From the NCBI GenBank assembly GCA_903844895.1, contig CAIMVM010000317.1, forward strand, positions 1-48,271: a stretch of 48,271 nt of DNA, in the 5' to 3' direction. Below the pieces are notes generated by a model. The model worked only from the letters and a program-made list of their open reading frames with translations. It was not told the DNA's origin and made no database searches. Position 1 is the first letter of the stretch, and each line of letters opens with the position of its first letter. The position numbers and the translations under genes were made by a program. This stretch comes from an uncultured Pseudomonadota bacterium (lineage in GTDB: Bacteria > Bdellovibrionota_B > Oligoflexia > Oligoflexales > CAIMVM01). Positions 1 through 48,271 of this stretch are shown one piece after another.

Positions 1-51
1 ATAGATGGGCAGATCTAGGATTCAAAAAAGAGACTTGTTTAGATTTGATGC

Positions 52-714
52 TTATTTTTCGACATATGGCTTAACTCCACTCCCACAGCCCGGCAATTTA
101 GCACAGCTGCTAGCACTGCCTTGGCAATTGGTACTAATGGCATATTTCGCAAACCAATCTTCTTTAGAAACTGGCTTAAAGACAATCCAGGTTTCTAGAC
201 GCGAAGCTTGGTCTAAACTCTCCCAGAATGGAAATCGCTTTAGAGATCCATTAGTCGGGATATTTTCCACCCCACCACCAAATCCCCAATAGGTATTAAC
301 ACCCAACCATAGTCGGTCACCAACAAATTTATAGCGACTATATTGAGTTGCAGGGCGATCGTTCCATGAGGTCCAATCCGGATGGGCACAAGAATATCCT
401 GCAGTTTTTGCATCTTTGCCTGCCGGAGCTACTAAGGTAATCATGTCTTTTGTTAGGGAGTAGGTACAGTCGGTGTGAAAATCTGATCCGGTTGTTTCAT
501 TCCATAGGTAATGGCACTTATCATTGCCCTTTCCAAAAGCCATTTTCATTTGCCCTTTATCGACGGCTCCCGTTTGCGGGGTTGTCCCTGAGATCCTCAT
601 CTCCCAAACCCAATAGCCATCGAGTGCTCCAGGGCTTTTCGATGAAGAGCTATCACGTCCGCACCCATAGGAGCAGAAAAGCAAGGTAAACCAAGACATT
701 TTGAGAAATTGCAT
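52..714 (-). CDS. predicted lipoprotein, function unknown
   Basis: Exported protein of about 220 residues with no family I recognise. I chose the ATG at 714 rather than the ones at 777-771. From 714 the protein opens with a short Lys/hydrophobic signal (MQFLKMSWFTLLF) leading to an S-Y-G-C lipobox-like end, and AAGAGG lies a few bases upstream. The earlier starts put a charged Arg-rich stretch in front and have only a weak GA-rich site. The mature part begins with a Ser-rich linker. It then has a Trp/Tyr-rich domain containing 'GYWVWEMRISG' and six or more Cys, which suggests a disulphide-stabilised periplasmic or surface fold. The lipobox is atypical (Ser at -3, Tyr at -2), so lipidation is likely rather than certain. 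It stands alone with no obvious operon partner. Confidence 0.65.
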   Translation of the reverse strand: MQFLKMSWFTLLFCSYGCGRDSSSSKSPGALDGYWVWEMRISGTTPQTGAVDKGQMKMAFGKGNDKCHYLWNETTGSDFHTDCTYSLTKDMITLVAPAGKDAKTAGYSCAHPDWTSWNDRPATQYSRYKFVGDRLWLGVNTYWGFGGGVENIPTNGSLKRFPFWESLDQASRLETWIVFKPVSKEDWFAKYAISTNCQGSASSCAKLPGCGSGVKPYVEK

Positions 715-1048
715 AAAGCCTCTTATGCTAAAAATTAAAACGTCTCGTCTAAGGGTTAGCCGTATTTCCATCATCACTCATCTTTATAAGTCTATATGGT
801 ATTAAAGCCCAAGGAATAGAAAGCCTCAATTTTCTGCACAATAGCAGGGAACCATAAGGTCTCTTTATTAAAGGCCCCCTTCCTTATTGCCTAAAGGTGG
901 CCAATTTTCAGCTATGGCTTGGCATTACATATCGTGGGGAGGCTTTTGCAATGGTCTCGCCATGGCCTATACATCGCATAAATCCTCTGGCTTACCTATT
1001 AAGTTTCCATAGAGGTTTGTGTTTGGAGGAAGAAAAGGGAATCTTGGT
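715..1048. other. intergenic stretch, no gene seen
   Basis: About 330 bases between two minus-strand genes. It must hold the promoter of the lipoprotein at 52-714 and the 3' end of the antiporter-like transcript. I see no open frame with a ribosome site, no strong hairpin with a T-run, and no repeat. Confidence 0.5.
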
Positions 1049-2353
1049 CTAAAGAAAAATAAATAATATTCCAATGAGAATGGTATATGGTAAAGCAGCT
1101 AGAAATAAACCAAGTGGGCTGATTCCATTCTCTCCGAAGGAATCTTTGAGTAAACTGTTGCCGGCTGGATTGGGAGCATTGGCGATGACAGTGAGGCCTC
1201 CTCCTGAAACAGCGCCAGCTAGAAGAAAGTATTTGGCGTCTGGAGTTAACGTGGGGACAAGGGTTCCCAAATACGTCAAGGCTGCATTGTCCGTAAAGGC
1301 TGTAAGACCCAAGGAGCCAAAGAAGAGAGTTTTGGGTTCTAAGCTTGCTAAGGTGGGTTGAAGCCACCAATCTTGAAGCTTTCCTAGGGTCACCAAACCA
1401 CCTAGAAAGAAGGCCACTAACAAGCTTTCCTTTATCTTGAGCTCATCTTGAAACTCACGGGTCACTTGGCACCAGCCAAGGAAAATTAGAAATACCGGAA
1501 TCATGAAAACAATATGATGACTCTGAAGAATCGTCATAGCCATGAATGCAGCCTGCACTATAAAGACCCAAAAAGGTGGTCGAGAGTTGAATTCAGGAGA
1601 CGGTTTAGAGATTTCTAATCTAGCGAGTTCATGGCGAAAAAAGTATGCCGTTAATAGCGTCGATAGAATCACAGCAGGAAGAACTTTGGGTCCAAAGTGC
1701 TTGAGCATAAACCCAGTATCCCACCCCCAGGGACCTGCCACCATAAGCACTGGAGGAGCGGCAAAGTTGGTCAGCGTACCGCCAATGGATACATTAACAA
1801 AAAGCAGTCCTAAAGTGGCATATTTAAACTTAAGACTTACTTGCGGGCCAAAAAATGTGTCTTTAAGTAAAATGGCCGTTAGGGTCATACTTGCGGGTTC
1901 GGTAATGATGGAACCAAGCAAGGGTCCAGCAATCAGTGTCATGACATAGAGACTCGTAGCTCCTGGGCCTGGTATCCCATGGCTAAGGGACTGAATCGCC
2001 CTGCGACTATAATCCAAGACTGGTTTGGTCGCAGCCATACACATGATGACAAATACAAAGACAGCTTCAGTATAGTTTAAAGATTCCAGGAAGGAGATTG
2101 CAGAGGCAGTGCCGTGGAGCATGGACCAAATCACGATCAAAACGGTAGCCCAAATTCCAAAGACGACTTCCACTTCTCCTAAAAAATGGAAAAGATTCTC
2201 TCCGATAGATCCCGGCCTGAATCGGCCAGCCCATTTGTTGAACTGTGGTGCCGCAAAAGTATGAATGACTGCAGCTGCAAAAAGCAGAGTGGCCATATAT
2301 TTCATGTTTAAAAGGTCACTGGGTTCCATAGTCAATCCCTTACCAAATAACAA
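1049..2353 (-). CDS. putative Na+/H+ antiporter (Na_H_antiport_3-like)
   Basis: Integral inner-membrane protein of 434 residues with about ten to twelve hydrophobic segments, resembling the 'putative Na+/H+ antiporter' family (PF07399). Supporting features are an N-terminal helix ending in 'IHTFAAPQFNKWA', the charged loop 'FHFLGEVEVVFG', and later Gly/Asn/Pro-rich re-entrant-like motifs: 'GGTLTNFAAPPVLMVAGP' and 'GGGLTVIANAPNPAG'. Such paired motifs are typical of the ion-transporter superfamily that also holds ArsB and NhaD. Two starts are possible: ATG 2353 with AAAAGG upstream, and ATG 2329 (MEPSDLL) with AAGGGA upstream. Both fit, and the family usually begins close to the first helix. 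The transported ion is inferred from family naming only. It is a single-gene unit flanked downstream by non-coding DNA. Confidence 0.75.
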   Translation of the reverse strand: MLFGKGLTMEPSDLLNMKYMATLLFAAAVIHTFAAPQFNKWAGRFRPGSIGENLFHFLGEVEVVFGIWATVLIVIWSMLHGTASAISFLESLNYTEAVFVFVIMCMAATKPVLDYSRRAIQSLSHGIPGPGATSLYVMTLIAGPLLGSIITEPASMTLTAILLKDTFFGPQVSLKFKYATLGLLFVNVSIGGTLTNFAAPPVLMVAGPWGWDTGFMLKHFGPKVLPAVILSTLLTAYFFRHELARLEISKPSPEFNSRPPFWVFIVQAAFMAMTILQSHHIVFMIPVFLIFLGWCQVTREFQDELKIKESLLVAFFLGGLVTLGKLQDWWLQPTLASLEPKTLFFGSLGLTAFTDNAALTYLGTLVPTLTPDAKYFLLAGAVSGGGLTVIANAPNPAGNSLLKDSFGENGISPLGLFLAALPYTILIGILFIFL

Positions 2354-2388
2354 AGCCTTTTCTAGGCAAATTGAAGTATGAGTTTTAT

Positions 2389-2628
2389 TTATAGCATAAA
2401 TATCAAAATATCTTGAGGAGTTTTGCCTCTATTTGAGGTTTTATCATAAGACCACTTCCTTTTGGTAAATTGAGACACTAATGGGCCGGCAGTATTGCCG
2501 AGAGCTTTGCCGTGAAATAAAGTTGTCTTGCCTGAGCCCAAAGCTACGAGGGCTTCCTTGGTCTCGTTTGATCCTAAGAGAGCCCAAGAGTTTGCATTTA
2601 AAATCCCCCAAACTCCGGAAAGCCAATT
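2389..2628 (-). pseudogene. fragment of an unidentified gene (3' end)
   Basis: An 80-codon open frame with protein-like composition but no usable start: no ATG, GTG or TTG with a ribosome site before its last few residues. It carries 'WALLGSNETKEALVALG' followed by 'GSGKTTLFHGKALGNT', and ends 35 bases upstream of the antiporter gene. The GSGKTT string looks like a P-loop, but the context (no preceding beta-strand, no Walker B) does not support an NTPase. I read it as the surviving C-terminal end of a decayed gene. The parent family is unknown to me. Confidence 0.35.
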
Positions 2629-2643
2629 TTATGTGCTTAACGC

Positions 2644-3246
2644 TCAGATATTGATGCTGACTATAGTGCGGTGATACATTCCTCCCACTACGAGATCACT
2701 AAAAATGTCCTAAAGGCAGAAGCGCGTGCTGTCAGGGAAAAACCAAGGGTCATGATGCCGCTCAAACACCAGCTCTGATAAGTATGTCTTGAGTAAAATG
2801 AATGAAATAGCGCGCGACAATCGATTGGATTTTGGATCCTTGGAAGAGGGAAAAGTGCTGCGGAAATTGACTTTTCCTAATTTCGGATCTGAACCTGCCT
2901 CGCAGAATGTTTGGCAAGCTCTTTCTGATCGTAGGCGTGCTCTCGGTAGGCCTTCGAGGTTGAAATTTCCGAAAGTGCTAGTAGCTCATCACACTGAACA
3001 AGAGTCATTTTGCTATCAGATTTCGTTAAAAGGCCATGAGGAGGAGAAGCCTCAGCTCATTCAGTCAAACTTGAAGTTTCTGAAGATTTTCAACCGACAG
3101 GGGCCTGGCTATCAAAACAGCCAGAGGAGCCCTCGCTCTATGCTTTGAGCGGAAGTTGTTTTCAAAAAGTTGCAGCTCTCATAGCTCCCCAGCAAAGATG
3201 GGGAGGAAATCCTCGCAAAAAACATCGGCAGGAATCTCTTCGTTAG
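2644..3246 (+). pseudogene. decayed gene in three reading-frame segments
   Basis: Three consecutive protein-like segments follow each other in different frames. Segment 1 (2644-2778) reads SDIDADYSAVIHSSHYEI and ends '...PRVMMPLKHQL' at a TGA. Segment 2 (about 2768-3060; first start TTG 2789, ATG 2798) contains 'VLRKLTFPNFGSEPASQN'. Segment 3 (about 3040-3246) contains 'EDFQPTGAWLSKQPEEPS' and 'GSCFQKVAALIAPQQRWG'. Segments 1 and 3 share a frame and segment 2 is shifted. The simplest reading is one ancestral gene of about 200 codons with two compensating indels, near 2770 and near 3045. A 119-residue protein could still be made from segment 2, but its last 30 residues would be out-of-frame sequence. 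I recognise no family. Confidence 0.5.
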
Positions 3247-3322
3247 AAATACACTTTTCATTCTAATGAAAGTTAACCTAATATAGAGCCTATTACCTAA
3301 GCAAGGATCTAAAAAGGCTCCC

Positions 3323-4081
3323 ATGCAAACGCTATTAGCCTTGGCTCAAAAAGACCGTCAACAAGGGCGAAGACGTTTTTTGGGGGCGACCATAGGACTT
3401 TGTGAACCTTCTTCGAGATATGGGGCTCACATCTGGTTTTCTGATATCCCAAGTCAGCGGGACGATGAGTCTTCTGTTTATGTAGGAAGTGTATCTTACT
3501 TTGATCCTACATGGAGCATAAATCAGAGCGCAAGCACCCGCTCTCAAATCTCTCGCGCCCAAAGAAAAGGCATTCGTTTCGAGATCAGAAAAAAAGGCGA
3601 ATGCTGTCCCTATGCTGATATGATGGGAATCTTTGAAACTTGGCGTAAGGGCAAGTTGTTTTTAGTGGGCTATCTTTTACAAGCTCCGCTGATGGCTCCC
3701 CTTTTGACCTATGATTGTGTTTTTTTGTGGCGTGGCGATCGGCTTGTAGGATTTGCACCTCTTGTAGCCGAGGAAAATTTTGTTTTCATCGAGAACTTCT
3801 TTCGTCATGAGTCCCTGCCCAATGGCTCTCTACCCTTCTTGGTGAAAAAAACACTAGAGACGTATCAAAGACCAATAACCTTTGGTTTATCTCCAAATAT
3901 TCTTTTTTTACCCAAAGCGGCTCAATTTCTTCTGAACCTAGTTTACAACTTTTCGGGTTTAGTCAAAGCTCGACAAAACTTGCGACCCAGTCGGGAAACT
4001 GCCATTTTCATGCATTATCCTAGAAGCTGGAGCCGTCTTCCTTTGTGTTGGTATTTAATGCTACTGCTTCTTAATGATTGA
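3323..4081 (+). CDS. DUF2156 / MprF-C-terminal-like protein
   Basis: A soluble 252-residue protein resembling the catalytic (DUF2156, LPG_synthase_C) domain of phosphatidylglycerol lysyltransferases. The diagnostic part is the C-terminal 'YNFSGLVKARQNLRP' followed by 'ETAIFMHYPRSWSRLP', which matches the family pattern Y-x-F-x-G-L-x-x-x-K-x-x-x-x-P plus a following strand. The first half has 'STRSQISRAQRKGIRFEI', equivalent to the basic helix that precedes the acyl-acceptor site. It lacks the multi-helix flippase half of MprF, so it is a stand-alone domain. Family members transfer aminoacyl groups from tRNA to lipids, or are uncharacterised. AAGG lies 7 nt before the ATG. It is convergent with the ABC exporter genes, with only 29 bases between. 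The last 20 residues are hydrophobic (WYLMLLLL) and may touch the membrane. Confidence 0.7.
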   Translation: MQTLLALAQKDRQQGRRRFLGATIGLCEPSSRYGAHIWFSDIPSQRDDESSVYVGSVSYFDPTWSINQSASTRSQISRAQRKGIRFEIRKKGECCPYADMMGIFETWRKGKLFLVGYLLQAPLMAPLLTYDCVFLWRGDRLVGFAPLVAEENFVFIENFFRHESLPNGSLPFLVKKTLETYQRPITFGLSPNILFLPKAAQFLLNLVYNFSGLVKARQNLRPSRETAIFMHYPRSWSRLPLCWYLMLLLLND

Positions 4082-4110
4082 TTACAAACTCAAGAACTCA
4101 GAAGGCGTTC

Positions 4111-5895
4111 CTAGGTTAAATCCAATTGCCGTGCAGCAAGAGTAAAATAGTGCCCTGGGTTCGCCAATAGAGCCTGAGGTGAGCCCCACTCTACGAGGAC
4201 GCCATGGTCAAAGACGAGAAGTAAGTCACATTCTTTAATGGTGCTAAGCCTGTGCGCAATGATAAGACACGTGCGATCTTTCATGGCATATTGCATGGCC
4301 TGATGCAAGGCTTCTTCGGTTTTTTCATCGGTATGGGCAGTCGCTTCATCTAAAATCATAACAGAGGGATTTCTAAGAATCATTCGAGTGAAGTTAAGAA
4401 GCTGGCGTTCCCCTGCAGACAAATTACTTCCCCCATCCAGTAGGTGGGTGTCTAGTTGGTTAGGGAGGCGTGCTAATAATTTGGCCAGGCCGGTTTTTTC
4501 CGCGACTTTTAAAAGTTCCTCGTCTGACAGTGGGTCATTGGTAGCGGCTAGGAGGTTATCACGCACTGTTCCCCTAAATATGATAGCATCTTGAGTTACG
4601 TAACCTAGTTGCGACCTTAAGGCCCTTCTTTGATAGTCTTTGATGCTGATGTCATCTACAAGAATCTGTCCAGCTTCAAACTCATAAAGCCGTGACAGAA
4701 GGCTTACTGTGGTGGTTTTGCCGGAGCCAGTACCTCCCACCAACCCCACTTTTTGCCCTGGCTGCACCAAAAAACTGACCTCTTTCAAAACCAAATCGCC
4801 CTCGGAATAACGCATGGATACATTTTTAAACTCTATTTTTCCTTGGATTCTTCCTTTGTAGGTTCCGTCAGCACCAAGTTCAACGGGCTCTTCTGAGGCT
4901 TCCAAGGTGTTTCGGATGCGCTCGGTACTAGAAAGAGCATTTTGTATCTGCTGAATCTCACTGGAAATGGTTCGAACTGGATTTAAAAAATACTCGGTAT
5001 ACCTTAAAAACGTCACAAAGGTTGCGACACTCAAAGTTCCCCCTAGGACTCTATGGCCACCAAAATACAGGACTCCAATGACGGGAATTGCACAAAGAAA
5101 AACCGTTATGGGCATAACGACGGTGTTTATATTCATCATGGCTAGCTGTGAATACCAATAATGCATGGATTTTTTGTGATAGACCTCCTTTGTCCATGTC
5201 TCCAGACCTAGGATTTTAATAACCCCTAACCCATTCAAGTTTTCCGCGAGTTTTGAGTTAAGCCTGGCCACACGCTTCTTTTGCTCGCGCATCCAATACA
5301 AAATTATGTTTTTCGTAAAAATGTTGAGAGTTGCGGCGGGGATCGAGAAGGCAACGATGAGTAGTCCGAACTTTGGGGATGTGATTACCATAGCAAAGAG
5401 AACTGCGACAATTTTAATCAAAGCGTCTATAATTCTTGAGAGACTTGTGGCAAATAGCTGCTCAATCCCTTCCACATCACCGGTGAGCCGCGTAATGATT
5501 CGGCCTAAGGGTTGTTTATCAAAATAAGAGAGAGGAAGAAGTGATAATTTTTTAAACATGCCGAGCCTGATTCCAAGTACCAGGCCGTTGGTCGCTTTTG
5601 CTAAGGAAAGACCTCCATACCAACGAAGGAAAATAATAAATCCTTCGAGAGCAAGAAGACCTAACGCTAGCGAAAGTGTAGCGTTTAAACTGACCTCGCC
5701 GCGGGACATTTTGCCGATCGTTTCCGCCAAACGTCCAAGAATGTTAGCGGCTATCATGGCAAAAATACTTGAGGTGACAAGCACTCCCAGGGCAGAGAAA
5801 AGGGGTTTGTTGTAACCGCTTGCCAAAGTGAAAATTTTAATTAGCCCTTGAAAGTCATTTTTGGCTATTACGATCTGATCCTCGTGGTCATCCAT
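4111..5895 (-). CDS. ABC exporter subunit, permease-ATPase fusion (consensus Walker B)
   Basis: A 594-residue type IV ABC half-transporter. The transmembrane domain (residues 30-310) has six predicted helices. The nucleotide-binding domain has Walker A GGTGSGKT (387-394), Q-loop 'YVTQDAIIF', signature LSAGE (492-496, non-canonical), Walker B 'SVMILDE' with the catalytic Glu at 517, and the H-loop His at 548. It overlaps the preceding gene by 8 bases and is surely co-transcribed and assembled with it. In such heterodimers the Glu of this subunit pairs with the partner's LSGGQ to form the active site. This subunit's LSAGE completes the degenerate site. The substrate (drug, lipid or peptide) cannot be told from sequence. 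Confidence 0.93.
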   Translation of the reverse strand: MDDHEDQIVIAKNDFQGLIKIFTLASGYNKPLFSALGVLVTSSIFAMIAANILGRLAETIGKMSRGEVSLNATLSLALGLLALEGFIIFLRWYGGLSLAKATNGLVLGIRLGMFKKLSLLPLSYFDKQPLGRIITRLTGDVEGIEQLFATSLSRIIDALIKIVAVLFAMVITSPKFGLLIVAFSIPAATLNIFTKNIILYWMREQKKRVARLNSKLAENLNGLGVIKILGLETWTKEVYHKKSMHYWYSQLAMMNINTVVMPITVFLCAIPVIGVLYFGGHRVLGGTLSVATFVTFLRYTEYFLNPVRTISSEIQQIQNALSSTERIRNTLEASEEPVELGADGTYKGRIQGKIEFKNVSMRYSEGDLVLKEVSFLVQPGQKVGLVGGTGSGKTTTVSLLSRLYEFEAGQILVDDISIKDYQRRALRSQLGYVTQDAIIFRGTVRDNLLAATNDPLSDEELLKVAEKTGLAKLLARLPNQLDTHLLDGGSNLSAGERQLLNFTRMILRNPSVMILDEATAHTDEKTEEALHQAMQYAMKDRTCLIIAHRLSTIKECDLLLVFDHGVLVEWGSPQALLANPGHYFTLAARQLDLT

Positions 5896-7648
5896 GAGTA
5901 GAAACCTCTCTTTTGGTTAAAACCCCATTTTTTAGTTCAAAAACCTCGTCACACAAGGCTAAGGTGGAAGGTCTATGGGCTACCCAAATGACAGAAACCC
6001 CTTGAATTCTGCGCTTTATAGCCAAAACTATCTTTTCTTCAGTGATAGAATCGACGGCAGATAAACAGTCGTCGAGAAGAAGAATCGGTTTGGGTCTGAG
6101 AAGAGCTCGTGCTAAGGCCATCCTCTGGCGTTGACCGCCAGAAAGACTGATTCCCCATTCACCAACCGGGGTATCAAGGCCCAAAGTTAAGGCTCTAAAA
6201 TCATTTCCAAGACACATCTCATCGAGTATGGCCCACAGATCATCAGAACTAAAGCTTGCATCTAAAGATAAATTGTCGCGAATGCTCCCGGCAAAAAGAA
6301 AAGGCTTTTGGGGAACTAGGTTTATAAGCTGGGTGATCTCTTGGCGAGGTGTACTCATGATGTCTTTTCCAAAAACTCTTATGCTTCCAGGACGACTAGG
6401 CTCCAGCCCGCACAAAAGACTCAGGAGAGTCGATTTACCAGAGCCGATTTCACCACAAATTCCCAAAGACTTGCCGGGTGAAAGAGAAAGATTAAATCCG
6501 CTCAAGAGCGGAGCTCGCTCTCGTCCATATCTAAAATCCAAATCCTCTACGATAATACTTGAAGGAGTTGGCAAGGGGGTAAGGCTGGACAATTCCGTGC
6601 GTTTAAGTTCCAGAATTTCCGCAATGCGGTTAAGAGACGCGAGGCCCTTTTGCCATTCTGCAATGATTTCAGAAAGACCAAACAGCGGGCCTTGAAGAAG
6701 AAGCACTAAGGAGAGTGAACTCACAAGCTGACCCACAGTCATAGATCCGTCGGAGACTTTGGGAAGTCCTATAGCAAAAATGACTATATAACATAAAAAG
6801 GTAGCCCCGCCACCATAGGGAAAGGTCTTCCAAGCAAGCTTTTCTACTTCCAGTCTTTTATCAGCATAGAGCTTCGCATCTTCTGTAAGTAGCTGCACCC
6901 AAGCGTCTTCCATGGCTGAGGCTCTTTGCAAGCGAACTGTAGCTACCATCTGGGTGATGCGATCAGACAGCTGGCTAAGCTGAGCCTGGGCATCGTCATG
7001 CAATACAAACTCTTTCTTTACTAAATTCTTAATCAAAAAAGGGAGTGCTAAAAATATAGTTATAGCAGCGAGAGCAATCCATTTATCAATCAAAAACAAG
7101 GAAAAAGTGCCAAGGAATGCGTAGAATAAAATGTCCCAAGTAGCCACTTGCGTAAACCCTAAAACAAAACGAGCTGGGTTAATGTCGCTGATGCAACGAT
7201 TGATGAGATCGCCTATGGGGTATTTTGAAAATAAACTTAAAGGTTGATCGCATACACTATCCCATAGATTTTTTCTAAGCCAATATCCTGACCAGTGGGA
7301 GCGCCTTGCTAAACATTGGCGCCATAGTCCACGGCTGAAAATTCCAACTAAAGCAACGAAAAATAAGCCGATGGAAAGCTTGAGGAGTGTTTGCTCAGGG
7401 CTTTGTCCCTTCAGAAGTTCGGGGACTTGAGAGCTGGAACCGCTTAGAACCGTATCAATGCCCCACTGCATAAACTTAGGGAAAGCAAGTTCCGTAGTGT
7501 TGGTAATGCAAATCCCTAAAGCACCACCAAAATAAAGGAGCCAATTTTGCTTGAGCTGTGCAAAAAAAAGGCGATACCCGGGAAGCCTCGGCTTTTGGTG
7601 TGCTTTTTTGAGGCTAGTCAGGCGCGAAATGACTAGAGCAAAACTCAT
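5888..7648 (-). CDS. ABC exporter subunit, permease-ATPase fusion (degenerate Walker B)
   Basis: A 586-residue half-transporter, first gene of the exporter pair. It has six helices between residues 35 and 320. The nucleotide-binding domain has Walker A GEIGSGKS (399-406), Q-loop 'LVPQKPFLF', canonical LSGGQ (502-506), and Walker B 'PILLLDD', where Asp527 replaces the catalytic Glu. The H-loop is 'WVAHRPST' (His558). The Glu-to-Asp change is the known mark of the degenerate subunit in heterodimeric exporters such as BmrCD or TM287/288. The start has AAGGG about 8 nt upstream. It is divergent from the exported protein at 7836. Confidence 0.93.
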   Translation of the reverse strand: MSFALVISRLTSLKKAHQKPRLPGYRLFFAQLKQNWLLYFGGALGICITNTTELAFPKFMQWGIDTVLSGSSSQVPELLKGQSPEQTLLKLSIGLFFVALVGIFSRGLWRQCLARRSHWSGYWLRKNLWDSVCDQPLSLFSKYPIGDLINRCISDINPARFVLGFTQVATWDILFYAFLGTFSLFLIDKWIALAAITIFLALPFLIKNLVKKEFVLHDDAQAQLSQLSDRITQMVATVRLQRASAMEDAWVQLLTEDAKLYADKRLEVEKLAWKTFPYGGGATFLCYIVIFAIGLPKVSDGSMTVGQLVSSLSLVLLLQGPLFGLSEIIAEWQKGLASLNRIAEILELKRTELSSLTPLPTPSSIIVEDLDFRYGRERAPLLSGFNLSLSPGKSLGICGEIGSGKSTLLSLLCGLEPSRPGSIRVFGKDIMSTPRQEITQLINLVPQKPFLFAGSIRDNLSLDASFSSDDLWAILDEMCLGNDFRALTLGLDTPVGEWGISLSGGQRQRMALARALLRPKPILLLDDCLSAVDSITEEKIVLAIKRRIQGVSVIWVAHRPSTLALCDEVFELKNGVLTKREVSTHG

Positions 7649-7781
7649 AATGGATCCCTTTTTTCGGTAGCTATGTATCTTACATGCCTTCCGAAAGACT
7701 GCAACTTTTTAGCGGCGATTCTAGGAAAAAAAATAGATCAAAGTCCGATCAATATGAAGTCAGAAAACGTAAATAATCAAG

Positions 7782-7810
7782 TTGAATTCAGACCATCTTT
7801 AGTCAATAAT
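7782..7810 (+). promoter_or_regulatory. sigma70-type promoter for the exported protein gene
   Basis: TTGAAT (7782-7787) and AATAAT (7805-7810) are separated by 17 bases. This places transcription start about 7817, just before the GAGGAGG ribosome site of the gene starting at 7836. Confidence 0.5.
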
Positions 7811-7835
7811 CACCGAGAAACTGAGGAGGTTTATC

Positions 7836-8564
7836 ATGAAAAGCAGCGTCATGGGATTAAAGAGTTATATAGGGTCTCTTTATTTAGTAATGGACCGTCT
7901 TTTAGTCGTGAATACTTTAGTTGTTTGTGTTTTTGGGATTACTGCATCGGCATGGGCAGTTGCTCTCCCAAATTTGGGACAAACACGTGCAGAGGTTCAG
8001 GGCTTGAATCAAAAGGACTCTGTAGCTTCGTTGTTAGATACTCAATCGAGTTGTTTGTTTTATGTGGACGGAATGGCAAAAATCAAAACGAAATTTAACC
8101 TCAACCGCTATACGGTTAATTCGCTGCGCACGGAATTGACAATCCACATACCAAAGGAGAAGGTGCTTCGCGTGGGCCAGTGGTCGAAGTGGGCAGACGG
8201 CAAAGTATTGGAATCGACCTCCCTGTCTAATCCACCTGAAGTTACGGAAGAGCATGGCTTTGATCCGTCTTCTGGGCGTTATGTTATACAAACTCCCTTT
8301 AGCTGGGGAACTTCCTATTGCCTCGATTGCGTTGTAGGCGACGAGTATTCTGGAAAGATCTCAGAATTTAGCTGGTGGGTGGATTATCTAGATGAACAGA
8401 ATGTCCAACGAACCCTTTGGTATTCGAATTTTGGACTTAACTTCCATGTGGACGAGATTTTCACCTGGCCAACCTACAGCTCTGGAAGTTCCGACCAGAT
8501 TTTTATGTGGCTCGATCAAAACGCTCCCCTTTTCGACGGCAAACGAGCATGTGAGGGATTTTAA
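7836..8564 (+). CDS. exported protein of unknown function
   Basis: A 242-residue protein with a long N-terminal signal. After a 20-residue n-region comes a hydrophobic core (LLVVNTLVVCVFGITASA) ending in an A-W-A type cleavage site near residue 42. The start at 7836 is fixed by an excellent GAGGAGG six bases upstream; the internal Met at 7890 has none. The mature part is rich in Trp, aromatic and acidic residues and has four Cys, including a close pair 'YCLDC', which is compatible with disulphides or a metal site. I recognise no domain. It is a single-gene unit, with its own promoter in front and a strong terminator 45 bases behind. Confidence 0.7.
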   Translation: MKSSVMGLKSYIGSLYLVMDRLLVVNTLVVCVFGITASAWAVALPNLGQTRAEVQGLNQKDSVASLLDTQSSCLFYVDGMAKIKTKFNLNRYTVNSLRTELTIHIPKEKVLRVGQWSKWADGKVLESTSLSNPPEVTEEHGFDPSSGRYVIQTPFSWGTSYCLDCVVGDEYSGKISEFSWWVDYLDEQNVQRTLWYSNFGLNFHVDEIFTWPTYSSGSSDQIFMWLDQNAPLFDGKRACEGF

Positions 8565-8608
8565 ACTGATCTTTGCATATTTAAGCATGGCACCTACGCC
8601 AATGAGAC

Positions 8609-8635
8609 GCACCTCCCCTAAGGAGGTGCTTTTTT
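8609..8635 (+). terminator. intrinsic terminator after the exported protein gene
   Basis: A perfect 8-bp stem (GCACCTCC 8609-8616, GGAGGTGC 8622-8629) with a 5-base loop is followed directly by six T. Confidence 0.92.
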
Positions 8636-8680
8636 CTTAGCTGTAACCTTCTGAAAATAGTCTAAAATTTGGGTAAATAA

Positions 8681-8812
8681 AAAAAAACAAAGCTAGGCTT
8701 GACTCTTAAAGTCAACCCTGCTTATAAAGCGGGTGCTCTAAGAACTGGCTCTGCCGGTGTTCCCCTTTCTCTGTTGATTCCCTTTGCTGATGTTGAAGTT
8801 CTCAAAGTTTAA
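8681..8812 (+). pseudogene. possible C-terminal gene fragment
   Basis: A 43-codon open frame ending in TAA at 8812. Its composition is protein-like: 'KVNPAYKAGALRTGSAG' then 'VPLSLLIPFADVEVLKV'. It lies between the terminator at 8609 and the next lipoprotein gene. It has no ATG, and the only in-frame TTG (8699) lacks a convincing ribosome site. It may be a remnant of a lost gene, or chance. Confidence 0.25.
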
Positions 8813-8875
8813 AGAGCAGCCAAGACCAAATCGGTCGAGGATTGAGAAATTTTCATGACTTAGGAGGATTCAAAC

Positions 8876-9871
8876 ATGAAAAAGCAAATGTATTCGACGG
8901 CTCTTGTTTTCGCGATGGTGGCTTGTGGTAGCCAAAAATCAGACAAATCAGAAAATGCTCCAGAGCTTGATCAAGCTCAACTAGCATCTGAGTTTCAAAG
9001 CCTTCCCCAGGGAATGGTTGTTCGAGTTCCGGTTGACGCAAACGGAATGATGGCCACTACTGGTGTGGAAGTAAGAAACTATAATGGACAAGAAATTTCA
9101 GATTCCAATGTAAGTGAATTGCATAGTAACTTTGCGCAATTGCCCATAAATCCAGCCTACATGAATGGCGCTGATCAAAACTTCAGCAACATTAACTACC
9201 TCAATTTGGGTGGAAATGTGGGACAGGTTCCTGGAAAAGACGGCAAAGTAGGCCAAGCTCCAGGACAATATCCTGGTCAGTATCCTACAAAAGATGGCAA
9301 AGTAGGCCAAGCTCCAGGACAATATCCAGGTAAAGTAGGCCAAGCTCCAGGACAATATCCAGGTAAAGTAGGCCAAGCTCCAGGTCAATACCCAGGACAA
9401 TACTCTGGTAAAGTAGGCCAAGCTCCAGGTCAATACCCAGGACAATACTCTGGTAAAGTAGGCCAAGCTCCAGGACAGTATCCTACTCAGAGCCCTGGAA
9501 AAGGTAAGTATTCTTACGCGATTGGCAATGACGGCAGCATGTTCTATCCTCAATTTAACTCAGGATTTGATTCGAGCTACTATCGTTACAATCAGCAAAA
9601 TATCCAAAACAACTACTATTATGGCAACTTCCGACCGGTTTACAGAAGCAATATCTACTCTAACATGTACTGGTCTTACTATGTTCAACCATACCAGTAC
9701 TACACAGGCTCTCACTGCTACTTCTACTACCCACGTCCTTCTTGCGGTGGATACGGATACTGCAATCAGGGAAATTACGGCAACTATGGCAACCAAGGCA
9801 ACCATGGAAATAATGTTAACTACGGCAACAATGCTAACTTCGGTAACAATGCTAACTTCGGTAACTACTAA
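8876..9871 (+). CDS. repeat-rich, Tyr/Gly/Asn-rich lipoprotein
   Basis: A 331-residue lipoprotein. The signal ends in A-M-V-A-C with the lipid Cys at 17, and TTAGGAGG stands just before the ATG. Residues 18-112 form an acidic linker and a small conserved-looking region. Residues 113-207 hold six copies of GKVGQAPGQYP, spaced by GQYS, GQYPTKD or nothing. Residues 208-331 are very rich in Tyr, Asn and Gly and end in repeated YGN/FGN steps (NYGNNANFGNNANFGNY). Low-complexity PGQY and YGN proteins are typically surface-exposed and fibrous or adhesive. That role is an inference here. All repeat units are multiples of three bases, so recombination would change length without a frameshift. It is monocistronic, with a strong terminator. 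Confidence 0.85.
   Translation: MKKQMYSTALVFAMVACGSQKSDKSENAPELDQAQLASEFQSLPQGMVVRVPVDANGMMATTGVEVRNYNGQEISDSNVSELHSNFAQLPINPAYMNGADQNFSNINYLNLGGNVGQVPGKDGKVGQAPGQYPGQYPTKDGKVGQAPGQYPGKVGQAPGQYPGKVGQAPGQYPGQYSGKVGQAPGQYPGQYSGKVGQAPGQYPTQSPGKGKYSYAIGNDGSMFYPQFNSGFDSSYYRYNQQNIQNNYYYGNFRPVYRSNIYSNMYWSYYVQPYQYYTGSHCYFYYPRPSCGGYGYCNQGNYGNYGNQGNHGNNVNYGNNANFGNNANFGNY
9212..9497 (+). repeat. in-gene tandem repeat array, 33-bp core unit
   Basis: Six near-identical 33-bp units encode GKVGQAPGQYP (residues 123-133, 141-151, 152-162, 163-173, 178-188, 193-203). Two middle units are extended by 12 bases (GQYS). The DNA copies are nearly identical even at third positions (for example AAAGTAGGCCAAGCTCCAGG recurs), which suggests recent expansion or gene conversion. 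Confidence 0.9.
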
Positions 9872-9929
9872 TTCTGAAGCAGATTTTGGAACGGTGTGTT
9901 AACGGAATAAAATGAATTGACGATAATGG

Positions 9930-9968
9930 ATCCCAGCCAACTTAAAACTTGGCTGGGATTTTTTTTTG
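9930..9968 (+). terminator. intrinsic terminator after the repeat lipoprotein gene
   Basis: A perfect 11-bp stem (ATCCCAGCCAA 9930-9940, TTGGCTGGGAT 9949-9959) with an 8-base loop is followed by a run of nine T. Confidence 0.95.
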
Positions 9969-10214
9969 TTTTTGGGGCATCAAGTGCTTTTAATAATCTA
10001 AAAATGGACAAACTTGATATTTTTTGGGGGGATATGGGATTTTGTGAGTATTAATATAACAGTACAGTTCTGAGCTTGTGACTCCTCTATTTACGAACTC
10101 AGGAATAGTGGCTACATTAGAAGCGAACATTTTTTGTGAGATATCCCCATTACCAATGATACTTTTAAGTCGATTCAAGAGCTTCGCATTCAAGTACTTG
10201 GAAGAATCGCCCCA

Positions 10215-11444
10215 TTGCTGCTTATGTTTTACGCCGTTGCCTATTGGTGTTTTCACGAAACCAATGCCGCAAGAGTCTGTTTTTTCGCTTCTTTAGTCTC
10301 AACATTGCCTATTTTTGTTCCTTATCTAAGAAACTCTGCATTAGCTCTCACTAATTTCTTGCTCTTTGTTGGAAATCTTACCGTGTTTATGGTGGGAATG
10401 TATTTGGGGCCCTATGGGGTTGTTTTAGTCCCGTGGTGTATCATGCCGTATGTGATTCCTTTAATCATTCGAGACCGAAAGACAAAGCTCTTTTGGTGGA
10501 CCCTCACCACTATTGTATTGATACCTGTGTCTCTTCATTTTCTCGATGATTACAACCCTGCTTATTTCGATCTTTCGACTTTCTATAAATGGGCGTTAGT
10601 CAGCTTTTTTGGCCTTATTGTTATGTCGATCACGCTCATCAAGCTTTCCATGGAGATTGCTGGACGTTTTCAGAAGAATTTAATGGATTCCGAACACTCT
10701 ACCAAAATCCTTTTAAGTTGTTTGATACATGACATGAATAATAGTCTCTCGTTGATTCAGTTTTCTGAAGAAATGATTACCGCTCACAAAGATCAGCTGC
10801 AATCCCTCCCTCCTGTGGCGATAAGCTCGTTAAGTCGTGGTATTGAAAAGGCATTTGTTTTGGTAAAGCAAGTGAGCGATATGCACAAAATTCGCGCAGG
10901 CATTGCGACTCTAAAGCGAGAGAATTGCTGTCTAAAAGATCTCATTTCAGAAACCATAGAAGCGATGCGCCTCATGCTAGAAGCAAAGAACTTACAAGTT
11001 ACGTTTTTCGCTGAAGAAAGAAGTGCGCAAGTATGGACAAACCCTGGGATTTTAAAGATCAATATCCTTGAAAACATCATCTCGAATGCTATTAAATTTT
11101 CTTATTCTGGTGGCGAGATCAAAATGAATCTTGAGCACATTGGCAACTCATATTGGATCACGATAAGGGATTATGGGGTTGGTATGGAGACCGGAAAACC
11201 ATTAAAGAGAGAGCCTAGTGGTGCCGTCCAATCTACTCCAGGAACACGGGGGGAGACGGGTGCAGGGCTTGGAATGAGTATTATGAAATATTTTAGCGAC
11301 TTTATTGGGGTCCATATACATTCGAGAAGTTGGGTCGTGGAAAAAGATGGTGAGCCTGTGGGTACAGAGTTTAAGATTGAAGTTCCTATTCTAGACAAAG
11401 AGGAAGTTCAAAAGCCCCAAAATCGTGTTTCTAATTGGCCCTAA
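10215..11444 (+). CDS. membrane sensor histidine kinase
   Basis: Orphan sensor kinase. The N-terminal half (to about residue 145) has about five to six hydrophobic helices and no obvious extracellular domain. The H-box is 'SCLIHDMNNSLSL' with the phospho-His at 172. The ATPase has N-box 'ENIISNAIKFS', G1 'IRDYGVGM' and G2 'GETGAGLGMSIM'. No response regulator is adjacent. The start is uncertain. TTG 10215 has GGAAG upstream and ATG 10224 follows, but the same frame stays open and convincingly protein-like upstream to codon 10140 (reading '...SIQELRIQVLGRIAPLL') without any ATG, GTG or TTG, right after a TGA. Either a rare ATT/ATC start is used or the 5' end has been damaged. hemE follows 135 bases downstream. 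Confidence 0.88.
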   Translation: MLLMFYAVAYWCFHETNAARVCFFASLVSTLPIFVPYLRNSALALTNFLLFVGNLTVFMVGMYLGPYGVVLVPWCIMPYVIPLIIRDRKTKLFWWTLTTIVLIPVSLHFLDDYNPAYFDLSTFYKWALVSFFGLIVMSITLIKLSMEIAGRFQKNLMDSEHSTKILLSCLIHDMNNSLSLIQFSEEMITAHKDQLQSLPPVAISSLSRGIEKAFVLVKQVSDMHKIRAGIATLKRENCCLKDLISETIEAMRLMLEAKNLQVTFFAEERSAQVWTNPGILKINILENIISNAIKFSYSGGEIKMNLEHIGNSYWITIRDYGVGMETGKPLKREPSGAVQSTPGTRGETGAGLGMSIMKYFSDFIGVHIHSRSWVVEKDGEPVGTEFKIEVPILDKEEVQKPQNRVSNWP

Positions 11445-11579
11445 CTACTCTAAACTAGGGGGCTGGATAGCTGCAACAAGCACCCAAGCCCGTCCTAAGT
11501 TTGTTGGGATGGATGATGCAAGCATCTTGATTTTTTAAGAATTGAGTTTTCTGGGTTTGGTTGATTCATAGGAGTACAT

Positions 11580-12626
11580 ATGGTTAAGCCGATATTAAAA
11601 GCGTTACATGGGGAGAAGACTCAAGTCACCCCAGTTTGGTTTATGCGTCAAGCGGGTCGTTGTCTGCCGGAATATCGAGCGATCAAAGAAAAGATGAAGA
11701 CTTACGACATGTTTAGAACTCCAGATGTGGCCACAGAAATCACGTTGCAACCCTTAAAGCGCTTTCCTGTCGACGCGGCCATTGTATACGCGGATATTTT
11801 GCATATTCCTGATGCCTTGGGGTGCGGGCTCAGCTTTCAACCAGGAGATGGCCCTAAGTTTGCCCATGTGGTGAGAGCCAAGGAAGACCTAGCCATTTTG
11901 CGAGACCGGTTGAATCAAAAGGCAAAACTAGCTAGTGAGCTTTCCTTTGTAGGAGAGACACTTTCTAGAGTCAAACCTCAACTAGATAAACATCAAACAT
12001 TGATTGGATTTGCAGGCGCTCCGTGGACCGTTGCCAGCTATGTGGTGGAAGGGGGAAGTTCGGATCACTTTTTCAAAGTAAAAAGTTTAATGATGAAAGA
12101 TCCGTCAGTTTTTAAAGAACTAATGGAGATTTTAACTGAGGCTACCATCCCTTATCTTGAAATGCAGATTTCTGCTGGTGCGGAAGTGGTTCAGCTTTTT
12201 GAATCCTGGGGGGGGCAGGCCCTGGGACCAAGCATGTATAAAGAATTTTGCAGGCCTTATGTAGAACGAATCATTCGCCATATTTCGGCAAAAGTTCCTG
12301 TCATTCACTTCGTAAATCGCTCAGCTGGGATTTGGGATGAAGTAGTCACACTTCCAAGCCAAGGGGTCGGAATCGATTGGGCGCAACCCTTATCAAGGGT
12401 GGCACTGGATCCTAGAATGGCTAATCGCTGTATCCAGGGAAACTTAGATCCTATGTGGCTCTATGCCAACTGGGAAACCTTAAAAAGGGAAGCGCTTGAC
12501 GTTTTGAGAGCGGGTCGAAAGTTTGATGGTGGCTATATATTTAATGTGGGCCATGGTTTTACTCCAGATACTCCCATTGAAAGTATTTCTAAACTTGTAA
12601 ATTTAGTCCACCAGGAACAGGATTGA
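11580..12626 (+). CDS. hemE: uroporphyrinogen III decarboxylase
   Basis: Cytoplasmic enzyme of tetrapyrrole synthesis that decarboxylates the four acetate side chains of uroporphyrinogen III to give coproporphyrinogen III. The 348 residues match the usual length. The family signature 'PVWFMRQAGRCLPEYR' near the N-terminus carries the Arg residues that hold substrate carboxylates. 'GAPWTVASYVVEG', 'WGGQALGPSMY' and the C-terminal 'NVGHGFTPDTP' are also present. AGGAG lies 6 nt before the ATG. No other heme genes are nearby. Its stop TGA overlaps the ATG of the following SUI1-family gene by one base (TGATG), so the two are translationally coupled. Confidence 0.97.
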   Translation: MVKPILKALHGEKTQVTPVWFMRQAGRCLPEYRAIKEKMKTYDMFRTPDVATEITLQPLKRFPVDAAIVYADILHIPDALGCGLSFQPGDGPKFAHVVRAKEDLAILRDRLNQKAKLASELSFVGETLSRVKPQLDKHQTLIGFAGAPWTVASYVVEGGSSDHFFKVKSLMMKDPSVFKELMEILTEATIPYLEMQISAGAEVVQLFESWGGQALGPSMYKEFCRPYVERIIRHISAKVPVIHFVNRSAGIWDEVVTLPSQGVGIDWAQPLSRVALDPRMANRCIQGNLDPMWLYANWETLKREALDVLRAGRKFDGGYIFNVGHGFTPDTPIESISKLVNLVHQEQD

Positions 12627-13030
12627 TGAACGAAAAGAAAAAGCCTATTAGATTGGAGTGGCAAGGAGGGATTAAAGAATCCATCGCTCCCGGAGTTAAA
12701 AAGGTTGAAATTAGGACTGGAAGTTCGAACTCTGGGTCTAAAAAGACTGAGGAACAACCCAAATCCCATGACGTTGCTTTTCCGAAGAATGGCTTTAAGG
12801 CAAAGATAAGAAAAGAGCTCAAAGGCCGCTCTGGTCATCCGGTATTGGTGGTCTTTGGATTTACCCCCTACTCTCCTTCTAAAGAGCAGCTAACACTGAT
12901 ATGTTCCAAACTTAAATCAAGCTTGGGGTGCGGTGGCACGGTAGAAGAGTCTAATATTGTAATTCAAACCTTAAATGAAGATCGGCTCAAAGCCTTACTA
13001 GATAAATTACTACTGGAGCCTCAAAGCTAA
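12626..13030 (+). CDS. SUI1/eIF1-family translation factor (YciH-like)
   Basis: A 134-residue cytoplasmic protein. A basic, Ser-rich N-terminal tail of about 60 residues precedes a C-terminal eIF1/SUI1 fold. The family hallmark is 'SKLKSSLGCGGTVEESNI', matching the conserved L-K-x-x-L-G-x-G-G-x-x motif, and the closing helix is 'ALLDKLL'. In eukaryotes and archaea the family controls start-codon fidelity; E. coli YciH influences initiation on aberrant complexes. I use ATG 12626, because the TTG three bases earlier would read through hemE's stop region. It is coupled to hemE by the TGATG overlap. Confidence 0.9.
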   Translation: MNEKKKPIRLEWQGGIKESIAPGVKKVEIRTGSSNSGSKKTEEQPKSHDVAFPKNGFKAKIRKELKGRSGHPVLVVFGFTPYSPSKEQLTLICSKLKSSLGCGGTVEESNIVIQTLNEDRLKALLDKLLLEPQS

Positions 13031-13121
13031 ATCATCGCGCTAATTCCTGTTTTGATGCAAACGGTTCTTAGGCTTGAAAAGATTTTAGAGCCCATACTGA
13101 ATTTGGAGCGCGCGCTATGTA

Positions 13122-13139
13122 TCACACCAAGTGGTGTGA
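13122..13139. promoter_or_regulatory. 18-bp perfect dyad next to the recombinase gene
   Basis: TCACACCA-AG-TGGTGTGA has perfect 8-bp arms and a 2-bp centre, 26 bases beyond the 3' end of the serine recombinase gene. There is no T-run, so it is a poor terminator. A 2-bp centre is what a serine-recombinase crossover or a dimeric operator site could look like. Function is inferred. Confidence 0.4.
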
Positions 13140-13164
13140 CGCGGCTTTCAATTTAAAACCGCTG

Positions 13165-13776
13165 CTAGGAGACGGTTTCTTCTTTTAAAATTTTGGAAAT
13201 CGTTCCTAAAGAGATAGAAAGCTTACTGGAAATTTCCCTAAAGGTACACCCTTCAAGTTTGAGCTTTCGCGCTTCGGCAATAAGGTCGTCGTCGTATTTT
13301 TTGGGAGCTCCCAGCTTTACCCCCCTCTTTTTAGCTGCGTCTAATCCCGCTCTCACTCGCGCTACAATAGTGTCTCGCTCGATTTCTGCGATTTCAGCAA
13401 ATGCAGCCAGCATGGTTCTGCGAAAAGGGTTTTCGTGCCCCAAGTTTAAAACAGGTTGAGTTACGGAAATGAAGGCAACCCCAGCATCATCTAGGGATAG
13501 AATCATACGTATGGCTGTACTAGCATTACGAGAAAAACGATCCAATCGGTAAACCACTATCGTGTCGATTTGGCCTTTGAAAGCCGCATCCATAAGTGCT
13601 GTTAGGCCTGGGCGGTTGGTTGTTTTCCCTGAAATCCCTTCGTCTTTAAAAATGAGTGTTTTTTTAGGTTTTTTTGCAATTGGCAGATCTTCCATCCATT
13701 TTTCAACGGCCCCTTTTTGGCTGGCCAAGTCTTGCTTGTCTGTTGAAACTCGGTAATAAATGCCAATGTGTTTCAT
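13165..13776 (-). CDS. serine site-specific recombinase (resolvase/invertase family)
   Basis: A 203-residue small serine recombinase. The catalytic domain begins 'IGIYYRVSTDKQ' with the nucleophile Ser11. 'VVYRLDRFSRN' carries the conserved active-site Arg residues. The E-helix region runs through 'FAEIAEIERDTIVARVR', and 'GVKLGAPKK' links to a C-terminal helix-turn-helix 'EISSKLSISLGTISKIL'. Such proteins invert or resolve DNA between short crossover sites. The start is preceded by AAAGGGGGG. It is solitary: there is no transposase and no clear pair of long inverted repeats in the window. Imperfect similar strings (GCGGCTTTCAATTT near 13141, GCGCGCTTTCAAAC near 13806) flank the gene and might be remnants of sites, but the match is short. 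Confidence 0.93.
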   Translation of the reverse strand: MKHIGIYYRVSTDKQDLASQKGAVEKWMEDLPIAKKPKKTLIFKDEGISGKTTNRPGLTALMDAAFKGQIDTIVVYRLDRFSRNASTAIRMILSLDDAGVAFISVTQPVLNLGHENPFRRTMLAAFAEIAEIERDTIVARVRAGLDAAKKRGVKLGAPKKYDDDLIAEARKLKLEGCTFREISSKLSISLGTISKILKEETVS

Positions 13777-13841
13777 GAGAACCCCCCTTTCTAATATAAC
13801 CTGTTGCGCGCTTTCAAACTATATGGCGATAAGCCTCCCTG

Positions 13842-13875
13842 AAATAAAAAGTCCCTCGCTGGAGCAGCAAGGGAC
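13842..13875 (-). terminator. intrinsic terminator of the M28 peptidase gene
   Basis: On the minus strand, a stem of 9 pairs with one mismatch (GTCCCTTGCT ... AGCGAGGGAC, 13851-13875) is followed by TTTTTATTT. It lies 27 bases after the peptidase stop. Confidence 0.85.
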
Positions 13876-13902
13876 AAAAGGAGTCTTATGAAATTCAAGA
13901 AG

Positions 13903-15168
13903 TTATATCTTGCCTGCATAATGTGCAAAATAAGCTAAACCAAGTTTTGCAAATTCAGCAGCTAAGGGGAAATTCCCAGAATTGGCTGAGGTATCACCCG
14001 TGGTGTGGATTTTTTGGTTATAATTGGAAGCATCTTCAAATGGAAAAGCCGCCTTAAATCCGCGAGACGTCCAAGAACGGTGATCTGAGGTGCCTCCAAA
14101 AACTGCCTTTTCGCTGACAGGAAGTTTCTGATAATTGGTGACTAGTGTTTGAAGTTCCTTGTTAAGTGAAGGATTTGTGTCATTAGTTACAAACCACATA
14201 ATCAGGTCTTTAGATGTCTGATACAAATTCATGTCAAATTGGACCATAGAAACTACATTTACCTTTCGCTGCTGATAGTCTTTGGCCATATTGGCTGAAC
14301 CATAGAGGCCGGCTTCTTCAGCGGCATAGCCATGAATTTCAATCGTGCGGTCAAAGGTCCAGCCCGAATTCATTATAACTCTAAATACCTCTAAGTTCGT
14401 GGCTGTACCGGAAGCATTGTCATCAGCGCCAGGGGCCATGCCACCACGTTGACCTTGATTGATCGAGTCAATATGGCTTCCGATCACGACCACTTCATCG
14501 GGCTTGGTTTTTCCAAGAATTCTCACCCTAATATTATCCTGAGGGGAGTTTTGATTCTTAAAGAAGTCTATGCTTACATCGGATCTTCCCTTCGCAAGAG
14601 CTTCATAGCGTTCTTTTAAGAACGAAGGGACTTTTATGCCAGATTCACTTTTGTGATATCGTGTACCCATGTTTTCTAAATCGCTGACGTCTTTTTTGAT
14701 ATTATCCAAATCTACTTGGTTTTGCCCTTTTAAGACTTGGGGAAGAACATCCTTAGCTGAATAAATAGGCGTAGATGACGCCAAAAGCTCTCCTGATAAG
14801 TCTCTTTCTCCATCTAGTTTAATCACCATGCCGCAAGCGCCCAGACTTCCGTGCAGGGCTCCTGAAAGTCTTTCTGCTCTAGAATCCTGCATGCGCATTA
14901 AAGCAAAATCATGTTCAACGAACTGGACAACTGTCCCGTAGGTCTCTAACACGTCTTTGACATTTAGAAGGATCGGTAGTTTTACAATATAGAGATCTTT
15001 AAATTCTTTTTGATTTAAGCTATCTGCAGTTAAATTCTTAGTAAGACCCTTAAAGACTACATTTCCACCTAAAAAATGGTCTCCTTTAGGAGTGATCTGA
15101 AACTGATCACCTTCTGAGGCAGCAAGAATGGGAAGCAGGGCAAGGGCAGCTAGCGACATTTTTTTCAT
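13903..15168 (-). CDS. exported M28-family zinc aminopeptidase
   Basis: A 421-residue secreted peptidase. A signal peptide (MKKMSLAALALLPILAAS) is followed by a propeptide-like region, then an M28 domain with all five metal ligands in order. These are His232 in 'IGSHIDS', Asp249 in 'APGADDNASG', Glu284/285 in 'AEEAGLYGS' (base plus ligand), Asp312 in 'VQFDMN', and His388 in 'KIHTTGDTS'. The set matches Vibrio-type leucyl aminopeptidase, which removes N-terminal hydrophobic residues outside the inner membrane. AGGAG lies 7 nt before the ATG. A TTGTAT - 17 - AATATT promoter candidate lies about 80-110 bases upstream. It is a monocistronic unit with its own terminator. Confidence 0.93.
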   Translation of the reverse strand: MKKMSLAALALLPILAASEGDQFQITPKGDHFLGGNVVFKGLTKNLTADSLNQKEFKDLYIVKLPILLNVKDVLETYGTVVQFVEHDFALMRMQDSRAERLSGALHGSLGACGMVIKLDGERDLSGELLASSTPIYSAKDVLPQVLKGQNQVDLDNIKKDVSDLENMGTRYHKSESGIKVPSFLKERYEALAKGRSDVSIDFFKNQNSPQDNIRVRILGKTKPDEVVVIGSHIDSINQGQRGGMAPGADDNASGTATNLEVFRVIMNSGWTFDRTIEIHGYAAEEAGLYGSANMAKDYQQRKVNVVSMVQFDMNLYQTSKDLIMWFVTNDTNPSLNKELQTLVTNYQKLPVSEKAVFGGTSDHRSWTSRGFKAAFPFEDASNYNQKIHTTGDTSANSGNFPLAAEFAKLGLAYFAHYAGKI

Positions 15169-15337
15169 GAGAATGCTCCTTTGATGGATTCTGTCTAAGA
15201 CTAACGTTAACTGGCCGGCTAGTCAATATAGGTGGAAAATATTTTGTTTTTTTTGAGGGAATACAAGATTGAGTTTCCAGTTTTCCTTCCCACTTTGGGG
15301 TGCGAGTTCGTCTGGTGGGTCCTTTTCCTCTCAGTTT

Positions 15338-15513
15338 TAAAAACAGCGGCCCAGGTAAAACCTAGGCCGCCTCCCCCCTAATCGACTAGATGGTCATCTA
15401 ATCGTGCTTAGCAAACGATACCAAAATGCCGCAATGCCGACTTTTGGTCTATAGTATCAAGTGTTCTGTGGAACCTCAGGAAATCTGGTTGGTGCCGGTT
15501 TCGGCACCAACCA
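15338..15513 (-). ncRNA. candidate structured RNA ending in an intrinsic terminator
   Basis: Read on the minus strand, four stems follow in 176 bases of non-coding DNA. (1) A perfect 12-bp hairpin TGGTTGGTGCCG / CGGCACCAACCA with an AAAC loop (15513-15486). (2) A 7-bp ACCAAAA / TTTTGGT stem (15448-15420), extendable by GATAC/GTATC. (3) A 9-10-bp hairpin (15404-15383). (4) A 10-pair terminator stem GCGGCCTAGG / CCTGGGCCGC (15370-15346) followed by TGTTTTT. In stems 3 and 4 the only imperfect pair is C-A on the plus strand but G-U on the minus strand, which argues for minus-strand transcription. A TTAAGA - 16 - TAAATT promoter candidate lies upstream (about 15560-15590). It could be an independent small RNA, a structured 3' end of the glnN mRNA, or a leader/attenuator of the peptidase gene 170 bases downstream. 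It matches no RNA family I know. Confidence 0.5.
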
Positions 15514-15639
15514 CCAAGAGAGGTAACAACTGACATCTTGTGTCTCTTATGTTTAGTTTCTTAGAATTTAGCTCCTTTTTTTAGAGTCTTAACTTCTCCC
15601 CATTTTTTGTATCTTAAACCTGAATGCATCCCTCAGGAC

Positions 15640-17820
15640 TTAGCGTAGACGGTGAGAAAACAACAATTCACGATAGCGAGGTAGTTTCCAAAAATCTCCA
15701 GAAACAATGCGTTCCGCTTGATCTGCATGGCTACGAAGAACGTCGGAAATGGCCTTAGTTTCTGCGTGATAGTTTGAAACTGCATGGAGCTCATAACTTT
15801 CACTAGAGATAGGGTTTTCGTTGAAATTCTTTAAGTCTCTAATTCCCTTAAGAAGTCCTGAATAGACCTCTTCGATGTCTTCAATACGTTTACTAAGGTC
15901 TTTCTTTAGCGAGGACGTAAGTGCTTTCTCTAAAACAGCAGAAGAGAGTTGTAGTTGATGTTCAACCGCGGGGATGACGTATTCGACAATCATTTCAGAG
16001 AGTGTTGCATTTTCAATCTCGAGTCTTTTTTGATATTGCTCCATGCGAACTCGGTATCTAGCCAAGACTTCTTCACTTGAAAGAACTTTTGTTTGGGCGA
16101 GAAAGTTTGTTTCTCTGGCATCTAAGAGTACCGAAAGACCTTCATAGGTAGTTTTGGACTCGACGAGGCCTCGTCTTTTGGCTTCCTCTTCCCATGCGCT
16201 AGAGTAGCTGTTTCCGGAGTGCAAGATGCTTTTATTCTCTTGATACAGCTCGTGTATCAAACGAATGACGGCTTCGTCGCGATTTGAGGTTTCTTTCATG
16301 TAACTTTTAAGTCGGTCTTTAGCTTCTTTAAGAGCATGGGCAACGGCTGCATTTACAATAGACATGGGAAAAGCAACGGTGGCAGCAGCGCCTACGCTTC
16401 TAAACTCAAACTTATTTCCAGTAAAGGCACAGGGACTTGTGCGATTTCCATCTGCATAGTCTCGAGTCAGGCTGGTGATTTGTGTGATGCCAAGATTTAT
16501 GTCGCGCTTAGTCTGACTCGACGGTTTATCTAAAAGAGTTAAAGATTCAAAAACTTGCTCGAGCTCTTGACCTAAATAAACTGAGAAAATTTGTGGCGGG
16601 GCTTCATTGAAACCTAATCTCAACTCGTTTCCTCGAGACATCATGCTTGCAGAAATCACTTCGTGATGTTCTGAAAGTGCCTTTAAAATAACGGAAACGA
16701 TGGCGAGGAATCGAAGATTTTGATGGGGGGTTCTTCCTGGATCTAGAAGATTCTCGCCTTTATCGTTAGCTAAACTCCAATTGCAATGTTTTCCTGAACC
16801 GTTGACCCCCGCAAAGGGCTTTTCGTAAAAGAGACATGCGAGACCGTGTCGGTTCGCGACACGTTTCATGACTTCCATCGCTATGGAATTATGATCGGCT
16901 GCCAGAATGACATGTTCAAATATAGGGGCCATCTCATATTGACTAGGAGCCACTTCGTTGTGCCTCGTTTTCACTGGGATGCCGAGTCTATACAGCGTCG
17001 TTTCCATTTCGTCCATAAATGCCAATACACGTTCTGGAATAGATCCAAAATAATGGTCTGCTAGTTTTTGACCTCGCGAAGACACGGCCCCGATAAGAGT
17101 TCGTTTCGCCAGAAGTAAATCAGGTCTTTGCCGAACTAACTCGCTTTCTAAAAGGAAATACTCCTGCTCCACCCCTAGGGTTGGGTAAACTTCTTTTACA
17201 TCTACGTCACCGACAAGCTTTAAGAACTCGCAAGCTTCATCGTTTAAAGCTTCTACTGAGCGAAGCAAAGGTGTTTTATTGTCGAGTGCTTGGCCATGAA
17301 ATCCGACAAAAACGGAAGGTATACAAAGAGTCCTCGTCCCGCCGTTTTCAACGATGAACAACGAGGATGTATGGTCCCATGCCGTGTAGCCTCTGGCCTC
17401 AAATGTGGACCGCATACCTCCTGAGGGAAGACTTGAAGCATCTGGTTCCCCTTGCACTAATTGAGTGCCAGAAAATCGCTCAATAACCGTTCCCACGTGG
17501 ATCGAGGTAGACTGCATGGCAATAAATGCATCATGCTTTTCGGCTGTCATACCGTTCATGGGCTGAAACCAATGACAGAAATGAGTGGAGCCTTTAGAAA
17601 TAGCCCATTCTTTTATGATCTGCGCAATAGCGTCAGCCGTTTTAGGTTGAACTTTCTTTTTGTGGTCGAGGCATTTTTGGAGGTCTAGGAACTCTTCAGA
17701 AGCGAGTCTGTTTCGAATCTGACTGAGCGTCAAAGTAAGTTCACCGAAAAATTCGGACACAGGCAACCGCATAGGTTTATTGCCAGTGGATGGCGCATGA
17801 CTTTCATACGTTGTTTTCAT
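15640..17820 (-). CDS. glnN: glutamine synthetase type III
   Basis: A 726-residue GSIII, the long form (usual length about 700-730, against about 450 for GSI). It makes glutamine from glutamate, ammonia and ATP in the cytoplasm. GSIII hallmarks include 'THFCHWFQPMNGMTAEKHD' near the N-terminus, 'TLGVEQEYFL', the central 'TRHNEVAPSQYEMAPIFE', the ATP-site 'GVNGSGKHCNWSL', and 'SRGNELRLGFNEAPP'. AAGG lies about 11 nt before the ATG. The gene is divergent from the adenosine-deaminase-like gene, with 243 bases between. No PII or NtrC gene is in the window. The transcript runs into the candidate structured RNA region. Confidence 0.96.
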   Translation of the reverse strand: MKTTYESHAPSTGNKPMRLPVSEFFGELTLTLSQIRNRLASEEFLDLQKCLDHKKKVQPKTADAIAQIIKEWAISKGSTHFCHWFQPMNGMTAEKHDAFIAMQSTSIHVGTVIERFSGTQLVQGEPDASSLPSGGMRSTFEARGYTAWDHTSSLFIVENGGTRTLCIPSVFVGFHGQALDNKTPLLRSVEALNDEACEFLKLVGDVDVKEVYPTLGVEQEYFLLESELVRQRPDLLLAKRTLIGAVSSRGQKLADHYFGSIPERVLAFMDEMETTLYRLGIPVKTRHNEVAPSQYEMAPIFEHVILAADHNSIAMEVMKRVANRHGLACLFYEKPFAGVNGSGKHCNWSLANDKGENLLDPGRTPHQNLRFLAIVSVILKALSEHHEVISASMMSRGNELRLGFNEAPPQIFSVYLGQELEQVFESLTLLDKPSSQTKRDINLGITQITSLTRDYADGNRTSPCAFTGNKFEFRSVGAAATVAFPMSIVNAAVAHALKEAKDRLKSYMKETSNRDEAVIRLIHELYQENKSILHSGNSYSSAWEEEAKRRGLVESKTTYEGLSVLLDARETNFLAQTKVLSSEEVLARYRVRMEQYQKRLEIENATLSEMIVEYVIPAVEHQLQLSSAVLEKALTSSLKKDLSKRIEDIEEVYSGLLKGIRDLKNFNENPISSESYELHAVSNYHAETKAISDVLRSHADQAERIVSGDFWKLPRYRELLFSHRLR

Positions 17821-18063
17821 ACTTACTTGACCTTGCCTGCTGCCGGATTCGCTTTCGATTCAGCTGTTAGCGATTCTCATAGGAGACCACTAAAAACCAA
17901 AAACAGGGAACCCTTAAAAGGTGAAATCACATCTCTTGCCGGGATCATGGACCCTGGTAAAGGACGCCTATCTTCTAGCGGCAAATGAAAAGGGATGCAA
18001 GTGGAAACTAAATGCTGTAATTCAAAGCTTTAAGGCCGCTTGTTTAGGAATTAGGGACAGACT

Positions 18064-19311
18064 ATGTTACTTTATGACCATCATGTACATGCTTTCGGCT
18101 GCATTCATCCAGAAGACTTGTGGAACTATTTGCACAAAACCGGCCGAGAACGCAAAGGGTATATGGACTGGTATGCGCAGACCTATGAACAAGCTTTCTT
18201 AGAAAAGCCAGATTGGGAAAAATGGCTTTCGTCAAAAAGCTTAGACGATTTTTCTAGGTTCTATCTCTGCGAAGCACCTCTAAATTTTGCTCAATTTCAA
18301 GCCAAGTTCAACTTGATCATCGCCTTATGTGACCTGGGCCCCAAAAGTATAGACTTGCTTGAGATTGCAATGGACAGGCATGCCCTACAAGGGCTTAAAC
18401 AGGTCGAATATAGGTTTCCCCTACCGGTGCGGCTGAGTCAAGAGGACATGTATGTTTACTTCGAACTTGTGTCACAGCTTTTGCAAAGAGTGAATGAAAG
18501 GTATCGAGGGCAGTTTATCGCCACCGCGGCATTTACGTTGCCTCGCGAGATGGCTTGGTATCCACTCCACTATCAATGGCTCAAGCTTTGGATGGAAAAG
18601 CATCCTAAGAAAGTGCTTTTCTTTACTGCGATTGATTTTTCATACTTTGAAGAAAATGATGAAATTTTGGAAAAAAAGCGTTTTTTCAGTAGGGTTAAAG
18701 AGGATAATTTTCAAAATCCGGATCTTGCTCTCGCTATTTTAGTTCACGTTGGGGAGACTTTTGAGAGTATACCTGCTGGACTCAGTATGCTTCGTGTTCT
18801 CGAAGCAGCGAAACTGGGAGTAGACCGCATAGGGCACGGCTCCGTGTTGGGGTTCAACTTTAAGCACAATCTGCTAAGGCCCCAAACTCAAGTCTTGTCT
18901 CATGATATCTTGCAGGGAATCCATTCGAGAATGAAAGCGCATGGCCTTACCTGGGACTATGAGCTCAAGGACCAAACGATAACCGAAGAGCAAAGCATGC
19001 TAGCCGAGCTCCAGGAGCAGGTGCTGAGACTGATAAAAAAGATGAAAACTCCTTTTGAGCATTGTCCCAGCTCCTCCAGCCGACTCTCTGGGTCCTCCCA
19101 ATCCACTCTCGGAGCTTTTTTAAGACACAATATAGACACCTTGATCTGTTCTGATGATCCAGGAATCTTTAGCACGACCCTGCAAAAGGAGTTCTACTTT
19201 GCGAATCATCAGTTTCCAGAACTAACTATAGACGTCCAAAATCAATTAGCCCATGCCCATCGTTCCGAGGTTATGTCTGGAAAAATTCAAGTCGCGTCAC
19301 GTCTTTTTTAA
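18064..19311 (+). CDS. adenosine deaminase-family metal hydrolase
   Basis: A 415-residue amidohydrolase of the adenosine/AMP deaminase type. Metal and catalytic motifs run in order: H-x-H in 'YDHHVHAFGCI' at the N-terminus; 'LVHVGETFES', corresponding to the H-A-G-E motif with the proton-shuttle Glu; 'DRIGHGSVLG' with the metal/catalytic His; 'FEHCPSSSSRL', corresponding to the E-x-C-P-x-S-N motif; and 'LICSDDPGIFSTTLQKEF' with the metal-binding Asp pair. The likely reaction is hydrolytic deamination of a purine nucleoside, but an 80-residue N-terminal helical region and the HVGE variation leave the exact substrate open. AGGG lies about 8 nt before the ATG. It is divergent from glnN, and a link through ammonia release is plausible. 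Confidence 0.85.
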   Translation: MLLYDHHVHAFGCIHPEDLWNYLHKTGRERKGYMDWYAQTYEQAFLEKPDWEKWLSSKSLDDFSRFYLCEAPLNFAQFQAKFNLIIALCDLGPKSIDLLEIAMDRHALQGLKQVEYRFPLPVRLSQEDMYVYFELVSQLLQRVNERYRGQFIATAAFTLPREMAWYPLHYQWLKLWMEKHPKKVLFFTAIDFSYFEENDEILEKKRFFSRVKEDNFQNPDLALAILVHVGETFESIPAGLSMLRVLEAAKLGVDRIGHGSVLGFNFKHNLLRPQTQVLSHDILQGIHSRMKAHGLTWDYELKDQTITEEQSMLAELQEQVLRLIKKMKTPFEHCPSSSSRLSGSSQSTLGAFLRHNIDTLICSDDPGIFSTTLQKEFYFANHQFPELTIDVQNQLAHAHRSEVMSGKIQVASRLF

Positions 19312-19359
19312 TACCATCGATCGCAAATGAATGGGAACATCTCAACTTGCCGGCAAAAG

Positions 19360-20208
19360 TTACTTCGACAGAACGATATATCCAGCGCCGTTTGACAGAA
19401 AACCTGCATCAGACTTGAATTTGGCAACACAAACATTATGCGCAAGATTTACTCTGTAAATCGTATTGTTTCCTGAACCAGAAACTATATCGGCCGCCAC
19501 TTTGGAGAAAGTTCCAATTTTATAGGAAACATTTTGATTATCAGTTAAGAAGTATACCGAATAGTTGTCTCCGATGCTGTTGGCTTCAAGAGTGCCCGTA
19601 ACTTTGCTGCCACCCACAATAAAACCACCAGCAAATATCCCACCAGAATCTTTAAATCTCAGATATCGATTGTTTAAACTTCCACCCACGCTTGAAGTGG
19701 GAGTCCCACTCACGCTTACGTGTAGTTGGCCATCTGAGGTGGCGATGTCATATTTTGCACCATCAATAGTAGACGGGCTATTTCCAGTCACACAAGTCAG
19801 TGATTCAGAACTCTCAGAAACGGTAGTATCCGTGGGACGTGCGGCAGATGAATCGCGACAAACGAGTTCCATGCGGTCTGAAAACGCAATTGCGCCTGAG
19901 GAACAAGTGACAGTGCCACTTTCGGCAGTCACGAGGAATCTTGGGAAATAATCACTTTCTGACAGCTCAGTCGCTCCAGAATCGCTAAGATCGTTAATTT
20001 GCATGGAACGAGTTTCTTCTTGTTGCACAAAGGACACTTTTACATCTTCAAAGGCTTTATCACCATAAACTAATTTATAAGCCGACATTCCGTCAAAACT
20101 AAGCGTTGCGTTTGAGGATGATGATGAACCAGTTTTGATTTCGCTGTCTTTCGCGCCATAGCAGTTGACAAAAGCAAGTGAGACAAGCATTAGGTTTAGT
20201 TTTTTCAT
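19360..20208 (-). CDS. predicted lipoprotein, second gene of a coupled pair
   Basis: A 282-residue exported protein with a Ser/Gly/Thr-rich, beta-strand-like body and no recognised domain. I place the start at ATG 20208 (MKKLNLMLVSLAFVNC). It overlaps the TGA of the upstream gene as ATGA, and gives a proper signal with Cys16; an ATG 18 bases earlier lies inside the upstream gene. The residue before Cys is Asn, which is unusual for a lipobox, so lipidation is probable but not sure. Four further Cys sit in pairs, suggesting disulphides. Confidence 0.7.
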   Translation of the reverse strand: MKKLNLMLVSLAFVNCYGAKDSEIKTGSSSSSNATLSFDGMSAYKLVYGDKAFEDVKVSFVQQEETRSMQINDLSDSGATELSESDYFPRFLVTAESGTVTCSSGAIAFSDRMELVCRDSSAARPTDTTVSESSESLTCVTGNSPSTIDGAKYDIATSDGQLHVSVSGTPTSSVGGSLNNRYLRFKDSGGIFAGGFIVGGSKVTGTLEANSIGDNYSVYFLTDNQNVSYKIGTFSKVAADIVSGSGNNTIYRVNLAHNVCVAKFKSDAGFLSNGAGYIVLSK

Positions 20209-21128
20209 CGTGTAGTACCCTCGCAAATGGCAGTGAGAGGTTTTGACTTAAGGTAGTTTTCCAGCGTAAAGACGGTCTCTTTGCCACGACATTGCCGCCC
20301 TCTTACTTCCCAAAGAATTTCCGCCTTAATCGAGGGACCTTTGAGCCCGTTAAAGACGGCGTCTTTCAAATATCTTACTTTTATATTCGTCACGTCCTGA
20401 TCGTTAGCATCCAAGTACAGGGAATAGATGCCCTGAGCATTTTTATTCACTGCGATCAAGAGATACTTCTCGCCGTGTGCACTCTCTAGCTGTTGGGTAT
20501 TGCTAAAGATCAATTTTCCTGAGTTGTCCCTTTCCGGAGTGCGAGAGCTACAGAGGCTAGACGTACTGGTTCCAGATAGGCACGCATCTAGGGTTTCCCC
20601 AATTTTGTTGATGACGGTTCCCCAGTTAGCGTTTGTATTTGTTTGAGCTTGTAACCTTGCGCAGCGCACTCTAGAGTCAATTTGCGAACACTCGTATCCC
20701 GCAGGGCTGCAATAGTCAGTCATTCCTTCAATCCGATTATTTGTCCCACATGGTCCCATCAGAAGAGATATGCAAGAATTAGTATTGTTTTCAGTTGCTA
20801 ATCCTGGCTGCGTGCATGCCCGTGAGTTGTAGCCTGGACAGTCTATCGCAGTGGGATCATGAGTGCATTTTTCTCTTAAGACATCTGCTGCAGACCGAGT
20901 CTCTCTATCTTCAGGACAAGTATCTGATCGTGATATGGTACTTCCATCTCTGCACTCTCGAGTTTTTACTTCTTCCGGGGAGCCGGCCGACAAATCCCTC
21001 TGACAATTGTCCCGAGAAGGAGTCTGAAAACCTTCGCAAACTGGCTTAAGACCCGCAGGCTTGTTTGCTGGCCTTGAACATGCCGCTATCCCAACTAGAG
21101 CTAGAAACAAAATTAAAGCTTTTGACAT
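20205..21128 (-). CDS. Cys-rich predicted lipoprotein, first gene of a coupled pair
   Basis: A 307-residue lipoprotein with a classic signal: LFLALVGIAAC, lipid Cys17. Residues 18-165 contain about 15 Cys in short loops (for example 'CQRDLSAGSPEEVK' and 'CGTNNRIEGMTDYC'), so this half is probably heavily disulphide-bonded. The C-terminal half (about 175-307) is a beta-rich domain with few Cys. I recognise neither. GGAG stands 8 nt before the ATG. It overlaps the downstream lipoprotein gene by ATGA, so the two products are probably made in similar amounts and may act together. Confidence 0.78.
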   Translation of the reverse strand: MSKALILFLALVGIAACSRPANKPAGLKPVCEGFQTPSRDNCQRDLSAGSPEEVKTRECRDGSTISRSDTCPEDRETRSAADVLREKCTHDPTAIDCPGYNSRACTQPGLATENNTNSCISLLMGPCGTNNRIEGMTDYCSPAGYECSQIDSRVRCARLQAQTNTNANWGTVINKIGETLDACLSGTSTSSLCSSRTPERDNSGKLIFSNTQQLESAHGEKYLLIAVNKNAQGIYSLYLDANDQDVTNIKVRYLKDAVFNGLKGPSIKAEILWEVRGRQCRGKETVFTLENYLKSKPLTAICEGTTR

Positions 21129-21635
21129 GGAGGTGACTCCCTATAGTAAAAAGGAACGAAGCTATATCGGAGGGGGTAGCGAAATTCGAAAGATATTTTT
21201 TTATCTCTTAAAAAACGGATTACATTCCATGTGTTAGGTTGAGGTGGTTGGGTTATTTCTCAAACCATTCCAGAGTTTAGGTGAGAGAGTTTAGGGCTAC
21301 GCAGGTGAGCGACCTTCAAGACTCAGGATCGTTTTTTTCAAATGGAAGATCTTTGGGAATTAGAAAAGAAAACAGCGGGAACCTTTTTAAATAAACCCCT
21401 TACCTCGCTTTAAAAGAGCCGTTTCTCATTGTGCTGCAAAACTTTTAATAGAGAAAGATCGCCCCAAGATCTAACACGCCAGGATCAGGGAGAATTGCGA
21501 GATGGGTGTTCTTTTTAAAAGAAAGTTATTTAGAGGCGTTCCTCCATAACGTTTCCTCAGCTAAATCCTAGAAGCTTTCAAGTTCTTTAACCTATTGAGG
21601 TATAATAGGTTATGAGGATATCAAATTGAGGTACT
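21129..21635. other. intergenic stretch between divergent units; no gene seen
   Basis: About 500 bases between the lipoprotein pair (minus) and tldD (plus). Frames are broken by many stops. Short protein-like stretches occur, but none has a start and ribosome site. It must hold both promoters; the tldD one is listed separately. Confidence 0.5.
21589..21611 (+). promoter_or_regulatory. tldD promoter -10 inside a dyad
   Basis: A perfect -10 TATAAT (21601-21606) lies between and partly inside inverted repeats AACCTAT (21589-21595) and ATAGGTT (21605-21611). The -35 is weak (about TCAAGT at 21578). A weak -35 with a dyad over the -10 suggests regulation by a protein bound here. Confidence 0.45.
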
Positions 21636-23096
21636 ATGACTTATTTAGCGGGCGGCATAAAGAATTCCTTCGATCACAAAATTATTGAATCGTTTCATGA
21701 CGATCTGCGTAAAGATTTTGGCATTCTTTTGGGCTTGGCACGAGCCGCGGGAGCTGATTTCGCCGAATTCTTTTTAGAACGCCGGAGTACCTTTAGGGCA
21801 TCAAGTCAAAATCAGAAAATTGCTGCGATTAATCCTATGTTAGAAACCGGGATTGGTCTTCGAATTCGAAAAGGAACTGAAGATGCTTTTGTTTGTGGAA
21901 GCGAACTTTCGCTCTACTCAGCATACAAGTTATTGCAGCGTTGCCTGGAGATAGCAGGCTTAGACATCCCCAAAAACTCGAGTTTAATCCCAGAAGTCAA
22001 TCTTGGTCCCTTAAATGATTATGCTTCCCTCCATAAAAAATTCGACTTTGAGAAACAGCTTCCTGGCACCAAAGAAGTTGCTGAGAGGATCCACGACCTC
22101 GATTTAAAGCTGTGGAAACAGGTGAAGTTTATCGAATCTTCTGGAGTTTCTGCCTTTATCGATCATCAAGATATACTCGTTCTTTCGACAGACGGTGTCT
22201 TTGCCCGTGACATTCGGTTAAATCAGCAAGTTATGGCTAATGCTTTTGCTTTTGAAAGTGGTGACCGCTGTGATGTTAGAGAATCAGTTGGCGGCACTTC
22301 TGATCCTACTTTTATTCAAAAAATAAAAAGTGATGCCTTGGTAGATCAGTTGGCTAAGCGCAGCGCTGAGATGTTGCATGCTTCCTATGTGGAAAGTGGC
22401 GAGTACCCGGTTGTTTTAGGGAATGGATTTGGGGGCGTAATCTTTCATGAAGCTTGTGGCCATTTACTAGAAACAACTTCAGTACGCAAAAAGAGCTCCC
22501 CTTTTACCGAGTTAAAAGGTCAAAAGATCGCGCATCAAGCAGTAACAGCATGGGATGAAGGGTTGACCGAAAATGCATACGGAAGCATAAGTATGGATGA
22601 TGAAGGGATGCCAGCCCAGAGAACTCTTTTGATTGAAAATGGAATCTTAAAGAATTTTCTTGCCGATCGAAATGGTTCCTTAGAAACTCAACATCCAAGA
22701 ACCGGTAGCGGCCGTAGACAAGACTACCGATTTGCGCCCACGAGCCGAATGCGAAATACCTTTATAGCTGCCGGCACCTATTCCCCAGAGGATCTGCTAA
22801 GTTCTGTGGACAAGGGAATCTATGCTTTGAAGCTAGGAGGGGGATCCGTTGAACCCACGGGAGATTTTAATTTTGCTATTGCAAGTGCTTGGCTTATTGA
22901 AAAAGGAAAACTAACCAAACCCTTAAAAGGGGCAACGGCCATTGGCAAGGGGCAAGAAGTTTTGGAACGTATTTCCATGTGCGCTAACGACCTTGAGCTG
23001 GTGCCGGGCGCGTGTGGATCCATTAGTGGAACCATTTGGACAACCGTAGGCCAACCTCATATTAAGGTTGACCGCCTGACAATAGGAGGGAGGTGA
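21636..23096 (+). CDS. tldD: TldD metalloprotease subunit
   Basis: A 486-residue TldD. The active-site motif H-E-x-x-x-H is seen in 'VIFHEACGHLLE' (His271, Glu272, His276), and the distal Cys-containing segment is 'ISMCANDLELVPG' followed by 'GQPHIKVDRLTIGGR'. In E. coli TldD and TldE form a heterodimeric zinc protease that cleaves unfolded or modified peptides (microcin B17 maturation, CcdA degradation); TldD carries the metal. GAGG stands 4 nt before the ATG. It is followed after 3 bases by the tldE homologue. Confidence 0.95.
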   Translation: MTYLAGGIKNSFDHKIIESFHDDLRKDFGILLGLARAAGADFAEFFLERRSTFRASSQNQKIAAINPMLETGIGLRIRKGTEDAFVCGSELSLYSAYKLLQRCLEIAGLDIPKNSSLIPEVNLGPLNDYASLHKKFDFEKQLPGTKEVAERIHDLDLKLWKQVKFIESSGVSAFIDHQDILVLSTDGVFARDIRLNQQVMANAFAFESGDRCDVRESVGGTSDPTFIQKIKSDALVDQLAKRSAEMLHASYVESGEYPVVLGNGFGGVIFHEACGHLLETTSVRKKSSPFTELKGQKIAHQAVTAWDEGLTENAYGSISMDDEGMPAQRTLLIENGILKNFLADRNGSLETQHPRTGSGRRQDYRFAPTSRMRNTFIAAGTYSPEDLLSSVDKGIYALKLGGGSVEPTGDFNFAIASAWLIEKGKLTKPLKGATAIGKGQEVLERISMCANDLELVPGACGSISGTIWTTVGQPHIKVDRLTIGGR

Positions 23097-23099
23097 TCC

Positions 23100-24425
23100 A
23101 TGCAAAAGGAACAAATTTTTGAACACTTGTCAAAAGAGGCTCAGAAAATAGGAATTTCTGAGTGGGACCTAAGTGGAAGCTCTTCTCTATCTACGTCGGT
23201 AGCTGTCATGGGGGGCAAGGTTGACAAAATCCAAACTCGCGACGCCTTAAGCTTTGGACTTAGAGTCATGACCAAGGAATCATTTGGCTACATCAGTTCC
23301 AGCGACTTAAGCGGCCCTGGACTATCTAAAGCTTTAAAACTTGCCAAGGACATCGCTGAACTTAGGTTGACCGACACTTCGCCTCATCTTACGGCGAGTT
23401 CGATGGAAAAATTTGCGATTCCCGAACGCAAACTCGCCCCTGAAACTGATGTTAGACAACTTTCCCAAAAGCTATTAGAGATGGAACGAGAGGTCTTGAA
23501 AGCTGATCCTGCCTTCAAAAAAATTCCTTACAATGGCATCGGTGAGTATTCTGGAAAGCGATTCTATTTAAATTCCATAGGATCCATGCGTGAAGAGTCT
23601 TTTCAAAACTCATGGGTCTATCTTTACTTGTTAGCAGAAGCAGAAGGAAAAAAAGCACGCAAAACCTATTGCTATGAGCAGGCACTTTCTTTTGCAGATT
23701 TACAAATTTCCAAATGTGTCCAGGATACCATTAACAACGGAAAGTTTGTTCTCGACTATGTTCCAGCAAGCACAGGGAAGAGACAAATCTGCTTTCACCC
23801 TAAAGCTTTTTTAACGCTGCTGAGTGCTTTTTCTAATATTTGGAATGCCCGTCTCATATTGGATGGAAAGAGTTTAGTAAAAAAGGATCAAATCGGTGCA
23901 ACATTTGCGAGTCCTTCCTTTTCTTTGGTGGATTCCCCCCGCCACCCTTTCCACCTAAACCCCGTCTGGTTCGACGACGAAGGGGTAAAGGCTCAGGAAA
24001 TGTCGATTTTTGAGGGAGGTGTTTTAAGAAATTTAGTTCACAACGAAGAAACAGCTCGCGCCTTTGATAAAAGAGCTACCGGCAATGCCATTTCTGGACC
24101 TAGGAGTTCTGCATCCCATCATTATTTATCAGTGCCAGCGGGAACCCGAGATCAAGATTGGGGCGAAGAGCAGGGGGCTGTTTATGTTGAGGAACTTCAT
24201 GCCCTCCATGCCGGAATTCAAAGTTTACAAGGTTCTTTTTCTCTTCCATTCGACGGTCAGATCGCCGTAGATGGTAAGAAAAGAAGCATTGATTCCGGTC
24301 TTATTTCAGGCGATATTTTGTCACTTTTGCAAAATATAGTTTCTATAGGAAAGACCTGTGAGGTGACGACTGCGGGTTATGCTCCTAAAATTTGGGTGGA
24401 TGAAATATCGGTAACTGCGGGCTAA
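23100..24425 (+). CDS. tldE: TldE/PmbA protease subunit
   Basis: A 441-residue partner of TldD. It has the shared fold but no H-E-x-x-x-H, as expected for TldE. Family segments include 'RDALSFGLRVMTKESFGY', 'GKRFYLNSIG', 'RATGNAISGPRSSASH' and a terminal 'TAGYAPKIWVDEISV'. It is translated from an almost perfect anti-16S sequence, AGGGAGGTGATCC, immediately before the ATG, three bases after the tldD stop. The pair is surely one operon. Confidence 0.94.
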   Translation: MQKEQIFEHLSKEAQKIGISEWDLSGSSSLSTSVAVMGGKVDKIQTRDALSFGLRVMTKESFGYISSSDLSGPGLSKALKLAKDIAELRLTDTSPHLTASSMEKFAIPERKLAPETDVRQLSQKLLEMEREVLKADPAFKKIPYNGIGEYSGKRFYLNSIGSMREESFQNSWVYLYLLAEAEGKKARKTYCYEQALSFADLQISKCVQDTINNGKFVLDYVPASTGKRQICFHPKAFLTLLSAFSNIWNARLILDGKSLVKKDQIGATFASPSFSLVDSPRHPFHLNPVWFDDEGVKAQEMSIFEGGVLRNLVHNEETARAFDKRATGNAISGPRSSASHHYLSVPAGTRDQDWGEEQGAVYVEELHALHAGIQSLQGSFSLPFDGQIAVDGKKRSIDSGLISGDILSLLQNIVSIGKTCEVTTAGYAPKIWVDEISVTAG

Positions 24426-24521
24426 TCTTGGAATAGAGTAAATTACTTTAAGAGTGAAATGTATTTTGAGTTTGCAAAGAATGGATTTAAAATAGTCCTA
24501 CAATTAACCTGGAGTTTAAAA

Positions 24522-25190
24522 ATGAGAAATTTGGCAAAGATCACTACCCTTGCAGCTACCTGGGTATTGTCCCAAAATGCGTTTGCAATTCTTGACCTTC
24601 AAGCTGGAATTGGTAACAGAACTGGTACCTTTTCGCCAGACAGCTCTAGGGCTGCTGATTCTTCCCTCGAGGGTCAGACCATGCAAGCGTCAGCGCATTT
24701 TCACGTATTGCCCATCCCGATGTTTACCCTAGGAGTTGGCCTTGGAATATCCACGTTTTCTTCAAACGATAAAGCAAAGGTCGCCTATACAGGTTCTGAT
24801 ACTACTGTAGAGGCATCAGCATCTTTAGATAACATCTCTGGTCTTTCCGTTGGCCCTGATGTTATATTCGGAGTGTCTATCCCGGCGACTGATTTGATGC
24901 CTTTTTTAAGGTATAATTATGCTTTAAATGTTTGGAAAGGCAAGGCTACCATAGATGTTGGAGTTGAGACTCAGACCTTTGATGCTGCATTGAAAGGCAC
25001 AGGATCGATCATGGGCTTAGGACTAGCGTGGTCGCCGATTCCTCTTTTTGCAATCACCGGTGAGTACCAGATGCAAAACGACGAACTCTCTGTGCCAGAA
25101 GTGAAGACCTCTGGAGGCATTAATTTTCCAAAAGCAGAAAATAAATTTAAATCTACCACTATCTTAGTGGGCGCTATGTTCAATTTATAG
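24522..25190 (+). CDS. outer-membrane beta-barrel-like protein
   Basis: About 222 residues. I choose ATG 24522 (MRNLAKITTLAATWVLSQNAFA) because it gives a clean signal peptide with an A-F-A cleavage site and has TGGAG upstream; an ATG at 24459 would add 21 residues before the signal. The mature chain alternates hydrophobic and polar residues in Gly-rich strands of 8-10, such as 'FTLGVGLGIST' and 'IMGLGLAWSPIPLFAITG', and ends in 'STTILVGAMFNL', like a small outer-membrane barrel. It lies 96 bases after tldE and may be a separate unit. A terminator follows. Confidence 0.75.
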   Translation: MRNLAKITTLAATWVLSQNAFAILDLQAGIGNRTGTFSPDSSRAADSSLEGQTMQASAHFHVLPIPMFTLGVGLGISTFSSNDKAKVAYTGSDTTVEASASLDNISGLSVGPDVIFGVSIPATDLMPFLRYNYALNVWKGKATIDVGVETQTFDAALKGTGSIMGLGLAWSPIPLFAITGEYQMQNDELSVPEVKTSGGINFPKAENKFKSTTILVGAMFNL

Positions 25191-25206
25191 CCTAGAACTA
25201 ACTTTT

Positions 25207-25247
25207 AAGCCCTAGTAGGTGTCCTCCTTCTAGGGCTTCTTTTATTT
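25207..25247 (+). terminator. intrinsic terminator after the barrel gene
   Basis: A 9-bp stem AAGCCCTAG (25207-25215) / CTAGGGCTT (25230-25238) is followed by CTTTTATTTT. Its T-run overlaps the last codons of the convergent protease gene. Confidence 0.85.
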
Positions 25248-26096
25248 TAGATAGAGATCCACATCTTTTGCTGCAGTAATAGAGCTAAAATTAACTGTTT
25301 TAACATAGGTTCCAAATTCATCCTTAGAAAGCGCAGTTTCTAAAATGGATCCTAACGCACTTAAATCAAAAGTGTGTGTTACGATGCCCACAAGTTTATC
25401 AATTTCTAGACCAGAAGATCCTGTTTTCATCGAGAAAAGTGGGCCACCAGAGTTCCCGCGCCAGGCGATGCAGTTGGTATCATAAAAGGTTCCCAAATAA
25501 CCTGGATCTTGGGGAAGCGGCAATATTTCTCCCTCCCGTTTCAGGCGTATGCAGGGTTTTGTTACTAATTTAAGAATTTTGCCAGAGCCTGTCACAGGAT
25601 AACCGACCAGGGTGAGGTGGTCCCCTTCTTTGGGGATTTTCTCCTGTTCTAACGGAATATTTTGCAGATCCCCACGAACCGACGAATCTTCTTCTTTGTA
25701 AACGAGCCATGCAAAATCGTTAACACCAGTATCAAAAGTTAAGGACGTGATTTTGGTTATGGTAAGGGCTGGTTGAGAAGAAAACGCATCTATTTCTACT
25801 TTTATGTTTTCTATGCTTTTCTCAAGTCCGTTATCAAAACAATGCCTTGCTGTAAGGACTACCCCATGTTTGAGGATGGTTCCGGTGCAACGAAGGGCTC
25901 CCTTATAGGTTATAGCGACTACTTCAGGGCTACTACTTAAAAGAGCTCTTTTGGGGGTGCTTCCTGCTGGTGGGGGGTGCGAGGAAGCTGCTTTCCCTTC
26001 TTTTTTACCGCAAGCTGACACGAAGCAAGCTGACACTAGGATTCCTGATAAGAGCCTTAAAGAAAGTAACCTAAAAAGAGCCTTTCTACCTATCAA
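25242..26096 (-). CDS. trypsin-like serine protease, lipoprotein
   Basis: A 284-residue exported protease. I propose TTG 26096 as the start. It overlaps the TGA of the exonuclease gene as TTGA, sits 7 nt after GAGG, and yields a compact lipoprotein signal (MIGRKALFRLLSLRLLSG...VSAC, lipid Cys29). The ATG at 26123 lies deeper in the exonuclease gene and would add nine charged residues. The chymotrypsin-fold triad is complete: His85 in 'VLTARHCFD', Asp127 in 'GVNDFAWLVY', and Ser216 in 'WRGNSGGPLF'. A Cys pair flanks the catalytic Ser region. Lipid anchoring would hold it at the periplasmic or surface face of a membrane. Last gene of the galE operon. Confidence 0.9.
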   Translation of the reverse strand: MIGRKALFRLLSLRLLSGILVSACFVSACGKKEGKAASSHPPPAGSTPKRALLSSSPEVVAITYKGALRCTGTILKHGVVLTARHCFDNGLEKSIENIKVEIDAFSSQPALTITKITSLTFDTGVNDFAWLVYKEEDSSVRGDLQNIPLEQEKIPKEGDHLTLVGYPVTGSGKILKLVTKPCIRLKREGEILPLPQDPGYLGTFYDTNCIAWRGNSGGPLFSMKTGSSGLEIDKLVGIVTHTFDLSALGSILETALSKDEFGTYVKTVNFSSITAAKDVDLYLK

Positions 26097-26848
26097 CTCA
26101 TCACCTCGAGAGTGATCGGACAATGGTCAGAACCTAGCACTCTTTCTAAAATATCGGCTTTGGCTATTTTCGTCGATAGAGACGCCGACGTAAAAAAATA
26201 GTCGATTCGCCAACCTATGTTTCTCTCACGGATTCCCGGTCGATAGCTCCACCAGGTATAGCGATTTTCCGCTTGGGGATTGAACGCTCTAAAAGAGTCC
26301 ACAAAACCATTGGAAACAAGATTGTTTAGTCCTTTTCGCTCTTCTAAGGTGAACCCGGCATTCTTGGTGTTTGTTTTTGGATTAGCTAAATCCTTCTCCG
26401 TGTGCGCTGTATTAAGATCGCCACAAAAAATTACGGGTGCCTCTTTTTCCAGGTCTTTAAGAAAGGATAGAAATCGCGGATCCCATTCCAACTCTCGAAA
26501 GGATAGCCTGGCTAAATCTCGCCCCGAATTCGGAGTGTAGACATTTACCAACCAAAAATCATGAAACCTTGCTGCAATGACCCGCCCTTCCTCATCTGTA
26601 AAATCGATCCCAAATTTGACGTCTAAAGGTTTTTCTTTAGAAGCAAGAAGAGTCCCTGAATAGCCTTTTTTCGCGGCTGAATTCCAAACAACATGATAGC
26701 CTTCAAACACTTCTTCCCCGACCTGATTTTGCATGGCTTTAATCTCCTGCAGGCAGATAAAGTCGGGGTTCTCAGCGCGAATAAAGTCAACGAATCCTTT
26801 TTGACACACTGAACGAAGGCCATTAACGTTCCAAGACACAAACTTCAT
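26093..26848 (-). CDS. xth: exodeoxyribonuclease III / AP endonuclease
   Basis: A 251-residue EEP-fold DNA repair nuclease that cuts at abasic sites and removes 3' blocks. Motifs in order: 'MKFVSWNVNGLRSV' at the N-terminus; 'CLQEIKAMQ' with the metal-binding Glu35; 'YSGTLLASK'; 'NVYTPNSGRDL'; 'CGDLNTAHTEKDL' with the catalytic Asp and Asn; and 'GSDHCPITLEV' with the catalytic Asp-His. Length is typical for ExoA/XthA. Its ATG overlaps the galE TGA (ATGA), and its own TGA overlaps the next start (TTGA). The three genes are therefore translationally chained, although their functions look unrelated. Confidence 0.95.
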   Translation of the reverse strand: MKFVSWNVNGLRSVCQKGFVDFIRAENPDFICLQEIKAMQNQVGEEVFEGYHVVWNSAAKKGYSGTLLASKEKPLDVKFGIDFTDEEGRVIAARFHDFWLVNVYTPNSGRDLARLSFRELEWDPRFLSFLKDLEKEAPVIFCGDLNTAHTEKDLANPKTNTKNAGFTLEERKGLNNLVSNGFVDSFRAFNPQAENRYTWWSYRPGIRERNIGWRIDYFFTSASLSTKIAKADILERVLGSDHCPITLEVMS

Positions 26849-27855
26849 TCATATCCCCTTTGATTTTGCGCTTGCCAGCGCCAAGAGTCCTGGCACATCC
26901 GTTCTAAGTTAAAGTGAGCACGCCAATTCAGTATTTTTAAGGCCTTAGTCGAATCCGCAAAACACTCCGCAATATCCCCCTGTCTGCGAGGTCCTATACG
27001 ATACGGCACTTTTCTACCTGAGGCTTTTTCAAACGCAGAAATCAATTCCAGAACCGAAACACCGGACCCCGTCCCTAAATTTACGGTAACTTCTCCGCGG
27101 TTTCGTTCCATATACCTGAGAGCTTCAATATGGCCTTTTGCCAAATCAACGACGTGAATGTAATCACGAACCCCAGTGCCGTCTATTGTGGGCCAATCGT
27201 CACCAAAAACAACTAACTCCGGCAAACTCCCAGCTGCTACTTTGGCGATATACGGAAGTAAATTGTTAGGTATACCTTTTGGGTCTTCACCTATAAGTCC
27301 TGACTCATGGGCACCAATCGGGTTAAAGTAGCGAAGATTTACCCAAGCCCAAGGACTGTCATTGGCGCACAAATCTCTGCCTAGTTCCTCTATAATTGAT
27401 TTTGTCTTACCATAGGGATTAATGGCATGGACTTCAAAATCCTCGCTAATGGGCACAGACTTGGGGTTTCCATAAACCGTTGCTGAAGAGCTGAATACCA
27501 CTTGGCGAATCCCCAAGTGCTCTAAATCTTCAAGAAATGATATGGTTGACGATACATTGTTGGCATAATAGCTTAAAGGTTTTGCCACTGACTCACCAAC
27601 TGCCTTGAGTGCTGCGAAATGTATAACTCCTGTAATCTTTTCTTTACTTAAAATCTGACGCATTTTAGTGCTGTCAGAAATATCCATGTGATAAAAAGGA
27701 ATCTCGCTATTTGTAATTGTATGTAACCGAGAAAGGCACCCTCTATTGCTATTGACCAAAGAGTCAACAATAACTGGTTTGTAGCCAGCGGCCACTAATT
27801 CGACGACGGTATGAGAGCCAATATAGCCTAACCCGCCCGTAACCAGTACATTCAT
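26845..27855 (-). CDS. galE: UDP-glucose 4-epimerase
   Basis: A 336-residue short-chain dehydrogenase/reductase-fold epimerase that interconverts UDP-glucose and UDP-galactose, supplying galactose for surface polysaccharides. The NAD-binding 'VTGGLGYIGSH' opens the protein. Ser124 in 'FSSSATVYG' and Tyr148-x3-Lys152 in 'NPYGKTK' form the catalytic set. 'VNLGTGSGVSVLELI' and 'RRQGDIAECFAD' match the GalE C-terminal domain. AAAAAAGGAG precedes the ATG. First gene of a three-gene operon. Confidence 0.96.
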   Translation of the reverse strand: MNVLVTGGLGYIGSHTVVELVAAGYKPVIVDSLVNSNRGCLSRLHTITNSEIPFYHMDISDSTKMRQILSKEKITGVIHFAALKAVGESVAKPLSYYANNVSSTISFLEDLEHLGIRQVVFSSSATVYGNPKSVPISEDFEVHAINPYGKTKSIIEELGRDLCANDSPWAWVNLRYFNPIGAHESGLIGEDPKGIPNNLLPYIAKVAAGSLPELVVFGDDWPTIDGTGVRDYIHVVDLAKGHIEALRYMERNRGEVTVNLGTGSGVSVLELISAFEKASGRKVPYRIGPRRQGDIAECFADSTKALKILNWRAHFNLERMCQDSWRWQAQNQRGYE

Positions 27856-27951
27856 TTTATGCTCCTTTTTTAGCCTAAGCTCATAGTAAACATTTTTTCA
27901 GTCTTTGTGTCACCTCGAATTTAATTTCAGATTAGGTTCCTTATTTTCCAC

Positions 27952-28134
27952 TTAAAGGCGGTCTAGATAGACCTGCTTGCAACTAAAGCACCACCCTTGT
28001 TCTTGGCGGGTGAGGAAAAAAGACTCCAATATGCGCTGAACTGCTAGCTGGGGGGAGCTTGCTTCACCAAACGCTGGAAAAACGCCCACTTGAGGTAAGG
28101 CGCAACGGCTCGTAATTAATGTGGAAAATGACAT
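27952..28134 (-). CDS. possible small protein upstream of galE
   Basis: A 60-codon frame from ATG 28134, ending with a 'CFSCKQVYLDRL' tail. It has no ribosome site before the ATG, and the ATG lies inside the inverted repeat at 28114-28139. Composition is plausible, but I know no family. It may be chance within a regulatory region. Confidence 0.2.
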   Translation of the reverse strand: MSFSTLITSRCALPQVGVFPAFGEASSPQLAVQRILESFFLTRQEQGWCFSCKQVYLDRL

Positions 28135-28139
28135 TAATT
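28114..28139. promoter_or_regulatory. 9-bp inverted repeat, operator-like
   Basis: AATTAATGT (28114-28122) and ACATTAATT (28131-28139) are perfect inverted copies 8 bases apart, 60-85 bases before the receiver-TPR gene. Arm length and spacing fit a dimeric regulator site. The stem is too AT-rich, and has no T-run, for a terminator. Confidence 0.45.
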
Positions 28140-28199
28140 TAGATTAGTAATCTTTCCAAACTCATCATCTGTAGATTTACGTCGATAGGTACTCCTGAA

Positions 28200-29423
28200 A
28201 TGTTAGTGGGAATATCTATGTCTACTGATTCCACATTGCCAAGAAAAATTCTCGTTATCGATGATGACGTGAGCGTGACAAATCAAATTGAGAAACTGGT
28301 TAAAAACCATGGGATTGCAGTGGAAAAGGCCAGTAATTTTGAATCTGCTATATATAAATTCAATCAAATTCGATTTGACGTGGTACTGGTGGAGCTGGAG
28401 TTTGAGGAACTGCCAGGAACTATTATGGTGCAAAAGTTTAGATCTAGTCTTTTTGACGGTAAAAAAGAAGTTCCTATTGTCATGCTAACCGGGATTCAGC
28501 GGTCCGCAAACGAAGAATCCCTCATGACAGAACTTGGAGATGTCCTAGTTATAACAAAACCAGTAAGTTTGGGCGGGCTTTTAGGGGTTTTATCCAAAGC
28601 CATGCAGAACAGTCAAAGTCGTGCAAGTTTTAATGAGATCCGCTATAAGATAGTTGACCCTTTGTTGAATCAAGGCAAGGTCGATAAAGTCTACCAAGTT
28701 TGCAAAGATAAGCTGATGCCTCTTGGAATACACGGAAAGCACGAAGCAGCGATGATTTTTGCCAAAATAGGAAAAATTGAAGAGTCTCTTCAACTCCTTG
28801 ACGAACTCCACAAACAAGAGCCCAATAATATGAAGTACCTCAACGATATGGCTCGACTTTCTGTACAATCAGGTGACCTGGCAAAGGCTAGGGTTTTGTA
28901 TGAAAAAGCGGATGCCATTGCTCCTTCCAATCTCCATCGAATCACAGAAATGGCTGGACTCTACTTGGCTATGAAAGAACCCATTAAGAGCATTGAAAAG
29001 TATTCTGAACTGATAGCATTTTCTCCTGAAAACAAGGAATTGAAGTTTGATGTCTATCAGAAGCTATTTGATGGTGGATTTGAAGAGCATGCCAGGGATT
29101 TTTCAAAACAGACCTCGACCCCTGCCGAGCTAATTAAGCATTTCAACAATAAAGGCGTAATGCTATCTAAAACTCTCGATTTTGATTCTGCTATCAGTGA
29201 ATATTCGCGGGCACGCGGTCTGATTCCGGGAGATAAAGATCTCTATCGCATTCTTTACAATATGGCCATTGCCCACATCAATAAGAAAACTAGAAATGAT
29301 ATTTTAAAGGCCCATGAACTTTTACTCGAAGTTAAGAAAATGAAACCAACCTTCGAAAAGGCCAGCGAAAAACTGGAACTGACGAACAAACTTTTAAGTC
29401 TCGGCCAAAAATCTGCAGGCTAG
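28200..29423 (+). CDS. receiver-like domain fused to TPR repeats, phospho-Asp replaced by Glu
   Basis: A 407-residue cytoplasmic protein. Residues 16-135 form a CheY-like receiver: acidic pocket 'VIDDD' (21-23), Thr in 'VMLTGIQ' and Lys in 'VITKPVS'. The phosphoacceptor position, in 'FDVVLVELEFEELPG', is Glu65 rather than Asp. The spacing from the acidic pocket (44 residues) fits this assignment. Residues 150-400 are TPR-like helix pairs ('AAMIFAKIGKIEESLQLL', 'LNDMARLSVQSGDLAKAR', 'KGVMLSKTLDFDSAISEY'). There is no DNA-binding output. Glu can mimic phospho-Asp, so the domain may be locked in one state and act by protein contacts. ATG 28218 (MSTDS) with GTGGGA upstream is an equally good start. 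Confidence 0.85.
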   Translation: MLVGISMSTDSTLPRKILVIDDDVSVTNQIEKLVKNHGIAVEKASNFESAIYKFNQIRFDVVLVELEFEELPGTIMVQKFRSSLFDGKKEVPIVMLTGIQRSANEESLMTELGDVLVITKPVSLGGLLGVLSKAMQNSQSRASFNEIRYKIVDPLLNQGKVDKVYQVCKDKLMPLGIHGKHEAAMIFAKIGKIEESLQLLDELHKQEPNNMKYLNDMARLSVQSGDLAKARVLYEKADAIAPSNLHRITEMAGLYLAMKEPIKSIEKYSELIAFSPENKELKFDVYQKLFDGGFEEHARDFSKQTSTPAELIKHFNNKGVMLSKTLDFDSAISEYSRARGLIPGDKDLYRILYNMAIAHINKKTRNDILKAHELLLEVKKMKPTFEKASEKLELTNKLLSLGQKSAG

Positions 29424-29676
29424 CTTTTTCCCGATTTTCATTCGTATCCTTGCGAGGATGTCTATTTAGGGTCTTTTTTAAATCAGATCCCCCAAGTTGG
29501 GAATCCCCAAAATCCTTAGAAGACCTTAGAATCGTCTAAACTATTGACAACTTGCTGGGACAGGAACAAAAAAAAGCACGCACGGCGTCTTGTAACTCAC
29601 TAATATTGCAGCCTAAAAATATAGATTTCCACGGCCCCGTTTATGCATGGCTCGTTACGTCTGTTTGGGAGGACTT

Positions 29677-30153
29677 ATGAAACTCAGAATCTTAAGTATC
29701 ATTGTGTTATCTTTTGTGGTGGAGTCTTGCACTTCAACTAGGCGCTTAAAAGCAGATGCTGACAAAGATAAGGACTTGCAGGCCCATACCTGCAACGCAG
29801 AAGCAAAAGAACGATGGAACGGTAAAAAATGTCACACCGTGGATGACAACGAGGTGATTACCGAAGATGATTGCGCAAAACTAGGTCAAGTTTGGGATTC
29901 TGGCACATGTAGATTAGGTGCTGATGCTAAAGAGGAGCCCAAAATTGCCGCTCCTTGCAATATGAGCGATCTCAAAATTTGTCTTCAGTACAATAAGTCA
30001 AAGTCCCTTTGCTACCCCAAAGTAGGTTGTGACCTTAAGAAAGATGTACCCGTGTACCATTGCAATGAGCAGATACTGGACCGTTGCATCAATGAATTCA
30101 ATGGTGGCGTTGATGCTTGCCACATAAAATATGACTGCAGCCCTTCCCGTTAG
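29677..30153 (+). CDS. Cys-rich lipoprotein with two copies of a Cys module
   Basis: 158 residues from ATG 29677, chosen because GGGAGG lies just upstream and the signal MKLRILSIIVLSFVVESC follows; an ATG at 29647 would add ten residues. The lipobox is V-E-S-C with lipid Cys18. The middle part has W-x(4-5)-C units ('ERWNGKKC', 'QVWDSGTC'). The C-terminal half holds two copies of C-x7-C-[IL]-x(9,10)-C-x2-K-x2-C: residues 94-118 and 129-154, the second using the longer gap. The same module ends the CHAP-like lipoprotein at 44202-44846. The function is unknown and a disulphide mini-domain is likely. It lies 29 bases before the GH1 gene and is probably co-transcribed with it. Confidence 0.8.
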   Translation: MKLRILSIIVLSFVVESCTSTRRLKADADKDKDLQAHTCNAEAKERWNGKKCHTVDDNEVITEDDCAKLGQVWDSGTCRLGADAKEEPKIAAPCNMSDLKICLQYNKSKSLCYPKVGCDLKKDVPVYHCNEQILDRCINEFNGGVDACHIKYDCSPSR

Positions 30154-30182
30154 ATTTCGGAGTTCTTCTAGCAGAGAGACCC

Positions 30183-31679
30183 ATGTATAAAAAATTCTTT
30201 TTTACAGCAGGCGTGTGGATCAGTCTTGGTTTTCTAAAAGATACCAGACCTAGCTCAGCTATTTCAAACGAAACCTACACATTTCCAAAATCCTTCTATT
30301 TTGGCCTAGCCAATGCACCAGCCCATGTAGAAGACCAATTAAATGACTCATGGCTTAAATTTGCAGAAGAAGGACACGTTGCGAGTTTTAAGAATCAAAA
30401 TCAACCTGAGTATAGAAACGGCTTTTGGAGCCACCCAAATCAGGAACTTGACATCGCAAAAGAATCCGGAGCAACCGTTTTCCGCATGGGGGTTGACTGG
30501 GGCAGACTTGTGCCAAGCGAACAGAGAAATTCCTATCATTTAGAAAAAGATGTTGTCAAACACTACAGATGGATCATCTCTTTAGCAAGAGAGCGCGGTT
30601 TAAAGGTTATGCTCACGCTCTTTCATCACTCCGTTCCTCTTTGGTTGCAGGAACAAGGCGGATGGAAAAATGAAAAAACTCGCCTCGAGTTCCTTAAATT
30701 TGCTGAAGCTTGTGCTGCATCTTTCAAAGATTTAGTCGATGATTGGATACCCTTTAATGAACCTTCCGTCTTTGTGGGGTTGACCTATGTTGGTGGAATT
30801 TTTCCACCTGGCAAAGATTACAATCCATTTGGGGTGTTATCTCTGGGCCCCATCAAAGGAGTTTTCGATTCCACTCAAGCGAGAATGGTTGCGGCTCATC
30901 GCGAAGTCTATGATGCCATTCATAGAATCGATAAGATAGGTGAGCCTACTCGCGTTGGACTAGCACATAATCTAGCTCTCTATACTCCCACTTCCAGTAT
31001 CGATCGCTTTGTGGCATCTACAATGACTCAAAAAATGAATTGGGAGTTTCCGAAACTTGTTTTTGATAAGTTGGATTTCCTAGGTATCAACTATTATGGC
31101 GAAGAGCATGTCTCAGGCGCTTCCGTTTCCCTTAACCAACGGTTCGAATATTCAGATTCTGGTCGTAGCATAAATCCAAAAGGAATGTACACGCTTAGTA
31201 AAGATCTATGGACACGGATTTCTTTACTTAGATTTCGTAATGGAATCAAGAAGCCTCTTTCCGTCGTGTTTACCGAAAATGGAATCTCAGATGCTAGTGA
31301 TAAGCTTAGACCAGCCTATATAACTGAGCATTTATGGGCGGTTTCGAGATTGCTCCAAGACAATGTGCCTGTTGAAGGTTATATATTTTGGACTACGGCT
31401 GACAACTGGGAGTGGGCTGATGGATACTGCCCAAGATTTGGGCTCTACAGAATCGAACGACTCGCAAACCAGTTGGTTTGGACGCCTCGATACTCTTACT
31501 TTCTCTTCCAAAAAATTGTATCTGAAAGAATGCTTACCAGAAACCTTCGCGATGAAGCTTGGCAAAAAGTTGAGCCTGGAAGCCAAAGATTTTTTTGTCG
31601 CGGCGCAAACGGTCGCCAAAGTCTTGACGTGCCAGTGACGCGACCCATCAGTTTCTTTGATTGGCGTTATTTTGAATAG
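30183..31679 (+). CDS. exported glycoside hydrolase family 1 (beta-glucosidase-like)
   Basis: A 498-residue GH1 (beta/alpha)8 enzyme that hydrolyses beta-linked glucosides or galactosides. The acid/base is Glu193 in 'WIPFNEPSVF'. The nucleophile is Glu365 in 'VVFTENGISD'. The substrate-site segments 'TLFHHSVPLWLQEQGGW' and 'YIFWTTADNWEWADGY' also match. An N-terminal signal-like stretch (MYKKFFFTAGVWISLGFL) suggests export, which is less common for GH1, where many enzymes are cytoplasmic. The usual sugar-binding Gln near the N-terminus seems replaced ('LANAPAHVEDQ'). It follows the Cys-rich lipoprotein by 29 bases. Confidence 0.92.
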   Translation: MYKKFFFTAGVWISLGFLKDTRPSSAISNETYTFPKSFYFGLANAPAHVEDQLNDSWLKFAEEGHVASFKNQNQPEYRNGFWSHPNQELDIAKESGATVFRMGVDWGRLVPSEQRNSYHLEKDVVKHYRWIISLARERGLKVMLTLFHHSVPLWLQEQGGWKNEKTRLEFLKFAEACAASFKDLVDDWIPFNEPSVFVGLTYVGGIFPPGKDYNPFGVLSLGPIKGVFDSTQARMVAAHREVYDAIHRIDKIGEPTRVGLAHNLALYTPTSSIDRFVASTMTQKMNWEFPKLVFDKLDFLGINYYGEEHVSGASVSLNQRFEYSDSGRSINPKGMYTLSKDLWTRISLLRFRNGIKKPLSVVFTENGISDASDKLRPAYITEHLWAVSRLLQDNVPVEGYIFWTTADNWEWADGYCPRFGLYRIERLANQLVWTPRYSYFLFQKIVSERMLTRNLRDEAWQKVEPGSQRFFCRGANGRQSLDVPVTRPISFFDWRYFE

Positions 31680-31795
31680 GCCTAACTATCAGACTTAAAT
31701 CAGAGGCTTAACCTGATCCCACTTAGCCTCCTCGAGGTTCCATTCTTGAGATCTGCTTCAATCCGACGATAAGTATCTAAGATACTGAGGTTTTT

Positions 31796-33961
31796 GTGGC
31801 AAAAGAAGATCTCCCCCCGGAGCCAAGTTATAGCTCAACCGCACCTGTAGAGGCGACAGTTAGCTCACATGAACAGGCTTACAATCACCATCGCATCATG
31901 TCTTTGAATCAAAAAAATCAGCGTCTTGCCCTGGTTTTCACTATTCTTAGTGCGATTTTTGGCCTCCTTTTAACAAGGTCTGAGTTAGGCCTACTTTTGT
32001 TAGATCGAGTGAGTTCTCCCATCGAGTATCAAGTCAGGCATTGGTTAGGTCGTGATGTTAAAATGAGTCCTAAACTAAAAATGATTCTCTATGATGACAA
32101 GGTTGCGGCGCGTCTAAATAAGCCATCCTTAAGCTTGCTCGAGTGGGCCAGAGTACTAGAGTATATTAGCCTTCATGAACCAGGAAGAATTTATATTGAC
32201 CAAATTTTTGGTATTGGTTTTGGCTCTACCCTAGATGACAAATTGGCGATAGAGAGGATTTCAAAAATCAAGACTCCAATTTCAGTGGGAGCCTTGATTT
32301 CTAAAACTCAAATCACATACCGACCAGAACTCCCAAGCCCCCCACCCCTATTTGATCAAGGAACAGACACTTCAAAAACCATGATTTCAAGGGCTTTCCT
32401 AGATCTGCCTGATCTTAAAAATCTTAAATATTACGCCTATGGACCTACATTACAAATGTTACCACTTTTTTCTGTGGGGCATATTTTTTATGAATCTGAG
32501 CGTTTTATAACGCCCCTGTTTAGAAATGGGGACTCCTCAATGTTGCCACATTTAGCGTTCATGGGTCATAGACCTAAATTTGAAGGTGACCAACTAAAAA
32601 TCAATGATTCGGTCGTACCCTTGTATCGCGGAAGAACGCCGATTAACGTAGGTAAATATCCCGAAGACTTCCTAAAAGTTACGAGATCTTTAAATGGCAT
32701 ACTTTCCCGGATAGAACAGACGCCCCCTCAAAAGTGGGAAGACTTCATAAATCGAGGCGATTTTGTGTTATTGATTCCTGAGGGTTTTACAGGGTCAGCA
32801 GATTTTAAGCCAGGTCCATTTGGATCCATGTTCGGAGGTTGGGTTATTGGTTCTGTCCTCAACTCTGTGCTAACAGGGGAATGGATCAAAGTTATGGATA
32901 TTCCCTATCTCTTGATTGCTGCTGTTGCGGCTACGGGTTTTTTATGTACATGGGCGCCCACTTGGATTGCTTGGCTAGCACTGGGTGTTCTCATGTTTCT
33001 ATTTCCAATAGGCGGATTAGCCCTATTTTCTTATGGCTCCATAATCATAATGTGGCTTCCCATTACGATAAGCGTTGGCCTAGTTGGAACTACTGTTCTT
33101 GCAGCTCGATCTCGAGTAGAAAAAGAAAAAGATGCATTTACGAAGCAAATTATTTTGGAATCAAAAATTATTGCCAAAGAAAACGCACTACTTGACCTCA
33201 ACCAAAAAATTCTTCTAAAAGAAAAAGAAGAAGCTTCCATCATTGCACGGGCCTTTCAACCCGAAAGGCCTCCAATCTGGCCGGAGTTTGAAATCTCGGC
33301 ATTTCATCGCTGTTTTGATGGGGCAAGCGGCGATTGGTATTTTTTTGAACACTCGAAGGATCATTCTTTACTCCACGTTGTCCTTTGTGACATTACTGGT
33401 CATGGAGTACAGGCAGCACTTATTGTTTCTGCTTGTAAGACTGTTTTAAATAGCTTCAAAAAGTATCGAAATGATGCTTTGGAAGACCCAACTTTTTGCC
33501 TTCAGTACTTAGATACCTTAAATGAGATCCTTTATAAACAAGGCATGGGGCAGCACACCTGCACCATGATCGGGGTGACTTTTCAGCCTTCCTCCCAGCA
33601 ACTCCAACTAGTGTCTTGTTCCCACCCTTCGGCTCTCTATCATCCAATTCAAAATCGAAATGAAAGACCTCTCCGACTTAGAACCCACTTCAATCCAGTG
33701 GGGTACTCCCCAATGCTGCAAGCGAAACTTAAAATATATCCGTGGTTCCCTGGGGATATGCTTACCATTCACTCGGATGGCATTCCTATTACCGAACATT
33801 TAAGACTCTACCGTTCTTTTATAGACACCTATCAAGGTGAATGGAGCGAAGCCGCTTCTAAGCTAGATGAACATATATGGGGAAAAATCGAATCGTCCAC
33901 TGGCAAAAAAGCAAATGATGACGTTAGCCTAGTAATCTTCCGCATGAAGCCAAACCCTTAA
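31796..33961 (+). CDS. CHASE2 sensor - PP2C (SpoIIE/RsbU-type) phosphatase
   Basis: A 721-residue membrane protein starting at GTG 31796, with GAGG 5 nt before. One helix (about 42-64) leads into a periplasmic CHASE2 domain (about 65-360; 'SPKLKMILYDDKVAARL', 'PGRIYIDQIFG'). Three helices follow (about 365-437), then a coiled-coil linker and a PP2C phosphatase domain from about 480. The phosphatase metal Asp residues are in 'FDGASGDWYFF', 'LCDITGHGVQAAL', 'DMLTIHSDGIP' and 'NDDVSLVIF'. Such proteins sense an external cue and dephosphorylate an anti-sigma-antagonist type partner. No anti-sigma kinase or antagonist gene is in the window, so the target is unknown. Confidence 0.9.
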   Translation: MAKEDLPPEPSYSSTAPVEATVSSHEQAYNHHRIMSLNQKNQRLALVFTILSAIFGLLLTRSELGLLLLDRVSSPIEYQVRHWLGRDVKMSPKLKMILYDDKVAARLNKPSLSLLEWARVLEYISLHEPGRIYIDQIFGIGFGSTLDDKLAIERISKIKTPISVGALISKTQITYRPELPSPPPLFDQGTDTSKTMISRAFLDLPDLKNLKYYAYGPTLQMLPLFSVGHIFYESERFITPLFRNGDSSMLPHLAFMGHRPKFEGDQLKINDSVVPLYRGRTPINVGKYPEDFLKVTRSLNGILSRIEQTPPQKWEDFINRGDFVLLIPEGFTGSADFKPGPFGSMFGGWVIGSVLNSVLTGEWIKVMDIPYLLIAAVAATGFLCTWAPTWIAWLALGVLMFLFPIGGLALFSYGSIIIMWLPITISVGLVGTTVLAARSRVEKEKDAFTKQIILESKIIAKENALLDLNQKILLKEKEEASIIARAFQPERPPIWPEFEISAFHRCFDGASGDWYFFEHSKDHSLLHVVLCDITGHGVQAALIVSACKTVLNSFKKYRNDALEDPTFCLQYLDTLNEILYKQGMGQHTCTMIGVTFQPSSQQLQLVSCSHPSALYHPIQNRNERPLRLRTHFNPVGYSPMLQAKLKIYPWFPGDMLTIHSDGIPITEHLRLYRSFIDTYQGEWSEAASKLDEHIWGKIESSTGKKANDDVSLVIFRMKPNP

Positions 33962-34110
33962 GACCTGGGAAAACAGCCCTAGGGAGTCATGCAAATCAGC
34001 TATAAACACCTCCTAATAAGGCAGGAGTCCCGAATGCACATTAAACCAAAAAGAGAAGTGTTGGTATTCTTCTGTGTAAAATCCAGTAATATGAAATTAG
34101 GATTTCCTAG

Positions 34111-34182
34111 CTTCTGTTTCATCCTCTTCTGTTTCATCCCCTTGGGTTAATCCCCTTCGTTAATCCCCTTCTTTTTGATCCT
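34111..34182 (+). repeat. five degenerate 13-15-bp tandem units
   Basis: The consecutive units CTTCTGTTTCATCCT, CTTCTGTTTCATCCC, CTTGGGTTAATCCC, CTTCGTTAATCCC and CTTCTTTTTGATCCT all begin CTT and end ATCC[CT]. They lie in the 390-base non-coding gap between the phosphatase and the protease genes. I see no gene in the rest of that gap. Confidence 0.7.
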
Positions 34183-34303
34183 CTCCGTTAGAGACCGCAA
34201 ATTTAAAAACTCGACTTTCACGTTCAAATCTAGGCGACAACAGGATCATTAACTTACGGATTGCATTACCTAAATCGCCGCAATATCTAATTTGGGAATG
34301 AAT

Positions 34304-34333
34304 TTGACTTTCTAGATTGGGACTCAGTATAGT
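34304..34333 (+). promoter_or_regulatory. sigma70-type promoter for the exported protease
   Basis: TTGACT (34304-34309) and TATAGT (34328-34333) are separated by 18 bases. Transcription would start about 34340, just before the CTAGGAGG site of the gene at 34354. Confidence 0.6.
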
Positions 34334-34353
34334 GGCCGTCCCTAGGAGGTTTT

Positions 34354-35964
34354 ATGAAACCTATGTTGCGATTTTTTGCATTTTGGAACCGAAAGAACTT
34401 AGCCCATGGGCTGTTCTTATTCTTCATTTTCACAGTGGCTTCTAAGGGCTTTTCGGGCTCCAAGTTGCCCTTTCCATTTGCGAGTCACGAAACTTCAGTA
34501 TTTGATTCCTTTAGCGATATTACTTTTGCACCCAAAGTCATTCGCGACGTATCGCCTGCGGTTTTCCAGCTTGGCGGGGGAACTGCTTTTTTCGTTGCGT
34601 TTGACGGACAAACTTACATAGTAACCAACAATCATATAGCGGGTCCTGCAAATTGCCCTGTTAGTGGCTGTTATATGGATGCCGTATTTAGTCTTGAAAA
34701 AAATAGAATAGCGCAAAAGAAAATATTGTTCTTAACACCTGTCGCAACTGATCAGGATGTCGATGTTTCATTTTTCCGTTTTAAAGAAGCGTTTGAAGAT
34801 GGTTCCTTTAAGGCCTTAAAAGTTCCAGCATCTCTCGAGTTTGATTCCCCTTCCCAACCACGAGGGCTTCTTAAGAAAAATATTTATGTTCTTGGACACC
34901 CGAGGCTAGGTCTCAAAAAAATATCCTCTGGAAACATCATTAGACTCGAGCGCGGGCACATTATTGTATCGGCCTATACCCTTCCAGGAAATAGTGGTAG
35001 CCCTATTATTACAGAACAGGGGAAAGTGATGGGCATTCATCATTCTTCAGTGAAACGAAATGATAATGTAACTAAATCTTCGGTGCTTCATGAAGGTAAA
35101 GGGTCCAGTGTATTTTCTCTTCTCTCTGTACTGAAAAAAGGCATATCTGACCCCTCAGGGGTAGCTTCTGACTTTATCAGAATTGACCAAAAAATGAGCT
35201 ACAGCAAGGCCAAGAAACTAGCTCCTTTATTTTTAAACGCTCACGTTGTTCCGGTGCTTGATACAGACAAATCATTTTTTGGTGAACTTTACCTAGAGTG
35301 TAAAAATTCCCTTAATCTTTCAGCACATTCCTCTTCCGCTTTTTCTTTGAGCCACGAAGCTTGTACTACAGCTCGACAATGGATAGGGTGCCAAAGTTTA
35401 GAAAATCTACCTTCCCCTTCCTTTACACTTAGTACCGCTAAATCTATGGAGCACCCTGATTTTATGGCTTCTGGATCCTGGTGCCCAGCCTCTGAAACGA
35501 GAAAAGATTGGGCCCAAATTTTTCAAAAAATTGGCCAAAAGTATGAATCTTTTGTCGGAGGCTCCGCACTTCCTTGGACCGCAGACGCTGTGTTTCAGAG
35601 CTTTACCGATAGAGAGCGAGGGATGAAGGTTTCTTTTCTAGAAACGAAGCAGCGATTAGAATCCAGAAATGAGCCCATTCGCTTTGATGATGTCCTAGCG
35701 CTACTTCGCTATTCGGAGTACGAAAAAAAACCCGAAATAAAGAATATGACTCTTTTGGAAATGGTTAGACAATATAAGCGCCTCTACAATTATCAATATG
35801 AGATCCTAGAGATTGGTGAATCGGTAATCTTGTTAGTAAAACAAGGCCGATTAGATCGAGTTGAAGCTAAAGCACTCGTCGCCACCCTTCTCGACGACGA
35901 ACAGATTTCCCTCAATGCTTTTTTGATTTTAGAAAGAAAGGCTTTTGAAAACAACCTCATTTGA
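34354..35964 (+). CDS. exported trypsin-like serine protease
   Basis: A 536-residue protein. A signal-anchor or signal peptide (residues 17-35) precedes a trypsin-like domain with His94 in 'YIVTNNHIAG', Asp137 in 'DQDVDVSFFRF' and Ser214 in 'LPGNSGSPIIT'. The wording (TNNHI, PGNSGSP) is closer to the glutamyl-endopeptidase/HtrA-like branch than to trypsin proper. Residues 275-536 are a second region with several Cys and a helical C-terminus ('VEAKALVATLLDDEQ'); it contains no PDZ domain that I can see. CTAGGAGG stands before the ATG. Cleavage targets are unknown; a role outside the cytoplasm is inferred. Confidence 0.85.
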   Translation: MKPMLRFFAFWNRKNLAHGLFLFFIFTVASKGFSGSKLPFPFASHETSVFDSFSDITFAPKVIRDVSPAVFQLGGGTAFFVAFDGQTYIVTNNHIAGPANCPVSGCYMDAVFSLEKNRIAQKKILFLTPVATDQDVDVSFFRFKEAFEDGSFKALKVPASLEFDSPSQPRGLLKKNIYVLGHPRLGLKKISSGNIIRLERGHIIVSAYTLPGNSGSPIITEQGKVMGIHHSSVKRNDNVTKSSVLHEGKGSSVFSLLSVLKKGISDPSGVASDFIRIDQKMSYSKAKKLAPLFLNAHVVPVLDTDKSFFGELYLECKNSLNLSAHSSSAFSLSHEACTTARQWIGCQSLENLPSPSFTLSTAKSMEHPDFMASGSWCPASETRKDWAQIFQKIGQKYESFVGGSALPWTADAVFQSFTDRERGMKVSFLETKQRLESRNEPIRFDDVLALLRYSEYEKKPEIKNMTLLEMVRQYKRLYNYQYEILEIGESVILLVKQGRLDRVEAKALVATLLDDEQISLNAFLILERKAFENNLI

Positions 35965-36183
35965 GATCCGTGGCGTCCATCAAAACCTCCTGGAAACCAT
36001 ACTCCATAAAACGTTGCTTGCAGCAGTTGGTTGCAGCAAAGAGCTGCCCTCAGCTTGTGATCTATCAAAGTGGGCCTTATTTGCGTAGGCGACCTTTGCC
36101 GTCTGACAGGTTGACACTATGTCACGTTTTCTAGGCATGAGGCCATGAGGCGTGTCCATAAACAGTAAAGATTTCAATACGTT

Positions 36184-36200
36184 ACAACTGGCTCAGTTGT
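36184..36200. promoter_or_regulatory. 17-bp dyad upstream of a lipoprotein gene
   Basis: ACAACTG-GCT-CAGTTGT has perfect 7-bp arms. It lies 48 bases before the ATG of the lipoprotein at 36249, in a 284-base gap that otherwise shows only short repeats (TTGCAGCA twice, CATGAGGC twice). It could be an operator or a leader hairpin. Confidence 0.35.
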
Positions 36201-36248
36201 TGCTAGGTTCTTTTCTAGAGGCTTTGACCTTTATTTGGAGGACCTATA

Positions 36249-37286
36249 ATGACGTCACACTACCTACTTATGCCTGTTCTTGTTGCAACCCTTGCCGTTG
36301 CCGGGTGTAACTCAGATCAAAAGAAGATTGGCCCCAAATCCATAGGTGGTTCTTCTGACGGAAACCCATCAGGTCCGACAGTTGTACAGCCCGCACCAGA
36401 CCCACAAGGCGGAGGTCAGCCCGACTTCCAGATCCCAGACGATTTGTCTACGAATTGGAATGACCAAATAACCTCGATAGATGCTGCGCAAACAGACATC
36501 AATGCCCGATTGGTAGCGTCCCAAGCCAATCTTACGGCGGCTCTGGAAAACCTCAAGTTTTGGGCCTCTGCGAGCTCAGACCAAGATAAAGAAGTGCGTG
36601 AATTGATGAGGACCGTGGTCATGAAGCACCATTGCGCACTCAAGTCTCTGGAACTTGAAAAGCACGAAAACGACCTCAGAAAGGCTGAGCTGGAAGCTTA
36701 CTCGAGAGGTGATGTTCCTGCGCTAGGCGCCATTCAGGATCAGATCACTCAGCTTCTAACTGTAAAATCCACATGCGAACGCCTCAGCAACTTTATGGCC
36801 TCTGAAAGACCTTTTGCCATTGATACATCCTTTGTGTACACGGGAACTCTTGAGGCTCTTGATGCTAAGAAGGCACTCATTGAACAAAGAAAAAGTGATT
36901 TAGCTGCAGACCTTGGTGCAAATGATATTGTCGTGCTAGAAGGCGAGATCGCACTTCTCAAAAGCAACCTAACCGCTTTAAGCGCCATCACCGATACAGC
37001 GGCCACAATCACAAGCCTGCAAGCTCTTAAAAATTCAGGAAGCGTTTATGGAGCAGATCTTACAGCGTTGAATAATCTCATTACGAGCCTGACGAACGCA
37101 TCAGCTGCCCAAGCACTAATCAATACGAACATTACAAATCTCAAAGCGCTTTTAGCTACGAAACAAGCTTTACTAGACAAAACAAGGGGTTCCTCAGGTG
37201 CTTTAGACCTCATTACGACGTCACTTAATGCAGAAAAGGAACTCATTGATCTCATGAAACAAATGTATCGCGGTTTGTTTGGCTAA
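36249..37286 (+). CDS. coiled-coil lipoprotein
   Basis: A 345-residue lipoprotein: signal MTSHYLLMPVLVATLAVAGC, lipid Cys20, with TTGGAGG 8 nt before the ATG. Residues 21-65 are a disordered Gly/Pro/Asp linker. From about 70 to 340 it is almost entirely helical with heptad-like Leu/Ala/Ile spacing (for example 'LEGEIALLKSNLTALSA', 'AQALINTNITNLKALLAT'), so it should form long coiled coils projecting from the membrane. Only two Cys remain in the mature helical part. It is monocistronic, with a terminator. No known family was recognised; a structural or adhesive role would be a guess. Confidence 0.8.
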   Translation: MTSHYLLMPVLVATLAVAGCNSDQKKIGPKSIGGSSDGNPSGPTVVQPAPDPQGGGQPDFQIPDDLSTNWNDQITSIDAAQTDINARLVASQANLTAALENLKFWASASSDQDKEVRELMRTVVMKHHCALKSLELEKHENDLRKAELEAYSRGDVPALGAIQDQITQLLTVKSTCERLSNFMASERPFAIDTSFVYTGTLEALDAKKALIEQRKSDLAADLGANDIVVLEGEIALLKSNLTALSAITDTAATITSLQALKNSGSVYGADLTALNNLITSLTNASAAQALINTNITNLKALLATKQALLDKTRGSSGALDLITTSLNAEKELIDLMKQMYRGLFG

Positions 37287-37315
37287 GTTGCCTTCATTTC
37301 AAACTTGATTTAAAG

Positions 37316-37347
37316 AGCCCACTAGGTAAAAATAGTGGGCTTTCTCT
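37316..37347 (+). terminator. intrinsic terminator after the coiled-coil lipoprotein gene
   Basis: A 9-bp stem AGCCCACTA (37316-37324) / TAGTGGGCT (37333-37341) with an 8-base A-rich loop is followed by TTCTCTTATTTT. Confidence 0.85.
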
Positions 37348-37390
37348 TATTTTAATAAATAGATCAAAACTCCTTTCGACTGAGGATTTT

Positions 37391-38197
37391 ATGTGGCAGA
37401 TTTGGACAACCAGTCCTTTAGATACATTCCAAGATCTGTCGGAAACCTGTGAACGGAGGCAGGATCTTTATTTTTATGAATCGGATCATGCGCACTTGGA
37501 ACATTTAAGGTCTCAGTTTGCTAAATCAGGCAGCTTTCTGGTTAAAAAGAAAAACCACCTACCCAAAGCTGTTTTTTTTGATATGGACGCCACACTGGTT
37601 GCGCAAGAAAGCATTGTGGAGTTAGCGCGCGCCGCGAATCAAGCTGAAAGAGTTTCCGAAATTACAGAAAAAGCGATGAACGGTGAACTTGATTTTGATC
37701 AAGCTTTAAAAGAAAGAGTCGCGCTTTTAAAAGGTTTAGATCAAAGCGTCCTAGACCAAATACGAAACTCACTTACTGTTTTTCCAGGGGTTTCCGAATT
37801 TGTAAGCCTAGCTCGAGATTTAAAGATTCCTTGTCACGTGGTCACTGGCGGATTTGAAGAAATAGCTAATCCCCTATTCCTCCCGCTTGGTTTTACCTCC
37901 GTAACGGCCAATCGCCTTGAAGTCTCAGGCGGCAAGCTCACGGGTAATCTCGTTGGATCCAGTTTTAATAGCTTTGGAAAAAGAGATCGTCTTGTGGAAG
38001 TGGCTTCAAACATGGGAATCGAGACCAACACTACCGCAGCAATTGGCGATGGCGCCAACGACATCCCGATGCTCCAAAAAGCAGGATTTTCTCTGGCGTA
38101 CAACCCCAAACCGCTTCTGATTCCCCATGCTTCCGGTGTTAATAGGACGGGCGATCATCGTTTCTGGCTTAAAACTCTATTTTACCAAGACTTATAG
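37391..38197 (+). CDS. serB: phosphoserine phosphatase
   Basis: A 268-residue HAD-superfamily enzyme for the last step of serine synthesis. Motif I is 'FFDMDATLV' (Asp64 nucleophile, Asp66 acid), where the usual DMDST reads DMDAT. Motif II is 'VVTGGFEEIANPL', the conserved Lys is in 'GKRDRLVEV', and motif III is 'AIGDGANDIPML'. The cap has 'GELDFDQALKERVALLKG', a SerB hallmark. About 55 N-terminal residues precede the HAD core, shorter than the ACT-containing SerB of E. coli. GAGG lies 6 nt before the ATG. It is convergent with rarA. Confidence 0.93.
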   Translation: MWQIWTTSPLDTFQDLSETCERRQDLYFYESDHAHLEHLRSQFAKSGSFLVKKKNHLPKAVFFDMDATLVAQESIVELARAANQAERVSEITEKAMNGELDFDQALKERVALLKGLDQSVLDQIRNSLTVFPGVSEFVSLARDLKIPCHVVTGGFEEIANPLFLPLGFTSVTANRLEVSGGKLTGNLVGSSFNSFGKRDRLVEVASNMGIETNTTAAIGDGANDIPMLQKAGFSLAYNPKPLLIPHASGVNRTGDHRFWLKTLFYQDL

Positions 38198-38296
38198 CTC
38201 TATTTCGAAAGACGGCTCTAAAAAACAAGCACTCTCTAACATACTGTCTCATGATAGCTTCTTGGCGCCTATTCGATTCTCGCATAAAAAATGTGT

Positions 38297-39532
38297 TTAA
38301 AAATCATCACCTAACGGACGAAGGGCTTCAAGATTTAACTTAAGTTGCTTTTCTGTACCTATGTCAGACGGCATATAGAACTTTTGCCCGCGCAGCCCTG
38401 GTGGTAGATAGCTATTTTTGCGATAGCTACTATGTTCTCCATGAGGATTTTCGTAGCCGCGTCCAATTCCTAATTCCTTATTAAAGGACGTAACAGGATT
38501 TAAAAGATGACTTGGTATGGGAAGCCTTCCTGTTTTTTTAACACATTCTATAGCTTTGCCAATAGCTTGATACGAGCGATTGCTTTTGGGGCTGGCCGCC
38601 AGATAGGTGATGGCCTGGCTCAACAGTATGCGGGCTTCTGGAAAACCTACGATGTGACAGCCACTCGCACAAGCTACTGCTACACTAAGTGCTTCAGGAT
38701 TCGCATTGCCAATATCTTCGCTTGCCGAAATGATCAAACGACGCACCAAAAACATGGGATCATCGCCGACCTCTAGAAAGCGGGCCATGTAATAAAGCGC
38801 TGCATCCGCATGGGAGGCTCGAATGGATTTAATCATAGCACTGGCCAAATCAAAATGTTCTCCATGCCCCATGGGAACATCAAGTCCCACTCTCATAAGC
38901 AGATCTTTGGTGACCGTTTCTTTAAAGCTCAAGCAAAGTTCTAAATAGTTCAAAGCTCGCCGAGCATCTCCCCCTGCCAGGGAAACAATAGCTAAAAGCC
39001 CCTCTTCACTAGCCTCTCCATTTTCTGCCTTTAGAGCAGCTTTAAGTAACGCTAGAAGAGCGTCTTGCCCTAAGGCCTCAAGCCTAAAGCAAAGGGTCCT
39101 GGAAAGAATCGCTCGATTGACCTCAAAACTGGGATTTTCGGTGGTCGCTCCTATAAAGCGAACGCTTCCCTCTTCAAGGGCTGGCAGCAGCACATCCTGC
39201 TGGGATTTATTTAATCGATGAATCTCATCCACGAACAAAGTAAGAGCAGCATCTCCCAAGCGAATTCTAACCTTGGATGCTTCGATCACTTCCCTTAACT
39301 CTTTGACACCGCTGGAAACGGCAGAAACCTCATGCAAAGTGGAGTGGGCCATAGTGGCTGCAAGGCGAGCTAATGTCGTCTTACCAACTCCTGGAGCTCC
39401 CCAGAAAAGAAGGCTGTGCCATGAGCCCGAAAGCAGGAGTTTTTTCAGGGGGGACTGCGGTCCTAAGATGTGATCTTGGCCCAAAAAGTCACTTAATTGC
39501 TTTGGCCTAAAACGAGATGCCAGCGGTTCCAA
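38297..39532 (-). CDS. rarA: replication-associated recombination protein A (AAA+ ATPase)
   Basis: A 411-residue RarA/MgsA of the clamp-loader AAA+ group, which acts at stalled replication forks. Walker A is GAPGVGKT (45-52), Walker B is 'LTLFVDEIHRLN', sensor 1 is 'FIGATTENPSFEV', and sensor 2 lies in 'GGDARRALNYLEL'. The C-terminal family block contains 'ASEDIGNANPEALSVA' and 'YENPHGEHSSYRKNSYLP'. The start is TTG 39532 with GGGGGGAG immediately upstream; no ATG gives the conserved 'PLASRFRP' N-terminus. It is divergent from the small gene at 39600, with 67 bases between. Inverted AGTAGAT/ATCTACT sit in that gap. Confidence 0.95.
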   Translation of the reverse strand: MEPLASRFRPKQLSDFLGQDHILGPQSPLKKLLLSGSWHSLLFWGAPGVGKTTLARLAATMAHSTLHEVSAVSSGVKELREVIEASKVRIRLGDAALTLFVDEIHRLNKSQQDVLLPALEEGSVRFIGATTENPSFEVNRAILSRTLCFRLEALGQDALLALLKAALKAENGEASEEGLLAIVSLAGGDARRALNYLELCLSFKETVTKDLLMRVGLDVPMGHGEHFDLASAMIKSIRASHADAALYYMARFLEVGDDPMFLVRRLIISASEDIGNANPEALSVAVACASGCHIVGFPEARILLSQAITYLAASPKSNRSYQAIGKAIECVKKTGRLPIPSHLLNPVTSFNKELGIGRGYENPHGEHSSYRKNSYLPPGLRGQKFYMPSDIGTEKQLKLNLEALRPLGDDF

Positions 39533-39599
39533 ATCTCCCCCCTTTTAAAGTAGATCCGATTTTCGCCGATACTACACTTGAATCTACTGGGAGAAAAGC

Positions 39600-39866
39600 A
39601 TGTTGTCTTTAGCTAGCTATATTGCCTATTTAACCCCTCATCTAAACCGAGACTTAGACCTTTCGGTCGTCTTTAGACCTTTTGGGCTGAACTTGGTCAG
39701 CTCGGTCATTAAAGATCTGCCGACGGGAGTTTTCGTGGAGCTTCTCATGGCAGAGGCCACTGGACCGGAAATCGATCCTGAGGAAGTGACAGAACTTCTT
39801 CTAGACTTGATCGACCCAGAAGCTTTGATAGCCCTCGAAGAACATCTGACTCGCAAAGCTAGCTAA
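39600..39866 (+). CDS. small acidic protein of unknown function
   Basis: An 88-residue soluble protein with GGGAG 7 nt before the ATG. It is acidic and helical, with a repeated Glu/Asp-Leu pattern ('EVTELLLDLIDPEALIAL'). There is no signal, Cys or recognised domain. Coding is supported by the good ribosome site and its position divergent from rarA. A nine-C run follows 45 bases after the stop. Confidence 0.65.
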   Translation: MLSLASYIAYLTPHLNRDLDLSVVFRPFGLNLVSSVIKDLPTGVFVELLMAEATGPEIDPEEVTELLLDLIDPEALIALEEHLTRKAS

Positions 39867-39939
39867 TTCAGGAGATTCACAGATTCCTAGCTCACTTGTG
39901 ACACCTAGAACCCCCCCCCGGAAAACGCAAAAACTCCCA

Positions 39940-40449
39940 CTAACCTATGGAATTTCGGATCTTTAAAAGTTCGCAATTTGTTTCCAGGATCTGAGCCCGA
40001 AGAGCTTCTAAAAGTGATAAGCTTTCTGGCCCATTCTTGATTTCAAAAAAGGATATAGCGCGGGTGATGGAACCCGTTAATGGCTGCGCTCTCAGACTGG
40101 CACTTATACCTCGCATCCGAATCAGCGCCTGAAGTCCTAAACCAAAATCTCCCATTTTCAAACCTTGAACACACTCGTCCAGATTCAGCATAAGATAACT
40201 TCCAGCGCGTTCCAAATAGCCTACAAGCATTTCTTCATCACCAGAAAAATCCGAAAGAAGCATTTTCTTATCGACAACCATGAAGTCAGGTACAGAAAAA
40301 TCCCAGATGTCGTGTAAGTGCCTGACTTCATTCATATGACGAAGAGAAGGAGCCTCCACAGCCATAGTACGAGCTGACAGGGGAGACTCATTTATAGCCG
40401 TCACATTAACAGGAGAAGACACAGCATTTTGTTTCGCAGCTAAAGCCAT
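39940..40449 (-). CDS. HPt-like protein lacking the phospho-histidine
   Basis: A 169-residue protein. Residues 1-65 are a non-conserved N-terminus. Residues 67-165 resemble a histidine phosphotransfer domain: 'FSGDEEMLVGYLERAGSY' like the first HPt helices, 'LKMGDFGLGLQALIRMRG' then 'ISASLRAQPLTGSI', and a closing Leu-rich helix. In true HPt domains the third block reads A-H-x-L-K-G; here the His position is Ile110 and the Lys is Arg113. It therefore cannot carry phosphate at that site and would act, if at all, as a binding decoy or scaffold. AAGGA lies 8-9 nt before the ATG. It is divergent from the subtilase gene. HPt assignment is from pattern only. Confidence 0.65.
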   Translation of the reverse strand: MALAAKQNAVSSPVNVTAINESPLSARTMAVEAPSLRHMNEVRHLHDIWDFSVPDFMVVDKKMLLSDFSGDEEMLVGYLERAGSYLMLNLDECVQGLKMGDFGLGLQALIRMRGISASLRAQPLTGSITRAISFFEIKNGPESLSLLEALRAQILETNCELLKIRNSIG

Positions 40450-40500
40450 AAACGCAATCCTTGTGATGGGAGTAGCTCAATGATCTATTTGAGATACTTC

Positions 40501-40529
40501 ATTATAACAGATTTTCGTTCAAAGCCTAA
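40501..40529 (-). promoter_or_regulatory. promoter for the HPt-like gene
   Basis: On the minus strand, a perfect TATAAT (40506-40501) is preceded by 17 bases and a weak -35 TTAGGC (40529-40524). Confidence 0.5.
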
Positions 40530-40543
40530 AAAGCCTACGTGAA

Positions 40544-40582
40544 TGCATCTAAATGCACTAAAATAGTTAGTGAAAATATAAT
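40544..40582 (+). promoter_or_regulatory. subtilase promoter with upstream dyad
   Basis: TATAAT (40577-40582) forms the -10. The expected -35 is poor and coincides with inverted TGCAT-CTAA-ATGCA (40544-40557), which may bind a regulator. Confidence 0.4.
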
Positions 40583-40599
40583 TTCAGCGGAATATCCTA

Positions 40600-42327
40600 A
40601 TGAACCTAAGATCGGTAATATTTGCCTTGAGCTTCCTAGGCTGTGGTGGGGATCCCAAGGATGGATTAAAACACACGTCAAATCAGATTCTAGAACCTGA
40701 AGACTCTTCAGTGGATTCCTCAGCGACTCTTGATGGGAATACCTGGATTATAGGAAGGCCGAGCTTTGAGCCTTTTCTTCTTACGGCATCAAAGTCAGGA
40801 AGGGAGCTTATAACTAGTGACGTTTGGCAAGATGAAGAGAGTATATTACAAACAGAAAGTCTTTCAACCCTTGATGAGCAAGATCCTAACGCTACGCCTC
40901 CTCCGGTAAGACTTGGGCCCCAACTCCTAACCCAGAGTTTTGAAAGTCAACCTCTTAGTATTGAACTCGTTGAGTTTAAGCCGGGTATAGATGCAAAAAA
41001 GATTTTAGATAAGTGGCAGCAGCAAGGACGCATTCTCTATTATGAGCCCAATACCATTTCTGAGCCCAAAGCTAGTGCCTTTCAAGACCTTTCTACCCAG
41101 TACACCGACGCGAAGGTCCATTGGCACAAAGCTATTCGGCTTCCTGATGCTTTTCTGGCACTAGCTGACGGTACCCTTCCCCATGAGAATGAAGATGTCA
41201 TCTTTGGTCGAGCTCCGGTCATCGCCGTAATTGACTCGGGAGTTGACATCAAAAACCCCCTCCTTGAGAAAGCGATTTGGGAGAATCCAATTCCAGGCTT
41301 GCAGTGCAAAGATGATAGTCGCGGCTGCAATACATCCACAAATTTCAGTAAAGATTATTTGGGCAATGGAGAAGTTTGGCCGGTGGGACTTCAGGGTTTT
41401 GGACAAGCTTGCAGCGATGACGGCCAATGCATCCATGGAACCCATGTTGCCGGAATAATAGCCGCTTACGATAAAGAAAAAGCGATCGGTGTCTGTCCGT
41501 TTTGTAAAATCCTTCCCATTAAGGTGTCACGCCCTAAAACGGCATCAGAGCCTGGAGGCATCAGTGATAGCTCCATCATTCGAGCTCTTCAGTACCTCAC
41601 TCAGTTTTCAAGGGACGGGCAATCTCTCATCCGCATTGCAAATGGTTCTTTTGGCAAATACCAACGTTCTCGAAGTGTCGCGAGCCTCGTTCGTAAATTG
41701 AGCAATGCCGCCGGCGGTGGCACTCTTCTTATTGCTGCAGCTAGTAACGAAGACAGCTCCCAAAGAGCTTATCCCGCTTCGGTTAGTGAAGCGATCAGCG
41801 TTTCTGCATTAGCAAAAAACCTCACCAAGGCGAGTTTTTCCAATTACGGGCCTAGTGTCGATATTGCAGCACCAGGCACGGAGATCAACTCTACAGTACC
41901 AGGCGCGGACCCTAAAGATAGCCAAGGAACGTCGATGGCTTCTCCTGTAGTTGCAGGTGTTGCAGGGCTTGTTATTGCCCTCAATCCCTCTATGGATGCC
42001 AAGACTTTGCGGGATCGACTCATTCAAACGGCCAATCCCTACATTTACGCGAATGAAGTCGCAGGCGGCTATAACAGCACCTACTACTATCCTACTGTTT
42101 CCACTGGCGAGCGAATTCCACTTTTAGGATCAGGAATTGTGGACGCTTTATCAGCTATAAAAGGTGACTACCAAAACGTCCCGAATCCCTCCAGTAAGAA
42201 TCGCGTGACTCCTGGGTGTTCGACTCTTTCTGCTGACAGCCTTTCTTTTAATTGTCTTTATTTGCTACTGTTTCTCCCTGGTTTTGTTTTGTTTAAAATC
42301 CGAGCTTTTAAGTCTTCTCCCCGTTAA
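40600..42327 (+). CDS. subtilisin-family (S8) protease with C-terminal anchor-like tail
   Basis: A 575-residue exported protease. The N-terminus MNLRSVIFALSFLGC looks like a short lipoprotein signal (lipid Cys15, Phe at -3). Residues 20-170 are an inhibitor/propeptide-like region. The S8 triad is Asp212 in 'VIAVIDSGVDI', His279 in 'CIHGTHVAGI' and Ser445 in 'SQGTSMASPVVAG', with the oxyanion Asn348 in 'IANGSFG'. The tail is notable: Cys540 in 'TPGCSTLS', a hydrophobic stretch 'LYLLLFLPGFVLF' (553-565), then basic 'KIRAFKSSPR'. This order of Cys, helix and basic end resembles MYXO-CTERM-type sorting signals. The ribosome site is modest (GGAAT). Confidence 0.92.
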   Translation: MNLRSVIFALSFLGCGGDPKDGLKHTSNQILEPEDSSVDSSATLDGNTWIIGRPSFEPFLLTASKSGRELITSDVWQDEESILQTESLSTLDEQDPNATPPPVRLGPQLLTQSFESQPLSIELVEFKPGIDAKKILDKWQQQGRILYYEPNTISEPKASAFQDLSTQYTDAKVHWHKAIRLPDAFLALADGTLPHENEDVIFGRAPVIAVIDSGVDIKNPLLEKAIWENPIPGLQCKDDSRGCNTSTNFSKDYLGNGEVWPVGLQGFGQACSDDGQCIHGTHVAGIIAAYDKEKAIGVCPFCKILPIKVSRPKTASEPGGISDSSIIRALQYLTQFSRDGQSLIRIANGSFGKYQRSRSVASLVRKLSNAAGGGTLLIAAASNEDSSQRAYPASVSEAISVSALAKNLTKASFSNYGPSVDIAAPGTEINSTVPGADPKDSQGTSMASPVVAGVAGLVIALNPSMDAKTLRDRLIQTANPYIYANEVAGGYNSTYYYPTVSTGERIPLLGSGIVDALSAIKGDYQNVPNPSSKNRVTPGCSTLSADSLSFNCLYLLLFLPGFVLFKIRAFKSSPR

Positions 42328-42371
42328 GTCGATGAACCGAGTGGACCGGATGTCCTTTGGGAGTTAGATTC

Positions 42372-44048
42372 ATGGAACAAAAATCTCGTCTACTAAAGAG
42401 GCTTAATGAGCTTCATGGAATCGTTAAAGCCATGTCCAGAGAGACGGACCACAAAAAACTGTTAGAAATGACCGTCTTTGGAGCACGCCTTTTAACCAAT
42501 GCCGACGGTGGGACGCTTTATTTTAGAGATAAAAACCAGCTCAAATTTGAAATTATATTTAACGAGTCTCTTAAAATCCATATGGGAGGGTCTAGTCACG
42601 AGAATCTCAATTTTGATCCTTTGCCTTTGTATCTTGATGGAAGCCCAAACCTTAACAATGTAGCCTGCTATGCCGTCATTAACGATCAAATTGTCAACTT
42701 AGAAGACGCCTATTTAACGCAAGATTTTGATTTCTCTCGGACAAGGCAATTCGACAAACAAACCGGATACCGCTCGAAATCTTTTTTAACCATACCCCTA
42801 AAAAATCACGAAAAAGAAATTATCGGTGTGATCCAGCTTATCAACGCTCAAGATGAAGATGGAAACATTTGTTCTTTCAGCCAAGAAGATCAAATGTTCA
42901 CGGAATTTCTGGCGACCCTTGCGGCGATCACTCTAACCAATTACACTCTTATACAACAACAAGAAGGACTGTTCGTCGTATTTGCTGATGTCATTGCGTC
43001 TGCCATCGATGATAAATCCCCCCATACAGGCAAGCATTGCCATAGGGTGCCAATTATTACCATGATGCTCGCTGAAGCTGCTGCTAAGGCAAATTGGGGA
43101 TCCTTTACAAATTTCTCTATGAATGAAAATGACCGCAAAGAACTTCATTTAGCGGCACTCCTCCACGACTGTGGAAAAATCACCACACCAGTTCACGTTA
43201 TCGAAAAATCGACAAAATTGGAAACCATTATCGATCGCATTCAGCTCATCGATACAAGGTTTGAAGTTTTAAAGCGAGATCTACAAATCACCTACCTCAA
43301 CAAAAAGCTAGACCTTGTTCAAAGTCAAGCTCAGCATGAATTCACTGAGTTAGAAAGCGAACTCTCACAAAAGCTAAATAAACTAGAAGACGATCGAAAA
43401 TTTGTAAGAGAAGTCAATATTGGTGGGGAATACCTTGACGATGACAAACTAGACCGCATCAAGCAAATAGGTCGCATGCGTTGGATCAATGAAGAAGGCC
43501 TTGAAGACAACTTTTTATCTTTCGATGAAACCAATTGTCTTTCCATACGAAGAGGGACACTGACTTCGGAAGAAAGAGAGATCATCAATCGTCACATTGA
43601 CGTTACAGTTATGATGCTAGAAAAACTCCCCTACCCCAAACACCTCGCTAGAATCCCCGAATTCGCTGGCGGTCACCACGAACGCATGGATGGGAAAGGA
43701 CGCCCCAAAGGATTAAAGCGTGACGAAATGAGCCTTCAAGCAAGGATTATGGGTTGCGCTGAAGTTTTTGAAGCGCTTACCGCCAAAGACCGCCCTTACA
43801 AAAAAGGAAAAACCCTTTCTGAATCTCTTAAAATAATGGGCGTGATGGCAGAGGAGCAGCATATTGACCAAGAAGTTTTTACATTGCTCATTGATTCTGG
43901 AGTTTTTCAAGACTATGCCAATCAATACGTCGACCCTTCTCAGTTCGACGAAATTGACCATAGCACCCTTCGCGGCTATTTGCCCGTTGAAGCACGTAGT
44001 AAAAATGACGAATCTGAAGTTGTTCAACTCCCCAAAATAGCCTCTTAG
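42372..44048 (+). CDS. GAF - HD-GYP-like protein with variant catalytic motif
   Basis: 558 residues from ATG 42372, which has GGGAG 9 nt before; a TTG 15 bases earlier lies over that site and is less likely. Numbers below count from that TTG. The N-terminal GAF domain (about 30-195) has 'SFLTIPLKNHEKEIIGV'. The HD motif 'LAALLHDCGK' has His270-Asp271 and Lys274. A 110-residue coiled-coil insertion (about 285-395) separates it from the second half, 'FAGGHHERMDGKGRPKGL'. There the G-Y-P signature reads G-R-P, and the usual A-D-V-F-D-A-L-T reads A-E-V-F-E-A-L-T. HD-GYP proteins degrade cyclic di-GMP; these changes make activity uncertain. Confidence 0.88.
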   Translation: MEQKSRLLKRLNELHGIVKAMSRETDHKKLLEMTVFGARLLTNADGGTLYFRDKNQLKFEIIFNESLKIHMGGSSHENLNFDPLPLYLDGSPNLNNVACYAVINDQIVNLEDAYLTQDFDFSRTRQFDKQTGYRSKSFLTIPLKNHEKEIIGVIQLINAQDEDGNICSFSQEDQMFTEFLATLAAITLTNYTLIQQQEGLFVVFADVIASAIDDKSPHTGKHCHRVPIITMMLAEAAAKANWGSFTNFSMNENDRKELHLAALLHDCGKITTPVHVIEKSTKLETIIDRIQLIDTRFEVLKRDLQITYLNKKLDLVQSQAQHEFTELESELSQKLNKLEDDRKFVREVNIGGEYLDDDKLDRIKQIGRMRWINEEGLEDNFLSFDETNCLSIRRGTLTSEEREIINRHIDVTVMMLEKLPYPKHLARIPEFAGGHHERMDGKGRPKGLKRDEMSLQARIMGCAEVFEALTAKDRPYKKGKTLSESLKIMGVMAEEQHIDQEVFTLLIDSGVFQDYANQYVDPSQFDEIDHSTLRGYLPVEARSKNDESEVVQLPKIAS

Positions 44049-44117
44049 TTAGGACTTTGGTGGGAATAATCTGGAATCTTAAGAGTGGCCAAAATCCCAT
44101 CCCTGTGCACTGTAACC

Positions 44118-44160
44118 AAAAAACACACGTCATGAATCAGGTTCATGACGTGTGTTTTTT
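44118..44160. terminator. bidirectional terminator between convergent genes
   Basis: A perfect 19-bp inverted repeat (44118-44136 / 44142-44160) has a 13-bp core ACACACGTCATGAA-type stem and a 5-base loop. It is flanked by six A on the left and six T on the right, so it works for both the HD-GYP gene and the CHAP-like gene. Confidence 0.95.
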
Positions 44161-44201
44161 AGAATATGATATGAAGTGCTTGGTCTAAAAACCGTTTTAT
44201 A

Positions 44202-44846
44202 TTAGCTTTTACATGCGTACTTTCTATTGCAGGCAGCAGTTCCGCCTTTACTTTGAATACAAATAGAGATCATTTTAGGACCGCAAATTAATGGCGCCTT
44301 TGCAGCAACCTCAGCAGAGCTAAAGCTCAAGGATGAAAACGAAGAAGGAACATAGACTCGCGGTGCGGCGCAGGTCGTCTTAATCTGCCCACAAAAGTCA
44401 GAACAAGCACGCCCTCCTCCAACTGCAATTTCAATATGCCCGTGGGTAGCACTGTATCCGCACTGACCTGGACTCCATACGATCACCGAGCCTAAGGGAG
44501 CATTTTCTGGATAGACTGACGATTTCTTAAGTTGAAAAACTCGCGCTAAATCGTTTGGATTGCGATCCGCCCAATCCCCAAATTGGTAGGCTGATCTTTC
44601 TGGAACCGATGTATTTTCGATCTTGTAGCCAATAACTCTTCTAAGAGCGCCCCAAACAAACTCATAACAACGCCCAGCGGAATAGCCTTGGCTTCCGTTA
44701 AGGGCAGATTGTGCTAAAGAGCGACCCAAATTGGAACTCGCAGTTTCCGAGCTCTCTACTTCCTCTATTTTTTGGGAATTGTAAAGATTACATCCACCCA
44801 AGGTTATTAGGCCTGCAAGAAAACCGATTTTCACAAAATGATTCAT
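44202..44846 (-). CDS. CHAP-like lipoprotein with C-terminal Cys module
   Basis: 214 residues from ATG 44846, chosen because AAAGGAG lies upstream and a clean signal MNHFVKIGFLAGLITLGGC follows (lipid Cys19); an ATG at 44882 would add 12 residues. Residues 55-165 look like a CHAP/NlpC-type amidase or peptidase: Cys60 in 'GRCYEFVWGAL' would be the nucleophile, and His137 in 'THGHIEIAVGGG' the base, after 'LGSVIVWSPG'. Such domains cut peptidoglycan cross-links or stems. The C-terminus (188-212) is the module C-x7-C-[IL]-x9-C-x2-K-x2-C, also present twice in the lipoprotein at 29677. Enzyme assignment is by motif only. Confidence 0.72.
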   Translation of the reverse strand: MNHFVKIGFLAGLITLGGCNLYNSQKIEEVESSETASSNLGRSLAQSALNGSQGYSAGRCYEFVWGALRRVIGYKIENTSVPERSAYQFGDWADRNPNDLARVFQLKKSSVYPENAPLGSVIVWSPGQCGYSATHGHIEIAVGGGRACSDFCGQIKTTCAAPRVYVPSSFSSLSFSSAEVAAKAPLICGPKMISICIQSKGGTAACNRKYACKS

Positions 44847-44990
44847 ATGTAACACTCCTTTGAGATCTAGCACCTGATCCACCTAAGTCTCAGCAAAGCC
44901 TGTGCCAATAAAAAACCCAATCATTAAAGCCAGTTAGTCTATAGGTATAGGCAATTTAAAACCACTTTGACAAGGCATTTGACACCTAAA

Positions 44991-45244
44991 GAACATTCTC
45001 CGCTCAATAGAACGGCTTTCTTGCACGAAACAGAGTTTCCAGCAGAAGAGCTCCACGAGGTCTGTTAGACGAGGTGCGCCCCAAGGAGATGATGCTCTGA
45101 ATCACAGAAGGGTCCCTAAGGGCCCAACGAACCTCAATGAAGTAGAAAATAAACCACTGGTTTCCGTCTGCCATTTTTGCATAAGATTCATGTTACGGAA
45201 CATTCTCGTACTTTAAGGCTTTGTGCGCGGAAACAGCCATTTCC
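44991..45244 (+). repeat. degenerate direct repeat pair, about 48 bp
   Basis: The copies at 44991-45040 and 45198-45244 share GAACATTCTC, GGCTTT, TGC[AG]CG, GAAACAG and TTTCC in the same order, with small gaps. They are about 207 bases apart. They overlap the same minus-strand frame, so an old coding duplication is possible. Confidence 0.55.
45004..45174 (-). CDS. possible small protein or gene fragment
   Basis: A 56-codon frame with ATG 45174 and TGA 45004 (MADGNQWFIFYFIEV ... LFRARKPFY). It is aromatic and basic. I see no good ribosome site. It lies between the direct repeats, and the same frame continues upstream after a stop with 'MAVSAHKALKYENVP'. More likely a remnant than an active gene. 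Confidence 0.25.
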   Translation of the reverse strand: MADGNQWFIFYFIEVRWALRDPSVIQSIISLGRTSSNRPRGALLLETLFRARKPFY

Positions 45245-45727
45245 TGCCTATACGCTACAAGCCTCTAGTTAGAAGCCTGCGCGACAGGTAAAAAAAACTA
45301 CGACCATTTGGCAAAAAACGAAACTTTAAGGGAGTTGGATAGTAGGATATTTCACGAAAACTTGAGCCCTACAGCGTGCGAGTTTTTTTTTATTTTTCTG
45401 AGAGGTTGTGATGATCTCGTCGCAGTAAAGTGAATTCGGGCACTCGATTTCTACGAAACGAGTTTTGGATTTTGCCCCGACAACATGTTAGGAATCACTG
45501 CCGGTCAATCGAAGCTAGAATAGCCATAGAATCTTGACTGCGAGGAACTTAGTCACAACTATTTCCAAAACCTTAGCTAACATTATACTCCGGAGTCAGT
45601 TTTCCATGCAATCGAATGACTCCTCCAAACCTTCATGTTGCATTCAAAACCACCAACGTGCCATATTCGGCCAATAGAGCATTTTCCGTGCCATTTAGTC
45701 CGAAGACTTTTAAGCAACAACGCTTGA

Positions 45728-46154
45728 GTTCTTGACGTTAATAAGGACACTCTTGTGTATCCTGCAAAGAATGGCAAAGAATTGCGTATTCGATTCCTGC
45801 CAGTAGTCAGTGACAAGATGGCTTTGCAGGATGCAGCCAGGCATTGCGAGAAGATGGATAACCGCCTCCCGACAGCGAGAGAGCTGTTTGATTTTTGTAC
45901 CGTAGGTATCGATGGCCCCAATTACGGCAAAGACTTCAAGTTGGAGGAGTACCAAAAAACCGGAGGTCGCTGCGCTGAACTGTGGTCCATTTCACTTTAT
46001 GCACCGCAGAGAGATACCGCAGAGAGATAAGGCATGGCACTTCGGTCTTATGGGCTACATGTCAGCAATCGACCGCTCATGGAAACAGGACGTTCGCTGC
46101 GTAGAAACCAGCAACTACCCGCGGATTCGGACCGAATGGCATGGAGCTGATTGA
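45728..46154 (+). pseudogene. frameshifted DUF1566/Lcl-type domain gene
   Basis: A domain of about 130 codons broken by one frameshift. Part 1 (45728-46015; possible GTG start 45755) contains 'LQDAARHCEKMDNRLPTA' and 'RELFDFCTVG', typical of the Lcl/DUF1566 or related sulfatase-modifying-type fold. Part 2 (to TGA 46154) contains 'AWHFGLMGYMSAIDRS' and 'WKQDVRCVETSN', the usual 'VRCV' end. The break falls exactly at a 13-bp tandem duplication (46004-46029). Removing one copy gives '...SLYAPQRDKAWHFGLM...' in one frame. The 5' end is also open without a clear start or signal, so it is probably truncated too. Confidence 0.8.
46004..46029 (+). repeat. 13-bp tandem duplication causing a frameshift
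   Basis: CCGCAGAGAGATA occurs twice back to back (46004-46016 and 46017-46029). Thirteen is not a multiple of three, so the extra copy shifts the frame and brings in a stop one codon later. Confidence 0.95.
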
Positions 46155-46492
46155 ACTTGATACTCACTGCTCGGAATAAGATTTTTCTCACCCTACCTTA
46201 ATCGCCCAATGATTACTCATTTTTGCGTGATCCCTTTGCCGATTATAACGAGCTGTCGATGGGAAGTGCTCTGATGATGTCCTTTGACCGTTCGAAACTA
46301 TGAATGGACGCTACAAGTGCATTCCTCTCCTTGCCATCGATCTATTTTTAGGCCAATCAGAGTATTAGCACATTTTTTCCTGAATCAGGAAAGACTCTAA
46401 TTTGTTCTCTGGCTGTTGCAAGAGCAAGTCATTTATTGGATAATTATAACGACTTATATCAAGTGACTAACAATCTAAACAAGAGATAGACA
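46155..46492. other. intergenic stretch, no gene seen
   Basis: About 340 AT-rich bases with no credible frame. It should contain the promoter of the lipoprotein at 46493. I see no clear -35/-10 pair beyond a TATATC near 46455. Confidence 0.45.
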
Positions 46493-47518
46493 ATGAATCA
46501 AAATACTTTTTTTAACATTTTCTTAACTGCTGCTTCAGTAGTTTTCTCAGGATGTTCAGATAAAAAAGATGATGGAAAAGGCAATCAAGCTGGTAAAAGC
46601 TATTCTTTTACAGCTGTTGCAAAAGCTTCAATTGCTATGAAATCTCAAGGATTGCTTGAAACAAACTCAAAAAGCCTCGGCCTAGCAACTTCTGGTCCCA
46701 CGCTGTGCAGTAGTGTAATCTGCTTCACCCCGACAGCACTAACGGGTAAATATTACGGTACGGGACTTCTCATTCAATCTAATGGTAATGGTATGAGTGC
46801 GTATTTCGGAAAAGAAGCCTGGTCTGAAATAAAGGGGACATCTGAGGCGATGGATTTTAGCAGCGCCTCGCCGCTGGTTAATTCTGGCAATTTGTTTTGC
46901 TGTGCTGGTTCTGGAGATTTGGAATCTTCAAACACCTATATTTCTGACGTGATGTATCTCTTTGGATATTTAGATGCCACTTTTACGGTTTCTGGAGTCA
47001 CTGGCAATACAAGCATGAATCGCGAATTTGTGGTTAGATTTGTTTTGGCAGATGGTGCAATACCGGATGGCAAGAGAGGAGACCTTCTTCTCAAAGACAC
47101 TACAGATGGCGTCTTCAAGTGGATGGATAGCACTATTTCAGCTGACACCCTTTTCGTTTCACGACCTCCGGCTCCAGTAGTTATGAATACTGCAGTTACG
47201 AATTGGAGCAACCCGTTTGGGACAGACAAAGGGAATCAAACCATACCCGTAATTTATGCAGGCGTTCTCCCAGCTTCAGGGAGTGGAAACTTGGCTATAA
47301 AAGAAGCGGACCTAGCCGCTGGCGGTAAAACCTACACGTTTGGATTTGATCCATCTAATTTTGTTATGTTTCCAACCATGCAACTAACCGATTTAAACAT
47401 GTTAAGTTCCTTTAAAGAATTGCTCTCAAAGATTCACCTTGGGGGGCTACCCCATAGTGCTCAAAGTATGGGAGTAGGAAGTCCTGCTAGCACCGTGCTT
47501 CGCATCGATGCACCCTAG
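46493..47518 (+). CDS. predicted lipoprotein, function unknown
   Basis: A 341-residue lipoprotein. The signal ends in V-F-S-G-C (lipid Cys21), then a Lys/Asp/Gly linker. The body is beta-rich with Ser/Thr/Gly strands and a few Cys, including the adjacent pair in 'NLFCCAGSG' and the C-x4-C in 'LCSSVICF'. The ribosome site is modest (AAGAGA). No family was recognised. It is the only intact-looking gene in the last 3.4 kb, and its codon use looks similar to the other lipoproteins. A polypyrimidine repeat follows its stop and may help end transcription. Confidence 0.72.
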   Translation: MNQNTFFNIFLTAASVVFSGCSDKKDDGKGNQAGKSYSFTAVAKASIAMKSQGLLETNSKSLGLATSGPTLCSSVICFTPTALTGKYYGTGLLIQSNGNGMSAYFGKEAWSEIKGTSEAMDFSSASPLVNSGNLFCCAGSGDLESSNTYISDVMYLFGYLDATFTVSGVTGNTSMNREFVVRFVLADGAIPDGKRGDLLLKDTTDGVFKWMDSTISADTLFVSRPPAPVVMNTAVTNWSNPFGTDKGNQTIPVIYAGVLPASGSGNLAIKEADLAAGGKTYTFGFDPSNFVMFPTMQLTDLNMLSSFKELLSKIHLGGLPHSAQSMGVGSPASTVLRIDAP

Positions 47519-47538
47519 GTTTTGAAGCTTAGGAAGCG

Positions 47539-47600
47539 TTTTTCTTTGTTTTTTTTCTTTGTTTTTTTTCTTCGTTTTTTTCTTTGTTTTTTTCTTCTCT
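47539..47600 (+). repeat. polypyrimidine tandem repeat
   Basis: Four to five units of about 12-14 bp with the pattern T7-8 C T T T/C G lie 20 bases after the lipoprotein stop. Such tracts slip easily and may act as a weak terminator. Confidence 0.75.
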
Positions 47601-47971
47601 AGGCATCGAATCTCGATCTATACACCGCCGAGTAGCCGAGAGAGTTTTACTCTCAGCTCCCCCCCCCGATCCGGACTTGAGCCTGTGGTTCTTTAAGTTC
47701 AAATTTATGCTGCAATGGGTGTGTAATACATCCCTCCACACACCTGCTTCCCATGAAAGTTATTCATATCTCTTGAGTCCAATTGCCATGCGCTATTTCA
47801 GGATTTTATGTGTAATCCGGGCGAATATTCACCAAGTTTAATTTAGGACGTTTTGGGACAGCGCAGTGGAGCAAATTTTGAACCGGCTGCATTTTTGCTA
47901 CACTTGAGGGGTGATTTTTGATGAAAAGAAAAAAGAGGGCTTTGTAGATATCTGATTTTAATGAGGAAAAA
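47601..47971. other. non-coding stretch with nine-C run
   Basis: About 370 bases with no supported gene. It contains C9 at 47659-47667 and, near 47924, a GAGGGG followed by an eight-codon ATG frame rich in Lys/Arg, which could be a leader peptide or a truncated gene start. Confidence 0.4.
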
Positions 47972-48017
47972 TGGTCGGGGTGATAGGACTCAATCCTATG
48001 ACCTCATGCTCCCAAAT
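47972..48017 (-). tRNA. 3'-half remnant of tRNA-Pro(UGG), att-like scar
   Basis: On the minus strand the sequence runs from the anticodon loop (TTTGGGA, anticodon UGG) through GCATG and GAGGTC, a T-arm ATAGG-ATTGAGT-CCTAT, to the acceptor 3' strand CACCCCG and ACCA. The 5' half (acceptor 5' strand, D-arm) is absent. The T-loop differs from TTCRAAT at three positions. So it is not a working tRNA but the 3' piece usually copied when an integrative element inserts into a tRNA gene. Confidence 0.75.
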
Positions 48018-48271
48018 CTCGTGAAAGCCATTTAACTTATTCTTTAGTATCAACTAGTTACCAGTACTTTTCTAGGCTTAGAGGCAATTCGAGTGTGACC
48101 ATTTTTGATCAATTTCGATCATTTTTTATCAGTAAAACCCACATTTTCACCACTGGAAGAACCGACGTTAGAAGCATTTGTTATCTCGCTCTTTAATCTA
48201 GTTAAAACCCCCCTGTTATTATCTACTTATTCTGGATCCTGTCGAAATCTGCTTAGCTATTTTGTATAGGG
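48018..48271. other. window edge, possible 3' end of a further gene fragment
   Basis: No complete gene. On the minus strand a short open frame (48226-48119), reading 'LTRLKSEITNASNVGSSS', could be the tail of a protein or chance. Repeated GATC-containing strings (TTTTTGATCAATTTCGATCATTTTT) lie at 48103-48128. Confidence 0.3.

Follow-up and report, generated by a model that had tools for sequence, protein, structure and literature searches.

The 471-nt non-coding gap between glnN, which encodes a type III glutamine synthetase, and an M28-family peptidase gene contains an element of four predicted hairpins on the minus strand, the strand of both genes, and the last of these hairpins is an intrinsic terminator. 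We give a probability of about 0.5 to the reading that the element forms the far end of a lineage-specific, structured glnN 3' UTR of ~300 nt, which would have its terminator end near 15340 and could be the source of a small RNA. All coordinates refer to the window, i.e. the whole 48,271-nt stretch of DNA analysed here.

A structured element between glnN and the M28 peptidase gene

The features of the region, listed from glnN towards the peptidase gene, are:

15640-17820, minus strand: glnN, glutamine synthetase type III (Pfam GSIII_N, 2.9e-65; Gln-synt_C, 1e-23)
15619-15637, minus strand: weak 5-6-bp hairpin (CCTGA..TCAGG) followed by TTTAAGAT, at best a weak terminator (hairpin scan)
15565-15592, minus strand: weak promoter-like site TTAAGA-16-TAAATT, the highest-scoring one ahead of the RNA (weight-matrix scan)
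15514-15523, minus strand: CCUCUCUUGG, alternative partner of GGGGGGAGG or, through its CCUC, of GAGG 15474-15477 (pair probabilities)
15486-15513, minus strand: stem 1, a perfect 12-bp hairpin with an AAAC loop (hairpin scan, pair probabilities)
15463-15474, minus strand: small 4-bp hairpin, context-dependent (fold prediction)
15420-15448, minus strand: stem 2, ~11 bp including one U-G pair, interrupted by a single bulge (fold prediction)
15383-15404, minus strand: stem 3, 9-10 bp, one of them a U-G pair (fold prediction)
15370-15378, minus strand: GGGGGGAGG, predicted to be paired, and the closing arm of a multi-branch domain if the element folded alone (pair probabilities)
15345-15371, minus strand: stem 4, intrinsic terminator of 11-12 bp followed by GTTTTT (terminator scan, pair probabilities)
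15198-15226, minus strand: M28 promoter-like site, TTGACT-17-TAGTCT, overlapping a 20-bp imperfect palindrome (weight-matrix scan)
13903-15168, minus strand: M28-family peptidase gene with its own AGGAG ribosome site (Pfam Peptidase_M28, 7.4e-34; sequence)

The first-pass annotation had placed the element in non-coding DNA, and this was borne out, with all open reading frames inside it being at most 49 aa long. A 42-aa frame starting at 15536 was considered as a leader peptide and rejected, and lacks a good ribosome binding site. Downstream of the peptidase gene lies a serine recombinase gene (13165-13776; Pfam Resolvase, 4.6e-36), possibly the trace of a mobile element.

All four stems described earlier were found, and on the minus strand GTTTTTAAAA comes directly after stem 4. 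In each of four transcript contexts containing the terminator, their mean pair probabilities were 0.95-0.99; the small hairpin at 15463-15474 is a possible fifth one, and an addition to the four-stem account. The 201-nt minus strand has a predicted folding energy of −82.7 kcal/mol, whereas its dinucleotide shuffles average −55.3 kcal/mol (sd 4.3), giving z = −6.35, and none of the 200 shuffles was as stable as the element. Against a sample of non-coding windows from its own genome (399 out of 584 windows; mean z −0.34, sd 1.29), the element ranks first by z (−6.5), and no window has a lower energy per base, although the element shares this minimum. Perfect hairpins of at least 11 bp are rare (only nine in 220 kb), and only one other pair of strong hairpins lying within 190 nt was seen. 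No further copies of the element were found in its own genome. The predicted stability of this four-hairpin structured element is thus beyond chance.

When read on the plus strand, the same 201 nt fold at −65.3 kcal/mol (z = −4.04), making the minus-strand fold 17 kcal/mol more stable. The imperfect pairs in the stems at 15383-15404 and 15345-15371 are C-A on the plus strand and G-U on the minus strand, as had been claimed, and a third wobble (15440/15429, in the stem at 15420-15448) is likewise G-U on the minus and C-A on the plus strand; finding all three as G-U on the minus strand has p = 1/8, which taken alone is weak. We consider it sound, on these predicted folds, to call the minus strand the RNA strand.

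Termination downstream of glnN

Stem 4 (15371-15345) has 12 pairs, eight of them G-C, and the tail GTTTTTAAAA, and qualifies as an intrinsic terminator, the only one found in the region; a scan of 601 bp should by chance contain about 0.8 such patterns, which makes the pattern alone weak, but the stem is long. Elsewhere in the window, a perfect 19-bp hairpin with an A-run on one side and a T-run on the other (44118-44160, directly 3' of the minus-strand gene at 44202-44846) looks like a strong bidirectional terminator. Counted from the glnN stop codon, no strong terminator occurs before the one spanning +268 to +295, with only the weak 5-6-bp hairpin located before the element, and the glnN mRNA therefore most likely runs through the element.

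This arrangement was compared with the 3' ends of other glnN copies, using a strict hairpin rule that misses imperfect stems. The same genome contains a second type III glutamine synthetase (L048, G000 C222:7607-9700; 45% identical), whose clean 12-bp terminator spans +24 to +52. Relatives in the nearest family have a terminator-like hairpin within ~100 nt of the glnN stop codon (L022-L024 by eye, L027 by scan), and the gene following glnN is a convergent gene in these genomes, not the peptidase gene. The recognised glnN terminators of the relatives and of L048 are single hairpins, mostly located ~10-100 nt past the stop codon; such a long tail is therefore not usual for glnN, which argues against the 3' UTR reading.

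If the glnN transcript does extend this far, RNA polymerase would meet no strong terminator past glnN until 15371-15345, and the tail of the mRNA would fold into three strong, closely spaced hairpins with the terminator behind them. Such a tail should resist 3'-to-5' decay and so stabilise the glnN message, and cleavage in the A/U-rich spacer (15530-15640) might leave a stable small RNA of ~185-200 nt. The genome contains an RNase E/G homologue (4.4e-95), which would be a possible processing enzyme, with GlnZ as precedent (PMC9731577).

The GGGGGGAGG segment and the closing helix

The GGGGGGAGG segment in front of the terminator had been likened to a ribosome binding site, which is not supported: it is predicted to be paired rather than free, with a mean pairing probability of 0.75-0.86, partly to CCUCUCUUGG. 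The helix between GGGGGGAGG and CCUCUCUUGG would enclose stems 1-3 as one multi-branch domain, and has a probability of 0.76 in the element alone versus 0.20-0.42 in longer transcripts, where the CCUC often pairs with GAGG 15474-15477 instead (up to 0.67). Judged from these pair probabilities, the exchange of CCUC partners could make this a two-state element, an idea which is given little weight because purine and pyrimidine runs pair easily. Its furthest extension, a new lineage-restricted structured RNA class in which the closing helix switches partners (CCUC with either GAGG or GGGGGGAGG) and which acts as metabolite or protein sensor in nitrogen control from the glnN 3' end, is very improbable.

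Conservation in related genomes

A lack of covariation or conservation in relatives had been named beforehand as the refuting outcome, and no conservation was found, in a comparison of little power as the sets searched contain no close relative: the genome of the window is the sole member of its family in these sets. BLAST searches of ~58 genomes of the phylum returned only the element itself and a 25-nt match (96%, in G026), the best BLAST relative, which represents chance, being located within a frame that encodes an unrelated protein. A single-sequence covariance model also recovered only the element itself from the phylum genomes, with all others at 15 bits or less (E about 0.2-2 per genome), and the matches of 12-15 bits in five relatives are at chance level. 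The plasmid search gave no match, the viral contigs contained no copy of the 12-bp hairpin, and three weak 32-nt matches in phages, lying under genes annotated as hypothetical proteins, were unconvincing.

The nearest glnN relatives are only 57% identical, and a non-coding RNA might therefore be unrecognisable at that distance; scanning of genome contigs with glnN gave only copies with 41-48% identity, too distant for the RNA. As same-family genomes are absent from the sets, a lineage-specific RNA is not refuted by the missing conservation, which in these sequence comparisons makes a functional RNA class of old age less likely. With no homologue found in these sets, neither conservation nor covariation was seen, and this counts against the explanation as a glnN 3' UTR.

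Alternative explanations

The first-pass annotation had offered a small RNA, a glnN 3' UTR and a leader or attenuator of the peptidase gene, and the glnN 3' UTR fits best, being favoured because there is neither a good promoter for a separate transcript nor a strong earlier terminator. A free-standing small RNA of ~190-220 nt, transcribed from a promoter in the 15530-15640 spacer to the same terminator, and either trans-acting or protein-binding, is a possible but doubtful alternative. It would agree with the compact, self-contained predicted fold with its terminator and with the two conformations between which the CCUC segment can alternate, and lineage-specific structured intergenic RNAs without outside homologues have been documented in Bdellovibrio (PMC3627812). 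However, the best promoter-like site upstream (TTAAGA-16-TAAATT) has a score equalled by chance about once per 150 bases, leaving alternative sigma factors as a possibility, and neither Hfq nor ProQ was found in the genome with Pfam (with E. coli and other controls positive). This absence is uncertain, because the assembly consists of 372 contigs and its completeness is 95.6%; with neither protein found, there is no support for a small RNA of the classical chaperone-dependent type. It is unlikely that the hairpins have no RNA role beyond termination, being a strong terminator next to drifting inverted repeats, with the 12-bp palindrome perhaps a protein site at the DNA level. While that would explain why conservation was not found, why the plus-strand fold is significant too (z = −4.0) and why the 12-bp palindrome lacks a U-run, it does not sit well with the 17 kcal/mol advantage of the minus strand and its three G-U wobbles out of three, with the first place of the element among the 399 sampled non-coding windows, or with the lack of further genome copies, which shows that it is not a dispersed repeat.

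An M28 peptidase leader or attenuator, in which a ligand or leader peptide switches the terminator, is very improbable, despite the hairpin block and terminator being upstream of and codirectional with the M28 gene and the CCUC having two alternative partners. The peptidase gene starts ~170 nt beyond the terminator and behind its own strong promoter-like site: TTGACT-17-TAGTCT is sigma-70-like and the best in the gap, with a score that an approximate weight matrix gives roughly once in every 5.7 kb of strand, and it predicts a transcription start 23 nt before the peptidase ATG, with AGGAG in front. The presence of this promoter-like and ribosome site past the terminator makes a peptidase leader unlikely, and in addition forbidding the terminator costs ~19 kcal/mol, no strong competing antiterminator fold was seen, and a match in Rfam is absent. 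The 20-bp imperfect palindrome overlapping the promoter-like site (15207-15226, TTAACTGGCCGGCTAGTCAA) is, from its sequence, a possible repressor operator.

Comparison with known RNAs

None of the Rfam 15 covariance models matched the window at gathering threshold, or 15170-15640 at E≤10, in agreement with the earlier view that the element resembles no known riboswitch. By eye, motifs or partner genes were missing for a sigma-54 promoter, CsrB-like GGA loops, a retron, a T-box, attC and a hammerhead. While 6S RNA is similar to the element in size and high stability, it is a rod with a central bubble, whereas the element is predicted to form four separate hairpins, and 6S RNA (RF00013) had no match at E≤1 across the genome, although E. 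coli and other controls were positive. The glnA RNA, a glutamine riboswitch class in Rfam, shares the nitrogen-metabolism context, but had no match at E≤10, and the element is located 3' of glnN rather than 5'. In kind the element is ordinary, a 3' UTR or small RNA candidate, and an orphan without homologues in the sets searched. In Bdellovibrio bacteriovorus, RNA-seq identified the attack-phase RNAs APsRNA1-7 and merRNA, the latter containing a c-di-GMP riboswitch (PMC3627812); these are also structured intergenic RNAs confined to one lineage, but are known from RNA-seq, whereas the element comes from sequence alone and has no Rfam riboswitch.

The closest parallel is with GlnZ, which is released by RNase E from the 185-nt 3' UTR of enterobacterial glnA and is Hfq-dependent (PMC9731577). 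Both are located 3' of a glutamine synthetase gene and end in an intrinsic terminator with a U-run, and the putative RNA released from the element would be of similar size (~185-200 nt); the differences are that the gene is of the GlnA type for GlnZ and GSIII for the element, that the GlnZ seed UUGCCGUGGAAA is absent from the element on reading, and that GlnZ depends on Hfq, which was not found in the genome of the element. By this analogy the element is a positional analogue of GlnZ, and not a member of its family. If transcribed, it would provide another glutamine synthetase mRNA with a structured 3' RNA that is possibly separable, from a lineage that has been little studied and in which neither Hfq nor ProQ was recognised, and this would suggest, if true, that nitrogen-linked 3'-UTR RNAs have evolved independently.
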